DNA of 56,377 nucleotides from the NCBI GenBank assembly GCA_029776065.1, contig JARVJP010000009.1, positions 114,911 to 171,287 of the forward strand. Reading direction: 5' to 3'. This document shows positions 1-56,377 of this stretch, in pieces. The notes beneath the pieces are model-generated. The model searched no databases. It was not told where the DNA came from and worked only from the letters and a program-made list of their open reading frames with translations. Both the position numbers and the translations under genes were made by a program. Origin of the DNA: Nitrososphaeria archaeon. GTDB taxonomy: Archaea; Thermoproteota; Nitrososphaeria; JACIWG01. Within the stretch, counting starts at the first letter, position 1. Each line of letters begins with the position of its first letter.

Positions 1-277
1 AGAACATTATGTCATAACCTACTAGGATGTTTATTACGAAAATCATAGCTAAGAAGGAGAGGGAAAAAACGAACGTTCTTACCATTCTTTTAAGAGTTTT
101 TGATAAAGCACCTATAAAAAAGATCAGCACTAAAATGATAGAAAATTCAACTATTGTACTACTAACTAAAGAGAGGAAAAAGAGCATCATAGAGATAAGT
201 AACTTAATTCTAGGATCGATTGTGTGGAAAACACTATCTTGACGTCGATAGATCAACCCTTCCGCAATCCAGAACAT
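1..277 (-). CDS. ecfT: ECF transporter transmembrane protein EcfT, N-terminal part
   Basis: Partial gene cut by the window edge; the first 92 codons are visible. The reverse strand reads MFWIAEGLIYRRQDS, then a PRIKLL element and hydrophobic segments, the usual start of the CbiQ/EcfT family. EcfT couples the two ATPases to a substrate-binding S component in the membrane. The ATG lies one base after the stop of the upstream ATPase gene, with a GGGTGG Shine-Dalgarno before it, so it is the last visible gene of an EcfA-EcfA-EcfT cassette. No S component is visible, so the vitamin or metal transported cannot be told. Confidence 0.8.
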   Translation of the reverse strand, partial: MFWIAEGLIYRRQDSVFHTIDPRIKLLISMMLFFLSLVSSTIVEFSIILVLIFFIGALSKTLKRMVRTFVFSLSFLAMIFVINILVGYDIMF

Positions 278-278
278 T

Positions 279-1100
279 TCACCCACCCTTTTTCATTAAC
301 TTTAAAAAGGTGGATCTGGCTTCTAACACATCCAGTGGAGGGTGTGGGAGTAAAGGTGCTAGATGATCAAAAAGTTCAACAAATTGTGGTTTTATAACTC
401 CACATTTATCAATGGAGGCATCATCTTTAAAAACATTAGCACAAACATCGTCCTTTACGACTTCTCCATTAGATAATAAAATTATCCTTGGCTGCAAAAG
501 CCAAATGAACTCAATATCATGTGAAACTATGATTACTGTTTTGTTCCTAGTAATCAACATTTTGATCACTTCTCTAAGCTTTTCTTTCTGTAAAAAGTCC
601 TGCCCCACAGTAGGCTCATCTAAAACAATGTAATCAGGATCCCATGCAAGAATAGAAGCCAAGCAAAGTCTCTTTTTTTCTCCACCACTTAAAAGCAGTG
701 GAGATGTGTCCTTGTATTGGATAAGATTAAAGAATTCAAGGGCCCATTTAACTCTTTTCTTAATTACTTCTTCTTCAAATCCAAAATTCTTTAGTGCGAA
801 AGTAACTTCATTCCAAACAGTATCAGAGAATATTTGATGGTCTGGGTTCTGGAAGACTAACCCCACCTTCCTAGAAAGGGCAGCAACAGACTCATCCTGT
901 GTATCTTTTCCAAAAACTTTCACATACCCTTCATTTGGCTTGAGTAATCCATTGAAGTGTTTGATCAAAGTCGTCTTTCCAGAGCCATTACTACCCATTA
1001 TCGCAACAATTTGGCCTAATTCGATTTTTATGTTGATATTTTTCAAAACGTAATCTTTCATTGTCGGATACTTAAAGTAAAGCTGCTTAACTTCAATCAT
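279..1100 (-). CDS. ecfA: ECF transporter ATP-binding protein (second EcfA)
   Basis: ABC ATPase of 273 residues powering an energy-coupling-factor importer at the inner membrane face. Walker A GSNGSGKTT lies at residues 36-44, Q-loop FQNPDHQIF follows, then signature LSGGEKKR, Walker B with DEP, and the switch His in IIVSHD. The FQNPDHQ form of the Q-loop and the C-terminal extension are typical of EcfA/CbiO. It overlaps the preceding EcfA gene by 8 bases and is followed by EcfT, so the pair probably forms a heterodimer. The start is ATG ATT GAA. Confidence 0.9.
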   Translation of the reverse strand: MIEVKQLYFKYPTMKDYVLKNINIKIELGQIVAIMGSNGSGKTTLIKHFNGLLKPNEGYVKVFGKDTQDESVAALSRKVGLVFQNPDHQIFSDTVWNEVTFALKNFGFEEEVIKKRVKWALEFFNLIQYKDTSPLLLSGGEKKRLCLASILAWDPDYIVLDEPTVGQDFLQKEKLREVIKMLITRNKTVIIVSHDIEFIWLLQPRIILLSNGEVVKDDVCANVFKDDASIDKCGVIKPQFVELFDHLAPLLPHPPLDVLEARSTFLKLMKKGG

Positions 1101-1947
1101 TTCTAAAAACCTCTTTCTTAATCATTTCTGAAAAGCTCCTTACATCTAACGAATAACCAGGAAGATTTACACCCGACTCAGAAAGAGTATTTTGGAGACT
1201 AATTATTGGAGGAACCGTAACACCGTATAGGTGAAGATTCTTTTCTTTGATGATATCCTTAAATGGACCATCGAAAACAATTTGCCCTCCGTCCATCACA
1301 ATCATTCTGTCCGCGACCTTTGGAAGAAGATCTATCCTATGCTCAACTACTATTATTGTAATGCCAATACTTCTGTTTAATTCTTTAAGTGTAGAAATAA
1401 ATTCATAAGCAGTTTTAGGATCTAATAAAGAAGTTGGTTCATCCAGTATTAATATTTTGGGGTGCATAACAAGGGTTCCAGCTATAGCAACTCTTTGTTT
1501 TTGACCATCTGAAAGCTCATATGGAGCTCTATATCTTAGATGTTCAATATTTAAGATCTTTAAAGCCCACTCTAATCTTCTGCCGATTTCCTCTTTATCA
1601 ACACCAATGTTTTCTAATCCGAAGACAATATCTTTCTCCACAGTGAACATGAAAATTTGGTTTTCAGGATTTTGGAATACAAACCCAACTTTAGTAGCGA
1701 GTGTACTAATATTTTTTTCAGATACTTGTTCGCCGTCTACAATCACCTTTCCTTTGTACACACCACTATAAAGATGTGGGATTAAGCCATTAATACATCG
1801 TAATAAAGTTGACTTACCGCAACCACTCGGTCCAACAAGTAAAACAAATTCACCTTCTTTAATTTCTAAGTTGATATTCTTAAGGATAGGTGTTGGGGAG
1901 TCCAAATATGAAAAATTGAAATCTATGAATTTTATTAGTGGGGTCAA
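1093..1947 (-). CDS. ecfA: ECF transporter ATP-binding protein (first EcfA)
   Basis: ABC ATPase of 284 residues. Walker A GPSGCGKST is at residues 39-47, Q-loop FQNPENQIF near 91-99, signature LSDGQKQR near 145 (Asp for the usual second Gly, common in EcfA), Walker B ILILDEP near 165-171, and switch His in VVEHR. The start is TTG with a weak Shine-Dalgarno. It follows the DHH phosphoesterase gene by 39 bases on the same strand, so the transporter cassette sits at the tail of the exosome operon and may be partly read from it. Partner of the other EcfA and of EcfT. Confidence 0.9.
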   Translation of the reverse strand: MTPLIKFIDFNFSYLDSPTPILKNINLEIKEGEFVLLVGPSGCGKSTLLRCINGLIPHLYSGVYKGKVIVDGEQVSEKNISTLATKVGFVFQNPENQIFMFTVEKDIVFGLENIGVDKEEIGRRLEWALKILNIEHLRYRAPYELSDGQKQRVAIAGTLVMHPKILILDEPTSLLDPKTAYEFISTLKELNRSIGITIIVVEHRIDLLPKVADRMIVMDGGQIVFDGPFKDIIKEKNLHLYGVTVPPIISLQNTLSESGVNLPGYSLDVRSFSEMIKKEVFRND

Positions 1948-1986
1948 CTTTCCACATAGCAGAGGAAAATACGATATAAAAGGATA

Positions 1987-2997
1987 TTACTTTAATGATA
2001 ACTTTCTTATCTTCCTTGATAACATTTTTTCAGAAAGAGCTAGAAATGATGATATCAATTGACTCTCTCCGCATTCTACATTAAATGAAGCGGCAAATCT
2101 ATGGCCACCACCAACACCATTAAAGCCTTTTACTAACAGTTCAGCCAAAGTGTTCAATTTTAGGGACCCCACTTTTGATGCTTCATAAGAACAACGTAAA
2201 CTTCCTTTAATTAAGCCATCTTTATCTTCTCCGTAAGCGAGGGCAATATCGCTCCCTCCATCAACTAGGAATTTTGCAACAGAAGCTTGAAATGAACCAA
2301 TTTTAACAATCGAAATGATCAGATCCTCTGCTTCGTAAAGGCGTACTCTAGATAAGCTTTTAAGCTTCGCGATTGCTTCTGAACGGTTTTTCTTTATGGT
2401 AAGTACACTCTCACACCAACTTAATGATGCGCCTAAATCTATTAAGAAGCATACGTTTTTCAATGTATCTTCCGTGGCAACAGATAAATGTCTGGTGTCA
2501 AAAAGTATGCCTAACAGTAGAACATTTGATATAATATCGGGAATAGCTACATCATATTTCCTAAAAAGATGGAAGATAATTTCTGACGATGAAGTAGCTT
2601 GTTCATCAACAACAAAGTAGTTATAAAACCCTTTACTATCTTCTTGTAATGGATGGTGATCTATTAATAGTTTAGGAACAGTAACATTCTTTAACAGATC
2701 ATAATATTCGTCTAAAAGGTAGGGAGAGCCTGCATCAACTACAACTACAAGATCACATCTATTTGGAAGTTGTTGGTTATAATCTACTTTAAGGTATTGC
2801 CTTAAAGCCTCAGCGTTTGAACTTAGCCCACCTGGAAAAACATATGTAATTGAAGAGTAGCTTTTTTTAATAAAAAAACATCCTATTGAATAAGATGCAC
2901 AAAAAGCATCCATATCCCCTGACCTATGGGTGAGGATGCAAATTTCTTTGAATTTTGTAAGGTTTAAGTGTTCTATTTCTGAAAAAATAGATTTCAT
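1987..2997 (-). CDS. DHH/DHHA1 family phosphoesterase (NrnA-like)
   Basis: 336 residues. The N-terminal DHH domain shows H24-x3-D28-x-D30, D88 in VVVVDAG and the D113-H114-H115 triad, all metal ligands in this superfamily; the C-terminal DHHA1 domain shows GGGHRFAAS near 296-304. Such proteins degrade short oligonucleotides, cyclic dinucleotides or pAp; which one cannot be read from sequence. It is smaller than and distinct from the RecJ-like GAN at 10624-12051. It directly follows prefoldin beta, a position often held by a DHH gene in archaeal exosome operons, which favours a role in final degradation of RNA fragments (inference). Confidence 0.82.
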   Translation of the reverse strand: MKSIFSEIEHLNLTKFKEICILTHRSGDMDAFCASYSIGCFFIKKSYSSITYVFPGGLSSNAEALRQYLKVDYNQQLPNRCDLVVVVDAGSPYLLDEYYDLLKNVTVPKLLIDHHPLQEDSKGFYNYFVVDEQATSSSEIIFHLFRKYDVAIPDIISNVLLLGILFDTRHLSVATEDTLKNVCFLIDLGASLSWCESVLTIKKNRSEAIAKLKSLSRVRLYEAEDLIISIVKIGSFQASVAKFLVDGGSDIALAYGEDKDGLIKGSLRCSYEASKVGSLKLNTLAELLVKGFNGVGGGHRFAASFNVECGESQLISSFLALSEKMLSRKIRKLSLK

Positions 2998-3000
2998 AAA

Positions 3001-3378
3001 TTAACTTTCTTTTAGTTCTTGGCCTTTACCTGTTTGACTTGATAGGGCGCTACTTATTTTGCTTTGCACTTCAGAGAGATTTTGCTTTAGTTTTTCTTCT
3101 TGCTTAGCAAGTATTGTTGTTCTTGTCTTATCAAGTTCAAGTTTTTCTTCCAACTCTTTTAGAACATCGTCTCTTTTAACCTTAATGAGAATCTGCCCTG
3201 AGAATTTGTATATAGCTTCATCAGGCCCAACTTTCTTTAGTTCATTTATAGCTTTTTCAACCTCACTGATTTCTAGATCGACCTGTCTCTTTTGTAATTG
3301 GATAGATTGAAGGCTGTGTTGCAACTCTTCAAATCGCTCAAGCCTTTCTTTTAACCAAGCAGGTATTTCTTCACTCAA
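3001..3378 (-). CDS. pfdB: prefoldin subunit beta
   Basis: 125 residues, two long coiled-coil helices joined by a short beta hairpin region (GPDEAIYKFSGQILIK, about residues 51-66), the plan of the beta-class prefoldin subunit. Prefoldin is a hexameric holdase that hands unfolded proteins to the thermosome. The start is TTG, supported by a GGTGA Shine-Dalgarno a few bases upstream. It lies between eL37a and the DHH gene in the exosome operon, as in many archaea. The alpha subunit is not in this window. Confidence 0.93.
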   Translation of the reverse strand: MSEEIPAWLKERLERFEELQHSLQSIQLQKRQVDLEISEVEKAINELKKVGPDEAIYKFSGQILIKVKRDDVLKELEEKLELDKTRTTILAKQEEKLKQNLSEVQSKISSALSSQTGKGQELKES

Positions 3379-3395
3379 AGAGATTCACCAAAGAT

Positions 3396-3608
3396 TTAAG
3401 GTTCGTAGGCTCCTCCAGCCATAGTGTACCCACATTTTTTACAAGACCATATACCGGCTGAAACCCGTCGAAGATTTGCAGAACCACATGAGGGACATTG
3501 TCTAGTCATTCTACGGGCATAAAGAACTTTAGAAACTCGTTTCCTTACAGTAGAACCATACCGCGCTTTCAATCCCTTTGTCATATTAGGCGCTCTAGGG
3601 GTAGGCAT
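3396..3608 (-). CDS. rpl37ae: ribosomal protein eL43 (L37Ae)
   Basis: 70 residues, basic, with a C4 zinc ribbon formed by C38, C41, C56 and C59 (CPSC...CKKC). This is the 50S protein eL43/L37Ae. Its first 14 bases overlap the 3' end of the Rrp42 gene, so translation is probably coupled; this Rrp42-L37Ae linkage is a standard part of the archaeal exosome superoperon. Confidence 0.95.
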   Translation of the reverse strand: MPTPRAPNMTKGLKARYGSTVRKRVSKVLYARRMTRQCPSCGSANLRRVSAGIWSCKKCGYTMAGGAYEP

Positions 3609-4413
3609 TGCTAATCACTTTCTTAATTAATGCTCTTATTTCCTCAGCTTTAGGCTTGGAAAGATCTACTATTTTAAATAATTGTTCTACTGACAGCCCG
3701 ACAGATCCTCCTTTTTGGCCAGCGCACAAGTGCCCTTCTTCATCAAATGTTATAGTCATCCTTGAATCATGCACTGAATCCTCTTCTTCGGTAGGATCCA
3801 AGAGTATGTTATCGCCTATCGTGATTGATGTAACTGAAACAGGTATAAGACGTAGTGGTAGTGGCGTCTTAGTAATTTCTTCTTTTCCTTCATTAACAAT
3901 TTTCTTATCATATTTTGCAGTTGCTATTGATAATACTGCTGCTATGAACGCTGCATCAAAAAGATTACCATCAATATTAAGTATGTCGATATCAACGAAT
4001 ACACAGTAAACAAGCTTTCCAGGTTCAATAACGAGTTCCTTCAAGTTCAACATCTGTGATTCTCTTATGCCTCGGTCAACAACTCTTGAAACTTCGATAG
4101 AATCTTCATCAGGTGGGCCTGGTTCTATCATAGCAGATGATAAAGGAAGAAACTCCGCATTAACGATTAGAAGCCCCTGTTGAGGGGTGTCAGGAAAAGG
4201 CTCACCAGTTTCTACTTTGACGCCGGCAATAACCTTGGTGTCACCAATTGAAACTTCAGCTGAACCGTTTGCCTTCTGGATAGGGTTAAGCCTAATAGTG
4301 ATAGGGCGATATTCGTTTAAAGCACGACCGTCGAGCCTTTTTTGCTTTGATAAAAGGTCAAGCATTTGAGTTTTTCTCAAGTTTTCTATTATTGAAGACC
4401 TCTTGAATGACAT
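3595..4413 (-). CDS. rrp42: exosome subunit Rrp42
   Basis: 272 residues, RNase PH fold. Rrp42 is the non-catalytic ring partner of Rrp41: three Rrp41-Rrp42 heterodimers form the hexameric 3'-to-5' phosphorolytic core. The order Rrp4-Rrp41-Rrp42 is seen here and the start contains LDGRALNEYRPI, typical of the family. ATG start behind a GGAGGAG Shine-Dalgarno. The Rrp41 stop and this ATG abut, which suits equimolar production. Confidence 0.95.
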   Translation of the reverse strand: MSFKRSSIIENLRKTQMLDLLSKQKRLDGRALNEYRPITIRLNPIQKANGSAEVSIGDTKVIAGVKVETGEPFPDTPQQGLLIVNAEFLPLSSAMIEPGPPDEDSIEVSRVVDRGIRESQMLNLKELVIEPGKLVYCVFVDIDILNIDGNLFDAAFIAAVLSIATAKYDKKIVNEGKEEITKTPLPLRLIPVSVTSITIGDNILLDPTEEEDSVHDSRMTITFDEEGHLCAGQKGGSVGLSVEQLFKIVDLSKPKAEEIRALIKKVISNAYP

Positions 4414-5130
4414 CTATTTCTCCTCCGTCTTAAAATATTTCTCCATAAGCGCCTTTCTTAGAACTTCATATATCTTCTTGTTTCCCATAATTGCTAAATC
4501 TAAAGCTTTCTTGAATTCTTCTTCAGAGAAAATGCCATCAAATTGTAACAGGGTTATTTTATCTAGGTTTGGCATATATGCAACAGGCATGTCGCCTTCT
4601 CCCTCCTTATCTTCTATATCGCTTAGATCGAGAATAATCTGACCGTCAGCTTTTCCTGAAGCACAACCAACAATTAGATCTTTCATAGATATCCCGCTAT
4701 CAGCTAATGCGGCAGATATAGCAGTTATGCTTGCACACCTTGATCCGCCATCTGATTGGAGCACCTCCACATAGACATCGATTATTGAACGTGGGTATTC
4801 CTCCAAGAAAAGAACGCATTCCATTGCCCTACGGAGTACAAGTGAAATCTCTATTTCTCTTCTTGTAGGTTGGGGAGGCTTTCTTTCTTCAGTTGAAAAC
4901 GGAGACATATGATATCTACACCTCACAATTGCTCTGTCCGGGATTAAAAGGTGCTTAGGATGCACTTCCCTTGGACCATATACTGCAGCAACGATCTTGT
5001 TCTTGCCATGTTCTATGTAAGCAGAGCCATTAGCATTCTTTATCACGCCCACTTCTATTTTTACAGGTCTAAGTTCGTCAAACCTACGCCCATCAAGGCG
5101 TAACCCATTTTCATCAATCAATTTTATCAT
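4414..5130 (-). CDS. rrp41: exosome catalytic subunit Rrp41
   Basis: RNase PH-fold catalytic subunit that degrades RNA with phosphate and adds heteropolymeric tails. Family signatures include LRLDGRRFDELRP at the N terminus and QSDGGSRCASITA, with the downstream acidic stretch that carries the catalytic Asp. I place the start at the ATG of MIKLIDENGLRLDGRR (238 residues): it has a GGTG Shine-Dalgarno and comes right after the Rrp4 stop. An ATG nine codons further upstream (5157) has no visible Shine-Dalgarno and would overlap Rrp4 by 26 bases. Confidence 0.95.
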   Translation of the reverse strand: MIKLIDENGLRLDGRRFDELRPVKIEVGVIKNANGSAYIEHGKNKIVAAVYGPREVHPKHLLIPDRAIVRCRYHMSPFSTEERKPPQPTRREIEISLVLRRAMECVLFLEEYPRSIIDVYVEVLQSDGGSRCASITAISAALADSGISMKDLIVGCASGKADGQIILDLSDIEDKEGEGDMPVAYMPNLDKITLLQFDGIFSEEEFKKALDLAIMGNKKIYEVLRKALMEKYFKTEEK

Positions 5131-5131
5131 C

Positions 5132-5806
5132 TTAAACACCTTTAGATAATAATTCATTTATCATACTAGTAAGGGAGGGTACATGAGCCTTTTCTTCAAT
5201 CAAATGAATAGCTTTAATAGCTAAAACAATCCCATCTGGAGGACCTTGCACAATGATAACACCATTTTGCCCTATAATTAATTTTGTCTTTGATTTAGAT
5301 TCAATAATCTTTGCCATCGAACCTTTCTTTCCGATGAGTCGAGGAATCTTTGATGGAGAGAGTACTACAGGCTCACCTCGTAAAACCTTTCCAAGACCCG
5401 GTTCTCGTACAGTTAAGAGCGGGTCTCGCGTCCTGTCGTATGCTATAATCTTTGCTGTGAGCATATCGCCAACCTTAAATTGTTCACTCAAAGAGTGAGA
5501 AGTCGGAGAAAAATTTCTTCCAAAAACATCTTGGGAGGGTAGATGCGCCATATACAAAGAATTTATGTCAACATCCCATGTGAAAGCGTTAAGATCTACA
5601 ACTGTTCCTACAACAAAATCGTTTATTCTAGGGATATATGGTCCTGCCAGTGGAATAAACTTTACTTCCTTATCTTCCACTTCAGCCAGTCCGATCTTGA
5701 GTGTGTAGAGTTTATTTCCTATTTTATATGTGTTTGTAGGTAAAGGACCAGGAGGGGCTTCACCAATATAATCGCCTGGTAATACTTTATAACGAGTGAT
5801 CGTCAA
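5132..5806 (-). CDS. rrp4: exosome cap subunit Rrp4
   Basis: 224 residues: N-terminal domain with LPGDYIGE, a central S1 RNA-binding domain (about 60-135) and a C-terminal KH domain with the GxxG-type loop LIGKKGSM (about 157-164). Rrp4 trimers cap the Rrp41-Rrp42 ring and feed RNA into it, in alternation with Csl4, whose gene lies at 36662-37231. The start is TTG, preceded by AGTGAT overlapping the SBDS stop. Confidence 0.95.
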   Translation of the reverse strand: MTITRYKVLPGDYIGEAPPGPLPTNTYKIGNKLYTLKIGLAEVEDKEVKFIPLAGPYIPRINDFVVGTVVDLNAFTWDVDINSLYMAHLPSQDVFGRNFSPTSHSLSEQFKVGDMLTAKIIAYDRTRDPLLTVREPGLGKVLRGEPVVLSPSKIPRLIGKKGSMAKIIESKSKTKLIIGQNGVIIVQGPPDGIVLAIKAIHLIEEKAHVPSLTSMINELLSKGV

Positions 5807-5812
5807 AACACA

Positions 5813-6508
5813 TCACTTTCTTGCCAAAACTGTAATTTCAGTTTCACCCTTTGTAAAAGAACCAAGCTTTTCTATTAAAGTTGGATGTAAACCTGCGGGT
5901 ATCTCGAGTTCAACTACATATGAGCCATCTGTTAACCAACGTTCATTAGAAAGTTTCCCAAACGACTTTAACAATCCTATAGATTTTTGGGAATATTGTG
6001 GTGGTATCTTTACTTGTAAAACAACGTTTTGAGATTTTAATGGTAAAATAGGACGCAAGGCTTCAATAACATTTTGTAGCTGTTCCTCGGCAGGTCGAAA
6101 AGGGTCTATTGACACTCTAACCTGCTCTAAAGCCTGTTCAAACCTAATTGGTGGGTGAGGGGAATTGGTTTTAGGGTCAACAAAATTCTTTGATAAGATC
6201 GTAATTATAGCTCTTCTCTTCTCTTCAACCAATTTCCTTCTTTGTTCAATAGTAAGTTGGAGCTCACCTTTTTTAAGGATGATCTCCGCAATCACATAAA
6301 AGTCTGTTGTATGAAAAACTTTTCTCAATTTTTCGTCAGAAACTCGAAGACCTTTTGAAGAATCAGAAAAAACCTCCTCTATCCCTATAACTTGTGAGAG
6401 CTCAATTGGTCTACCTAATTTATAATTCAAAGCCGCTTCAGGGTGAACTAAGAGCTCAAAACGCTCCCCTCCGATTACCAATCGGACACATGTAAATTTA
6501 CTACTCAT
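5813..6508 (-). CDS. sbds: ribosome maturation protein SDO1/SBDS homologue
   Basis: 231 residues, three-domain SBDS family. In eukaryotes SBDS with EFL1 releases eIF6 from the 60S subunit; the archaeal protein is linked by gene order to the exosome. Family features include the hydrophobic N-terminal FYSH domain, IEQRRKLVEEKRR in the middle helical domain and HPPIRFEQALEQ. ATG at 6508 is chosen because a GGTGA Shine-Dalgarno sits 8 bases upstream; a GTG four codons earlier lies within that Shine-Dalgarno. It follows psmA by 14 bases. Confidence 0.95.
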   Translation of the reverse strand: MSSKFTCVRLVIGGERFELLVHPEAALNYKLGRPIELSQVIGIEEVFSDSSKGLRVSDEKLRKVFHTTDFYVIAEIILKKGELQLTIEQRRKLVEEKRRAIITILSKNFVDPKTNSPHPPIRFEQALEQVRVSIDPFRPAEEQLQNVIEALRPILPLKSQNVVLQVKIPPQYSQKSIGLLKSFGKLSNERWLTDGSYVVELEIPAGLHPTLIEKLGSFTKGETEITVLARK

Positions 6509-6522
6509 ACTTCTGTTCACCT

Positions 6523-7254
6523 TTAAATGGTCTTATACTTTTCTTTAGCTAGTGCAGCATATCGTGTTACTTCTTCTTCTGTGTACCTTCTAAGCTTCTT
6601 AGTTTGGGTATCAACCATAGCCATCCTTATATGACTTACACCTGACTTGTCTTCACTTACCAGATAAACACATTTAACAGCTAATGTAGAAAGATCTTCG
6701 ATAGTCATCGATGAGTTAAAGTTGTTTTCCAAGAATTGGGTTACCTGATCGGATCCTGCACCGATTGAGACAGCTTCATATTGGAGATAACTTCCACTAG
6801 GATCGACCAAAAACACAGATGGCCCTTTTTTATCAACACCAGCAATTATTAAAGAAACGCCAAATGGGCGAACTCCTGCATACTGAGTAAATTCTTGAGT
6901 CAGATCCCCAAGATATTTAGCTACTGACTCTACATCAACTGATTCATCATACAAAAGACGATTTGTCTGCGAGAAGACTCTAGCTCTGTCGACTAGAATT
7001 CTGGCATCAGGTACATACCCTGCTGCAGCTACTCCGACATGATCATCTACTTGAAATATTTTCTGGGAAAGCGTTGAAGTCTGAAGCTTTCTAGTACGTT
7101 CTTCTACAGCTAAGACGATACCGTCTACTCCACGTAAACCCAAAGCAATAGTACCTCTTCTAACCGTCTCTAAAGCATATTCTACTTGATATAGGCGTCC
7201 ATCGGGTGAGAATATAGTTAGTGCCCGATCATAGCCTGCCGAAGGACCGAAAAT
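6523..7254 (-). CDS. psmA: proteasome subunit alpha, apparent ATT start
   Basis: 243 residues when read from ATT at 7254. The N-terminal proteasome A signature is complete only from there: FGPSAGYDRALTIFSPDG, then QVEYALE. Alpha rings gate the 20S core through this segment. In frame upstream of the ATT come TAT, AGA and a TGA stop, so no ATG, GTG or TTG is available; the next possible start, TTG at 7143, would delete the gate and the H0 helix. A strong GAGGTGA Shine-Dalgarno lies exactly 6 bases before the ATT. A TTTAAA box (7303-7308, reverse strand) lies about 50 bases upstream. Beta subunits are encoded at 34245 and 48454. Confidence 0.93.
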   Translation of the reverse strand: MFGPSAGYDRALTIFSPDGRLYQVEYALETVRRGTIALGLRGVDGIVLAVEERTRKLQTSTLSQKIFQVDDHVGVAAAGYVPDARILVDRARVFSQTNRLLYDESVDVESVAKYLGDLTQEFTQYAGVRPFGVSLIIAGVDKKGPSVFLVDPSGSYLQYEAVSIGAGSDQVTQFLENNFNSSMTIEDLSTLAVKCVYLVSEDKSGVSHIRMAMVDTQTKKLRRYTEEEVTRYAALAKEKYKTI

Positions 7255-7350
7255 ATATCTTCACCTCTTTTCTTACTGAACAGTAGTCTTCTAAATCATA
7301 TGTTTAAACCTTTTCATTTTTATCATCACAATAGAAATGAAAAAGGAGTT

Positions 7351-7424
7351 TTGGTCAGTATCGTCGCGAGTTCTTCAATGCCCCCTTAGGCTCAGTCTGG
7401 GACGGCTTGTACTTCATCCCATTA
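7351..7424 (-). ncRNA. candidate C/D box sRNA (2'-O-methylation guide)
   Basis: On the minus strand the order is box C-like GGGATGA (7414-7420), D' CTGA (7392-7395), C'-like TTGAAGA (7372-7378), D CTGA (7355-7358); C'-D spacing is 13 bases, close to the archaeal norm. The stretch is clearly more GC-rich than the flanks. A TTTAAA box at 7444-7449, inside the end of the upstream gene, would place transcription start just before box C, and a T-rich tract follows box D. The D guide (7359-7371) can pair with 23S rRNA over about 10 bp with one G-U (plus-strand 52542-52551, helix 89 region). Class is fairly well supported; target is inference. Confidence 0.6.
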
Positions 7425-7438
7425 GAAACGTTGCTTCT

Positions 7439-7915
7439 TTAAGATTTAAACGTTTTCCTTAAATTTGAAATAGACTCTCTATAAAATTCTACTGCGTCCC
7501 TAAGATATATTTTCTTTGGTTTAAATTTAAAATGGATAGAATTAGCTTTACCTAAAGATATTTCACGTTCACATAATTTGGGTTTATCGAGTCTGACATA
7601 AAGTGACTTTGAAGAATCAATATATTCATCTAAAGTTTCCAAAAGCGTTTGTTTTTGATTTGGTTCTAATCGTTTAAATATTATTTCAAAAATTCTTTGC
7701 GCGATATCTTCTTTAAGATTAGAATGATACTTTATGATAGGGTTACCATGATGTCCTTTAAGTTGAATTATATTGAATAGGGACTTGTTAAGACAGAAGT
7801 TTTCTTCAATGGCGTGGAGGATTTTCTCATCATCTTCTGTTGAGTGTACATAAAAGGATATTTCTAATTCAAAATTATTTAACAGATGTTTTATCACATC
7901 AAAGTCTATAAACAT
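7439..7915 (-). CDS. RNA-binding protein of the exosome-associated COG1325 type
   Basis: About 158 residues. EISFYVHSTEDDEKILHAIEENF and KGHHGNPIIKYH match the pattern I know from the archaeal 'predicted exosome subunit/RNA-binding' family, a small alpha-beta protein. I choose ATG (MFIDFDVIKH); a TTG eleven codons upstream would add a stretch translated from the AT-rich promoter. The gene is divergent from Kae1 and points toward the sRNA and the psmA-exosome operon, which fits a role in RNA metabolism. Biochemical function is not established. Confidence 0.72.
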   Translation of the reverse strand: MFIDFDVIKHLLNNFELEISFYVHSTEDDEKILHAIEENFCLNKSLFNIIQLKGHHGNPIIKYHSNLKEDIAQRIFEIIFKRLEPNQKQTLLETLDEYIDSSKSLYVRLDKPKLCEREISLGKANSIHFKFKPKKIYLRDAVEFYRESISNLRKTFKS

Positions 7916-7916
7916 T

Positions 7917-7932
7917 ATAAAATATAAATAAA
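7917..7932 (+). promoter_or_regulatory. TATA-like promoter of the KEOPS/uS15 operon
   Basis: AT-only run TATAAAATATAAATAA about 26-40 bases before the Kae1 ATG at 7958. With the usual archaeal distance of about 25 bases the transcript would be leaderless or nearly so. The same AT-rich block separates the divergent COG1325 gene. Confidence 0.5.
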
Positions 7933-7957
7933 TAATTTTTTTATCCAAATTGATTAA

Positions 7958-8953
7958 ATGGAAGAAAAAAAACTTTGTTTAGGTATAGAGTCAACAGCAC
8001 ATACATTTTCAGTAGCAATAGTGTCAAAAGATAAAATATTAGCAGATGAGAGGGAAGTCTATAAACCTCCATTAGGCGAGGGAATTCATCCGTACGAGGC
8101 AGCACAACATCATTTCAGGGCTGCAAGGAAAGTTCTACAAAATGCGCTTAAGAAGAGTAAGAGAAAGATTGAAGATATGGATGTCATAGCATATTCAGCT
8201 GGCCCAGGTCTTGGGCCTTGTTTAAGAGTTGGTGCAGTAGTTGCAAGATCTATTTCTACATATTATGATAAACCTATGACTGCAGTTAATCATGCAATGG
8301 GACATATTGAACTTGCCAATTTTTTTTCAAAAGCAAAGGACCCTGTGATAGTACTTGTTTCTGGAGGGCATACCCTTGTCTCTACATATCTACATAAAAA
8401 ATGGAGGATATTCGGTGAAACACTTGATATCACCTTAGGTCAACTTTTTGATCAATTAGGAAGAGAGATGGGGTATAACTCACCAGCAGGTAAATATATT
8501 GAGACTTTAGCTGGTCAAGGAACAAAATACTTAGATATGCCGTATACCGTTAAAGGTAATGATGTGTCATATTCAGGGTTATTGACATTTGCTAAGAATC
8601 TTCTAAAGAAAGATAATAAAAGAGAGGATGTCTGCTTTTCAGTGCAAGAGACAGCATTTGCGATGTTAACAGAAGTAACTGAAAGACTATTAGCTTTTTC
8701 TGAAAAACGTGAAATAGTTTTGACGGGAGGAGTTGCAGCAAACAAAAGATTGCAGGAAATGATCAAGAGCTTGAGCTTAGTACATAATTCGAGCTTTTCC
8801 GTTATACCACGGAAATATAGTGGGGATTGTGGCGCTCAGATAGCTTTAGTTGGACTTTTACAATATGAAAGTGGAAATGTTGTAGAAGTTGATAAAAGCT
8901 TCATTAAACAATCTTGGAGAATAGATGAGGTTCATGTGACATGGAGAAACTGA
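7958..8953 (+). CDS. kae1: KEOPS subunit Kae1 (tRNA t6A threonylcarbamoyltransferase)
   Basis: 331 residues, ASKHA fold. It transfers threonylcarbamoyl from TC-AMP to A37 of ANN-decoding tRNAs. The metal-binding HxxxH is H112/H116 in NHAMGHIE; VSGGHT (134-139) and the late SGDCGAQIA element are family signatures. ATG start close to the promoter. The end overlaps the Bud32 gene by 13 bases, and Pcc1 lies further down the same strand, so three KEOPS parts are in this window; Cgi121 is not seen. Confidence 0.96.
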   Translation: MEEKKLCLGIESTAHTFSVAIVSKDKILADEREVYKPPLGEGIHPYEAAQHHFRAARKVLQNALKKSKRKIEDMDVIAYSAGPGLGPCLRVGAVVARSISTYYDKPMTAVNHAMGHIELANFFSKAKDPVIVLVSGGHTLVSTYLHKKWRIFGETLDITLGQLFDQLGREMGYNSPAGKYIETLAGQGTKYLDMPYTVKGNDVSYSGLLTFAKNLLKKDNKREDVCFSVQETAFAMLTEVTERLLAFSEKREIVLTGGVAANKRLQEMIKSLSLVHNSSFSVIPRKYSGDCGAQIALVGLLQYESGNVVEVDKSFIKQSWRIDEVHVTWRN

Positions 8954-9567
8954 TCAAAGTTGGTGCTGAAGCGAACATATATCTAGACAATTGGGATGGC
9001 ATAAAAGTTGTCAGAAAGACAAGGAGACCAAAACCTTATTGGAAAAAGGAACTTGATGACAAAATTAGAAGAACAAGGACAATACGAGAAGCCCAGTTTC
9101 TGACTAGCGTTAAAGAATTAGGTGTACTAACACCTATAGTATATTTCGTCGACCCTTTCTTAGGCGAAATAATAATGGAATATGTAGATGGAGTTAGAGT
9201 TAAAGACCTTCTTAACATGGACTCAAAGACAGGTTTCATTATGCTTTATGAAGCCGGGAAAGGTCTAGCTAAGATGCATAAGCATAACATCATACATGGA
9301 GACCCTACTACTTCGAACTTTATCATGCGTGACAGAAAACTTTACTTTATAGATTTTGGACTTGCGTTTTACTCTACACGATTAGAAGATAAGGCTGTCG
9401 ATCTACATCTCCTAAAACAAGTAATTAAGAGTGCACATCCCGAAGTCTTTAGTAAAGGATTTAAAATGGTTATAGAAGGATACCAACAAATTTTTGGCAT
9501 AGTTAAACCAGTATTAGACAATATAAAAGAAATTGAGAGGAGAGGGAGATATGCCACACTTGATTGA
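8941..9567 (+). CDS. bud32: KEOPS subunit Bud32 (atypical kinase/ATPase)
   Basis: 208 residues, minimal RIO-like kinase fold. Visible: lysine in IKVVRKTRRPKPYW, invariant Glu in TIREAQFL, catalytic loop HGDPTTSN (family usually HGDLTTSN), and metal-binding DFGLAF. Bud32 acts as a P-loop-less ATPase supporting Kae1 in t6A synthesis. In several archaea the two are fused; here they are separate but overlap by 13 bases. Confidence 0.95.
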   Translation: MEKLIKVGAEANIYLDNWDGIKVVRKTRRPKPYWKKELDDKIRRTRTIREAQFLTSVKELGVLTPIVYFVDPFLGEIIMEYVDGVRVKDLLNMDSKTGFIMLYEAGKGLAKMHKHNIIHGDPTTSNFIMRDRKLYFIDFGLAFYSTRLEDKAVDLHLLKQVIKSAHPEVFSKGFKMVIEGYQQIFGIVKPVLDNIKEIERRGRYATLD

Positions 9568-10135
9568 TAACAAGGTATATTTTGTCACTGGAAACGATAA
9601 AAAAGTTCTTGAAGCTAAACAAGTACTTTCCAATTATAGCATTCAAATAGAAAAGATTAAAATGAATAAAATAGAAATACAGTCCGATAGACTTGAATCT
9701 ATAGTTTCTTATGCACTTAAGCAAATGCCTGAAGATAGCAGGCGTATAATAGTAGAGGATTCAGGTCTTTTTGTTAAAGCATTAAATAACTTTCCAGGCC
9801 CCTATTCATCATATGTTTTTAGGAAGATAGGATGCGAAGGAATATTGAAGTTAATGCAAAATGAGACGATTAGAACGGCTAAATTTGTTTCTATAATAGG
9901 GCTCAGAAATAAAAATAAAGAAATTTTTATATTCAAAGGAGAAGTTGATGGCAAAATAACCTATAAAAAGGCGGGACGATTCGGATTTGGATTTGATCCG
10001 ATCTTTGTACCGAATGGATGTGAACAAACTTTTGCACAAATGAGAATTTATCAAAAGAATGCTTTATCTCATAGAGGGAAGGCATTCAAGGCAGTTGGTG
10101 AGTGGGTGTGTTCACAAATGACAAAACATATTTAA
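9551..10135 (+). CDS. XTP/dITP diphosphatase (RdgB/HAM1 family)
   Basis: 194 residues. The family hallmark VTGNDKKVLEAKQVL near the N terminus binds the triphosphate; VEDSGLFV and GFGFDPIF follow, and LSHRGKAF near the C terminus recognises the base. It hydrolyses ITP, dITP and XTP to keep deaminated purines out of RNA and DNA. I take the ATG at 9551 with a GAGGAGAGGGAG Shine-Dalgarno; a TTG six codons earlier is less likely. It overlaps Bud32 by 17 bases. Confidence 0.93.
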   Translation: MPHLIDNKVYFVTGNDKKVLEAKQVLSNYSIQIEKIKMNKIEIQSDRLESIVSYALKQMPEDSRRIIVEDSGLFVKALNNFPGPYSSYVFRKIGCEGILKLMQNETIRTAKFVSIIGLRNKNKEIFIFKGEVDGKITYKKAGRFGFGFDPIFVPNGCEQTFAQMRIYQKNALSHRGKAFKAVGEWVCSQMTKHI

Positions 10136-10138
10136 ATC
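10128..10138 (+). promoter_or_regulatory. TATA box of the uS15 gene
   Basis: ATATTTAAATC overlaps the stop codon of the ITPase gene and lies 26-36 bases before the uS15 ATG at 10164, so uS15 probably has its own near-leaderless transcript inside the longer operon. Confidence 0.55.
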
Positions 10139-10163
10139 GTTAAACTAGAGAGTGTGTTCGCAC

Positions 10164-10613
10164 ATGACAAGACAATATTCGCATAAAAGGGGGAAAGCGC
10201 ACTCAATTAGGCCTGTCTATAAACTTAGTCCTCCATGGGTAACTTACACACCAGAAGAAGTAATATCTTTAATAATCAAGATGGCAAATGAAGGTTTAAC
10301 CCCTAGTCAAATAGGCATTAAGCTTAGAGATGAATATGGGATACCATTACAGAAGCAAATTACAGGTAAAACAATAACAGAAATATTAAGGGAAAACAAT
10401 ATCATTCCAAAGGTGCCTCATGATTTAGATAATTTGATTAAAAAAGCTCAAAGGTTAAAGGAGCATTTGAAAGTTCACAAGAAAGATGGGAAAAATGTTA
10501 GATCACTCGAATTAGTTGAGGCAAGAATACATCGACTTTCAAGATACTATAAAGAAAAAGGCTTTCTAGATAAAAGTTGGAAATATAAAGCAGAAATAGC
10601 ACAACTAGAATAA
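10164..10613 (+). CDS. rps15: ribosomal protein uS15
   Basis: 149 residues, archaeal/eukaryotic S15p/S13e form with the N-terminal extension (MTRQYSHKRGKAHSIRP). The conserved core includes SLELVEARIHRLSRYYK. It binds helix 22 of 16S rRNA. ATG at 10164 is preferred over an in-frame GTG four codons earlier because it fits the TATA distance and the usual N terminus. First gene of the run uS15-GAN-Pcc1-SerRS2-eS1. Confidence 0.96.
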   Translation: MTRQYSHKRGKAHSIRPVYKLSPPWVTYTPEEVISLIIKMANEGLTPSQIGIKLRDEYGIPLQKQITGKTITEILRENNIIPKVPHDLDNLIKKAQRLKEHLKVHKKDGKNVRSLELVEARIHRLSRYYKEKGFLDKSWKYKAEIAQLE

Positions 10614-10623
10614 GTGCTACATC

Positions 10624-12051
10624 ATGGGCCTCAAAGAGTTCAAGGAGAAAACAGAAGACATATCAGAGTTGATTGAGACAACTATCGATGAAAGGAAACA
10701 AATCATTATTATTTGCCATCTAGATGCAGATGGAATAACTTCAGGAAGCATTATAGGAAAGAGTATCTTCAAGGAGGAAGGAAGAGCAGTAATCAGAGCA
10801 GTTAATGACCTGGGCCCAAATCAGATATTTAACCTTAAAAAGCAAGAATATGATTTCTATATATTTACAGATATAGGAATGGGGTATGTTGAGTTGTTAG
10901 ACAAAGAATTAGGTGAACGATGGATAATTTTGGATCACCATCAAAGCTCAGAAGATGAAATAAAGCATCAAAGGGTATTGAACCCCTATGAATTTGGAAT
11001 AGATGGGGGAACAGAAATTTCTGGCGCAGGGGTAGCTTATATGACTGCAAAAAAACTTAATAGTTCAAACAGGGAGCTCTCAGCATTAGCTATTGTAGGT
11101 GCCTTAGCAGATAGACAAGACCAAGGCCCGTCTAGAAGCTTAATCGGGATAAATCAAAAGGCGATCTTAAAGGATGCGAAATATATTGGATTAATAAAAG
11201 AAGAAAAAGATTTAATTTTCTATGGAAGAGAAACTAAACCAATACATGAATCAATTGGCTCTACAAATATCCCCTTTATACCCCTTATAACAGGAAATTA
11301 TGATGCATGTCTAGCAGCACTTGTATCTGCCAACTTTAAGGTAAAGGAAGGAGACAGGTGGAGAACTATATCAGAACTTTCATATGAGGAAAAAATGAAA
11401 TTAATTGAAATATTAATACCTTACATAACAAAAAGTGGAGCTAAAGGTGAGGTCATAGAAGAACTCTTCGGAAATGTGTATACATTATTAAAGGAAGAAG
11501 AAAGATCTATTTTAAGAGATGCTCGAGAATTTGGTTCACTGCTTAACGCATGTGGTAGGGAGGGAAAAGCAGGTTCTGGAATATTAATATGCTTAGGAGA
11601 CAGAGATGAAGCCTATTCTGATGGTGAGAAGATACTTCAAGATTATAGAAGAACCTTGATGAAATACCTTCAAATAATAAACACTGATGCAAAAAGAATG
11701 ATTAGTGGGAAAAAAATTGTACAGATAATTGGAGATGAATTAATAGACGAGAAAATGCTAGGTGCGGTTTCTTCCATATTGTCAAGCTCCTTGGCGTTTA
11801 AAGAAAAAATATTAATTGTTAGAACGAAAACAAAAGAAAATGATCTAAAAATTTCTGCCAGAAAAGGAAATAACACACTTAAGGAAATTAATTTAGGTCT
11901 AACAATTAAGGAACTTTCTAAGAAGTTAAACGGTTCGGGGGGAGGGCACGTTGCAGCAGCAGGTGCGAAAATACCATTGGAATCTTATGAAAAGTTTATT
12001 GCAGAAATGATAAAAAAGGTTGGCGATGAGGAAAACAAGATTGAGTCTTAA
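10624..12051 (+). CDS. archaeal RecJ-like single-strand nuclease (GAN/Cdc45-like)
   Basis: 475 residues, DHH superfamily. Motifs: CHLDADGI (D34, D36), FTDIGMG, LDHHQ (D105-H107), GALADRQD and the DHHA1 element GSGGGHVAAAG near the end. All metal ligands are present, so it should be an active exonuclease. The archaeal homologue associates with GINS at the replication fork and is the counterpart of Cdc45. It lies between uS15 and Pcc1, a common archaeal arrangement. Confidence 0.9.
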   Translation: MGLKEFKEKTEDISELIETTIDERKQIIIICHLDADGITSGSIIGKSIFKEEGRAVIRAVNDLGPNQIFNLKKQEYDFYIFTDIGMGYVELLDKELGERWIILDHHQSSEDEIKHQRVLNPYEFGIDGGTEISGAGVAYMTAKKLNSSNRELSALAIVGALADRQDQGPSRSLIGINQKAILKDAKYIGLIKEEKDLIFYGRETKPIHESIGSTNIPFIPLITGNYDACLAALVSANFKVKEGDRWRTISELSYEEKMKLIEILIPYITKSGAKGEVIEELFGNVYTLLKEEERSILRDAREFGSLLNACGREGKAGSGILICLGDRDEAYSDGEKILQDYRRTLMKYLQIINTDAKRMISGKKIVQIIGDELIDEKMLGAVSSILSSSLAFKEKILIVRTKTKENDLKISARKGNNTLKEINLGLTIKELSKKLNGSGGGHVAAAGAKIPLESYEKFIAEMIKKVGDEENKIES

Positions 12052-12286
12052 ATTTGAGACATATGATAAAAAAATGGCTTTAGCAATATTCAAATCCTTA
12101 AGTCCAGATAATGTAAACATTCCAAGGGAATTATCGTTTAACTTTAAACTTGACAACAATTGTATTCTCCTTCAAGTTACTACAAAAAGCGATTTAGAAA
12201 CGTTAATATCTACAGTAAGAGAGGTGCTCGATAATATAGGGTTATGCGTTCAAGTAATAATGGTGAGTAATAATGACAAAAATTAG
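12026..12286 (+). CDS. pcc1: KEOPS subunit Pcc1
   Basis: 86 residues, CTAG/Pcc1 fold. LSLKFETYDKKMALAIFKSLSPD at the start and LETLISTVREVLDNI in the middle match the family. Pcc1 dimerises the KEOPS complex and helps tRNA binding. ATG at 12026 is used; a TTG two codons earlier is possible. It overlaps the GAN gene by 26 bases and SerRS2 by 14. Confidence 0.85.
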   Translation: MRKTRLSLKFETYDKKMALAIFKSLSPDNVNIPRELSFNFKLDNNCILLQVTTKSDLETLISTVREVLDNIGLCVQVIMVSNNDKN

Positions 12287-13796
12287 TATGGATATTGAAG
12301 GATATTTCGTTTTAAGTAAGGAACATGAAGAAGTTAGTAGAATAATTGAAGAAAGCTTTGAGGAAACAAAGGTTGTATTATTAAGAGGTTCTGAAAAAGA
12401 TCCGCAGAATGCATGTTATTTGAAAAATTACAAAGTTGTTGGTAACACCCTTTTTGTAAACCTCACTTCAGGAAACTTGGTTAGAGCACATGTAGGAATG
12501 CTTAGGTTAAAGAAGATTTTCGCAAAGAAACTTGGTGAAAAACTGAAGATTGGGATTAGAGATTCTGGGACCAAGAAATTTGAGATTATTTTAAAACAAA
12601 AAATGGATGAAGTTTCAATAAATAAGATTAAGTCAATAACAAAGGTATTAAATGTTAGAACTGAGGGAGAAAGCACTGTTATTGAACTTCAACCTCTGGG
12701 AGAACAAGATCTAAGAGAAAATCTGGTAGATAGATTGATAACTTTAGTTGAAGAAGTGGCTAGAGAAAAACATGCAACTTTTGAACAGGTGCAGCCTGTA
12801 GTAAAAAGTTCAAATAGAAAGGAAATCAAGTTTTCAGGAGATCCTCTGATTTCAGGTTTAGAAATTGGATGGGTAGTCAACTTTCCTGGTAGAGGACAGT
12901 TTATTTATACAAGTAAATATGGAGCATTATTTGAAGTAATAAAGTCAATTTTGATTGAAAATGTTGTGAAGGCAAATGGATTCAAGCCTTTCCTTTTACC
13001 AAAACTTATACCATTTGAAGTTATGAAAAAAATGCCGGGGTACTTTGACAATATTCCAGAAGGAATGTTTTATGTTTCACCACCTCCACGGGAGCCGGAG
13101 GCCTTTGATAAATTCAAGCAAGAGTATAAGATTAAAAAGGAGATTCCAATAGAAGAATTAAAAAAAATTCTAAAGGACCCAGCTTATGTTCTTGCACCAG
13201 CTCAGTGCGAACCTTTTTGGCATTATTATAGTGTTATAAAACATAGCATTTCAGATTATCCTTTAAAATATTATGATTCATCAGGATACACATATAGATG
13301 GGAAGGAGGGGGTGTAGAAGGATTGGTTAGGGTCACAGAGTTCCAAAGAATAGAACTAACATATGTCGGTCTTCCTGAACAAGTTGTGAATATCCGTGAT
13401 AAAATTGTTGAAAAAGGAGTTTATGTAGCGGATAAAATTTTAGACTTGGAGTGGAGAGTAACAGCAGCTGCTCCATTTTATGTTAAGCAAGCTTCTACAG
13501 AGTTTGACCCATTTAACAGCGTAGATGTCCCAGCTTACGATATTGAGATATACCTCCCGTATAGAGGACCAAGAGAAAAGTCCGAATGGTTAGAGGTTGC
13601 GGGATGTTTTGTACACAAGAAAAAATTCGTAGAATCATTTAAAATAAAGAGTGAAGAGGGTAGTGAGATCTGGACGGGGTGTACGGGTTTAGGTCTATCC
13701 AGATGGGTAGCGGCTTTCCTAGCAGAGAAAGGTTTTAAAGAAGAGGATTGGCCAGCTAACGTATTAAAGAAATATCAAGAAATATTAGGTGAATAA
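12273..13796 (+). CDS. serS2: seryl-tRNA synthetase, rare class II zinc type (SerRS2)
   Basis: 507 residues. This is the atypical SerRS first described in methanogens, unlike the common bacterial-type enzyme. The three zinc ligands of the active site can be placed: C312 in AQCEPFW, E356 in RVTEFQRIE and C470 in WTGCTGLGL, lining up with C306, E355 and C461 of the Methanosarcina barkeri enzyme. The N-terminal tRNA-binding domain (1-170) is also of this type. Motif 2 and 3 regions are intact. ATG start with a GGTGA Shine-Dalgarno inside Pcc1; followed by eS1. Confidence 0.93.
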   Translation: MTKISMDIEGYFVLSKEHEEVSRIIEESFEETKVVLLRGSEKDPQNACYLKNYKVVGNTLFVNLTSGNLVRAHVGMLRLKKIFAKKLGEKLKIGIRDSGTKKFEIILKQKMDEVSINKIKSITKVLNVRTEGESTVIELQPLGEQDLRENLVDRLITLVEEVAREKHATFEQVQPVVKSSNRKEIKFSGDPLISGLEIGWVVNFPGRGQFIYTSKYGALFEVIKSILIENVVKANGFKPFLLPKLIPFEVMKKMPGYFDNIPEGMFYVSPPPREPEAFDKFKQEYKIKKEIPIEELKKILKDPAYVLAPAQCEPFWHYYSVIKHSISDYPLKYYDSSGYTYRWEGGGVEGLVRVTEFQRIELTYVGLPEQVVNIRDKIVEKGVYVADKILDLEWRVTAAAPFYVKQASTEFDPFNSVDVPAYDIEIYLPYRGPREKSEWLEVAGCFVHKKKFVESFKIKSEEGSEIWTGCTGLGLSRWVAAFLAEKGFKEEDWPANVLKKYQEILGE

Positions 13797-13797
13797 A

Positions 13798-14415
13798 ATG
13801 CCTAAAAGAACTTTAAAAGTAAAGGATAAATGGAAAGAGAAAACTTGGCTTCAAGTAGAAGCTCCTTCAATATTTGGAAACAAAATTGTTGCAAAGGTTC
13901 CGGTAACAGAAACAGATAAGGCTGTAGGAAGAACTATTGAGACAACTTTATTTGATCTAATCGGAGAAGACGAGGAACAATATTCAATTAAGTTAAAATT
14001 TCAAATAGAGAGAATCGAAGAAAAAATTGCAAAGACAAACTTCAAACAATTTGAGCTTGCTAGGGAAACACTGAAGAGTCTTATCCGTAAGGGATCATCT
14101 ATTATTGATTTCTACAAGGATATCGAAACAAAGGATGGAGCGAAACTCAGAGTATTTGTTATAGTATACACCACATCAAGAGTAAACACTTCAAGGAAGA
14201 AAGCAATTAGAAAGATTGCTGACAAAATTGTAGAAGCCAAAGCAAACAAACTTACCTTTGGACAGTTCGTTTTAGAGTCAGTATTAGGGAAAATAGCGTC
14301 TGAGATATTTAATGAATCAAAAAGGATTTCTAAAATCAGATATTCTAGCGTTAGGAAGCTAAAGGTACTTAGTTATCCAAAACAGGAAGAAAAGGTGTAT
14401 CCAGTTAGCCCCTAG
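13798..14415 (+). CDS. rps3ae: ribosomal protein eS1 (S3Ae)
   Basis: 205 residues; KVKDKWKEKTWLQVEAPSIF at the N terminus is diagnostic of S3Ae. A 30S platform protein near the mRNA exit. ATG chosen with TTAGGTGA Shine-Dalgarno; the gene starts one base after the SerRS2 stop. The last 11 bases overlap the convergent GTPase gene. Confidence 0.96.
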   Translation: MPKRTLKVKDKWKEKTWLQVEAPSIFGNKIVAKVPVTETDKAVGRTIETTLFDLIGEDEEQYSIKLKFQIERIEEKIAKTNFKQFELARETLKSLIRKGSSIIDFYKDIETKDGAKLRVFVIVYTTSRVNTSRKKAIRKIADKIVEAKANKLTFGQFVLESVLGKIASEIFNESKRISKIRYSSVRKLKVLSYPKQEEKVYPVSP

Positions 14416-15604
14416 CTTTTGCCGAAACTATCTTAATAACGTCACCATCATTCAAAACATGATCAGAACCTACTCTTAATCCTCTTTTAACATCAATAGC
14501 GTAGAGAAAACCTTCTCCAAGATCTGTATGTATTTTAAAGGCAAGATCTTTCGCGGTTGAACCTTTCTTAATCAACAGGGCTTCTGGAAGAATATTACCT
14601 TTTTTGTCAGAAAGAGAGCGTTCATCTTCTACAGGGAAGACTGTAATCACACCCAACAATTCTCTGAACGTTAAATTTATTGTCTCTTGAACACCCGTTG
14701 AGCCCCATTTATCTAAAACCTTTTCTTTAATAAGTTTGAGAGCCTTCCTTTGCGGTTCTGCTAGATTCGCAATGACCTTGAAATCGCTATTACCTGGGAT
14801 ATATTCTATAAGTCTTTTTTCAGCAGCACGTCTAAGAGTTAGTTCCGCTTCAGATGAACATGGGACACAAAGTCTTCCAGTAGATTTTATCTTCTCATAG
14901 TTTAACGGAGCTGGAAACAAATCAATTTTATTAGCTGCGATAGTGGTAGGCTTGGAAATCCTACGCAAATGCTTAACAAAATCCAAAATGTTTTGTTCGC
15001 TCCAAGAAGATAACTTCTTGTTCATCAAACCGACCGATTCTACAGAAGATAAAATATTTGCCTTAGAAATGGATAAGCCAGATAACTTCTGTTGTATTTG
15101 ATTTATCCCTGAATCAAAACTAGTCTCACTGAATTTAGAAATCCTTTGCCAATCACTCTTCAATATATTCAAAAACCATAAATCAAGTTCTTCTTCAACA
15201 AATTGTATATCCTCTAATGGCTCATGGGAGCCTGGGGTAACCGGTCTACCTTCTATATCAGTACAACCTGAGGCATCTACAACATGGATCAAAGCATCGG
15301 CCTGTCTAAGATCGTCAAGAAATTTGTTGCCAAGACCTCGTCCTAAAGCAGCACCAGGGACCAAACCAGCAACATCCATAAGCTTGACTGGAATTAAGCG
15401 AGTGCCATCTATACAAATTGATGTTGTAGGATTATCTTTTACTCCAAGTTCTTTACAGACACACTTCGTCCTAAAGTAAGCTAATCCAACGTTAGGATTT
15501 ATTGTAGTGAAGGGATAGTTGCCAATAGGCACACTTAACATTGTAGATGCACTAAAGAAAGTGCTTTTTCCCACATTTGTCTTCCCGATAATCCCAACTA
15601 GCAT
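14405..15604 (-). CDS. Obg-family GTPase of the YchF/OLA1-Ygr210 type with TGS domain
   Basis: 399 residues. P-loop GKTNVGKST at 8-16, switch II DVAGLVPGA, G4 NKID in AANKIDLF, and a C-terminal TGS domain (last 75 residues, ending LNDGDVIKIVSA). The archaeal Ygr210-like branch is a translation-associated NTPase. Unlike the TGS protein at 18313, all nucleotide-binding motifs are intact. Start is ATG at 15604. Divergent from the CoA-disulfide reductase gene. Confidence 0.92.
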   Translation of the reverse strand: MLVGIIGKTNVGKSTFFSASTMLSVPIGNYPFTTINPNVGLAYFRTKCVCKELGVKDNPTTSICIDGTRLIPVKLMDVAGLVPGAALGRGLGNKFLDDLRQADALIHVVDASGCTDIEGRPVTPGSHEPLEDIQFVEEELDLWFLNILKSDWQRISKFSETSFDSGINQIQQKLSGLSISKANILSSVESVGLMNKKLSSWSEQNILDFVKHLRRISKPTTIAANKIDLFPAPLNYEKIKSTGRLCVPCSSEAELTLRRAAEKRLIEYIPGNSDFKVIANLAEPQRKALKLIKEKVLDKWGSTGVQETINLTFRELLGVITVFPVEDERSLSDKKGNILPEALLIKKGSTAKDLAFKIHTDLGEGFLYAIDVKRGLRVGSDHVLNDGDVIKIVSAKARG

Positions 15605-15666
15605 CAATGTATCTTTGAATTTAAAATAAAAAAAGATTTAATCCTAAAACACGAAGAACTGATTTT

Positions 15667-17013
15667 ATGGAAAAGATTGTCGTCGTAGGCGGTGGAATAG
15701 CAGGAACTATAGCAGCAATGACTGCTAAGAAAGAATCTTCTAAGACCCCAGTTTCTCTGATAACAGAAGAAAGATATGCTGCATATTCCAGATGCGGACT
15801 TCCATACCTAATATCAGGAGAGGTAAAAAGATGGGAGCATCTTCTAATATACAATGAAGAAACTCTTAGAAACCAAACAATGATCGATTTAAAACTTTCA
15901 ACCTATGTGAAAAAAATTGACACATCAAACAGAAGAATAATTATATCTGAGCTGAATGAATACAGTAAAACTTTAGAGTACACCAAGCTCATAATTGCTA
16001 CAGGAGCAACTGCTATAAAGCCTTCCATAGTTGGAATAAATTTAAAAAATGTTTTCGAAATAAGAAATTTAAATGATTCCTTAAAGATAAAGGAGGCAGC
16101 TCAAAGTAAAGGAAAAGCGATTATAGTTGGAGGGGGATTAGTATGCCTAGAAACCGCAGAAGCACTAAGAAGAACTGGAGTTAAAGTTACAATTGTTTCT
16201 CAAGAAAAAGAGATACTTAGTATGGTTTTCGATGAAGAAATAGGGAAGCTTGTAAGAAGGAGGCTAGAAGAACATAAAGTTGAAGTTATTGAAGCATCAA
16301 AACTTGAATATATTTATGGAACACGTAAAGTAGAAGCAGTTAAGGTGAATGGAAGGATTCTACCCTGCAGTATACTTGTGATGGCTTTAGGAGTTAAACC
16401 AAATTCGTCTTTAGCTTTAGAGGCAGGGATACCGACTGGAAAATATGGTGGAATAATTGTAAATGATAAGATGGAAACTAAGATTCAAGACATATATGCT
16501 GCAGGTGACTGCACTGAAATATATAATTTCATAACCAACGAATATATGCCCATTCAATTAGCAACCATAGCTCATAGAGAAGGGGAGATTGCTGGTGGAA
16601 ACTCTGTAGGGGGTAATAAGGGAATTGGAAAGGTTGTTTCAAATTCATGTACAAAGATATTTGGATTAGAGCTGGCTACAGTAGGAATAACTCTAAAAGA
16701 GGCTGATAGAATGGGAATAAAAGCTTATGACATTTTCATTAAATCAAGTAATAAGATAGATTATTTCCCAAGAAAAAAAAGCGTGTGGACATATTTGATC
16801 TTCGATAGTAAAACGAATAGGCTTATTGGTGCACAATTAGCAGGTGAAAGAGCATCAACTTGGGGTAACTTTGCAGCACTAGCTATATTACAAGGTTTAA
16901 ACGTAGACGATTTAGCAAACTTTAGCAACTCATACTCTCCTTCTGTTGAGAACTTTTGGGCAGGATTGGTGGTCGCAGCTAAGAAAGTAAGGGAACTTAA
17001 AACTATAATATAG
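15667..17013 (+). CDS. CoA-disulfide reductase / NADH oxidase family flavoenzyme
   Basis: 448 residues, pyridine nucleotide-disulfide oxidoreductase. FAD-binding VVGGGIAG at 6-13, single redox Cys C43 in SRCGLPY, NAD(P) motif VGGGLVCLE in the middle, second FAD element AAGDCTE, and a C-terminal dimerisation domain. The lone Cys type reduces CoA or polysulfide, or acts as an NADH oxidase, in anaerobes. A TTTAAT box near 15635 sits about 30 bases before the ATG, suggesting a near-leaderless transcript. Convergent with L10e. Confidence 0.9.
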   Translation: MEKIVVVGGGIAGTIAAMTAKKESSKTPVSLITEERYAAYSRCGLPYLISGEVKRWEHLLIYNEETLRNQTMIDLKLSTYVKKIDTSNRRIIISELNEYSKTLEYTKLIIATGATAIKPSIVGINLKNVFEIRNLNDSLKIKEAAQSKGKAIIVGGGLVCLETAEALRRTGVKVTIVSQEKEILSMVFDEEIGKLVRRRLEEHKVEVIEASKLEYIYGTRKVEAVKVNGRILPCSILVMALGVKPNSSLALEAGIPTGKYGGIIVNDKMETKIQDIYAAGDCTEIYNFITNEYMPIQLATIAHREGEIAGGNSVGGNKGIGKVVSNSCTKIFGLELATVGITLKEADRMGIKAYDIFIKSSNKIDYFPRKKSVWTYLIFDSKTNRLIGAQLAGERASTWGNFAALAILQGLNVDDLANFSNSYSPSVENFWAGLVVAAKKVRELKTII

Positions 17014-17022
17014 TTTGGAATT

Positions 17023-17526
17023 TTACACAACTTGTTTTAGTTCGATTGCATTTATTCTAGTTTCCATAGGCAACTTTGATGAAGCTACTTTAAGCGCCTC
17101 CTTTGCTCTTTCCCTATCAGCACTCTTAACTCTCACTATCATTATAATGTTACCAATGTCAACTCTTGCAGCAAGACCTACAGGTTTACCAAATGCCCTT
17201 CTCATACCTTCTTGAAGGCGGTCAGCACCGGCAGTCGCAATCATCTTATTTTCTCTGAGAATAACATGAGGATAAACTTTTAAAAGAAGGTAGTAGTTTG
17301 ACTCACCTAGATCTTGAAGCTTCTTGTTTGCGGCAACACGAGCCGCTTCTAAAGCGTTATGTCTCACTTGGACCTTCGATGCTGATATAAGTTGTAATTC
17401 TAAATCGTAATCGCCACTAGCCTTTCCTAGAGAAAACTTTGCAACCTTTGGTTGAGGGGACCCACCGACGTACTTTTTCCTAGTATAGGGCATCCCTGCA
17501 GAATGGCGATAATTCTTACCATGCAT
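17023..17526 (-). CDS. rpl10e: ribosomal protein uL16 (L10e)
   Basis: 167 residues; MHGKNYRHSAGMPYTRKKYV and RMRRAF-like QEGMRRAFGKP are typical of archaeal L10e. It lies near the peptidyl transferase centre and tRNA elbow. ATG at 17526 has a GGGTGA Shine-Dalgarno 10 bases upstream; a GTG three codons earlier is too close to it. Monocistronic, divergent from TrmJ. Confidence 0.96.
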   Translation of the reverse strand: MHGKNYRHSAGMPYTRKKYVGGSPQPKVAKFSLGKASGDYDLELQLISASKVQVRHNALEAARVAANKKLQDLGESNYYLLLKVYPHVILRENKMIATAGADRLQEGMRRAFGKPVGLAARVDIGNIIMIVRVKSADRERAKEALKVASSKLPMETRINAIELKQVV

Positions 17527-17599
17527 GTTGTTCACTTCACCCGTTTGTATGCCAATATTTAAATCATTTTAAAGAAAATGATAAAGGAGTAAATATTCT

Positions 17600-18319
17600 A
17601 TGGTAGACATTGCTATTGCCATGATGGAACCAGAAAATGAAGGAAATATTGGGGCGGTAGCAAGAGCGATGGGAAATTTTGCTTTAAGTAAGCTGTATCT
17701 AATTAACCCGAAAATTCATATAGGTATAAACAGTAGGAAGATGGCAGCCCATGCTCAAAGTATTCTAGACAACGCAATAATCTTATCTAATATCGCATCA
17801 TTAAAAGAAGAATACGACTTGCTATATGGTACAACCGCAATACTTGCAAAAAGGCCTTCGAATATTAAGAGAAATGTTTTAAAACCAGATGACTTTGCAA
17901 AGCTAGTTTCCAAAATCAAAGGTAAGGTTATAATCTTGTTAGGTAGAGAAAGTAGTGGGTTATCAAATGAGGAGTTAGAATATTGTGATGCAGTAATTAC
18001 AATCCCTGCATGCGAAGACTATCCAACATTGAATGTAGCAACCGCTAGTGCGATATTATTCTATGAACTTTATAAGAATAATACTGAGATTAAAGGTCTT
18101 CCTCTAATGAACAAAAGAACTAAAAAACTTCTTTTAGAGAAGTTTCTTGCTGTTATCTCCCAGACCAATTTGCCTGCGTATAAAAAGAAACTTGTAGGAA
18201 AAGCATTCAAAAACATTTTGGGAAAGAGCATTATAACAAAAAAAGAAGGAAGTTTACTAATAACTGCATTAAATAGAGTTGAAAAAGAACTTACAATAAG
18301 AGCTGAAAAAAATTGGTAA
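17600..18319 (+). CDS. trmJ: tRNA (cytidine/uridine-2'-O)-methyltransferase, TrmJ/SpoU family
   Basis: 239 residues, SPOUT fold. EPENEGNIGAVARAMGNF carries the conserved NxG...R motif; LLGRESSGLSNEE and PTLNVATASAILFYEL form the knot. TrmJ methylates the ribose of residue 32 in tRNA anticodon loops in Bacteria and Archaea; LasT/TrmJ assignment is by family. A helical tail of about 75 residues follows the knot. AAAGGAG Shine-Dalgarno before the ATG. Overlaps the next gene by 7 bases. Confidence 0.88.
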   Translation: MVDIAIAMMEPENEGNIGAVARAMGNFALSKLYLINPKIHIGINSRKMAAHAQSILDNAIILSNIASLKEEYDLLYGTTAILAKRPSNIKRNVLKPDDFAKLVSKIKGKVIILLGRESSGLSNEELEYCDAVITIPACEDYPTLNVATASAILFYELYKNNTEIKGLPLMNKRTKKLLLEKFLAVISQTNLPAYKKKLVGKAFKNILGKSIITKKEGSLLITALNRVEKELTIRAEKNW

Positions 18320-19404
18320 CAAACCTTCCAGCAAAGTCAAAGGCGCTCTGGGCAAGAGCTATGCTCGAGAAGGATCCAAAAGTTAAATTAGAACTTCTTA
18401 GGCAATTCTATAGTTCCTTTCCAAAGCACAAGTCCACCGAAAAACTTGAGATGCAACTAAAGAGGCAAATGAAAAGTTTAGAAGAAGAAATTGAAAGGCG
18501 AAAGAAAAAATATGGTAAAGTGGTAAATATATGGAATATAAAAAAGGAGACAGACATACAGCTAGCAGTCATAGGTAAGCTTAATGAATCAATAGAATAT
18601 TTCAGTAAAGTTACAAAGGTTAGAGTTGACCCTTTTGAGGCTTTTGCTCGACCAATAGTAGGGACGATTCAATCTGATTCTATTCCTTTACAAACAATAC
18701 TATGCCCTTTTGACTCACAAATAGGAGAGATTAAGCAGAAAAAAATAGCTAACTTATTAAGTAATGCAGATTTACTAATAATAATTTTACCAGAAAATGA
18801 GCATCTAAAGTATTTAACAGAGGTTATTGATTGGCTTTCGCAAAACAACATAACGATCAAGGTATTCAAAAAATATGTGAGAATAGAAGCGACAGGAACA
18901 GGTGGAATAAGAGTTGTAGGAAAATCAAAATTTTGCAATGAAAGCGAAATAAGAAAGTTTCTATATGAATATAAAATAATAAACGGAATAATCAAAGTAT
19001 CTGAGGAAACCACGCTAGAGGACATTGAGTCTACAATATTTGGACAGACCAGTAAACCGGGGTTAATTTTATATTGGAATTCTAAACAAGAAATCGATGT
19101 GAAAAACAATTATAAGAGCATTTCTTTAACACCATTGAAGACTGAAAAGCAAGATTTGTTAAAGATCATATTAGACATCTTAGGTCTAATCAGAGTTTAC
19201 ACAAAGGGACGTGATACAGAAGTTGCTGAACGCCCAATTCTTTTAAAAAGAGGTTCGCAAGTTATAGAGGCAGCAAAGGTAATTCATAAAGAGCTTGCTG
19301 AAGACTTTCTCTACGCAAAACTCATAAGAGCGAACGAGGAATTCAAAGTCGGTAAATACTTTATATTAAATGATGGCGACATAATTGAGGTTAGATCAAA
19401 GTAA
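18313..19404 (+). CDS. DRG-like TGS-domain protein with degenerate G domain
   Basis: 363 residues. The N-terminal helical part (NLPAKSKALWARAM...PKHKSTEKLEMQL...LEEEIERR) looks like the start of the DRG/Rbg GTPases, and residues 305-363 form a TGS domain ending LNDGDIIEVRSK. Between them the GTPase motifs are gone: where a P-loop should be there is VIGKLNESIEYF with no GK[ST], and the G4 position reads YWNSKQE instead of NKxD. Start is TTG without Shine-Dalgarno; it preserves the family N terminus and is coupled to TrmJ by a 7-base overlap. Probably a ribosome- or RNA-associated pseudo-GTPase (inference). Confidence 0.75.
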   Translation: MVTNLPAKSKALWARAMLEKDPKVKLELLRQFYSSFPKHKSTEKLEMQLKRQMKSLEEEIERRKKKYGKVVNIWNIKKETDIQLAVIGKLNESIEYFSKVTKVRVDPFEAFARPIVGTIQSDSIPLQTILCPFDSQIGEIKQKKIANLLSNADLLIIILPENEHLKYLTEVIDWLSQNNITIKVFKKYVRIEATGTGGIRVVGKSKFCNESEIRKFLYEYKIINGIIKVSEETTLEDIESTIFGQTSKPGLILYWNSKQEIDVKNNYKSISLTPLKTEKQDLLKIILDILGLIRVYTKGRDTEVAERPILLKRGSQVIEAAKVIHKELAEDFLYAKLIRANEEFKVGKYFILNDGDIIEVRSK

Positions 19405-19920
19405 ACGATTGCATTTAAAAAGAGATATTGTTTCATACAAAAAATTTTTATTTAAAATCTCTATACAAGAAAAGCCATTTTCTCTTATAAAACTTTGTAC
19501 TTCTTGTAGATTTGATAATGAAGAAGCAATGAAAAAAATTGTTCCAGAGGGTTTTATTATATTAAAAGAATCTTTAAGAAACTTTAATAGAATTTCATTA
19601 CCATTTATCCCTCCGTCTATGGTGATATCGATAAAGTCTTCGGATGGGAGATAAGGAGGGTTAAATATTATTGTGTCAAAATAGTCTTTAACAAAACATT
19701 TAGCAGAATCGCCACAAACAAGGTCTATATTTGGAAGGTGCTCTTTAATATTCTTTAGAGTAGAAAGTTCAATATCGACACCAACATAATTTTTAACATG
19801 ATCTGATAGCTTTTCAGCCACCTTCCCCGAGCCAATTCCGATTTCTAAGGTGTTACCAAGCATAGAAGTATATTCCAGCCCTCTTATGAGAAGGAACGTG
19901 TCTTCTGCAGGCACATACAT
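19396..19920 (-). CDS. HemK/Mtq2-like protein methyltransferase
   Basis: 174 residues, class I SAM methyltransferase. VPAEDTFLL at the start, LEIGIGSGKVAE (motif I), VDIE, and the catalytic FNPPYLPSE identify the HemK family; the short length without N-terminal helical domain is the archaeal/eukaryotic Mtq2 form that methylates Gln of the release factor GGQ loop. Lies 6 bases after KsgA and overlaps the convergent TGS gene by 9. Confidence 0.88.
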   Translation of the reverse strand: MYVPAEDTFLLIRGLEYTSMLGNTLEIGIGSGKVAEKLSDHVKNYVGVDIELSTLKNIKEHLPNIDLVCGDSAKCFVKDYFDTIIFNPPYLPSEDFIDITIDGGINGNEILLKFLKDSFNIIKPSGTIFFIASSLSNLQEVQSFIRENGFSCIEILNKNFLYETISLFKCNRLL

Positions 19921-19926
19921 GGGGAA

Positions 19927-20673
19927 TCAAATCCGCTCTGACAAAAATGTGGCTAACATCAAATATTCATCCGGCGATAGAGTTTCAATTCTTTTTTCCT
20001 TTAAACCGGAGATATTTTTTATATCATTTAAATCAGTAAAGGGCGTTTTCTTAATTATAGCGTTAACTTTTTTCCCTTTAAAGGTTGACAAATAATTGAT
20101 CATTCTCATTAAAAACTCGTTGAGTAATGGTGGATTTACTGGTTCAATCTTTAGAATCATAGAATGAACCTTTGGGACCGGATTGAAAGCTACTGGTGGC
20201 ACTTCATCAAATAATGAGAGTTTAAATGCAAGTTGCGATATCACTGAAACAGCTCTATAATGTTTCGTTCCAGGTGGTGACATTATTTTTTTTACAAAAT
20301 CCTTTTGTAGCATTACAGTCGCAGATTGAAATGTCTTTAAAGCAAGCCAGTAGATAAATCTTTTTGAGATCGAATATGGAAGGTTAGAAACGACTTTGTT
20401 GAAACCTTCTGTACATGAGAGACCGTCCGCATTGAATAGAAGCAGATTCTTATATGATGAAAGCTTTTCTTTTGAATAAAGATATAGTTTTTTATCAATC
20501 TCAAAGGACAATACCTTCTTTGCCTTTTCACATAAAAGACTTGTTAGGCAGCCGTAACCAGTACCTATTTCTAATACTATATCAGATGGAGCTATCTCAG
20601 CAATTGATAGCATACGTTCTAGATAGAATGGCATAACAACGAAGTTCTGACCCAGTTGTTGACTATGTTTCAT
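19927..20673 (-). CDS. ksgA: 16S rRNA m6(2)A dimethyltransferase KsgA/Dim1
   Basis: 248 residues. QQLGQNFVV at the N terminus, SAM motif LEIGTGYGCLT, catalytic SNLPYSIS and KDFVKKI match KsgA/Dim1, which dimethylates the two adenines in helix 45 late in 30S assembly. The ATG shares one base with the stop of the ATPase D gene (TAATG), so translation is coupled to the ATPase operon. Confidence 0.95.
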   Translation of the reverse strand: MKHSQQLGQNFVVMPFYLERMLSIAEIAPSDIVLEIGTGYGCLTSLLCEKAKKVLSFEIDKKLYLYSKEKLSSYKNLLLFNADGLSCTEGFNKVVSNLPYSISKRFIYWLALKTFQSATVMLQKDFVKKIMSPPGTKHYRAVSVISQLAFKLSLFDEVPPVAFNPVPKVHSMILKIEPVNPPLLNEFLMRMINYLSTFKGKKVNAIIKKTPFTDLNDIKNISGLKEKRIETLSPDEYLMLATFLSERI

Positions 20674-21317
20674 TAGAATCTCTCTGATTTGACCAACTTA
20701 TTTTTTACCTTCTTGAGCCTATAGAAGTCTTCTCTTTCCATCTCTTTAATTCGAAACGAAACAAAAGAAATTGATTTCTCTATGGATGGAATTATATAAT
20801 ATTTTAATGCGTTAACACGCCTTTTAGTTGATCTAATGGCTCTAGCTAATGCTAAAATTATCTCTTGAAGTTCTACTAGTTTAATCAAAGTGGCCACCAT
20901 ATTTTCGATTTTTGCAAATAAATTTTCAGCCTTTGGATAAAGCTCTAAAACTTGTGAATAGAAACTTGAGAAGGTCTTCTTCATTGAAATAGCGATCTGA
21001 GGAAAAGAGATACCCATAATCGAATTAAATGATATATTGGCCTCTAAAGAATCTTCCATTAGATTAGTGAACGTCAAAAAGTTTTGTTGAGTAGAGAAGG
21101 CTTTAACTTCTGGTATAGAAGTATATGTTTCTCTTAAGAACGTTGATACTTTCTTAGATTGTTCCAAATAGTCGGTTACATATTTTGATAACTCCAGCAT
21201 TAGAACGTCTAATTTTTGTTGAAGAAGTCTCTGCCCTTTTTGAGCTACTAGAAGTCTCTTCTTAAGCTTTAATAACTCACTTCTAGTGGGTTTTACCTGA
21301 GACAAAGAACTACACAC
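20673..21317 (-). CDS. atpD: A-type ATP synthase subunit D (central stalk)
   Basis: About 210-214 residues, long N- and C-terminal helices. [26 protein letters not shown] is the unmistakable start of V/A-ATPase subunit D, which forms the rotor shaft. Start is either GTG at 21317 or TTG at 21305; the latter has a GGTG Shine-Dalgarno at good distance. Part of a short A-B-D cluster; other subunits are not in the window. Confidence 0.93.
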
Positions 21318-22713
21318 CTAATGTTGATTTAGGAAGATATTTTTTGATCGTACTGGGACTGATCCTTTTTAATTCGCTTTCTGGAAAATTAGAGAGAAGG
21401 CGCCAACCAATATCTAGAGTTTCTTCCACACTTCTTTCTTCGTATCGACCTTGCGATACAAATTCTCTCTCAAACATTTCTGCAGCATGCAAGTACAAAT
21501 GATCTCTTTCCGATAGGGCTTCTTCTCCGATTACTGCTACAAGGTCTCTTAGGCTCCTCCCTTCCGCATATGTATAATAAAGTTGATCTGAAACTTCTCT
21601 ATGATCATCTCTCGTTTTATTAGAACCTATAGCTTCTTTCATAAGCCTTGAGAGTGAAGGTAGAACATCTATTGGAGGGTATATACCCCTTCTATGCAGA
21701 CCCCTATCCACTATAATCTGTCCTTCAGTGATGTATCCTGTAAGATCAGGAATAGGATGAGTAATGTCATCATTAGGCATTGTGAGTATTGGCATTTGTG
21801 TTATTGAACCTTTTTTACCATGTATTCGACCCGCACGCTCATAGATTGTGGCAAGATCAGTATACATGTATCCCGGATACCCTCTTCTTCCAGGAACTTC
21901 TTCCTTTGCAGCGGATATTTCCCTTAATGCTTCACAATAGTTAGTCATGTCAGTAATTATGACTAATACATGATAATCTTCTTCAAAAGCTAAATATTCA
22001 GCTGTCGTAAGAGCAAGCCTTGGCACCAGAATTCTTTCAATTGGAGGGTCATCAGCTAGGTTCATAAAAAGGATAGAGCGATTTAATGTACCACTTTCTT
22101 CAAAAGACTTTCTAAAAAATCTAGCTTCATCAGCAGTAATTCCTAGAGCTGCAAAAACAAGTAAAAACTTTTCTTCTGTTCTTTTAGTTTTTGCTTGTCT
22201 TGCTATTTGAGCTGCGATGTCATTATGTGGAAGACCATTACCAGAAAATAGAGGAAGTTTTTGCCCTCTTGATAAAGTATTCATTCCATCTATAGCAGAT
22301 ATACCTGTTTGAATAAAGTCAGTAGGATATGCTCTAGATTTAGGATTTATTGGCGAACCGTTAACGTCAAGCTTTTCTTTTGGAATTATCGGGGGACCAC
22401 CATCAATAATTTTTCCAGATCCATCAAAAGTTCTTCCAATTGCATCACTTGACACCGGTAGAGAAATCGGTTCTCCTGTAAATCTAACAACAGTATCCTT
22501 CAAATTAAGTCCACTGGTACCTTCAAAAACTTGGATAATGGCCATTTCAAAAGAGGTTTCAAGAACTTGACCGCGCCTCAAAACGCCGTCAGAGGATAGA
22601 AGTTCAACGTATTCTCCGTAAGATATGTTTTGAGTCTTTTGAACAAAAAGTAACGGCCCTGATATAGCGGTTACTGTTGAGAAATCTTTGGTAATTGTAG
22701 GATGCTTACTCAA
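21310..22713 (-). CDS. atpB: A-type ATP synthase subunit B (regulatory)
   Basis: 467 residues from TTG at 22713, which has a GGAGGAG Shine-Dalgarno 7-8 bases before it and overlaps the end of subunit A; an ATG 27 codons upstream would add residues read from inside the A gene. Non-catalytic subunit, without a P-loop: the corresponding site reads [41 protein letters not shown] is typical. Confidence 0.96.
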
Positions 22714-24499
22714 GGTTGATCTCCTCCATAAGAGATGCCATTTCCATTCTAAGCAATTCTTCCATTTTAATGTAGAATTGATCGAATTCTTCATTAGAGA
22801 CCATTTGCATTCTGCTTAAGTCTCTAGTTGACTTTAGTGATGATATTTTACTTAAAGGGACACCGGAGTTTATGAGCTCCTTCGACTTTGTGTAATAATA
22901 CGATAAAAGTTTCATCATTTTATAGTTCTTTTTCAAGCTGCAATAAGAGTCGGTTAAAGAATAGGCATGCTGCATCAGATAGTCTTCTCTTATCTTTTTA
23001 GCATACTCCATAACTAACTTTTGACTTTCTGACAGCGCATCAGGACCAACAAGCCTTACAATTTCATTAAGTTCTTCTTCTTGTTGGAGGATTTGCATGA
23101 ATTCCTTTGTCAGAGCACTCCAATCTGACGCAAAATTTGTATCAAACCATGAGTTAAGATCATCTTTATACAACGAATAACTTGTCAACCAATTTATAGA
23201 AGGAAAATGCCTTTTCTGAGCTAATGCGGTATCTAAAGCCCAAAATACTTTGACAACTCGTAATGTGCTTTGGGTTACTGGTTCAGAAAAGTCAGCACCA
23301 GGTGGAGAGACAGCTCCTATAACTGAGACAGAACCATATCTCCCATCTGAACCCAAAACTTCGCAACAACCAGCTCGTTCATAAAATTCTGATATCCTAG
23401 ATGATAAATAAGCAGGATAGCCCTCTTCTCCAGGCATTTCTTCTAATCGACTAGAAATTTCTCTTAGAGCTTCTGCCCATCTTGAAGTTGAGTCCGCCAT
23501 CAAAGCAACGTCATAGCCCATATCTCTATAGTATTCTGCTAGTGTCATTCCTGTGTAAATACTTGCTTCTCTTGCAGCAATTGGCATATTACTTACATTA
23601 GCGATTAAGATTGTCCTATACATCAAAGGAAGACCCGAACTGGGATCTTTTAGTTGTGGAAATCTTTCTAAGACTTCTGCCATTTCATTACCCCTTTCCC
23701 CACATCCAACATATACAATTACCTTTGCATCAGCCCACTGAGAAAGTTGATGCTGCATTACCGTCTTTCCTGTTCCAAATCCTCCTGGTATTGCAGCAGT
23801 TCCACCTTTGGCTATTGGAAAAAGACCGTCTATGATTCTTTGCCCAGTTATGAGTGGGAGAAAGATGTCAATTCTTCTTTTGATAGGTCTAGGTTTTCTT
23901 ATAGGCCATTTTGTAATCATATTAACTTTGATCAGTTTATCATCAGTTTTTATTTCTGCAACTTCGTCCTCAATAACATAATCCCCTTCGTCTACAATCT
24001 TCGAAATCACCCCCATTTTCACATTTGTTGGGACCATAATCCCATGTTTTTCTAGGAGTGGGTTTTCATTTACAAACCCCAATATATCACCTGCTTGAAC
24101 GTAGTCATTAATTTTCTTAGTGGGGATAAAATGCCATTTCTTAGACTTTGATAAAACATCAGGATATTTTCCTCTTTTAATAAAGAAACCTGATTCTCTT
24201 TCAAGAATTTCTAATGGACGCTGTATCCCATCGAATATCTGATTTAGAAGACCTGGACCGAGTGTGACCGAGAGAGGGGCGCCTGTCCTGAAAACAGGTT
24301 CACCAGGAGCTAGCCCTGTAGTTTCTTCATAAACTTGAATTACCACATGATCACCACTTATCTTGATTATTTCACCTATTAAATTCAACTTACCGACTTT
24401 AACAACTTCATACATGGATGAACCTGTCATGTTTTTTGCAAATACAACCGGGCCAACTACCTTTTCTATGACACCTACTTGCGATTCAAGTTTTTGCAT
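22706..24499 (-). CDS. atpA: A-type ATP synthase subunit A (catalytic)
   Basis: 597 residues. P-loop GGFGTGKTV near residues 239-247, preceded by the A-subunit-specific non-homologous region; [12 protein letters not shown] and [14 protein letters not shown] are catalytic-domain signatures. Couples ATP synthesis or hydrolysis to ion flow through the membrane ring. ATG at 24499 chosen over a TTG one codon earlier. A TTTAATATTTAAAAT run at about 24535-24550 (reverse strand) is a plausible promoter. Confidence 0.97.
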
Positions 24500-24617
24500 C
24501 AAGTCATCGCCTTAAATACTGCAACTGACCCATTTTAAATATTAAATACTTTTACTGAATAGAAATCAAAAGTCTAAATATTAGATAAGTAAGGGCTTAA
24601 ATACCAAGTGATAAAGC

Positions 24618-25076
24618 ATGACAACTGCCTATGACGTTCCTGCTGACATACTAATAAAAAGGTTAGCAGAACATATCAAGAACAATATAACACAAGTTAC
24701 CCCTCCTGAATGGGCATTTTATGTTAAAACTGGGTCCCATACTGAAAGACCACCGACTGATAAAAATTGGTGGTATAATAGGGCAGCATCTCTTCTAAGA
24801 AAAATTTACTTTTACGGTCCTATAGGAGTGAAAGAGTTGAGGTCTGCTTATGGAGGGGGGAAGAGTGTAGGTTATGCTTTAAGACATCATAGAGATGCTG
24901 GGGGTACAGCTGTAAGAAAAGTGATTCAGCAATTAGAAAATGCAGGGTTGGTTACTAAGCTTGATAATAAAGGGCGAATTTTAACAAGCAAAGGAAGGAG
25001 TTTAGTGGATAGAGTTAGTAAAGAAATTTTTGAAGAAATGATTAAAAGTAATCCAGAATTAAAGAAATACGGATAG
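24618..25076 (+). CDS. rps19e: ribosomal protein eS19
   Basis: 152 residues; winged-helix fold protein of the 30S head. PPEWAFYVKTGSHTERPP and GGGKSVGYALRHHRDAGG are family-specific. Starts the run eS19-PDCD5-eL39-eL31, a common archaeal order. A CTTAAATA box about 20 bases before the ATG may be its TATA element. Confidence 0.96.
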   Translation: MTTAYDVPADILIKRLAEHIKNNITQVTPPEWAFYVKTGSHTERPPTDKNWWYNRAASLLRKIYFYGPIGVKELRSAYGGGKSVGYALRHHRDAGGTAVRKVIQQLENAGLVTKLDNKGRILTSKGRSLVDRVSKEIFEEMIKSNPELKKYG

Positions 25077-25085
25077 TGATTCCAA

Positions 25086-25367
25086 ATGAGTGGGTACGAA
25101 TCTGCTAAACCGTCAAAGGAAGAAGAGGAAGAGAGGAGGTTACTTAAACTACAAATTCTTAAGATATATTTAACCTCAGAAGCTAGACAACGCCTTAATA
25201 ATGTTAGAATGGTTAGACCAGAAATAGCAGATTTCGTTGAAAATCAGATAATACAATTGGCTTCAACTGGAAAACTGAAAAGACAAATAACTGATGAAGA
25301 AGTTAAACAGATATTAAGTAACATCGCAGAAAGGGAGCGGAGAGAGTTTAAGATAAGGAGGATATGA
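25086..25367 (+). CDS. PDCD5-like DNA-binding protein
   Basis: 93 residues, helical; [22 protein letters not shown] and [15 protein letters not shown] match the archaeal PDCD5/TFAR19 family, small proteins that bind double-stranded DNA and interact with prefoldin or ribosomal components. Charged N terminus. Ends just before eL39. Confidence 0.93.
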
Positions 25368-25369
25368 GC

Positions 25370-25525
25370 ATGGGGTCTATAAAAAGCAAAGGAATAAAGA
25401 GACGATTAATAATTGAAAATAAGAAAGCCCAAAGGGTCCCTACTTGGGTTATGCTTAGGACGAAGATGAAGGTTAGAACAAATCCTAAAAGAAGAAATTG
25501 GAGAAGAAATAAACTAAAGCTATAA
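25370..25525 (+). CDS. rpl39e: ribosomal protein eL39
   Basis: 51 residues, strongly basic, tryptophan-bearing: [37 protein letters not shown]. It lines the nascent-chain exit tunnel. ATG at 25370 has an AGGAGG Shine-Dalgarno 8 bases upstream; an in-frame ATG two codons earlier, overlapping the PDCD5 stop, is too close to that site. Confidence 0.95.
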
Positions 25526-25536
25526 GGTGAAAGGAT

Positions 25537-25797
25537 TTGCCAGAAGAAAATTTTGAAGAAAGAGTTGTAACGGTCCCCCTTTGGAAAACCTATAAAACTG
25601 GGAAGTATAGAAGAACAAAAAAGGCGCTCTCTGTATTAAAGGAAGAGATTTCTAAAATATTAAAGGATAATGAATTTATCATAGATAGCAAAGTAAATGA
25701 AGAACTTTGGAGCAGGGGAATTAAGAACCCAAAAAGAAGGTTATCAGTTAAAATCAAAAAACTTGAAGATGGAAAAATTATAATTACCCTACCTTAA
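25537..25797 (+). CDS. rpl31e: ribosomal protein eL31
   Basis: 86 residues; ERVVTVPLWKTYKTGKYRRTKKAL and NEELWSRGIKNPKRRLSVK are diagnostic. Located near the tunnel exit. TTG start behind a GGTGA Shine-Dalgarno. Its TAA stop shares the palindrome TTAA with the stop of the convergent Rnp4 gene. Confidence 0.95.
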   Translation: MPEENFEERVVTVPLWKTYKTGKYRRTKKALSVLKEEISKILKDNEFIIDSKVNEELWSRGIKNPKRRLSVKIKKLEDGKIIITLP

Positions 25798-26102
25798 GCA
25801 ATAAACTTCCTATACACATTGCCGCACTTTAAGCATAAAACTTTAGCATGCAATTTTGGTTTATTTTTTATTCTAATTTTTGAGTTTATACCAATAAGTA
25901 AAGGGGACTTACATTTTCTGCAAAAAAAGATCTTATAAGGATAAGGAAGCCGTATGTTAAACTTTAATGAAATTCTCTTGATTATTTCTAATTGCTGTCG
26001 ACTTATTTCAAGATTGGATGAGGAATAGTGAATAACATTCATAAATAAACTTTGTATTCTTTCTTGCGCAATCCTTTTTTGTAATTTTCTACTTTTGTTC
26101 AC
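25794..26102 (-). CDS. rnp4: ribonuclease P protein component 4 (Rpp21/Rpr2)
   Basis: 102 residues. N-terminal helices (AQERIQSLFMNVI...) followed by a zinc ribbon with C61, C64, C90 and C93. Rnp4 pairs with Rnp1 (Rpp29) on the specificity domain of RNase P RNA in tRNA 5' processing. GTG start. Convergent with eL31, divergent from Nep1. Confidence 0.88.
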   Translation of the reverse strand: MNKSRKLQKRIAQERIQSLFMNVIHYSSSNLEISRQQLEIIKRISLKFNIRLPYPYKIFFCRKCKSPLLIGINSKIRIKNKPKLHAKVLCLKCGNVYRKFIA

Positions 26103-26158
26103 ACAGATCCATCCGATAATGTTAAATAAAAATATGACAAATCAATAGTGATAACTGT

Positions 26159-26863
26159 TTGACAAAAATTACATTTATCTTAGCAGAATCAGCATTGGAA
26201 ACCATTCCGAAAGAGATAACAAGTGATAGAATAGTCCAATCTTTTTGTAATAAGAGAGGAAAGTCATCTAAAAATGTACTTCTTGATCAAAGTTATCATC
26301 ATAAAGCAATTTTAAAACTGGAAGAACACCAAAAAAGAGGGAGACCAGATATTGTCCATTTATGCCTTCTTGAGGCAACATCAATACCATTGTACTTTGA
26401 AAAAAAATTAGATGTTTATATTCACACAATAAATGACAAAATAATTAATGTAGGGTCTAATGTTAGATTACCCAGAGTCTATGAAAGATTTGTAGGTCTT
26501 ATTGAAAACCTTTATCAGAAAAGAACGGTAAAAGCTGAAGATAAATTACTCTTAAAACTACAAGATGGAAACTTGGACAACTTGATAAATCGAATAAGAC
26601 CTTCAGTTACAATAGGTCTTTCAAGAGTTGGAAAAACAAGCACTTATGAAGATGTAGCAAAAATTGGATTAAAATTTGAAAAACCAGTATTTATTGTAGG
26701 AGGTTTTGCAAAAGGTACGTTTTCTGAAAAAAGTAAAAGAAGCATGAACTATCTATTATCTGTAAGCCAATACCCACTTGACGCACATGTCGTTACAGCA
26801 AGAATATTGTATGAAATAGAAAAACAATTAAAAAATAATTATAACAAACAAAATAAAAGATAG
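26159..26863 (+). CDS. nep1: 16S rRNA pseudouridine N1-methyltransferase Nep1/Emg1
   Basis: 234 residues, SPOUT fold. LLDQSYHHKAILKLEEHQKRGRPDIVHLCLL and RLPRVYERFVGLIE match Nep1, which methylates N1 of the helix 35 pseudouridine during 30S assembly. TTG start after a GTGAT element. Last gene before the gene-poor tRNA region. Confidence 0.92.
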   Translation: MTKITFILAESALETIPKEITSDRIVQSFCNKRGKSSKNVLLDQSYHHKAILKLEEHQKRGRPDIVHLCLLEATSIPLYFEKKLDVYIHTINDKIINVGSNVRLPRVYERFVGLIENLYQKRTVKAEDKLLLKLQDGNLDNLINRIRPSVTIGLSRVGKTSTYEDVAKIGLKFEKPVFIVGGFAKGTFSEKSKRSMNYLLSVSQYPLDAHVVTARILYEIEKQLKNNYNKQNKR

Positions 26864-27036
26864 AATCAAAGTGCAATTTAAAAATTATTATTTTTAGTAG
26901 ATGTACTTTTGAAGTTTACAGATATTGCTGTAGAAAAAAATTCAAGACCAATTTTAATCTTCATAATGAATATGATTACTAATAATTATAAATCAGATAA
27001 ATAAAGAAGCCTTGGATCTATAGACTTAGAAAAACA

Positions 27037-27061
27037 TTTAAACTGCACATCCTCCGGATGT
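27037..27061 (+). promoter_or_regulatory. tRNA-Gly promoter with adjacent palindrome
   Basis: TTTAAA (27037-27042) lies about 65 bases before tRNA-Gly. Five bases further on, ACATCC-TCC-GGATGT (27047-27061) is a perfect 6-bp inverted repeat between the TATA box and the expected start site, the place of an archaeal operator. Could also be chance. Confidence 0.4.
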
Positions 27062-27104
27062 TATTGTCAAAGATAAAGAAGAAAATGCAAGACTATCAAA
27101 AAGT

Positions 27105-27179
27105 GCGATCGTCGTCCAGTCTGGTCTAGGACATCAGCCCTCCAAGCTGGCAACCCGGGTTCAAATCCCGGCGATCGCA
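27105..27179 (+). tRNA. tRNA-Gly (anticodon TCC)
   Basis: Acceptor GCGATCG/CGATCGC, D stem GTCC/GGAC, anticodon stem TCAGC/GCTGG with loop CCTCCAA, T arm CCGGG-TTCAAAT-CCCGG, discriminator A. Anticodon TCC at 27141-27143 reads GGA. No encoded CCA and no intron. Position 33 is C (27140), not the near-universal T. Confidence 0.93.
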
Positions 27180-27469
27180 TTACAATTAAACTCAATAGTT
27201 ATAATTCGAACATTCATTTGAAATTTTTAGCGCCTATCACCAACTTTTTATCTTAAATGCAGTATAATTCAAAATTCTTATGTTAAACGGATTTAAATAT
27301 AAATAATCAAGTCAAAAATGTATAAAAGACTGGGAAATGTGTATAGCAAATTAGGATAAGGTAAGTTCTAATGCGTATTCGAATATTTTATAAGATCTAA
27401 ATTGAAAACCGCAAGTCAAAAGACATAAAAGTTATAACGTAAGTCTATAGTACATCTTTGTGCCAAGTT
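27180..27469. other. intergenic region before tRNA-Phe
   Basis: About 290 AT-rich bases. Several TATA-like runs are present (TTTAAATATAAATAA near 27291-27305, TAAAAGTTATAAC near 27427-27439, the latter suited to tRNA-Phe). I see no coding frame or clear RNA structure. Confidence 0.4.
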
Positions 27470-27543
27470 GCCGAGGTAGCTCAGCCTGGGAGAGCACCCG
27501 GCTGAAGACCGGGCTGTCGCCAGTTCAAACCTGGCCCTCGGCA
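27470..27543 (+). tRNA. tRNA-Phe (anticodon GAA)
   Basis: Acceptor GCCGAGG/CCTCGGC, D stem GCTC/GAGC, anticodon stem CCCGG/CCGGG with loop CTGAAGA, T arm GCCAG-TTCAAAC-CTGGC, discriminator A. G37 follows the anticodon, the base that TYW1 and partners turn into wyosine; a TYW1 gene lies at 47464-48435. No intron; a TTTTTT run at 27549-27554 is a likely terminator. Confidence 0.95.
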
Positions 27544-27642
27544 TTAGTTTTTTATGCCCAATCTCCCTTTCTGTACTTTTCTTAAAATTTCAAAGGAACC
27601 GTGACCACACATAATGTTGTCTAGCTTAAAGTTATCAAATGA

Positions 27643-27891
27643 TTGAGACAATATGGAAATTTACCTCTTTTATCTGTAAAGGTAATCGGGGGAATAGATC
27701 CAAGGGAATGTAGTAAATGCTTGCAAGTCTGTAACCCAGCAGTCTTTGTTCGACATATGACTTTTAATGTTAAGCAAGAAAAAATATATGATTCACGATT
27801 TTGGCAAATCACAGTAGTATGGCTCTCATTATGCACTCATTGTGGTAAATGCGTAAAAGTTTGACCACAAAATATTATAACTGTGTATTAA
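27643..27891 (+). pseudogene. ferredoxin-like 4Fe-4S gene interrupted by in-frame TGA
   Basis: From TTG at 27643 the frame gives 73 residues with two cluster motifs: C23-x2-C26-x3-C30-N-P and C64-x2-C67-x2-C70. Then comes TGA (27862-27864) exactly where the fourth Cys of CxxCxxCxxxCP belongs; the next codon is CCA (Pro) and the frame goes on for PQNIITVY to a TAA at 27891. No Shine-Dalgarno is visible and TGA and TAG lie just upstream in frame. Most likely a decayed gene with a Cys-to-stop change; selenocysteine recoding is the alternative. It sits alone between two tRNAs. Confidence 0.5.
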
Positions 27892-27966
27892 TTTAAATAA
27901 AAAAAGTGGTTAAGACATTATAAATATACATCATGTAATAGTGAACCCCATTTATAGAAAAGTTAA

Positions 27967-27972
27967 TTTAAA
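27967..27972 (+). promoter_or_regulatory. TATA box before the leader RNA and tRNA-Ala
   Basis: TTAATTTAAAGTA at 27963-27975 predicts a transcript start near 27994, about 83 bases before tRNA-Ala and just ahead of the structured segment. A second TATA-like run, TTATAAATATA, lies at 27918-27928. Confidence 0.4.
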
Positions 27973-27993
27973 GTATTTACTCATCATTATAGT

Positions 27994-28076
27994 GGCTTAG
28001 AGGTGTACGGTAGAATTGACGGGCAAACTGACCTATAAAGGATGAAGATAAAAATTGCCGTACGCCGAGAAAACAT
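27994..28076 (+). ncRNA. structured leader RNA directly upstream of tRNA-Ala
   Basis: GGTGTACGG (28002-28010) pairs with CCGTACGCC (28058-28066), nine pairs including one G-U. Near the apex CTGACC and GGATGAAG face each other around a 6-base loop, as in a kink-turn or kink-loop. ACA at 28073-28075 lies 15 bases from the inner end of the basal stem, a spacing like H/ACA guides. The tRNA begins one base after ACA plus T, so RNase P cutting would make its 3' end. A standard two-sided guide pocket is not obvious, so the class is open. Confidence 0.38.
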
Positions 28077-28151
28077 GGGCCGATGGTACAGTCTGGTAGT
28101 TACGCTCGCCTCGCACGCGAGAGATCGCGGGTTCAAATCCCGCTCGGTCCA
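28077..28151 (+). tRNA. tRNA-Ala (anticodon CGC)
   Basis: Acceptor GGGCCGA/TCGGTCC with G3-T70, the alanine identity pair; anticodon stem CTCGC/GCGAG with loop CTCGCAC, anticodon CGC reading GCG; T arm GCGGG-TTCAAAT-CCCGC; discriminator A. The D stem is only three clear pairs (GTA/TAC). No CCA or intron. Confidence 0.94.
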
Positions 28152-28230
28152 CTAATCATCCTCTAATAATGCACTCAAATGTTAGCTTAATATAGAAACT
28201 TAATTAACTCTAATTTATCCAATAAACATC

Positions 28231-28962
28231 ATGAGAAGACTAAGTCAGAAGGAAACCGAGAAAAAGGTTTTAGAAATCAAGAGAGAAATTGTTCGAGTTG
28301 GTAAGTTGATGCATGAGCACACCTTAGTTTCTGGAACTGGCGGTACAATGGCTTCAAGAGTACCTAATTCAAAGTTATTTGTTATAACTCCAAGCGGCTT
28401 TAATAAAGGCAGACTCTCTCCTGAACATTTGGTAGTCATGAATCTCAAGGGAGAAGTTGTTGAGGGGAATTATAAACCATCAATAGAAATTTTTGCATTT
28501 TTAGAGATATTTAACAATCTTTCTAGAGTGAAAGCAATCGTTCATACACATTCCTCGATGGCAATAGCTGCTGGCTTACTGAGGATAGAGGTACCTCCAG
28601 CAATTGTGAAGACAGTAATTGAAATTGGCTCGAAAATACCTTTAGCAAGATATGCTTGTCCAGGTACTAAACAGCTGGGTAAAAACTTAGTTGAAGCACT
28701 AAAGGATTCTAATGCTGTTTTGATGGAAAGGCATGGAGTTCTTGCAGTAGGCCAAGATCTTGAGACAGCTCTTAATAAGGCAATAATAGTTGAAGAGTTA
28801 TGCACTCAGTACTTAACAGCGCGATTATTTGGAGAAGTCACTAACCTATCAAAAGAAGAAATGTCTGAAGTGTATGACGTAATTAAAGCTTGGGGAGAAT
28901 TAAAAAAGTTTAGAAGTATACAAGACTGGGAGAAGACTTTATCTAGGTATGGAAGGAGTTAG
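28231..28962 (+). CDS. class II aldolase/adducin family protein (FucA-like)
   Basis: 243 residues. Zinc ligands H105, H107 (VHTHSSMA) and H168 (ERHGVLAVG) and the catalytic Glu E86 (KPSIEIF) are in place, with phosphate-binding SGTGGTMASRV and TPSGF. Members cleave fuculose-1-phosphate and related ketose phosphates or act in ribulose salvage; the substrate is not determined by sequence. Its end overlaps RpiA by 24 bases, which brings two sugar-phosphate enzymes together. Confidence 0.85.
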   Translation: MRRLSQKETEKKVLEIKREIVRVGKLMHEHTLVSGTGGTMASRVPNSKLFVITPSGFNKGRLSPEHLVVMNLKGEVVEGNYKPSIEIFAFLEIFNNLSRVKAIVHTHSSMAIAAGLLRIEVPPAIVKTVIEIGSKIPLARYACPGTKQLGKNLVEALKDSNAVLMERHGVLAVGQDLETALNKAIIVEELCTQYLTARLFGEVTNLSKEEMSEVYDVIKAWGELKKFRSIQDWEKTLSRYGRS

Positions 28963-29613
28963 TTTTTCAAATGAGTTATCTTTAATTAAGTAAACCGAGG
29001 TAGGCCTTTTCGTAAAAAGACCGACTTCAATCACTCCGGGCTGAAGTTTAATCTTTTGTTCAAGTTCAGGAGGATCGTCTATTTTATCAAACTTTACGTC
29101 TAATATCATATTACCATTTTCGGTATAGACAGGGAATTCTCTTAAATCTCTCCTAATCGATGGAGAACCTCCAATCGTTCTTAGGAAATGGCATAGAAAA
29201 GGTTTTGAAATTTGCGAGATTTCTATAGGAACTGGGCAGTTTGTTCCTAAGCTTCTCGTAAGTTTGTTTTCTTGTAAAATTATTAAAATTTTAGCTGCAT
29301 TATACATCAATATTTTTTCTTTTAGGAGCGCACCTCCACCGCCTTTTATCATGTAGAGGGAATTTGATTCTAATTGGTCAACACTATCAATGTATAATTC
29401 GATTTGATTCAAATCAGGAAAACTATTTATTTCAAACCCTTTTTCTTGTAATTTAAGGAGAATTTGCGAAGAAGAAGGAATAAACTTTAAATGTAAATTT
29501 ACATTTAAAGTGGAGAGGGCTTCTATTAAACTTGAGATGGTGCGTCCACTTCCTATACCTACGTTGGTTGAAGCATTGATTTCTTCAAGTAATTCATTTG
29601 CCAAATTTAACAT
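28939..29613 (-). CDS. rpiA: ribose-5-phosphate isomerase A
   Basis: 224 residues. VGIGSGRTI (phosphate loop), IDSVDQ with the two active-site Asp, KGGGGALLKEKI with catalytic Lys and Glu, and GNMILDVKF match RpiA. Interconverts ribose-5-phosphate and ribulose-5-phosphate, supplying nucleotides in archaea lacking the oxidative pentose pathway. The IDGADE element is changed to IDSVDQ, a mild divergence. Confidence 0.88.
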   Translation of the reverse strand: MLNLANELLEEINASTNVGIGSGRTISSLIEALSTLNVNLHLKFIPSSSQILLKLQEKGFEINSFPDLNQIELYIDSVDQLESNSLYMIKGGGGALLKEKILMYNAAKILIILQENKLTRSLGTNCPVPIEISQISKPFLCHFLRTIGGSPSIRRDLREFPVYTENGNMILDVKFDKIDDPPELEQKIKLQPGVIEVGLFTKRPTSVYLIKDNSFEKLTPSIPR

Positions 29614-29631
29614 TATATTAACACCAACTAT

Positions 29632-30273
29632 TTACCTTTCTTCCAGTTCTATTTGTTCAAGTTTTTCAAGAGCTTTTAAAATTTCTTCTCTATACTGTCT
29701 AAGTTCCCGATCAACAGAAGATTCAAGAATACGTTGCGACTTCTTCTCTCCTTTGGGAGCTGATGTAATTGGTTGTTGTGTAGGAACTTTTTCTTGAACT
29801 GGTGATGGTGCTCTTAACTTTTGGGCATCCAATCGAATTAAAGCTTTTTCAAGTTTTTTGTCTACTTCATCTATTTTTCTAGTTAGCAAAGTAACTAATT
29901 CATTTCTTAGATGTTCTAGTTCACTAACTTCAATTATGATTTCTATGTCATCAAGTTTCTTATCTACTTCTTGTAAACGATCTTTATATTTTTTAACCAA
30001 AGAATCTCTTTCTTCTTTAGTTACCTGGCCTTGCACTTCAAGTTCAAAGACCCTAGTTATTGCGTTACTTAACAAGTCCTTTTCAAGCAACAAGGTTTTT
30101 AATTCTTGTTTTGCTGTTTTTGATTCCTCTGCAGAAATAGTTTGCGGCTTAATTTGAGGTTGCTTAATCTGTATAGGCCTTTTAGACGTTTTATATTTGA
30201 ATATATAATAACCTATAATAGTGCCTGAAGACACACCAAAGGCTATTCCGATGAATATATCACTAACGGACAT
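29632..30273 (-). CDS. single-pass membrane coiled-coil protein, unknown function
   Basis: 213 residues, not recognised. Residues 5-26 form one hydrophobic segment (DIFIGIAFGVSSGTIIGYYIF) followed by KYKTSKR, so the rest should be cytoplasmic. Residues 52-150 are a long heptad-rich coiled coil (KELKTLLLEKDLL... LRNELVTLLTRKIDEVDKKLEKAL); then a Pro/Gln-rich linker and a second short coil to the end. It lies 18 bases upstream of RpiA on the same strand and after eL37/LSm. The plan resembles membrane-tethered scaffold proteins; no catalytic motif is seen. Confidence 0.75.
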   Translation of the reverse strand: MSVSDIFIGIAFGVSSGTIIGYYIFKYKTSKRPIQIKQPQIKPQTISAEESKTAKQELKTLLLEKDLLSNAITRVFELEVQGQVTKEERDSLVKKYKDRLQEVDKKLDDIEIIIEVSELEHLRNELVTLLTRKIDEVDKKLEKALIRLDAQKLRAPSPVQEKVPTQQPITSAPKGEKKSQRILESSVDRELRQYREEILKALEKLEQIELEER

Positions 30274-30325
30274 CTTTCAATAATCCTTTCTCTACTGATA
30301 ATTAAATGTATTGGTGATAAGATTG

Positions 30326-30469
30326 TTATCTGAGTTTCTTTGACTTACCAAAACCACAGCTTGCACATCTTCCCTTCCGGACATGAAAGGATGGTTTTCC
30401 ACATCGCCTACATATGGTATGGGTTCTTTTTGCTCTTCCTTTAAGGCCAAAAGATGTTGTTCCTTTCAT
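30326..30469 (-). CDS. rpl37e: ribosomal protein eL37
   Basis: 47 residues: [20 protein letters not shown] then C20, C23, C35 and C38 of a zinc ribbon (CRRC...CASC) and GFGKSKKLR. Shorter at the C terminus than many eL37 proteins. GGTGG Shine-Dalgarno 6 bases before the ATG; it starts 9 bases after the LSm stop, the classical archaeal LSm-L37e pair. Confidence 0.94.
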
Positions 30470-30478
30470 AAAGGCCAC

Positions 30479-30706
30479 CTATGGAGAGGGGGAAATCAAT
30501 ATAACATTATCTCCTCTTACAACTATAGTGCCTAAAGGATTGGTTTTACCATCATCCATTATTTCTTCAGATTGCTCAAGAAGGAAGTTCATGTGTTGAT
30601 CATAACCCTTTAGTACACCTCTAATAGCACGCCCTCCTTTCAATTTTATTAATACAATTTTACCTAAACTTTTTTCCAACATTTTTACTGCAAGGTCAAG
30701 AGACAA
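30479..30706 (-). CDS. lsm: Sm-like archaeal protein (LSm/SmAP)
   Basis: 75 residues with Sm1 ([27 protein letters not shown]) and Sm2 ([13 protein letters not shown]) motifs. Forms heptameric rings binding U-rich RNA. TTG start without Shine-Dalgarno; TAAATAAATAGG upstream on the reverse strand suggests a near-leaderless transcript. Confidence 0.95.
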
Positions 30707-30715
30707 GGGGATTCG

Positions 30716-30821
30716 CCTAGTGATATCAACTTCAAAACTCCCTATTTATTTACCTTACCTTTTTGAAGCCCTAGTGATCTCTAAGGGGAATACTTGGTAG
30801 TGATGTCTTTCTATCATCACT
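30716..30821. repeat. repeated AGTGAT elements in a divergent promoter region
   Basis: CCTAGTGAT occurs at 30716-30724 and 30770-30778, TAGTGAT again at 30798-30804, and an inverted ATCACT at 30816-30821, between the divergent LSm and PUA genes. AGTGATG (30799-30805) and CATCACT (30815-30821) form a 7-bp inverted repeat. May be regulator binding sites. Confidence 0.35.
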
Positions 30822-30882
30822 TCCAAATGGTTACCAAAGCGCTTTTTGATAAAGTTTAAGAACAAAGTAATCAAGAAAAGGC

Positions 30883-31374
30883 ATGATGCGTGAATTTCAC
30901 ATATCAAAAAAAGATGCAAAGAAATTGATATTAGAAATTAAAAAGCAACTAAAAATTCAATTTAACGAAGTAAAAGAAAAGGGTAACAAAGTAGTTGAAT
31001 TAGAAAAAAATGTTCAAATATTTTTGCTCGATAAAGTTATAATAATTAAGAAAGATGAGACAGTATTTCCAGCACTTATATGTGATGAGAAATTTTTAAA
31101 TCAATTTCCGTACGTGAAAGTTGACAAAGAAGCAATATCTCACATATGTAAGGGAGCCAAAGTCATGAGACCTGGAATAGTTTGTTTTGAAGGAGAATTT
31201 GAAAAAGGCGACATAGTGTGTATAAAGGAGGCGGATCATAGTAAATTTATTATGATCGGGAAAGCGTTGATGGGGAAGATAGATGCAGAGAAAAGTTCTA
31301 AAGGGGTTATATTTAACAATCTTCATTATGTAGGAGATAGATATTGGAAAATTCTAAAAGATCTAAAAACATGA
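30883..31374 (+). CDS. PUA-domain RNA-binding protein (MCT-1-like)
   Basis: 163 residues. N-terminal alpha-beta domain of the DUF1947 kind (about 1-75) and a C-terminal PUA domain (about 80-160: ISHICKGAKVMRPGIVCFEGEFEKGDIVCI). Homologues resemble MCT-1/DENR-associated proteins acting in translation reinitiation. ATG ATG start; TTTAAG box 25 bases upstream. It ends just before a convergent kinase gene. Confidence 0.85.
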   Translation: MMREFHISKKDAKKLILEIKKQLKIQFNEVKEKGNKVVELEKNVQIFLLDKVIIIKKDETVFPALICDEKFLNQFPYVKVDKEAISHICKGAKVMRPGIVCFEGEFEKGDIVCIKEADHSKFIMIGKALMGKIDAEKSSKGVIFNNLHYVGDRYWKILKDLKT

Positions 31375-31381
31375 TAATATG

Positions 31382-31903
31382 TTATATAAATTTTAGTTTA
31401 TTTAATATAATATCCACGCATTCTTTTGGAGAGTGTAAGTCAGTATCTATTATAATTCCATTTAATGGAGGTTGAAATCTTGACCAAAAACGTGCGATGA
31501 CATTTTCTGGGACATATTCTTCTAGCGGGCGACCTTTATTTCTTTCGATTAATGTTAATAAATCAGCTTTTAAGGCAATTACTAAGTAGTTTATCTTATA
31601 GTATTCAGCGACAATTATAGCTCTCTTTCTATGATCTTCTTTAAGAAATGTACCGTCTAATATCACATTATAACCTTGAGGCAAAAGCCTTTTTGCTACA
31701 TAATAAAGAACTGAATAGACGAACCGATTTTCACCTCGTTCATGCGTCGGGTTTACTATCATTCTGCGTATTATATCTGTCTGAACATGTATTGTAGGCC
31801 CAGATTTATTTAACTCATTAGCAATCATATTAGCAACAGTAGTTTTCCCTGCACCAGATGGACCACAAAATATTATCAAATAGTTCTTGAACCGAGGATG
31901 CAT
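31382..31903 (-). CDS. P-loop kinase-like protein (AAA_33/adenylylsulfate-kinase-like)
   Basis: 173 residues. Walker A CGPSGAGKTTVA at the N terminus, VQTDIIRRM (Asp at the phosphoryl acceptor site), LDGTFLKEDHRKRA with a Walker B-like Asp, and a lid ERNKGRPLEEY. Family members phosphorylate small molecules or RNA ends; no specific substrate is evident. It lacks the helical C-terminal domain of seryl-tRNA(Sec) kinase. ATG at 31903 is used. Divergent from SepF. Confidence 0.75.
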   Translation of the reverse strand: MHPRFKNYLIIFCGPSGAGKTTVANMIANELNKSGPTIHVQTDIIRRMIVNPTHERGENRFVYSVLYYVAKRLLPQGYNVILDGTFLKEDHRKRAIIVAEYYKINYLVIALKADLLTLIERNKGRPLEEYVPENVIARFWSRFQPPLNGIIIDTDLHSPKECVDIILNKLKFI

Positions 31904-32035
31904 CAACTAAGATTTTAATACCAATAATAAGAGTTTTTAGAATAGTTGTACATAAAATTTTTTTGTCAAAAAGATTAACATTAGCTAACGTTTAATAAGA
32001 AGGACTTAAATGTTCTATCAGAAGGCGTTTAGACC

Positions 32036-32323
32036 TTGGCAAGCGAACTGATTAATAAAGACAGAGGTCAAAATGTGAAGATGATGTTAAAAGCCTACCC
32101 ACTCAGAGCTTCAAATGAGGTAGTTAAAGTAAAAGAAGATATTGAGAACAATACAATAGTCATTTTAAGAATAACGCCTTTAGCTCAAAGAAATATTGAT
32201 GAATTAAGAGAAGCAGTAAGTAAACTTTATGAAATTGCCACCACAATTGGTGGAGATATTGCTAGGCTCGGTGAAGATAGGATAATAATCACCCCCCCTT
32301 CTGTTTCGATCTGGCGAGGTTAA
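32036..32323 (+). CDS. sepF: SepF-like protein (DUF552)
   Basis: 95 residues; MLKAYPLRASNEVVKVKEDI, TIVILRITPLAQRN and GGDIARLGEDRIIITPPSV are the SepF core. In archaea SepF anchors FtsZ to the membrane. The 15 residues before the core are charged (SELINKDRGQNVK) and do not look like the usual amphipathic membrane helix. TTG start with a GAAGG element upstream. Stop codon shares TTAA with the convergent aCPSF1 gene. Confidence 0.82.
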   Translation: MASELINKDRGQNVKMMLKAYPLRASNEVVKVKEDIENNTIVILRITPLAQRNIDELREAVSKLYEIATTIGGDIARLGEDRIIITPPSVSIWRG

Positions 32324-34236
32324 ACTAAACGAATAGTATCTAAACATAAGGGAGCAGTAGCAGGTAAGCGGAAAAGCCTGTTCACACTACTACTAACATT
32401 CAGAGTCTTTACTTTTTCTCCATGATTTATTACTACGTTCTTAAGCTTTGGTCTCAGCTTTGATATAAATCGCATAATCTGATTATAGTCGCTGTGCCCA
32501 CTAAAACCTACTACCTTATCTACTTCACATTTTATATCAATTATCTTGATCTTCCCATCTTCGCCAATAATGCTTATCTGTTTTGCATCATCAAGGACAC
32601 GACGGCCTAGGGTTCCTCCAATTTGATAAGATACAAACAAAACTTTGTTAAGCTCATTGTTGGCAAGTTCTTCAAAATATTTTACTGATGGACCGCCTTC
32701 AAGCATACCAGAAGTAGCCATTATTATGGCAGGACCTTGTTGTAACGCTTCCTCTCTCTCATCTGGTTTGTTTATCACAGTAAAGTATTCAGATTCGAAT
32801 GGGTTTACACCTTTATCGACTATTGACGACCTTATTTCTGAAGAGAGATAATCTGGAAAGGCTACATGGATGGCAGTAGCGTCAGTTATCATTCCTTCTA
32901 TAAAGACAGGTGATTCGATCAGTTCCTTTGATTTCAGATATGAGTCGAGAACCAGCATAATTTCTTGCGCTCGGCCTACTGCTGGAACAGGGATTAACAC
33001 CTTTCCTCCCTTTGCTAAAGTATTATTGATAGAGTTAACGAAGTACCTTTCTACTTCTTGCCTCGAAGGTGTTATATCTTCTTTTCCTCCGTAGGTACTC
33101 TCAACTATTAATGTCTCGACACGAGGAAAGCCGTATTGCGCTGCATCTAATAATTGAGTCTTTTCGAACTTAAAATCTCCCATATAAACAAGATTATAGA
33201 CACCCTCTCCGAAGTGAAGATGAACTGAAGATGAACCAAGAATATGACCTGCGTTATTTAGTATTAGCTTTGTATCAGGAGAAATGTCAGTTACTGAGCC
33301 GTATGGTAGGGGTATGCAATGTTGTATTGTTTCTCTTAAATCTTTCATATCAAATAAAGATAGTGCGCTTTCGGAGGAAGAAACTTTAATAAAATCAGCT
33401 AAAAGTAAAGCCATTAGGTTTAGTGTAGGCTCAGAACAATAAACCGGACCATCGTACCCATACTTAAAGAGAACAGGAAGAAAACCACAGTGATCAAGGT
33501 GCGCGTGACTTATTATTACTGCGTCCAATTCTTCCAAGTTCGATAAGGACATGTCAAGCCTTGGGAACGCGTCTACAGGGTCTTTTGAGCCAGGATTTAT
33601 TCCACAATCGATCAAAATATTACTTTCATTCGTTTTAACATGTACACAAGAACGGCCAACTTCTTGAAAACCCCCTAAGAAGGACGCAATTACTTCTATT
33701 TTGCTGGTAAGCTTGGGTCTGAAGATGTATTCGCCAACATTTTTCAATATTTGTTCTCTTTGATTTGATTCTGTCTGAATGACGTGATAGACCTGTTCCA
33801 ATCCTTCTGACTTCATGGAAAAAGTCTTTCTAAACTTTGGTCTCCACCCTGTATCTGAGAATATTTGCTGATTAAGTTCGGCAATTGATGAATATATCAT
33901 ATGAAGGTTTTTAATTTCTACAAAAACTTCACCAAGAACTTTATCGAAAACAAAACGCTCTATAACCACATCTCGGGGAAGTTTCTGTGTTATGATAGAC
34001 TCTGTTTCTTCTTCGTTCTTCCTAATTGACTTGTCAGCTCTTATCACAACTCTTTTTTTAAGATTAGAAACTATATCAGATATTACGAAACTATTTTCTG
34101 TGAAGAACTTTGGATTTTTGGTATAAACTGCAAATCTTGGCCCTTCGTATTCAATTTTGGTAACGCCAGCTTCTTGTGGAATACTTTGTAAAAAGATGGC
34201 TCCAGATGCTTTTTCGTGGTTATCTTTCTGCTGCAA
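32320..34236 (-). CDS. beta-CASP ribonuclease aCPSF1 (FttA)
   Basis: 638 residues: N-terminal KH domains (about 1-180), metallo-beta-lactamase domain with HAHLDHCG, then the beta-CASP insert and C-terminal FSGHSDYNQ and NHGEK motifs. This enzyme is the archaeal transcription terminator and 3'-end endonuclease, cutting at U-rich sites. All metal ligands appear present. TTG start; it follows the PsmB gene by 8 bases, so protein and RNA turnover genes share an operon. Confidence 0.96.
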   Translation of the reverse strand: MQQKDNHEKASGAIFLQSIPQEAGVTKIEYEGPRFAVYTKNPKFFTENSFVISDIVSNLKKRVVIRADKSIRKNEEETESIITQKLPRDVVIERFVFDKVLGEVFVEIKNLHMIYSSIAELNQQIFSDTGWRPKFRKTFSMKSEGLEQVYHVIQTESNQREQILKNVGEYIFRPKLTSKIEVIASFLGGFQEVGRSCVHVKTNESNILIDCGINPGSKDPVDAFPRLDMSLSNLEELDAVIISHAHLDHCGFLPVLFKYGYDGPVYCSEPTLNLMALLLADFIKVSSSESALSLFDMKDLRETIQHCIPLPYGSVTDISPDTKLILNNAGHILGSSSVHLHFGEGVYNLVYMGDFKFEKTQLLDAAQYGFPRVETLIVESTYGGKEDITPSRQEVERYFVNSINNTLAKGGKVLIPVPAVGRAQEIMLVLDSYLKSKELIESPVFIEGMITDATAIHVAFPDYLSSEIRSSIVDKGVNPFESEYFTVINKPDEREEALQQGPAIIMATSGMLEGGPSVKYFEELANNELNKVLFVSYQIGGTLGRRVLDDAKQISIIGEDGKIKIIDIKCEVDKVVGFSGHSDYNQIMRFISKLRPKLKNVVINHGEKVKTLNVSSSVNRLFRLPATAPLCLDTIRLV

Positions 34237-34244
34237 TTTGTTAT

Positions 34245-34892
34245 CTACCGTATCTCCTTTAACAATTCACCCTTTACTTTTTCATCAAGTTCTTTATATC
34301 CGGTCTGGTCGATTATGCTAACATCAAAACTTTCTCCAGTCGCTGTATCTCTTTTCATTGCTGCAAGAACGGCTTTCGCAGCGATCTTTACTCCTTGTTC
34401 AACATTAATATTGGGAGAATATTCAGTTTCCAAAATGGAGTAAGCTATAGGGGAACCACTACCTGTAGAAACCATTTTTTCCTCCGTTAGAGAACCAAAA
34501 AAGTCTATTTGATATAAAGATGGCAAATCACCATCCATCCCACCTATTATGACTTGAGTTATATATGGAAATAGGCGATTAGATAAAAAGATGTTAGAGG
34601 CTAGTGTAGCTGCAGCTTTTATCGGGATCTTTGTTTGGTGTTCAAGCTCATATTTCTTAACATAAAAACGGAGAACGTCGATCACATTTTGTGCATCAGC
34701 AACCGTTCCCGCTATTGTCATAGCCAAGTTATTTGAGATACAATAGAGTTTCCTTCCTTTTTTATGAGCCACGTAACCATTAGAGGTCACCCTTGTGTCT
34801 GTGGCAAAAACTATTCCGTCTACGCAGACTAAACCGACCGTTGTCGTCCCATGATATATTTTGGGGATTTTTTGATTAAAATCTGTTATCAA
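34245..34892 (-). CDS. psmB: proteasome subunit beta, catalytic
   Basis: 215 residues with a 15-residue propeptide ending YHG before the catalytic T16 (mature Thr1, TTTVGL). Mature D17 (ATDTR) and K33 (KKGRK) are in place, so it should be active after autocleavage. TTG start. Partner of PsmA (6523-7254) and of the divergent beta subunit at 48454. Confidence 0.95.
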   Translation of the reverse strand: MITDFNQKIPKIYHGTTTVGLVCVDGIVFATDTRVTSNGYVAHKKGRKLYCISNNLAMTIAGTVADAQNVIDVLRFYVKKYELEHQTKIPIKAAATLASNIFLSNRLFPYITQVIIGGMDGDLPSLYQIDFFGSLTEEKMVSTGSGSPIAYSILETEYSPNINVEQGVKIAAKAVLAAMKRDTATGESFDVSIIDQTGYKELDEKVKGELLKEIR

Positions 34893-34947
34893 ATTAAATC
34901 ATCGCACTCTTAAGAAGTCTTACTTCATCGCAAGTATTCAATTAGGG

Positions 34948-34957
34948 TTTAAATAAA
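34948..34957 (+). promoter_or_regulatory. TATA box of the G1P dehydrogenase gene
   Basis: TTTAAATAAA lies 23-32 bases before the ATG at 34980, the geometry of a leaderless archaeal transcript. Confidence 0.6.
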
Positions 34958-34979
34958 TGTTTCCAAAACCTATTGTTTA

Positions 34980-36026
34980 ATGGACTTACATTTTATGGAG
35001 CTTCCAAGAGCCGTTGTTGTAGGAAAAGGTGTAATCAATGATCTAGGCATGTTTCTATCAAAGCTTAAAACACCTAAAAGGGTATTAATTATAAGTGATG
35101 GGCGCATTAAAAGTATATATGGAGACAAGGTTGAAGGCGCATTAAATTCAGAAGAAATCAAATATTTTTGGAAAATAGTTAAGGTAGCTGACTTTGCAAC
35201 TATAAAGGAAGTAGGAAAGGAAATACTTGAACTGAAGGTTGATTTAGTTATTGGGATGGGAGGAGGAACTTGCATAGATATAGCTAAACTATCTGCTCAA
35301 ATTCATAAAAAATCTTTTGTTAGTATACCAACTAATGCTGCACATGATGGCATAGCTAGTCCATTTGCGTCAATAAAGGATAGTGGGAAGCCCTATTCTA
35401 TAGTTTCTTCCTCTCCTCTTGGTGTGCTAGCAGACATTGAAATAATATCCTCTGCCCCAGAAAGGTATGCGAAAAGTGGTTGTGGTGATTTGATAGCTAA
35501 GTTTACTGCGGTCAGAGATTGGCAACTGGGCCGAGACGATAAAGGAGAGTACTACGGTGAATATGCGGCTAATCTTGCACTTTTAGGTGCACAAATTATT
35601 TTAAAAAATTCTGAAAAAATAGGAATGGACATTGTCAAAAACGTTAGAGACATTGTTGAAGCACTTATCAGTGCTGGAGTAGCAGCAGGAATAGCTGGCA
35701 GTAGCAGACCATGTAGCGGAGCAGAACATCTATTTAGCCACGCACTGGATGTAATTGCTCCAAGCAAAGGATTGCATGGAGAGAAATGCGGAATTGGAAC
35801 AATTATAATAGCAAAGTTATATGATATGGATTGGCAAAAAATTAAAGAGGCTTTAATCAGGATAGGGGCACCAACGAAACTATCTTCAATTAGTATCACC
35901 AAGGAAGAAGCAGTTGAAGCTATATTACTCGCACCTAAGTTGAGGGAAAGATATACTATTTTACATAAAATCCAGTTGTCAAAAGCAGAGGCAGAAGATC
36001 TTTTAGATGCTACAGGAGTTGTCTAG
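34980..36026 (+). CDS. egsA: sn-glycerol-1-phosphate dehydrogenase
   Basis: 348 residues. IGMGGGTCIDIAK (NAD binding), PTNAAHDGIASPF, SGCGDLIAKFTAV (metal Asp) and the zinc histidines in GAEHLFSHALD and LHGEKCGIG identify G1PDH. It makes sn-glycerol-1-phosphate from DHAP, the step that sets archaeal lipid stereochemistry. Leaderless ATG. Stop shares CTAG with the convergent TFS gene. Confidence 0.95.
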   Translation: MDLHFMELPRAVVVGKGVINDLGMFLSKLKTPKRVLIISDGRIKSIYGDKVEGALNSEEIKYFWKIVKVADFATIKEVGKEILELKVDLVIGMGGGTCIDIAKLSAQIHKKSFVSIPTNAAHDGIASPFASIKDSGKPYSIVSSSPLGVLADIEIISSAPERYAKSGCGDLIAKFTAVRDWQLGRDDKGEYYGEYAANLALLGAQIILKNSEKIGMDIVKNVRDIVEALISAGVAAGIAGSSRPCSGAEHLFSHALDVIAPSKGLHGEKCGIGTIIIAKLYDMDWQKIKEALIRIGAPTKLSSISITKEEAVEAILLAPKLRERYTILHKIQLSKAEAEDLLDATGVV

Positions 36027-36361
36027 GCGTACATTCTCCATGTATACCCACATTTACTACATCTATAAAATTGGGTAGGTGGTTCATCACCACTTCTGGT
36101 CTGTAAAAGCCACCAGTAAGCTTTGTTGTTTGAGCATTTAGGACATTCTATTTCTATAGTAGGCATAGTCTCGATCTTCGATTCTGCTTCACTAAGAATT
36201 TTAATTGTTGGGTTCTCTTCTTTTTTAACTTCAGAAATTCCGAAATCTGTAGGATCATATATTTTATCGCATCTAGGGCAATAGTATCTAAGTATTGTTT
36301 TCCCTCCTTCTTTGAATTGTTTGATCTTTAACCGGGAACCGCATACATCACAGAATTTCAT
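36023..36361 (-). CDS. tfs: transcription factor S (TFS/TFIIS-like cleavage factor)
   Basis: 112 residues with two zinc ribbons: C4, C7, C28, C31 and C73, C76, C101, C104. The acidic pair D92-E93 in TRSGDEPPT reaches into the RNA polymerase active site to trigger transcript cleavage in backtracked complexes; both residues are present. Overlaps RpoL by 4 bases. Confidence 0.95.
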   Translation of the reverse strand: MKFCDVCGSRLKIKQFKEGGKTILRYYCPRCDKIYDPTDFGISEVKKEENPTIKILSEAESKIETMPTIEIECPKCSNNKAYWWLLQTRSGDEPPTQFYRCSKCGYTWRMYA

Positions 36362-36642
36362 GTTATTTCACCCTCACTCTTCAAAGAAGACGAAACTTCT
36401 TCTAAAATTGCATTAATAGAGTTCTTAAGTTCTCTTGCAGCTTTAATTATAGCTTCTTCAGAGTAGTTGTCTCTCATTAAGATTTTAATTACGACTTTCC
36501 CAAACAGAGGATGTGGTGGTATAACACCCGCAAAAACAACATCTGGATTTTCTAGAAGTTTATAGCGGAGAGCGTCAGCTATACTCACGTCTATATCACC
36601 TAAATCATATTCTTTGGCAAAATCTTTCTTTTCAGATGACAT
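36358..36642 (-). CDS. rpoL: RNA polymerase subunit Rpo11 (RpoL)
   Basis: 94 residues; DIDVSIADALRYKLLENPDVVFAG, then PHPLFGKVVIKI and a C-terminal helix. The fold pairs with Rpo3 in polymerase assembly. The N terminus is divergent but the PHPL element is kept. ATG with a GGTG Shine-Dalgarno; an in-frame stop just upstream fixes the start. Lies between Csl4 and TFS. Confidence 0.88.
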   Translation of the reverse strand: MSSEKKDFAKEYDLGDIDVSIADALRYKLLENPDVVFAGVIPPHPLFGKVVIKILMRDNYSEEAIIKAARELKNSINAILEEVSSSLKSEGEIT

Positions 36643-36661
36643 TTCTCAGTTGCACCTTTAT

Positions 36662-37231
36662 TTAGGTGTTTTTAAACTTTCCGAAATCGTCTGCTATCTT
36701 CCTTTCATCCAGCATCTTACATTGTGTGCAAAATATTCTTCTACCACTTAGTTGAACTTGCCCCCCACAATAACTACATACTGTATGTAAAACTCCGTAA
36801 TGGTCCCCTTTGATTGATAAGTGAATAACATTATTAAGTGAGCTAACAACCTTTGCCCGTACATAATCACCCAATTTTATGATTATTCTCCGTTGATTTC
36901 GGTCAGTTTGCTGTTCACGTAACAAAATCATACCAACGAATTCTGATTTAACTGGATTACCATTTATTTCTTTTATTCTAACCATCACAAGTCCACTTTG
37001 AGATTGATCAACTATCCCGATAACTTCATCCCCGACTTTAGGAACTTCAGTTACACGTAACTTTGGTATAATTGTGACAGCCCTTGTCTCGTAATTTATA
37101 TTAATTTTACCCAATTGTTTAGATCTTATATTGTAATTTTCTTGGTAAACATTAGAGGAAGGAGTAAATTCTTCTATAACACCGATCAAGTCCCCGGGGA
37201 GATAGTAAGTTTTTTTCTTAAACACTGTCAT
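36662..37231 (-). CDS. csl4: exosome cap subunit Csl4
   Basis: 189 residues: N-terminal LPGDLIGVIEEF domain, S1 domain (about 65-145) and zinc ribbon CSYC...CTQC near the C terminus. Csl4 caps the Rrp41-Rrp42 ring as the alternative to Rrp4 and recruits DnaG. Separated from the main exosome operon, as usual, and placed with RpoL and TFS. Confidence 0.94.
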   Translation of the reverse strand: MTVFKKKTYYLPGDLIGVIEEFTPSSNVYQENYNIRSKQLGKININYETRAVTIIPKLRVTEVPKVGDEVIGIVDQSQSGLVMVRIKEINGNPVKSEFVGMILLREQQTDRNQRRIIIKLGDYVRAKVVSSLNNVIHLSIKGDHYGVLHTVCSYCGGQVQLSGRRIFCTQCKMLDERKIADDFGKFKNT

Positions 37232-37281
37232 ACCCTATCTAGACCATCAACCTATTCCATATATCTCTATTGTTTAACGGT

Positions 37282-38241
37282 TCAATATTTTTTGAATTGT
37301 TCAAGGAGCTTGTAGCCATAATCTAGTGAAAGGAGAGGTTTATCGAAGTGGTCGTCACTTATCCTTGGACAGGCAGTTTCTATAAAGGCTTCAATATTCT
37401 GAAATTCGTTTAATTTGTCGTTTGTTATTTCTCCCATCGCAATTAAAAAAACATTCTTTCCAATTTGACTTAATTCATTATACAAATGGAAGGCATCATC
37501 TTTTTTAAACTGCCCTTCCTTTGTTCCAATTATAATACCCAAATCCTTTGCGTCTAAGGCTCTATAAAAGTTTAGAAGTTGATGCTTCCTTATTCTGAGT
37601 GCTTCTTTTTCTATCGACAAAACTTCAAGAGTATATGGATCAAGCATATAAACTGGTTTTTCTATACAATTATAGAGACCAGAAGCATGGAAACGACTAG
37701 AGCCTATAAAAATGAAAGCATCCACCTTTGAGGAGATATTTGTGCATGTTGCAAAGTTACATCCGAATATTTGTCCTCTTTTCAATGGAGGATTTTCATC
37801 GCCTATAAAAACTTCAAATCCATTGGAGATTAAGAAATTCTTTGCTGAATCGAGTTTATGAATATGGGGCCCTATAGTACAGAGGCCAAGACGCTTATAA
37901 TCCTTAAGTTTAAGTAAAGCTTTCTCCAAAACTGGGATTAGATTTACGTCATCAAATGCTTCTATGAGGTAGGTCAATTCACCGACTTTTTTCATAGAGG
38001 CGCTATGGCCAATATGTATAGAAAGATCGGCTCCTAAAAGATGGGCATTATATTCACCTAAGTCACATGTCCCATAACATGGTTCGCCTAAGAAAACTAC
38101 TTTAAATCCATATTCTTTAGCAATAGAGGTCATAAAAGCCATACATTTAACTAGAATACCTGAAGGACAACTTACCAGAACTAGCTTAGGCTTTTTTTCC
38201 TTTAATAATTTAACTAGAGAATCTTTATCTATATCTAACAT
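37282..38241 (-). CDS. dph2: diphthamide synthesis radical enzyme Dph2
   Basis: 319 residues. The three Cys that hold the 4Fe-4S cluster are C59 (YGTCD), C161 (FGCNFATC) and C291 (ETACPRIS), close to C59, C163 and C287 of the Pyrococcus horikoshii protein. It uses SAM to transfer aminocarboxypropyl to the EF-2 histidine. The next pathway enzyme, DphB, is at 43769-44815. Confidence 0.94.
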   Translation of the reverse strand: MLDIDKDSLVKLLKEKKPKLVLVSCPSGILVKCMAFMTSIAKEYGFKVVFLGEPCYGTCDLGEYNAHLLGADLSIHIGHSASMKKVGELTYLIEAFDDVNLIPVLEKALLKLKDYKRLGLCTIGPHIHKLDSAKNFLISNGFEVFIGDENPPLKRGQIFGCNFATCTNISSKVDAFIFIGSSRFHASGLYNCIEKPVYMLDPYTLEVLSIEKEALRIRKHQLLNFYRALDAKDLGIIIGTKEGQFKKDDAFHLYNELSQIGKNVFLIAMGEITNDKLNEFQNIEAFIETACPRISDDHFDKPLLSLDYGYKLLEQFKKY

Positions 38242-38307
38242 TGTAGCCCCCCATTCTTAACAAAAACGTAAAATTTAATATGTTTGGTTCACGGCGGTGA
38301 ATTGGCT

Positions 38308-38709
38308 ATGTATAAACAAATAAGAGAAACTTGGAGAAAAGTATACAAAGAAGATCAATTTATATTGAAAGCAAAAGCTGAAAAATGGAGGAAGGGAAAA
38401 ACAATAATACGAACCAAAAGACCGACAAGACTTGACAGAGCTAGAAGTTTAGGATACAAAGCTAAACAAGGTTACATTATTGTTAGAATAAAATTAAGCA
38501 GACGTGGAAAAAGGGTTGAGAGACCAAGATCAGGGAGAAGACCAAAACATGCAGGTGTAGTAAAAATAAAACCAAATGTGAACTATAAAAAGACAGCTAT
38601 AAATAGAGTGAAAGAAAAGTATCCTAACATGGAAGTTCTAAATGCTTATTATGTTTACAAAGATGGAAAAAATATTTGGTATGAGGTAATATTAAAGGAA
38701 AAAAATTAA
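38308..38709 (+). CDS. rpl15e: ribosomal protein eL15, short form
   Basis: 133 residues. MYKQIRETWRKVYK, KRPTRLDRARSLGYKAKQGYI and NMEVLNAYYVYKDGKNIWYEVIL are eL15. The protein stops just after WYEVIL, whereas many archaeal eL15 proteins go on for another 50 residues or so with a basic tail. ATG at 38308 has a GGCGGTGA Shine-Dalgarno; an ATTTAATA box is upstream. Stop shares TTAA with convergent EF-1beta. Confidence 0.92.
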   Translation: MYKQIRETWRKVYKEDQFILKAKAEKWRKGKTIIRTKRPTRLDRARSLGYKAKQGYIIVRIKLSRRGKRVERPRSGRRPKHAGVVKIKPNVNYKKTAINRVKEKYPNMEVLNAYYVYKDGKNIWYEVILKEKN

Positions 38710-38969
38710 ACCTTCGTTGATGCAATCGCTTCAAATTCACCTATATCTTTGGTTTCTTTGATTATTGCTTCGATAGCATCAACGTTTGCGTCTTCATTCA
38801 TACGCAAATCTAATATTAGAGCGCTTAGACCAAAAGCGATAGGTTCGGTCTTATATTGACCAACTTCGGCTTTTCCTTCCATCTTTTGTTTTATCTCATT
38901 ATAAATACTTAGAAGATTCACGTTTATGTCTGTTGGAAATATTTTATATCTAATCAACATTTTACTCAA
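38706..38969 (-). CDS. ef1b: elongation factor 1-beta
   Basis: 87 residues; VLIRYKIFPTDI-like start, EPIAFGLSALILDLRMNED and late IGEFEAIASTKV match aEF1B, the nucleotide exchange factor for aEF1A. TTG at 38969 is placed by a GGTGA Shine-Dalgarno 7 bases upstream. Downstream of a zinc-ribbon gene, a frequent archaeal pair. Confidence 0.94.
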   Translation of the reverse strand: MSKMLIRYKIFPTDINVNLLSIYNEIKQKMEGKAEVGQYKTEPIAFGLSALILDLRMNEDANVDAIEAIIKETKDIGEFEAIASTKV

Positions 38970-38979
38970 TTTTTTTCAC

Positions 38980-39165
38980 CTATGGTCCTTCAAACCCGCA
39001 ATTAACACATTTATATGGGCGTGCAAATTCTCTACATTTTTCACATCGCCATATTTGGACAATACCGCAGTTAGGGCAATAAAATTTCACAGCCTTCTCA
39101 TCAAAGGCTATGGGTCTATTACATGAGGTACATTTAGGGTATTTTGCGGAAGACACACCAGGCAC
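38980..39165 (-). CDS. zinc-ribbon RNA-binding protein (COG2888 type)
   Basis: 61 residues with four CxxC pairs (CTSC, CPNC, CEKC, CVNC), enough for two zinc ribbons. The small archaeal proteins of this type are linked by gene order to EF-1beta and translation. GTG start. Ten bases before EF-1beta. Confidence 0.85.
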   Translation of the reverse strand: MPGVSSAKYPKCTSCNRPIAFDEKAVKFYCPNCGIVQIWRCEKCREFARPYKCVNCGFEGP

Positions 39166-39202
39166 TCTCTTATTTCGATAAATAAAGTTTATCTTTTTAG
39201 CA

Positions 39203-40363
39203 TTATAACTTCAGGATATTCTTCAAAGAAGAAGTTATTGATTCATCAAAAATTGTTTTTGTGATTGATAAAATAGATTTGATCCCAATAGATTTAATTA
39301 AGGATGATATATGGAAGTCGTAATCTATTTCAAAAGTGATTTCATCAGAATAAGTTTTTTTAATTAAATTAAATAAATGTTCTATATCATTATTCTTCAT
39401 TTTTTCATAGTAACTTCTAGCTAACTTCATGTATTCAATTTCTCTTTTGAAAGTTTTGAACCAAGCCCTTTCATATTTACTTATAAGAGAGTTATTTTCA
39501 TCAAAATTATGGAGTAGCGCTCTTGAAGCGAGTATAGAAGCAGCTCCTCCAAAGTAGATACCACCACCTGTTGTTGGTTTTGTCTGGCCTGCTGAGTCGC
39601 CAACGTAAAGAACTTTATTATTTATAAAATGCTCAATTGGGCCATTGACTATTATAGGAGCAGGGTTCAGATTAAAGAACTGTTTTATTTTGACTTTATC
39701 TAAGAAAGTTTTGAAACATTCTATTGGATAAGTTTTTGTTGCTAACCCAACCTTACAGATGTATTCGTTTATTGGTATAATCCAAGAAAAAAAACCAGGT
39801 GCGAATTTCTCGTCAAGAAAGACGTGAATACAGTCTGACTCGTAACCTTTATAAAATCCTCTTGCTTGGATACCCTTTAGAAGTAATTTCTTATTAGGAA
39901 ATGATGCAACGCCTCGAGCATCAATCAAATATTTAGAGCGAAAGATTTCTCCATCCCTAATCTTAACTTTAACTGATGAAAAATCTTGTAGAATACCATC
40001 AACATATTTGGAAAGCTTCAGCTCTGCTCCGCTTTTAATTGCTTCTTCTGCTAAGTAATTGTCTAAGTTGCAGCGATCTATGATCAAAATATTAGGATCA
40101 TTTAAATTGATCACTATCCTAGAGTCATTTGGAGAATGAAGCATAATTTTTGAAAATCGATTTTGAAGGAATTTTTTAAATGGAAACAAACCCAGATGAT
40201 TTAATGAAGCCAGAGAGACAACCCCACTACATTTATCTGGATACCCGATTTTGCTGTGTTCTTCGAGAACTTTAGTTTGTAAGCCTTTACTTGAGAGTTC
40301 TTTAGCACATAATAACCCTGAAAAACTACCTCCTGCGATAATTATATCTGAATCTAAAACCAT
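39203..40363 (-). CDS. geranylgeranyl reductase family flavoprotein
   Basis: 386 residues. FAD-binding IIAGGSFSGLLCAKE at the N terminus, CSGVVS, and GDSAGQTKPTTGGGI in the middle match digeranylgeranylglycerophospholipid reductases, which saturate archaeal lipid chains. A paralogous role on other isoprenoids cannot be excluded. Helical C-terminal third. Fits with G1PDH elsewhere in the window as lipid synthesis. Confidence 0.85.
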   Translation of the reverse strand: MVLDSDIIIAGGSFSGLLCAKELSSKGLQTKVLEEHSKIGYPDKCSGVVSLASLNHLGLFPFKKFLQNRFSKIMLHSPNDSRIVINLNDPNILIIDRCNLDNYLAEEAIKSGAELKLSKYVDGILQDFSSVKVKIRDGEIFRSKYLIDARGVASFPNKKLLLKGIQARGFYKGYESDCIHVFLDEKFAPGFFSWIIPINEYICKVGLATKTYPIECFKTFLDKVKIKQFFNLNPAPIIVNGPIEHFINNKVLYVGDSAGQTKPTTGGGIYFGGAASILASRALLHNFDENNSLISKYERAWFKTFKREIEYMKLARSYYEKMKNNDIEHLFNLIKKTYSDEITFEIDYDFHISSLIKSIGIKSILSITKTIFDESITSSLKNILKL

Positions 40364-40597
40364 TATGAACAGTCTTCTTTTTTTAACTAATAAAAGTTAA
40401 GGTAGTTGGTGTTTGACTTTGAACTATTCCAAATCATATTAATCAGCTAATTTAGATAAATGGAATGTATTAATTTTCTACCCATGTACGCGAGGAGCAA
40501 AGCAATAATGGTTTTAGAAAGGAGTAAAATTAAATTTAAATATAAATGGCATAAAAATTAATACTAGGTTTAAAATATACTTCAAATTGGAAATGAT
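40364..40597. other. intergenic region between lipid reductase and Pth2
   Basis: 234 AT-rich bases between divergent genes. TTTAAAATATA near 40569-40579 suits the Pth2 promoter; TTTAAATATAAAT lies near 40534-40546. No coding frame or RNA structure seen. Confidence 0.4.
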
Positions 40598-40960
40598 ATG
40601 CTGAACAAACATTATAAGCAAGCAATCGTGGTGAGAAGTGATTTAAAAATGCAAAAGGGTAAAATTGCTGCACAAGTTGCACATGCTGCATTAACAAGTG
40701 CAGAAGAAACTAGAAAGAAAAGAGTAGAATTATTCAAAAAATGGTTTGAAGGGGGGCAAAAAAAGGTTGTATTAAAAGTTGAAAGTTTAGATGAACTGTT
40801 AAATCTTATTGGAAGAGCAAAGGAAATGAATATCTTGTATGCAGTCATTGAAGATAGTGGACTTACACAAATACCACCAGGAACGATCACTTGTGCAGCA
40901 TTCGGACCTGATAAGGAAGAGAAAATTGAGAAAATAACTGGAAATTTAAAGCTGCTTTAA
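40598..40960 (+). CDS. pth2: peptidyl-tRNA hydrolase Pth2
   Basis: 120 residues; KQAIVVRSDLKMQKGKIAAQ, AHAAL, DSGLTQIPPGTITCAAFGP are diagnostic of the Pth2 family. Frees tRNA from prematurely released peptidyl-tRNA. Near-leaderless ATG after a TTTAAAATA box. Monocistronic. Confidence 0.95.
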   Translation: MLNKHYKQAIVVRSDLKMQKGKIAAQVAHAALTSAEETRKKRVELFKKWFEGGQKKVVLKVESLDELLNLIGRAKEMNILYAVIEDSGLTQIPPGTITCAAFGPDKEEKIEKITGNLKLL

Positions 40961-41015
40961 AGGTCAATAGTAAAAGGATAAAAGTAGAAACTTTTTTTAT
41001 AACTCGGTGAGGAAA

Positions 41016-41246
41016 TTGAAAATAAATTTAAAGCATGCTATCATCAATAAATTGTGTGCAGAAGGTCCAATGACAGATAAAGATCTTATAAACAACCTGA
41101 GAAAAACAGGAGTAGAATTTTCTACTAGAGAATTAAATTCAACTCTTTTATTCCTTGAAATAGAAGGGCTTATTATGACGAAATGGGCAGGTAAAGATAA
41201 AAAGAGGATAGAACTAATTAATATAGAAAGAAAGGAAGAAAGGTAA
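41016..41246 (+). CDS. small winged-helix protein
   Basis: 76 residues; not assigned to a named family. LKHAIINKLCAEGPMTDKDLINNL, TRELNSTLLFLEIEGLIM and a basic wing (KWAGKDKKRIEL) give the helix-turn-helix plus wing pattern. TTG at 41016 has GGTGA 5 bases upstream; a GTG at 41007 lies inside that Shine-Dalgarno. Its stop abuts the FEN1 ATG, so the two are translated together. Confidence 0.7.
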   Translation: MKINLKHAIINKLCAEGPMTDKDLINNLRKTGVEFSTRELNSTLLFLEIEGLIMTKWAGKDKKRIELINIERKEER

Positions 41247-42281
41247 ATGGGAGTCGACATAAAAGAAATAGTAGAGGCAAAGAAGATTTCATTAAATGAC
41301 TTGCAAGGAAAAGTATTAGCAATAGATGCTTATAACGCGCTGTATCAATTCTTATCTACCATTAGAGGTAGGTTCGGTGAACCTTTAAAAGATTCCAAGG
41401 GTAATGTGACAAGTCACTTAAGTGGATTGTATTATCGTACAATAAATTTATTGACCTTAGGAATACAGCCAGTCTATGTATTCGATGGAATTCCACCAAA
41501 AATGAAGAGCCTAGAAATAATTAAGAGAAAGGAAATAAAGGAAGAAGCCGAAATAAAATATAAAGTAGCTTTATCAAAGGGAGATCTTAAAGAGGCAAAA
41601 AAATATGCCCAATACACCGCACACTTGAGTGGAGATATGGTAGAGGAAGCAAAAAAGCTTCTTGACATAATGGGTGTGCCTTGGATCCAAGCACCTTCTG
41701 AGGGTGAGGCAACCGCTTCATATCTCTCTTCAAGTGGTAAAGCGTATGCAGTTGTGTCCCAAGATTACGATGCCCTTTTATTTGGCGGAAAAAGGTTATG
41801 TCGCAACATAACTATTTCAGGTAGAAGAAAATTACCAGGGAGAAATGTTTATCAAGAAATAGAGCCAGAGGAAATTCTTCTTGACGTTGTATTAAATAAG
41901 CTTGGGATAACTCGTGAACAGTTGGTAGACATAGGTATTTTAGTAGGAACTGATTTTAACCCAGATGGCTTTAAAGGCTTTGGGCCAATCAAAGCTCTTA
42001 AGGCAGTTAAACAATATGGAGGACTGGAAAATATACCAAATATTGATAATGAATTAAAAAAAATAGACTATAAATCAATACGTAAAATATTTTTAGAACC
42101 TGAGGTAAAAAAAGAGTTTAAATTAGAGTTCAAAACAGTTGATGAAGATAGTTTATTGAATTTCATGTGTGAGGTACATGATTTTTCTGAAGAAAGAGTT
42201 TTAAAAGTGTTGATTAAGTATAAAGAAAGCACCAAAGAAAAGAGAGGAAAGGGAACAATCCTAGACCAGTGGTTCCAATGA
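41247..42281 (+). CDS. fen: flap endonuclease FEN1
   Basis: 344 residues. Metal-binding D27 (AIDAYN), D80 (YVFDG), Glu pair in APSEGEA, Asp in VSQDYDAL and VGTDFN. C-terminal PCNA-binding tail GTILDQWF. Removes 5' flaps in Okazaki maturation and repair. Starts at the stop of the winged-helix gene and overlaps PCM by the ATGA motif. Confidence 0.96.
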   Translation: MGVDIKEIVEAKKISLNDLQGKVLAIDAYNALYQFLSTIRGRFGEPLKDSKGNVTSHLSGLYYRTINLLTLGIQPVYVFDGIPPKMKSLEIIKRKEIKEEAEIKYKVALSKGDLKEAKKYAQYTAHLSGDMVEEAKKLLDIMGVPWIQAPSEGEATASYLSSSGKAYAVVSQDYDALLFGGKRLCRNITISGRRKLPGRNVYQEIEPEEILLDVVLNKLGITREQLVDIGILVGTDFNPDGFKGFGPIKALKAVKQYGGLENIPNIDNELKKIDYKSIRKIFLEPEVKKEFKLEFKTVDEDSLLNFMCEVHDFSEERVLKVLIKYKESTKEKRGKGTILDQWFQ

Positions 42282-42976
42282 ATGAATTCTATGAGAGAAG
42301 AAAATTCCTAGTGAAAGAATTAAAGGAGAGGGGGATAATAAAAAGTAAAGTTGTTGAACAATCTTTCTTATCGGTACCAAGAGAGAAGTTTGTTTGGACG
42401 GATACAATTGAAGAAGCATATTTTGATGTACCACTCCCTTTAGGTCACACCGGCCAAACTATTTCAGCTCCTCATATGGTTGCTATGATGCTAGAAGAAC
42501 TCGACTTGACAAAGGGACTACAAGTTCTTGAAATTGGCACAGGTAGTGGGTATAACGCAGCTTTAATGGCACATATTATAACAGACGCTAAAAGATTCGA
42601 AGGAGGGAAAATAATCACAATTGAAAGAGTACACGAACTAGTTCAGTTTGCTAAGAGGAACTTAGATAAAACTAGCTATTCTAAGTATGTTGAAGTAATA
42701 GAAGGGGATGGAAGTATTGGCTGGCCACCTTATTCCGAAAAAGAGTATTATGACAGAATAATTATCACAGCGGCTACCCCTAAGTTCCCTAAGATATTAG
42801 TAAAGCAACTCAAAGTAAATGGAATAATTCTCGCTCCTATTGGAAGTATGTTTTATCAGGTACTCACAAAAGGAACGAAAACAGAGAATGGACAAATTAG
42901 AATTAAGAAGGATGTGGAATGTATGTTTGTGCCATTAGTAGGTGAAAACGGTTATCATGCTAATGAGATACTTTAG
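42278..42976 (+). CDS. pcm: protein-L-isoaspartate O-methyltransferase
   Basis: 232 residues. SAM motif I LEIGTGSGYNAAL, preceded by GQTISAPHMVAMM, and ITAATPKFP after the catalytic region. Repairs isoaspartyl residues in aged proteins. ATG overlaps the FEN1 stop (ATGA). Its end overlaps the convergent DUF371 gene by 17 bases. Confidence 0.94.
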   Translation: MNEFYERRKFLVKELKERGIIKSKVVEQSFLSVPREKFVWTDTIEEAYFDVPLPLGHTGQTISAPHMVAMMLEELDLTKGLQVLEIGTGSGYNAALMAHIITDAKRFEGGKIITIERVHELVQFAKRNLDKTSYSKYVEVIEGDGSIGWPPYSEKEYYDRIIITAATPKFPKILVKQLKVNGIILAPIGSMFYQVLTKGTKTENGQIRIKKDVECMFVPLVGENGYHANEIL

Positions 42977-43394
42977 ATTCGATTATCATGACACCTCTAC
43001 ATTCAGGCCTTCTCAATAAGGAGATCATAGAGCTAGGAAAATCCTTCGCAGAGGCTGTTGCTTTAATAGCAAGAGTTCTGGGGCATGTATAGGAGCTCTT
43101 TCTTATGACCATACTTTTTTTATCTGTAAGAGATAGTTTGGAAGAACCGAAGGCTCGAACCTCAAATAGAATATTGTCTACTAAGAAGATTAAGTTGACT
43201 TGGGCATCATCATTTTTCAGAAGCTCCTTTAAGTTATTATCCAAATCATAACAAGATTTTGAAGAATTAATTCCTATTATACAATCTCCTTTAGGACCAA
43301 GAAAATCTTCTGTGGTTATCTCAAATGTTGATTGATGTCTTGCAGTTATAAGCCAGTGACCTGAAAATTTAACGACGTCTTTAGCAACCCGCAT
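42960..43394 (-). CDS. DUF371 family protein
   Basis: 144 residues. FSGHWLITARHQSTFEITTEDFLGPKGDCIIGI at the start and MVIRKSSYTCPRTLAIKATASA near the end match the uncharacterised archaeal DUF371 family. The alternation suggests a compact beta-rich protein. No catalytic residues can be named. ATG start. It lies between PCM and the tRNA-Lys region. Confidence 0.75.
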   Translation of the reverse strand: MRVAKDVVKFSGHWLITARHQSTFEITTEDFLGPKGDCIIGINSSKSCYDLDNNLKELLKNDDAQVNLIFLVDNILFEVRAFGSSKLSLTDKKSMVIRKSSYTCPRTLAIKATASAKDFPSSMISLLRRPECRGVMIIESKVSH

Positions 43395-43534
43395 ATGATA
43401 TTGTTTAAATTTTTAATAAATTATACTTTTTCCTATTTATAGGTCAAGTCACAATAGCATATAGATTTACATATACTAACTATTAACATTAATGATAATT
43501 AAGTGATGAGAACAGTTATACCACTCTGCCCTTC

Positions 43535-43563
43535 AAAAGGCACTAACCAATAAATTGCCTTTT
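43535..43563. repeat. inverted repeat 3' of tRNA-Lys
   Basis: AAAAGGCA (43535-43542) and TGCCTTTT (43556-43563) form a perfect 8-bp inverted repeat with a 13-base loop. It lies about 30 bases downstream of tRNA-Lys in the tRNA's direction and may act in termination or 3' trailer stability. Confidence 0.4.
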
Positions 43564-43591
43564 AAAGTATCAATTGAAATCATTTATGTAG

Positions 43592-43665
43592 CGGGCCTGG
43601 TGGGAGTTGAACCCACGACTTACTGGTTAAGAGCCAGCCGCTCTGCCTGGCTGAGCCACAGGCCC
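43592..43665 (-). tRNA. tRNA-Lys (anticodon CTT)
   Basis: On the minus strand: acceptor GGGCCTG/CAGGCCC, D stem GCTC/GAGC, anticodon stem GCTGG with loop CTCTTAA, anticodon CTT reading AAG, T arm GTGGG-TTCAACT-CCCAC, discriminator G. No intron, no CCA. Confidence 0.95.
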
Positions 43666-43768
43666 TGTTTAAACCGTTTTTGGTGTATTATAGATATTTT
43701 TAACCTTTTTTACATATCAACTTTTTTATAAGGATTAAAAGGACTTTGATGGCAAAGGGGAAGAGTAA

Positions 43769-44815
43769 ATGTTTGCCCTTGTTGGATTAGGAATAGATGG
43801 GATAGATTCATTAACTTTGAAGGGAATAGAGATTTTTAAAAAAAGCGATTTAATTTATTTAGATACCTATACAACTTTAATTCCAAAAGATTTCGTTAGC
43901 GCCTTTAGCGAATATATCGACAAAGAGGTTGTTTCAACAGATAGAGCGAAACTTGAAGATGAATTAGGAATTCTGTTAGAACAAGCTAAAGTTAAGAATG
44001 TTACTTTAGCTGTTTTTGGAGACCCGCTTTTTGCAACAACCCATCAAAATTTTTTAATAGAAGCTAAGAAGATGGGGATACCTTATATTGTGGTTCATAA
44101 TGCTTCCATAATGTCGGTTCTTATGACTTCTTGTGGACTTCATCCTTACAAATTTGGAAGGGTGTCTACAATTGCACGTCAAATGGGTACACCTGCGACA
44201 TCGGTATACTTTACATTATATGATAATCTAATGCGGGGGATGCATTCAATTTTCCTATTGGAGTTTGATACAAAAAATCTGGAAGGCGTATTTCCGTCAT
44301 CTGCCTTCAACTTATTAAAAGATGCAGAAAAAGTTTACAAACTAGAGGCGTTTACAGAGGACACACTTTTGATAGTAGCTTGCAGAATCGGTAGAAAGGA
44401 TCAAGAATATTATATAGGAAGTGTGAAAGAAGTTGAAGGTATCGATTTTGGAGAACCACCACATACAATAATAATCCCTTCAAGGTTACATTTTACAGAA
44501 GAAGAGGCATTAAGTTTTCTTTTTAATGTCCCCAAAGATAAATTGGTAGATAACACAGAGAAATTAAAAAGAAAAACCGATTATTTAGTTAATAAATATG
44601 TGAGAAGGACGAGAGAGGTTTTGAAGTTTGCAGAAGAGAAGATTCAAGATCAATCTAGATATAGAGATCTTTTCGAAAATATAGAATGTTATTTAGATGA
44701 TGCTATCAAGTTTCTAAATTTGGGCGAAGAACAGTTGGCTATGTTAAGTGTAGGATATGCTGAGGGACTTCTAGATTCCTTGAGGTTACAAAAAATCTTA
44801 GACTTAAAATGGTGA
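43769..44815 (+). CDS. dphB: diphthine synthase DphB fused to a DUF357 domain
   Basis: 348 residues, while DphB alone is about 260. Residues 1-255 are the tetrapyrrole-methylase fold: LVGLGI, VFGDPLFATTH, VVHNASIMS and PHTIIIPSRLHF. DphB trimethylates the diphthamide precursor on EF-2 with SAM. Residues 262-348 form a helical domain with LDDAIKFLNLGEEQLAMLSVGYAEGLLDSL, typical of DUF357, which is normally a separate small archaeal gene. No stop or frameshift lies at the junction. AAAGGGG Shine-Dalgarno before the ATG. Followed by RibL. Confidence 0.9.
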   Translation: MFALVGLGIDGIDSLTLKGIEIFKKSDLIYLDTYTTLIPKDFVSAFSEYIDKEVVSTDRAKLEDELGILLEQAKVKNVTLAVFGDPLFATTHQNFLIEAKKMGIPYIVVHNASIMSVLMTSCGLHPYKFGRVSTIARQMGTPATSVYFTLYDNLMRGMHSIFLLEFDTKNLEGVFPSSAFNLLKDAEKVYKLEAFTEDTLLIVACRIGRKDQEYYIGSVKEVEGIDFGEPPHTIIIPSRLHFTEEEALSFLFNVPKDKLVDNTEKLKRKTDYLVNKYVRRTREVLKFAEEKIQDQSRYRDLFENIECYLDDAIKFLNLGEEQLAMLSVGYAEGLLDSLRLQKILDLKW

Positions 44816-44820
44816 AATCA

Positions 44821-45450
44821 ATGAGATCAGAAAGTTTAGAGAAGAAGTTCCTTTCAAAGATTTTAGTAGAAAAGATGAGAAAAGGATCAGTCTCTTTAAA
44901 AAAATGTATTAATTTTTTAACTCCATTCCCAAAGGAAAATGAGAAGGTAATTAATAGTCTTCTTGAAAATAGGGAAATTGTAAAGACCGGCGATCTGATT
45001 GATGTTACCGATAAGGGGAGGAAACGCGTTAAAGTGGTCATGTGTGGAGGAACCTTTGATATTTTACATCCAGGGCATTTGTTAACATTAAAAAACGCAA
45101 AAAAGTTAGGTGATATTTTAGTAGTAGTAATAGCAAAAGATGAGACGGTTAAAAAATTTAGAAAGAAGCAACCACATAATAAAGAACAAAAGAGACTAGA
45201 ACTTGTGAGTGCGCTTAGATTCGTTGATCTAGCATTACTTGGTGGAAAAGGTAGCATATATGATACACTTTTAAAGATAATACCAGATATTGTAGTGTTA
45301 GGTTATGACCAAATACATAACGAGAACGAAATCAGAGAGTATGCGAAAACACATAAAATGAGAATTAAAGTTGTACGTCTAACAAAAAGGATGGAGGGAG
45401 TAAAAAGTTCTACTCTTCTAAAGGATGAGAGTTTGATCTATGAGATATAG
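44821..45450 (+). CDS. ribL: archaeal FAD synthase RibL with N-terminal winged-helix-like domain
   Basis: 209 residues. From residue 70 on, GGTFDILHPGHLLTL carries the HxGH motif of the nucleotidyltransferase superfamily, followed by KKFRKKQPHNKEQKR and GYDQIH; RibL adenylates FMN to FAD. The first 70 residues (KFLSKILVEKMRKGSVSLKKCINFL...VINSLLENREIV...LIDVTDKG) look like a winged helix and are not part of plain RibL. ATG at 44821 follows GGTGA by 5 bases. Its last 41 bases overlap RbkR. Confidence 0.85.
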   Translation: MRSESLEKKFLSKILVEKMRKGSVSLKKCINFLTPFPKENEKVINSLLENREIVKTGDLIDVTDKGRKRVKVVMCGGTFDILHPGHLLTLKNAKKLGDILVVVIAKDETVKKFRKKQPHNKEQKRLELVSALRFVDLALLGGKGSIYDTLLKIIPDIVVLGYDQIHNENEIREYAKTHKMRIKVVRLTKRMEGVKSSTLLKDESLIYEI

Positions 45451-46159
45451 ATTTCATACTCTTTTCAGAGTAGTAGACTTTCAGACGAACTTTATCACCG
45501 TCTTTTAAATTTAATCTCTTCCTCAGATTTACTGGGGCTATGAATTCTAAAACCGAATCATCATATAATGTACGTTTTGTCATAACAACAGCTCCTTCAA
45601 CTATATCGTTTAAAAAAGCAGGAAAACATTTAGCACCCCCATATGTTCTGTATTCGTCATAAAAACCTTCTATGAGTATACCATTATAATATTCTAATTC
45701 TCTTTTCTGTCGCCTTTCTAAAGTCGAAGTTAAACGTATATTGAGGGTTCCAGGAAAAGGGTCGAAGCCTAGTTTCTCGTGAAATTGTTTTTTATAACCT
45801 TCGATCGTCACATAATAGGATCCTTCACCTATACCTGAGAACACTTCTCCAGTAAACTCCATAATATTAGGCGCTTCTTCAAATACCTCTCGGAGAGAAG
45901 AGTAAAGGCTTAGAAGAATCGTACTTCCTTTAGAAGTAAGTTTTATACAAGATCTACGTTTTTTATGAGTGACTTCTATTAATCCTGCTCTTTCTAGTTC
46001 TAAAATATGCTTAGATACGGATTGCTGTGACCTCCCAAGACGCTTACTTAGTTCTATTGTTGAAATTTCTATTACCTTATTTTTTGTCCCTAAACACAAT
46101 AGCTCTAGTAGTGTGTAAAGAAGAGGTGGTTTAATATCCCTAAATGAAGGAGATGACAT
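45410..46159 (-). CDS. rbkR: CTP-dependent riboflavin kinase with DNA-binding domain (RbkR)
   Basis: 249 residues. Residues 1-90 form a MarR/ArsR-like winged helix (IELSKRLGRSQQSVSKHILELERAGLIEV). Residues 100-235 are the archaeal riboflavin kinase: FTGEVFSGIGEGSYYV, FPGTLNIRL. It makes FMN with CTP and, in this two-domain form, represses riboflavin genes. It lies tail to tail with RibL, which uses the FMN. Confidence 0.93.
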   Translation of the reverse strand: MSSPSFRDIKPPLLYTLLELLCLGTKNKVIEISTIELSKRLGRSQQSVSKHILELERAGLIEVTHKKRRSCIKLTSKGSTILLSLYSSLREVFEEAPNIMEFTGEVFSGIGEGSYYVTIEGYKKQFHEKLGFDPFPGTLNIRLTSTLERRQKRELEYYNGILIEGFYDEYRTYGGAKCFPAFLNDIVEGAVVMTKRTLYDDSVLEFIAPVNLRKRLNLKDGDKVRLKVYYSEKSMKSISHRSNSHPLEE

Positions 46160-46167
46160 AGCAGTTG

Positions 46168-46836
46168 TCAGAGAGTGGTTGAACTCTTAGAAATAAGTTT
46201 TTTTGAAAGCAAATGGACATGATGCATTAGATCTACCTCTTGTGAAAATAACTTTTGTATTAAATTAATAGCTGTGTCGAGATCAATTTTATATCCAATA
46301 CTTGCATAGTACTTTTTCCTAAACTTCGGAAAGAAAAGCATATACCCAAGTATCTTATTTTCATAGGTTATAGGAGAAACATTTGCTTGCTCATCTAATA
46401 CTTTACCAACATACAAATTTTTTGCCAAACCAATTGTGGGTTTATCAAAGAACATGCCTGTATAAACTGCTAACCCACTTCTCATAGGGTGTAAAACGCC
46501 ATGGCCATCTACTAAAATGACATCAACATTTGAATGAATTTTCATCAGAACAGAAACTAGTGGAGGGAGTTCTCTGATGAAGAAATATCCAGGTACATAC
46601 TCTAAAGACCTTTTTGAAATTAAAAACTTATTCTCAATGATTCTTTTGGAATTAAGGTTATAACAGATCGCTGCAGCTACGGCATGTTCTTCTTTCTTGA
46701 TTTTATAATAAGATACATCACAGGCACATATGATTTCATATCCCCTTTTTAGACCATCTTTACTAAATCTAGTCTTTGAAATAATAGAATTTAATTTGCT
46801 TATTCTTTTTATTTTATAGTTAGTTTTGTTAGTCAT
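46168..46836 (-). CDS. nfi: endonuclease V
   Basis: 222 residues. CDVSY (first catalytic Asp), YVPGYFFIRELPPL (hypoxanthine wedge and Glu), VDGHGVLHPMRSGLA (second Asp) and GLAKN match EndoV, which cuts DNA or RNA one base past deoxyinosine or inosine. Eight bases upstream of RbkR and preceded by translin. Confidence 0.93.
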   Translation of the reverse strand: MTNKTNYKIKRISKLNSIISKTRFSKDGLKRGYEIICACDVSYYKIKKEEHAVAAAICYNLNSKRIIENKFLISKRSLEYVPGYFFIRELPPLVSVLMKIHSNVDVILVDGHGVLHPMRSGLAVYTGMFFDKPTIGLAKNLYVGKVLDEQANVSPITYENKILGYMLFFPKFRKKYYASIGYKIDLDTAINLIQKLFSQEVDLMHHVHLLSKKLISKSSTTL

Positions 46837-46843
46837 GTTCTAA

Positions 46844-47431
46844 TTATTGAATACCTAGAACGTTTATTTTAGTTATATCAACATAAGTTTCTTCTATTAG
46901 TCGTCTAGCTAAATCCACTTTCCGTCTAAGTGAGGGTACAGCATTATCAAAATATGAAAATGAGGATAGATTATCAAAAATTTCTTTCATTGATTTATAA
47001 AAGAAACTGGCTTTTTCAAAGTTCTTTTCATTTATTTTGTCATAAACTGAACGTCTTAACTCACCTACGCAATCTAAAAGGCCTAATAAATAAGGTTCTA
47101 TTTCAAATCCCACCTCTTTATATGAAGGAATTCTAAATTCTTCGATAATTGAAAGATAGACTATTGCTTCTACATATTCTATTTGTGCAGGAAGAAGATA
47201 CTTTCTCCATCTAAAGTCAGTTTTAGATAGCAATTCTTCCAACCTTTTCCTTAATATGATGAGATTTTCCTTTGCGTTATTAACTTGTCCTTGATGTAAC
47301 ATAGCGAAGATTTTAGGAAATAAAACTAGAATTGATCGCCCTTCTTTATAAATGTACTCTCTTTGCGAATCTAGTAGTTCGAGCTCTTTTAATAATAATT
47401 CTTGTTCAATTTCATTTCTAATTGAGTCCAA
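46844..47431 (-). CDS. translin-family protein
   Basis: 195 residues, all helical; LRKRLEELLSKTDFRWRKYLLPAQIEYVEAIVYL and YLLGLLDCVGELRRSVYDKI match translin. Archaeal translin assembles octamers that cleave RNA like C3PO. TTG start. Between TYW1 and EndoV on one strand. Confidence 0.85.
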   Translation of the reverse strand: MDSIRNEIEQELLLKELELLDSQREYIYKEGRSILVLFPKIFAMLHQGQVNNAKENLIILRKRLEELLSKTDFRWRKYLLPAQIEYVEAIVYLSIIEEFRIPSYKEVGFEIEPYLLGLLDCVGELRRSVYDKINEKNFEKASFFYKSMKEIFDNLSSFSYFDNAVPSLRRKVDLARRLIEETYVDITKINVLGIQ

Positions 47432-47463
47432 ATTTGTACCACTATTTGCTATAATATTAACCT

Positions 47464-48435
47464 TCAGTTAAATCTTTGGGGAGAAGGAAGTTTTTTGGAA
47501 AGAAGGGCAACCCTACTATCCTTTGACTCACCGATGACCTTATAACCAGTTAGAGAAGCTAGAGTAGAAGAAAATGACTTGATGTCGTCGTAAGTGGGCA
47601 TGTTTTCTTTCTTCAACCTATATGTAGAATAGCCTATATTCATGTAAGCCTTTGTTTCAACATAAAGAGGTTCGTATTTTGTAATTATTTTTGCGAAGGC
47701 TTCGGGTCGTTCCATGTTCATTCCTTTAATTGAAGTTATTCTAAGTACATTAGGACAGTTTATCGATTTTAATAATGAAAGTGAATTAAAAATGGATTTC
47801 CATAAAGCTGTTGACATAGGCCTATTAAGTTTCACAAAGGATTCATAATCATAAGAAGTTAATGATATATAAAGTTGCGTAGGAAGATGAGAAAGATTGC
47901 CTAATACTTTTGGCAATGTCCCATTAGTAACTAAAAAAACAGTAAATCCTCTTTTTTTGTATATATCTATAAGCTCACTAAGATAAGGGTAAAGAGTGGG
48001 TTCACCAGCCAAAGATATTGCAACTTGATTGGGATTGAATGCTTCTTCGAGTTTCTCCGCTGAAACCCGCCCTTTAAGCACCAAAGATTTGTATCCTGAT
48101 AATATTTTTCTTTGAGCTTTAATAGACTCCTCGTAAATAGTTTCAGGTTCATCCCACCCACCTTGTGGTTTAGATAGCTCGTCCCAAGTTAAGCCTATAT
48201 CTTCTGGCATGACTCTCCAACAGTGTAAGCAACGTAGATTACAATTAAAGAGTGATGGAGACATCTGGAGACAGCGATGCGACTTTATGCCAAAAAAGGT
48301 TTCTTTATAGCAAACTCTTCCAGAGACAAGACTTTTATGTAACCAACTACATTTTTTTACTGCTGAATGTAAGCCAGCAAGGTGGTATTGCTGTTTTCTT
48401 AATATTTGATATAAGCGTGGAGGGTAAGGAAGCAT
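47464..48435 (-). CDS. taw1: 4-demethylwyosine synthase TYW1
   Basis: 323 residues. Radical SAM Cys C65, C69, C72 (CNLRCLHCW) and the second cluster Cys C29, C42, C55 are all present. It builds the tricyclic base of wyosine at G37 of tRNA-Phe; a tRNA-Phe with G37 is at 27470-27543. ATG start. 18 bases after PsmB2. Confidence 0.95.
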   Translation of the reverse strand: MLPYPPRLYQILRKQQYHLAGLHSAVKKCSWLHKSLVSGRVCYKETFFGIKSHRCLQMSPSLFNCNLRCLHCWRVMPEDIGLTWDELSKPQGGWDEPETIYEESIKAQRKILSGYKSLVLKGRVSAEKLEEAFNPNQVAISLAGEPTLYPYLSELIDIYKKRGFTVFLVTNGTLPKVLGNLSHLPTQLYISLTSYDYESFVKLNRPMSTALWKSIFNSLSLLKSINCPNVLRITSIKGMNMERPEAFAKIITKYEPLYVETKAYMNIGYSTYRLKKENMPTYDDIKSFSSTLASLTGYKVIGESKDSRVALLSKKLPSPQRFN

Positions 48436-48453
48436 GCGCTGTCATTGTACATA

Positions 48454-49041
48454 TTAAAGCTTTATTTCTTCTTGTCGAGTTTCATTCGCTTTTATAATTA
48501 ATAGATCTATTCCATCTCCACTTGCTGCATCCCTTTGCATAGCGGATTTCAAAGCCTTTAATGCGAGTTTAACTGTAGAAGCTTCGTCCATATCCTTTTC
48601 GTATTCGCTCTCTATTATCCCTATGGCAATTTCTGTCCCCGAACCTACTGTGGCATAATCATCAGGTATAATAGAGCCTAATGGGTCTAAAACATACACC
48701 GAAGGACTACCATCAACACCACCTATAATAACTTGTGTAAGTAATGGGTAAAGTCTCTCACTAAACATCACTGCAGACATAAACTTTGCAACTGAATTGG
48801 GAGAAACAGGTCTCTTAATTTCAAGTTCTCTTAATTTTACTTCTGCAGAAACACGTTTTACAAGCACTTGCATGTCAGATATCATTCCAGCACATGCGGC
48901 ACCAACATTATTACTTATCAAGAAAACCTTTTTTGAACTTCGACTTAGTATGAAGTTTCCATAAGCAAACCTCTTATCGGCACCTAACACTACACCATCT
49001 TTAAACACCATTCCTAATGCAGTTGCTCCTGGTAGATACAA
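48454..49041 (-). CDS. psmB2: second proteasome beta subunit, probably inactive
   Basis: 195 residues. N terminus MYLPGATALGMVFKDGVV has no propeptide, and the residue after Gly is Ala, not the catalytic Thr that starts the mature chain in PsmB (TTTVG). LGADKRFAYGNF keeps D17-like and later SGTEIAIG and GDGIDLL elements. This is the crenarchaeal type of second beta that helps assembly and modulates activity. TTG start behind AGGTG. Confidence 0.9.
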   Translation of the reverse strand: MYLPGATALGMVFKDGVVLGADKRFAYGNFILSRSSKKVFLISNNVGAACAGMISDMQVLVKRVSAEVKLRELEIKRPVSPNSVAKFMSAVMFSERLYPLLTQVIIGGVDGSPSVYVLDPLGSIIPDDYATVGSGTEIAIGIIESEYEKDMDEASTVKLALKALKSAMQRDAASGDGIDLLIIKANETRQEEIKL

Positions 49042-49109
49042 TTTTATACACCTACGACTACCAATCCACTAATAATAGTTTAATTTAGATGTTTCTATAA
49101 TAGCATACT

Positions 49110-50144
49110 TTATCTAGATATATCCATTATTATAGAGCCATCAACTTCTTTCTTTAATGTATAATTTCTTTTTATAAAAAGTGAGGAGACATAAAGATTT
49201 GTTTCTAGATGTGATGTCACTTTCGGAATTCTAACCTTCGAAGGAAAAGGAGATAAGAAAAGGTATGGCACTATCATGTCACTTAAATGGGAGTCTAAAT
49301 CAGGCATTAAACCAGTTTCATTTAAGAAAGTTGTCGTAACTTCTTGACCTACTCTTTCAGCTGGTTTGCCTTTTTCCCCTACTGAGTCAGCGCCTATAAA
49401 AGCACCTTTCTGGCCTATTGTATAAACCAAAATAGAGGTACCAGGAGACAATGATTTCTCTGTTAATATTTCAACCACCTTAAACATATTTAGTCCTGAC
49501 TTTTCTAGGATTTTTAAAGCAGTTGAAGCCTGCCTTTCGGCAACACTTTTTGGAAGATTTGAGCATATGCTTAAAATTTTTACTTCCCTATTACTTTTTT
49601 CAAATTTAAATTCACGTGGGAAGGATTTATTTTTTACTTGGAATATAACAATACCACCACCTTTAGGGTAGTACCCCCTACGTTTCACTTCAATGTTTAG
49701 TTCAATTCCTAAGGCCTCTAAACAAGGAGCGAAAACGTTTTTCATATAATCTATTGTTGGACTCCATTTAACATCTGTACCCCCAATGACCTCTAATGGA
49801 AACGAAAGTTTAGTTGCGGCAAAAGCGGGTATTAGCGTCTGTAAAATTAATGGGATACTTCCTGCTGTACCCACATCCACCTTAGAGATGTTTGGGGAAA
49901 TCTTTTTTGGATGAAATCGAATAAATTCTGAACCAATTTTTAATCCCTCAACATCAGCATTAGAGATTAATGAAGCTATCTTTACCCCTGTATAATGTTG
50001 TGGTTGAAGGCCTGGATTGGGTCTTTTTTTACGAATGTTATAAATCAATACCGGAGTATTAGTGGTAATTGATAAGGCAATCGACGTCCTTATTATCTGT
50101 CCTCCACCTTCTCCTATGGAACCATCAACTTCTACTGGGGACAT
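49110..50144 (-). CDS. rtcA: RNA 3'-terminal phosphate cyclase RtcA
   Basis: 344 residues from ATG at 50144. VDGSIGEGGGQIIRTSIALS, RPNPGLQPQH, the catalytic His in DSHLSDMIVPYL, and RRGYYPKGGG are RtcA. Makes 2',3'-cyclic phosphate ends with ATP. A TTG nine codons upstream could add MHWEYKVKV but lies at the expected transcription start. Divergent from NMNAT. Confidence 0.93.
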   Translation of the reverse strand: MSPVEVDGSIGEGGGQIIRTSIALSITTNTPVLIYNIRKKRPNPGLQPQHYTGVKIASLISNADVEGLKIGSEFIRFHPKKISPNISKVDVGTAGSIPLILQTLIPAFAATKLSFPLEVIGGTDVKWSPTIDYMKNVFAPCLEALGIELNIEVKRRGYYPKGGGIVIFQVKNKSFPREFKFEKSNREVKILSICSNLPKSVAERQASTALKILEKSGLNMFKVVEILTEKSLSPGTSILVYTIGQKGAFIGADSVGEKGKPAERVGQEVTTTFLNETGLMPDLDSHLSDMIVPYLFLSPFPSKVRIPKVTSHLETNLYVSSLFIKRNYTLKKEVDGSIIMDISR

Positions 50145-50219
50145 CACTTTTACTTTATACTCCCAATGCAATTAAACATTTTAAATAAAAAAACTTTAAT
50201 CAAACAGGTTAGAGATGTT

Positions 50220-50747
50220 ATGACAATGAAGTATAAAAACGCCCTCTTTGTTGGAAGGTTCCAACCATTCCATAAAGGACATTTGTTCGCTATTGAACAT
50301 ATCCTATCAGAAAGTGAATTCTTATTTATAGGCTTAGGAAGTTCTAACAAAAGTCATGAGGAAAGAAATCCCTTCACCGCAGCAGAGAGGATTCAAATGA
50401 TAAAAGCAGCACTGGATGGTGCGAAGATTGATCCTAAAAGATGGATGGTAATACCGATACCTGATATGACTTCCCATTACTTATGGACAAAAATGGTTAA
50501 AATGTTGATTCCAAAATTTGAAATTGTATTCTCAAACGACCCTTTAACGTTAAAGTTATTTGAAGAAGAGAATATTCCAACTAAAGAAGTGCCTCTAGAA
50601 AGAAGGAAAAGATTGATGGCTACTGAAATAAGAAGGAGAATTTTAACCGGAGATAGTTGGAAGGAACTTGTTCCAGAGCCTGTTTATGATCTTATCAAAG
50701 AATTTAATGGGGAAGAGAGGATAATAGAGATAAACAGAACAAAATGA
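50220..50747 (+). CDS. nadM: nicotinamide-nucleotide adenylyltransferase
   Basis: About 175 residues. NALFVGRFQPFHKGHLFAIE carries the HxGH motif; SSNKSHEERNPFTAAER and late ATEIRRRI bind ATP phosphates. Makes NAD from NMN. I choose ATG at 50220; ATG at 50226 is equally possible, and an ATG at 50166 lies before the TTTAAATAAA box and is unlikely. Confidence 0.92.
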   Translation: MTMKYKNALFVGRFQPFHKGHLFAIEHILSESEFLFIGLGSSNKSHEERNPFTAAERIQMIKAALDGAKIDPKRWMVIPIPDMTSHYLWTKMVKMLIPKFEIVFSNDPLTLKLFEEENIPTKEVPLERRKRLMATEIRRRILTGDSWKELVPEPVYDLIKEFNGEERIIEINRTK

Positions 50748-50750
50748 TAA

Positions 50751-50792
50751 TTTATAAATTTTATTAATATGTATGACAGGGGGTTGTCATAT
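50751..50792 (+). promoter_or_regulatory. TATA box and palindrome before the FKBP gene
   Basis: TTTATAAAT (50751-50759), then TATGACA (50772-50778) and TGTCATA (50785-50791), a 7-bp inverted repeat around GGGGGT and running into the ATG at 50791. It may be an operator over the start site or, if transcribed, a hairpin with the G-rich ribosome site in its loop. Confidence 0.42.
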
Positions 50793-51507
50793 GCCATTTG
50801 AAAAAGATGCCTTAGTTTACTTAAACCTTACTTCAACAGTCAAAGAAACAAATGAGCTTATTGAGACAACTTTAGAGGAAAAAGCAAAAGAATACAATTC
50901 ACATGATCCTACAAGAAAATACACACCTAAATTAGTAGCTATTGGCGCAGGATGGGTATTAGAAGGCTTAGATAGCAAACTTAAAGAGTTATCTGTTGGA
51001 GAGAAGGTAACAGTTGAAATACCTCCTGAAAGAGCCTTTGGAGTTTGGGATCCTTCAAAAGTAAAGATAATCCCCTTAAGACGATTTGGAGAAAAAGCCA
51101 ATCAAATAAGAAATGGTGATGAAGTTCAAGTTGACAATAAGATAGGGTATGTGAAACTTATAGGATCTGGGAGAGTGCACGTTGACTTTAACCATAAATA
51201 TTCAGGTAAAACAATTGTATATGAAGTTGAGATAATAGAAGAAGTAAAGGACGATTTAAAGAAGGCGAAAGCGCTCTTTTCAAGAAGAATACCTATAGAA
51301 GATAATAAATTCAAAGTAGAAATAATAGATAACATATTAACTTATGAGTTACCAGAAGAAATCTACTTTGAAGAGGGGCTACAAATTGTAAAAAGAGCAC
51401 TTGCAACAGACATATTCAAGTATATACCCTCAATAGTAAAGGTGGTCTTCAAAGAAAGTTATCAAAAACCTGAGACAGCCAAGTTAGAAAAGACCGAGAC
51501 ACAATAA
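50791..51507 (+). CDS. FKBP-type peptidyl-prolyl isomerase, long archaeal form
   Basis: 238 residues. FKBP domain with an insert-in-flap arrangement (GWVLEGLDSKLKELSVGEKVTVEIPPERAFG) and KVHVDFNHKYSGKTIVYEVEI after the flap, plus a C-terminal domain of about 80 residues usual in the 26-kDa archaeal FKBPs. A cytoplasmic chaperone and proline isomerase. ATG at 50791; an ATG at 50773 lies in the palindrome. Confidence 0.92.
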   Translation: MPFEKDALVYLNLTSTVKETNELIETTLEEKAKEYNSHDPTRKYTPKLVAIGAGWVLEGLDSKLKELSVGEKVTVEIPPERAFGVWDPSKVKIIPLRRFGEKANQIRNGDEVQVDNKIGYVKLIGSGRVHVDFNHKYSGKTIVYEVEIIEEVKDDLKKAKALFSRRIPIEDNKFKVEIIDNILTYELPEEIYFEEGLQIVKRALATDIFKYIPSIVKVVFKESYQKPETAKLEKTETQ

Positions 51508-51544
51508 ATGCTTATATAATAAAACTTTTTCTAAAGAAACGAAC

Positions 51545-52033
51545 TTGATAAGTAGACAGTTAAGAATATTCCTTGTGTTTTTAACCATAGTATTATTAAT
51601 TCCATTGATTGAAAACACTAAAATTGCTTGTCCGATCTGTAACGGAGAAGGGAAGGTTAAAGGAAGCAGCAAAGAATTAGAAGTGGAAGATTATAAACTA
51701 CTAAAGGCATTGAAAACATGTCAAGGCGATACCTGGAAAGGATGGTATGTGATTCAAAACCCCTTTGATAGGGAGATAACGATAAGGGTATATATTCAAC
51801 TGATAGATTTAAAAACGAATTCGACTCGCGCATCAACGGATATTCTACTTAAACTGGGACAAAGGGATAAAGTCAATAATACCTTCTCACTATTAACATT
51901 TGGAGAGAACATAGAACCAGTTTTGAAGATAACATCAATTATCTCCAATGAAGAACAAACATACATCCGATGCCCTGTTTGTAATGGGAGTGGGGAAGTA
52001 AGGATTCTTGAATACTTAAAACTAAAAAAATGA
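51545..52033 (+). CDS. exported or membrane-anchored protein with two DnaJ-type zinc motifs
   Basis: 162 residues, not recognised as a named family. Residues 6-22 are a hydrophobic signal or anchor. C29-x2-C32-x-G-x-G (CPICNGEG) and C143-x2-C146-x-G-x-G (CPVCNGSG) are the CxxCxGxG half-sites of the DnaJ zinc domain, here split by about 105 residues of beta-rich sequence (WKGWYVIQNPF...ITIRVYIQLIDL). The two halves probably join on one zinc outside the membrane. TTG start; convergent with the 23S rRNA. Confidence 0.72.
   Translation: MISRQLRIFLVFLTIVLLIPLIENTKIACPICNGEGKVKGSSKELEVEDYKLLKALKTCQGDTWKGWYVIQNPFDREITIRVYIQLIDLKTNSTRASTDILLKLGQRDKVNNTFSLLTFGENIEPVLKITSIISNEEQTYIRCPVCNGSGEVRILEYLKLKK
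52023..52033 (-). terminator. T-rich terminator behind the 23S rRNA
   Basis: On the minus strand, ATTTTTTTAGTTTTA follows about 35 bases after the 23S processing stem (plus-strand A-run 52018-52030). Archaeal polymerase stops at such U-tracts. It overlaps the end of the convergent gene. No 5S gene lies between. Confidence 0.5.
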
Positions 52034-52053
52034 TTTATATTAACATATTCTAT

Positions 52054-52069
52054 CGTGCATAGGTTTTGC

Positions 52070-52083
<14 letters not shown>
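52054..52083 (-). promoter_or_regulatory. 3' half of the 23S bulge-helix-bulge processing stem
   Basis: The minus strand reads CTGGC-CGCA-AAA-CCTATGCACG. With the 5' half at 55177-55202 it pairs as CATAGG/CCTATG, then a 4-bp helix TGCG/CGCA flanked by 3-base bulges ACA and AAA, then GCCAG/CTGGC. This is the exact 3-4-3 substrate of archaeal splicing endonuclease. Confidence 0.85.
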
Positions 52084-55176
<3,093 letters not shown>

Positions 55177-55180
<4 letters not shown>

Positions 55181-55202
55181 TGGCTGTCGCACCTATGCAC
55201 GA
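55177..55202 (-). promoter_or_regulatory. 5' half of the 23S bulge-helix-bulge processing stem
   Basis: Minus strand CGTGCATAGG-TGCG-ACA-GCCAG. It pairs with 52054-52083; splicing endonuclease would cut in the ACA and AAA bulges (plus-strand 55185-55187 and 52064-52066), releasing pre-23S. Confidence 0.85.
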
Positions 55203-55300
55203 CATTCATTGAGGCTTTCCCTCTATGTCCTTCATCCACGATTTTTGGTCGTGAATTGCATTATTAAGGTGGTTATGCTACTCGTCAACCAACTAACGTT
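55203..55300 (-). other. 16S-23S internal transcribed spacer
   Basis: About 100 bases without a tRNA gene. The minus strand contains a small hairpin CACGACC-AAAAA-TCGTG. The 16S processing stem probably has its 3' half here, but the 5' half is beyond the window. Confidence 0.7.

Positions 55301-56377
<1,077 letters not shown>

Follow-up and report, generated by a model that had tools for sequence, protein, structure and literature searches.

A candidate double-guide box C/D RNA gene for the ribosomal P-loop, with a putative promoter of its own, ahead of proteasome and exosome genes in a Nitrososphaeria archaeon

Between a gene for a COG1325-type RNA-binding protein and a run of proteasome and exosome genes, the genome of a Nitrososphaeria archaeon (contig JARVJP010000009.1) contains a short GC-rich element, which raises the question of whether an RNA is encoded there and what it would do. 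We analyzed this locus within a stretch of 56,377 nucleotides (hereafter the window), for which a box C/D sRNA with its own promoter had been proposed from the sequence. Comparative sequence analysis makes a strong case that positions 7353–7420 on the minus strand are a box C/D guide RNA gene, likely transcribed from its own promoter.

The predicted core is 68 nucleotides long and extends from a closing-stem GG to a closing-stem CC, reading GGGATGAAG-TACAAGCCGTCCCAGA-CTGA-GCCTAAGGGGGC-ATTGAAGA-ACTCGCGACGATA-CTGA-CC on the minus strand. Its limits follow homologues found by DNA and covariance-model searches, and it is the sole match when the window is scanned with the covariance model. Listed 5′ to 3′, and all on the minus strand, the parts are the closing-stem GG with box C (GAUGAAG; together GGGATGAAG, 7412–7420), the D′ guide (7397–7406), box D′ (CUGA, in the DNA CTGA, 7392–7395), a GCC/GGC k-loop stem between D′ and C′ (7380–7391), box C′ (UUGAAGA, in the DNA TTGAAGA, 7372–7378), the D guide (7361–7370), and box D (CUGA, in the DNA CTGA at 7355–7358) with the closing-stem CC (7353–7358 in all). 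The D′, C′, and D boxes are supported by the alignment of homologues, and the four boxes stand in the order originally predicted. Box C is AUGAAG and not the strict RUGAUGA, and its A5 pairs with the U of box D; the ordered boxes contain the pairs that form k-turns, and guides complementary to rRNA lie directly upstream of D and D′ with their target bases at the +5 position. Fibrillarin and Nop5 are both encoded in the same genome, in adjoining genes. The element has a GC content of 56%, compared to roughly 20–38% in its flanks, and box D is followed by a T-rich tract at about 7330–7348 (minus strand) that may serve as a terminator; both features agree with the earlier description.

If the element encodes an RNA of this kind, its boxes should be recognizable in other genomes. 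A DNA search of 40 relatives returned five matching genomes besides the window’s own, four of which contain the C/D element; in the two more distant ones the conserved stretch is about 7349–7421. A covariance model built from five sequences, run on 400 genomes of the window’s class, detects the sRNA in 321 of them, nearly always as one copy per genome. Across 47 aligned copies, 96.7% of the k-turn and k-loop cells are paired, and double-sided changes number 48 compared to 10.1 in shuffles. For 85 copies, including Asgard and other Thermoproteota sequences, covariation scores 0.455, compared to 0.150 ± 0.013 in shuffled alignments (0 of 500 shuffles), and is also far above slid controls. The clearest signal is an AU/GC exchange that couples an AUGAAG box C with a CUGA box D, and an AUGAGG box C with a CCGA box D; the k-loop stem likewise shows compensatory changes from GCC/GGC to GCU/AGC. 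Had relatives lost all four boxes, this would have spoken against the proposal; they instead keep the boxes, with compensatory changes. The identification as a C/D sRNA is thus upheld by homologues, box covariation, and guide conservation. That a C/D-like sequence arose here by chance and yields no RNA is hardly credible at all, being contradicted by the covariation as well as by the class-wide occurrence and by the P-loop pairing and TATA peak described below.

The family extends well outside the class. A DNA pattern containing both guides occurs on 83 contigs, among them representatives of Desulfurococcales, Sulfolobales, Bathyarchaeota, and Nezhaarchaeota and, within the Asgard archaea, which are relatives of eukaryotes, of Baldr-, Borr-, Hel-, Hermod-, and Odinarchaeota. 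Covariance-model matches are present in 72 of 196 Asgard genomes (E ≤ 0.01) and in 295 of 397 Thermoproteota genomes, a count that includes the window’s class and whose weak matches are not all secure because the threshold was E ≤ 0.1. The architecture varies in places. In the lineages of L055, L056, L036, L052, and L053 the D′–C′ loop is enlarged to a hairpin of roughly 25–35 nt. Three sequences of family f27 (L318, L320, and L329) have box C and the P-loop guide behind the COG1325 gene and no clear D′/C′/D half, and are possibly decaying or reduced copies; in family f2, no more than the P-loop half is retained (L219).

The D′ guide, GCCGUCCCAG, pairs with CUGGGGCGGC in the P-loop of 23S rRNA (52763–52754, minus strand) over 10 bp with one G–U, and the D′+5 position falls on base 52760, the predicted methylation site and the equivalent of E. 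coli G2251. The residue at this position contacts the CCA end of the P-site tRNA. Among 119 distinct homologues, 86 form 10 of 10 pairs and 33 form nine, giving at least nine pairs in every case, although this conservation partly reflects the way the matches were selected, the guide being itself part of the models; what variation there is consists mostly of C to U changes opposite G. The D′ guide had been called weak and assigned a target in 16S rRNA. Neither point survives comparison: it is the best-supported guide of the element, its P-loop pairing is kept across homologues, and the P-loop match ranks above the 16S site GGGACGGTT (56290–56282, 9 bp with one G–U), which we rejected as the D′ target.

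The D guide, CUCGCGACGA, can form 10 bp with one G–U at helix 89 of 23S rRNA (52542–52551, minus strand; E. coli 2457–2466), with base 52549 (E. coli 2459) at D+5. Length, wobble pair, and +5 base all reproduce the original prediction, but the choice of target is less clear-cut than it implied, since the same guide forms 9 bp with one G–U at helix 93 (52409–52417, minus strand; E. coli 2591–2599; D+5 base 52416, E. coli 2592). Compensatory changes between guide and target favor helix 89 in two lineages, one in family f9 (G066/L029) and one in Asgard archaea (G771/L254). The window’s own guide has one pair fewer at helix 93, and Nitrosopumilaceae-type guides form 9–10 Watson–Crick pairs at helix 89 compared to 7 at helix 93. 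The guides of some lineages, on the other hand, clearly favor helix 93: those of families f38, f46, and f55 form 10 bp there and just 6–7 bp with helix 89, and in G195 the helix 89 match is gone while helix 93 is retained at 9 bp. A C/D sRNA whose D guide truly targets helix 93 (about E. coli 2591–2599), with the helix 89 match secondary or coincidental, is accordingly a possible reading of the element, if a rather unlikely one. In most of the class, neither candidate target varies. Because the window’s type has one extra base before box D, its +5 base is G2459 in place of U2460 (or G2592 in place of U2593), and the D guide has been lost altogether in the genus of L004, L006, L015, and L016, which belongs to the same family as the window. 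As a separate observation, the 23S genes of G007, G351, and G310 (L080, L081, and L082) carry inserts of about 360–1300 bases at one common site, equivalent to about 52507 in the window, whose own 23S gene is uninterrupted; these inserts are probably introns.

The proposed promoter, a TATA-like TTTAAA, is present, at 7445–7450 on the minus strand and not at 7444–7449 as first given, an offset of one base. The motif falls within the final part of the COG1325 gene, whose stop is at 7439, and stands at −33 from the A of box C, the modal distance of the TATA peak in homologues. Of 125 upstream regions, 64% have a TATA-like hexamer between −36 and −30 from box C, compared to 12–20% (about 17%) in other intervals of equal width. 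This position-specific enrichment bears out the idea of an independent promoter, from which transcription would start at the closing stem. Promoters of their own have been reported for about 20% of the archaeal C/D genes studied (PMC7994747).

The element is flanked upstream by the COG1325-type gene (7439–7948, minus strand) and downstream by psmA, encoding the proteasome alpha subunit (6523–7254, minus strand), and its placement ahead of proteasome–exosome genes finds support in other genomes. In most of the class loci examined, the sRNA directly follows COG1325, Rpp30, and/or Pop5 on the same strand, as it does in 15 of 27 Asgard loci. Outside the class, such upstream genes combine with a downstream PsmA–SBDS–Rrp4–Rrp41 series in Desulfurococcales (L187, L189, and L198) and also at L129 and L130. 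At four loci (L002, L003, L009, and L129) the Pop5 frame overlaps the sRNA by 11 nt, ending in box C. To guard against circularity, since the covariance models carry the guide sequence, 25 loci were also chosen through the COG1325 protein family, for the most part in genomes where the model match is weak or absent. Six of them have the sRNA or its P-loop half nearby, and the neighborhood is therefore ancient and recurrent but often broken. Among the papers searched, none links a box sRNA with a superoperon.

In the window, as in some Desulfurococcales, psmA comes immediately after the element, which could also be mainly a leader or processing element: a k-turn that binds L7Ae, regulates the downstream psmA genes, and guides nothing; a k-turn in the leader of L7Ae’s own mRNA is known to mediate autoregulation (PMC5539422). 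Such a leader would leave the conserved P-loop pairing unexplained. A second TTTAAA at 7303–7308 (minus strand), probably the psmA promoter, separates the two genes, and many genomes keep the boxes and guides where the sRNA is located elsewhere than upstream of psmA. We consider a leader function very improbable.

We regard it as highly likely that the element is instead a double-guide C/D sRNA of an ancient family, with its own promoter, that directs methylation of the P-loop and of helix 89 or 93. Transcribed from that promoter, the RNA would recruit L7Ae, Nop5, and fibrillarin through its two k-turns. With the D′ guide on the P-loop, fibrillarin would 2′-O-methylate the equivalent of E. coli G2251; with the D guide bound next to the peptidyl transferase center, on helix 89 and possibly on helix 93 as well, the +5 rule predicts methylation at E. 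coli 2459 or 2592. Methylation would thus very probably be directed to the part of the ribosome where tRNA is gripped, and binding of both guides together may aid folding of the peptidyl transferase center, a chaperone role. The family as a whole appears to be old and often adjoins RNase P, exosome, or proteasome genes.

In its four boxes, k-turn and k-loop, double guide, and targets near the peptidyl transferase center, the element resembles archaeal box C/D sRNAs of 50–70 nt (PMC7994747, PMC4644070). It differs in being recognizable across Thermoproteota and Asgard archaea, often with both guides kept, and in having a recurrent gene neighborhood and a probable promoter of its own. Archaeal C/D guides are described as subject to fast evolution and turnover, with no position common to seven species (PMC7994747), and G2251 (alignment G2520) was a predicted target in three of seven (PMC4644070). 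Given that reviews call these guides fast-evolving, the deep conservation of a P-loop guide sRNA is unusual. A family kept on this scale, aimed at the P-loop and peptidyl transferase center and often found next to genes for RNase P, the exosome, and ribosome maturation, would give a rare indication of which rRNA methylation is least dispensable. Some members of the family, in Sulfolobus or in other cultured species, may already be catalogued (for example by Lui 2018 or Tripp 2017). At gathering thresholds, Rfam gave no match at the site, including sR1 and other archaeal sRNA families.

Outside archaea, SNORD31/snR67/AtsnoR35 (Rfam clan CL00053), Giardia GlsR4, and Dictyostelium DdR13 likewise have a D′ guide directed at this P-loop G, and U31/snR67 modify the G equivalent to G2251 (PMC3511168, PMC11542601). 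RlmB, the E. coli Gm2251 methyltransferase, acts on this position as a stand-alone protein with no guide RNA (PMC11542601). Alignments with the SNORD31 model (RF00089) show the P-loop guide likewise in its D′ position, and the model matches L017, the best homologue tested, at E = 0.00023 (26.5 bits) and the window at E = 1.2 (15.2 bits), both below its gathering score of 40 bits. The GlsR4 and DdR13 models match L017 weakly, and all archaeal matches fall below the Rfam gathering scores; the SNORD72 and SNORD31 matches at E = 1.2 were rejected as family membership. The likeness is concentrated in the guide, itself dictated by a universal target, and the archaeal C′/D′ k-loop and D guide are unmatched in the eukaryotic P-loop snoRNAs. 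Kinship with SNORD31/snR67 is thus suggestive, and descent of these P-loop guides from one guide RNA in the common ancestor of Asgard archaea and Thermoproteota seems doubtful, though worth entertaining. It is reported that no individual snoRNA family could be firmly assigned across the archaea–eukaryote divide (PMC3511168); a shared ancestry, if true, would add this sRNA to the few guide RNAs that can be followed from one side to the other, and the sRNA is a concrete candidate with which the homology of archaeal sRNAs to eukaryotic snoRNAs can be tested.

The downstream psmA gene has a peculiarity of its own. No ATG, GTG, or TTG precedes its conserved N-terminus in the window (7252–7254, minus strand) or at L004, L006, and L015, and in the window, L004, and L006 an in-frame TGA stands three codons upstream. 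A frameshift is the alternative explanation. An AUU comes after a GAGGTGA Shine–Dalgarno sequence and, with this ATT conserved in four of the family’s genomes, is the probable start codon.

Follow-up and report, generated by a model that had tools for sequence, protein, structure and literature searches.

The stretch of DNA analysed here, 56,377 nucleotides from a Nitrososphaeria archaeon and referred to below as the window, carries a predicted gene for a type-2 seryl-tRNA synthetase (SerRS2) within a run of genes that all read in the same direction (Table 1). Translation gave a single open reading frame without internal stops for this gene. By their Pfam matches, the neighbouring genes encode Ham1, uS15, a DHH/DHHA1 phosphoesterase (which we take to be GAN/RecJ-like), Pcc1, eS1, and an Obg-like GTPase, in agreement with the names given in a preliminary description of this DNA. 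The placement of SerRS2 between Pcc1 and eS1, reported there as well, is borne out by the profile matches to the two border genes. The least certain of the labels is Bud32, for which the Pfam matches are of the kinase/RIO type only. Overlap of SerRS2 with eS1 hinges on the GTG start of the latter, as the alternative ATG lies directly after the SerRS2 stop codon.

Table 1. Genes of the SerRS2 operon in the window.
Feature	Coordinates	Strand	Remarks
Bud32-like kinase, conserved operon	8941..9567	+	PF00069/PF01163; name from preliminary description and gene order
Ham1/ITPase-family protein, conserved operon	9533..10135	+	PF01725, 158.4 bits
Ribosomal protein uS15, conserved operon	10152..10613	+	PF08069, PF00312
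DHH/DHHA1 phosphoesterase, conserved operon	10624..12051	+	PF01368, PF02272, PF21763
Pcc1 (KEOPS subunit), upstream slot border	12020..12286	+	PF09341, 33.2 bits; 14-bp overlap with SerRS2
SerRS2 (predicted)	12273..13796	+	507 aa; PF18490 at residues 7-163; class II core 304-485; C312, E356, C470
Ribosomal protein eS1, downstream slot border	13789..14415	+	PF01015, 195.9 bits; start GTG 13789 or ATG 13798

The window protein matches PF18490, the SerRS2-type tRNA-binding domain, with 103.9 bits (cut-off 25), and the class II core PF00587 with 34.5 bits (cut-off 29.3). Its top solved relative is the SerRS2 of M. kandleri (3w3s; 364 bits, E 1e-107, window residues 7-506), and the solved SerRS2 of M. 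barkeri (2cim) matches with 268 bits (E 2e-78); both alignments are near full-length. Residues 312, 356, and 470 are Cys, Glu, and Cys, and the same letters are aligned in both structures, at positions that we take to be the zinc ligands of the M. barkeri enzyme. All three ligands had been named in the preliminary description, and the alignment upholds this. The best matches of the protein are two NCBIfam SerRS2 equivalog models, NF002120 (506.8 bits) and TIGR00415 (440.2 bits), and it falls under both cut-offs (611 and 489.55 bits), which are naming thresholds rather than mechanistic features; that of TIGR00415 is also missed by an Asgard (L006) and a Thermoplasmatota (L007) gene. The canonical SerRS model TIGR00414 gave only 18.3 bits against a cut-off of 301.65. 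Judged by its sequence, the gene is a type-2 SerRS, an ordinary enzyme family in an unexpected bearer.

The genome from which the window derives (1.74 Mb in 16 contigs, 95.5% complete) contains exactly one PF18490 match in a profile search. A search of this same assembly with TIGR00414 found no canonical SerRS over the cut-off, and searches with TIGR03256 and PF02249 found no match to mcrA; both enquiries had been proposed in the preliminary description. Apart from SerRS2 itself, TIGR00414 matched a single protein in the genome (37 bits), which was considered as a second SerRS and rejected, since it is a ProRS (TIGR00408, 467.7 bits). Homology, the intact residues, and the lack of another candidate suggest that the window protein charges tRNA-Ser. 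By analogy with the solved homologues, it would activate serine at the Cys/Glu/Cys zinc site and bind tRNA-Ser through its own N-terminal domain.

The lineage belongs to the Nitrososphaeria, probably to the deep-branching order JACIWG01, which is given as the deepest-branching order of this class in the available text of PMC10833072. Four relatives' loci encode proteins 72-85% identical to the window protein, three of them from Nitrososphaeria archaeon MAGs and one from an uncultured archaeon. One locus (L005) is 85% identical over 209 residues and has the accession prefix JACIWG01, which suggests that the window's family, f1, is JACIWG01.

Distribution of the two SerRS types

In an even draw of 398 genomes from the window's phylum, SerRS2 (PF18490) was found in 64 genomes, spread over 34 of 164 genera, and canonical SerRS (SerRS1) over its cut-off in 308. 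None of the 64 SerRS2 genomes carried a canonical SerRS over the cut-off (best E 7e-14). In a class-wide draw, SerRS2 passed its cut-off in 9 of 300 genomes, which belong without exception to families f1 and f70. In an Asgard phylum (centre G624), SerRS2 was present in 54 of 195 genomes and canonical SerRS over the cut-off in 118; both types passed in one of the 54 carriers, and one more had a partial canonical gene. SerRS2 and SerRS1 thus show near-complete mutual exclusion across TACK and Asgard archaea, with these Asgard exceptions, as judged by comparing the genome lists by eye on tables. The preliminary description had offered, as one of two readings, a broader occurrence of SerRS2 in TACK archaea than hitherto assumed, and the counts agree with this.

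The first of the Asgard exceptions, G784, has a full canonical SerRS and a lower-scoring SerRS2 domain (72 bits); the second, G687, has SerRS2 and, where a contig ends, an incomplete canonical gene that scores under the cut-off. Either transitional states or contamination would explain the two. Among 21 genomes with neither type, a search for a third SerRS type with TIGR00415 returned nothing useful besides an incomplete SerRS2 in G264 (E 2.4e-31) and a match of 18 bits in G001. Three genomes that are 98-100% complete, G001 (f6), G373 (f65), and G027 (f22), had neither type over the cut-offs, reflecting either assembly gaps or divergent SerRS genes that were overlooked. Because G001 has no eS1 match either, its lack of a SerRS is most simply explained by a gap in the assembly. 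G489 was dropped as a SerRS2 carrier, as its PF18490 match (19.8 bits) lies under the cut-off and no SerRS2 open reading frame was found.

These counts bear on whether the window protein is a SerRS at all. It could be a divergent relative, such as a paralogue resembling amino acid:carrier protein ligases, with the real SerRS lost in assembly gaps; its scores under both SerRS2 equivalog cut-offs, a weak match to NF005479, and the 95.5% completeness of the genome would fit. However, the SerRS2-specific N-terminal tRNA-binding domain, the full set of zinc ligands, and the near full-length match to two solved SerRS2 enzymes all argue against this, and chance gaps cannot account for the absence of SerRS1 over the cut-off from every one of the phylum's SerRS2 genomes. 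We regard this explanation as highly improbable.

The zinc ligands are largely conserved in the SerRS2 alignment: C312 is present in every one of the 76 rows and C470 in all 74 that are readable at this position, and E356 is kept in 67 of 75, the remaining 8 having Ala. In Asgard archaea, the ligands are Cys, Glu, and Cys in 30 rows, which cover those 30 of the 54 carriers whose loci were given. The eight Ala-type proteins (L070, L090, L095, L096, L099, L101, L104, and L105) belong to families f10 and f21, and no canonical SerRS over the cut-off was found in their genomes. All eight have Glu at window position 398, which is found in 0 of 95 other rows; this Glu is possibly a relocated zinc ligand. 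Two SerRS2 open frames of family f70 (L120 and L121) are longer than the others, at 639 and 613 aa from stop to stop, and may have terminal extensions, if translated.

The Pcc1-eS1 slot

Occupancy of the place between Pcc1 and eS1 was compared in 96 loci, a hand-picked set whose fractions are not population estimates. It comprised 77 eS1 regions from 80 family-named genomes (three had no eS1 match) and 19 loci near the slot operon. A SerRS was counted as lying in the slot if Pcc1 or DHH matches of more than 20 bits were found farther upstream of eS1 than the SerRS, other genes in between being allowed. By this rule, the slot is occupied by SerRS2 in 18 loci, of which 10 (from 6 families) have the gene forward and 8 (from 2 families) reversed. 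SerRS1 fills it in 10 loci, reversed in 1 and forward in the other 9, which represent 7 families. In 8 more loci, SerRS1 lies upstream of eS1 with no Pcc1 or DHH found farther upstream (6 forward, 2 reversed). Pcc1 or DHH precedes eS1 without a SerRS between them in 40 loci, with a gap of less than 400 bp in 36 and a larger one in 4. No upstream operon genes were found in 19 loci, and in the remaining one (G007) the contig ends in SerRS2 before any eS1.

Forward SerRS2 genes in the slot come from families f1, f28 (G059), f19, f43, f39, and f32; the reversed ones are the eight Ala-type genes of f10 and f21. Canonical SerRS fills the slot in f2, f5, and f69 of the window's own class, and also in f6, f28, f38, and f58. 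Depending on the lineage, this operon place thus holds SerRS2, canonical SerRS1, or nothing, and we refer to it as the SerRS slot. The preliminary description had stated that other archaea have no SerRS between Pcc1 and eS1; among these hand-picked genomes, this holds for the 40 loci with an empty place and fails for the 28 with a SerRS of either type.

Several loci depart from the common arrangement. SerRS1 is reversed in the slot or upstream of eS1 in G219, G261, and G011 (L173, L176, and L198), and lies about 1.1 kb from eS1 in G035. Many SerRS2 genomes have the gene elsewhere than in the slot. In G403 and G406, both of f70, the slot contains no SerRS, and their SerRS2 comes from another branch. 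In f1, the four loci that show both slot borders (G000, which is the window's genome, G401, G404, and G407) share the same arrangement, which is matched upstream in G398 and downstream, by eS1, in L005, to the limit of their contigs.

A change of occupant was observed between close relatives in genus g51 of family f28, represented by G059, G154, and G276. The slot holds SerRS2 in G059 and SerRS1 in G154, and the operon proteins of these two genomes are 96% identical over 1256 columns. Their upstream DNA aligns in two pieces at 96.0% and 95.7% identity (2229 and 2248 bp), between which G154 has about 1.1 kb extra. The match reaches about 20 bp past Pcc1 and then stops, leaving a non-aligning middle of 1644 bp with SerRS2 in G059 and of 1371 bp with SerRS1 in G154. 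Common downstream DNA starts within the last codons of SerRS2 and, with eS1 included, is 93.2% identical over 1220 bp. The pair thus records a recent gene-for-gene exchange in the slot. It is for this pair, rather than for the window's own branch, that the same flanks with unlike occupants are documented in close relatives.

As SerRS1 is in the slot or beside eS1 in G276, in G073, likewise of f28, and in G087, the cheapest history is a recent change from SerRS1 to SerRS2 on the G059 branch. No SerRS1 over the cut-off was found elsewhere in G059, which is 99% complete. The contig in this draft genome ends 1.2 kb beyond SerRS2, and we consider misassembly at the junction unlikely. No tRNA-Ser was identified in G059 or G154 among the RF00005 matches read with ARAGORN, which were part of the 74 listed. 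Together with the mutual exclusion described above, the pair suggests that the two SerRS types are interchangeable, and it constitutes a natural experiment on swapping an essential synthetase.

Age and origin of the window SerRS2

A careful SerRS2 tree was built from 74 rows, without the partial sequence of G398 and the fragment of G007; G398 was left out of all SerRS2 trees, including one that contained G007. In the tree without G007, f1 is sister to a group of G059 with G160 and G019 (families f28, f43, and f19), in which G160 and G019 pair. The set of seven formed by f1 and these three has support of 100/100, and the group of three 86/89. When G007 was included, f1 nested inside that group with moderate support. 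A quick tree of flanking operon proteins, in which genomes with at least 3 of 6 genes were kept (62 of 96), placed f1 with f70, f69, f5, and f2 inside the Nitrososphaeria (10 rows, SH-aLRT 99) and f19, f43, and f28 in another group (99). The split of f1 from f28, f43, and f19 in the SerRS2 tree thus mirrors that of the flanks. At deeper levels of SerRS2, rows from TACK, Asgard, and euryarchaeal genomes are intermingled in a quick tree that likewise left out G007 and gave long-branch warnings; the deep branches, where the long rows of M. kandleri, M. barkeri, and L007 come together, were not relied on.

The preliminary description had offered descent from, or gene exchange with, methanogens as the other of its two readings, and this found no backing: mcrA was matched neither in the window's genome nor in the clade of f1 with f28, f43, f19, and the fragment of f11, of which G007 is only 76% complete. 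Among the TACK SerRS2 genomes, mcrA was matched in 5 of 72, of which four belong to f37 and the fifth to f40. On the SerRS2 tree, three changes suffice for the slot label, against six for the mcrA label. A recent acquisition from a methanogen would be in line with the description of SerRS2 from methanogens in the available text of PMC10817482 and PMC4427996. Against it, M. kandleri, M. barkeri, and the mcrA-bearing f37 and f40 fall in other clades, the nearest rows outside f1 have no mcrA match, and the arrangement is common to the four f1 loci with both borders. A phylogeny had been suggested to look for a recent euryarchaeal donor, and the gene does not lie inside one in these trees, which hold two euryarchaeal methanogen sequences. 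We consider such an acquisition extremely unlikely.

Residence in a core operon with tight overlaps had been taken in the preliminary description as a sign of old, stable residence. The argument does not carry, because the same slot was recently exchanged in g51; the conclusion is nevertheless likely to be right on other grounds. The shared arrangement in the four f1 loci, extended by G398 and L005, and the agreement of the SerRS2 and flank trees make old residence of SerRS2 in f1 likely.

Two histories could account for an old gene. Retention of the f1 SerRS2 from a common ancestor with the Bathyarchaeia-like lineages fits the mirroring of the flank tree by the SerRS2 tree. Alternatively, a Bathyarchaeia-like SerRS2 displaced a resident SerRS1 in the f1 slot by ancient transfer, much as happened recently in G059, which shows that such a displacement can occur. 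SerRS1 in the same slot of other Nitrososphaeria families (f2, f5, and f69), the placement of f1's nearest SerRS2 relatives in other classes, and the nesting of f1 among Bathyarchaeia-like rows when G007 is included all speak for a transfer. Without G007, however, f1 falls outside G019, G059, and G160, as the flank tree leads one to expect, and, if f1 is JACIWG01, the deepest branch of the class according to the portion of PMC10833072 at hand, retention needs no transfer at all. We lean slightly towards retention, which we rate above ancient transfer; the latter is a serious alternative that we hold to be somewhat less than even in probability.

Forcing the SerRS1 genes of the Nitrososphaeria and those of the Bathyarchaeia-like slot carriers into a single clade costs 75.7 log units (AU p 5e-49). 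This grouping, which set 19 rows against 18 with f2, f5, f69, copies of f3 and f4 from away from the slot, and 13 Bathyarchaeia-like rows, was chosen after sight of an earlier tree. The result suggests repeated entry of SerRS1 into the slot, unless some copies have left it.

Taken together, the window gene is very probably the sole working, zinc-dependent SerRS2 of a non-methanogen, in a slot where SerRS2 and SerRS1 replace one another in place. The conserved translation/KEOPS operon has the order Bud32-ITPase-uS15-DHH-Pcc1-[SerRS]-eS1, the brackets marking the slot, where two presumably isofunctional enzymes with unlike tRNA-binding domains can substitute for each other. In such an exchange, a second gene may be acquired at the slot and the first then lost, with the expression of the operon being reused. 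Only tentatively, and with odds that we put well below even, we also propose that SerRS2 is the original archaeal SerRS, which sat in the Pcc1-eS1 slot of an early TACK ancestor and was repeatedly displaced there by bacterial-type SerRS1, the change now and then running the other way, as in G059. If so, the slot records how one of the essential enzymes of the genetic code has turned over in place, and SerRS2 is neither an oddity of methanogens nor a gift from an extinct lineage.

Comparison with known systems

In gene displacement in situ, a distant equivalent takes the place of an operon gene and the neighbours stay. The exchange described here shares this principle and differs in that the alternating genes encode SerRS types whose tRNA-binding domains are unlike, and that a single slot is affected in several lineages, in one case with flanks of 93-96% identity. 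Omelchenko et al. (2003), cited in PMC9839398, reportedly described such displacement for mosaic operons. What is new is the wide distribution of SerRS2 and its exchangeable operon slot; the enzyme family itself is known. With the solved type-2 enzymes (2cim and 3w3s; also called methanogenic-type, rare, or SerRS-A), the window protein has in common its domain order, PF18490, the class II core, the Cys/Glu/Cys set, and near full-length homology. Unlike them, it is the sole SerRS found in a genome without an mcrA match, is encoded in the Pcc1-eS1 slot, and scores under the NCBIfam cut-offs. With canonical SerRS1 (TIGR00414), it is expected to share the reaction, and it shares the operon slot used by SerRS1 in f2, f5, f6, f28, f38, f58, and f69; the tRNA-binding domain of SerRS1 has an unrelated fold and its active site has no zinc, according to the available text of PMC10817482.

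The same 2024 review states, in the portion at hand, that this SerRS is "confined only to methanogenic archaea". In the accessible part of PMC4427996, the rare SerRS is placed in methanogens and in recipients of secondary transfers, one of them a lineage related to Thermoplasmatales; Korarchaeota, Thaumarchaeota, and Crenarchaeota are given the common form, and an argument for an extinct donor is built on this methanogen-centred distribution. PMC8821087, as far as its text was available, roots SerRS so that the methanogenic type separates from all others, takes that type as ancestral in Archaea, and proposes that the bacterial type was taken up later by most of them. A literature search, which was thin on subscription journals and cannot establish absence, found neither SerRS2 described from TACK or Asgard archaea nor mention of a shared slot.

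The sorting of common and rare SerRS among methanogens, as presented in the available text of PMC4427996, resembles our findings in that relatives carry one type or the other, which was read there as functional equivalence. In contrast to the methanogen-centred rare form of that study, the carriers here belong to TACK and Asgard archaea, and the two types share a slot. Their distribution, the near-complete exclusion of one type by the other, and the common slot make the choice between the views of PMC4427996 and PMC8821087, as given in the accessible parts of both, testable on existing genomes.
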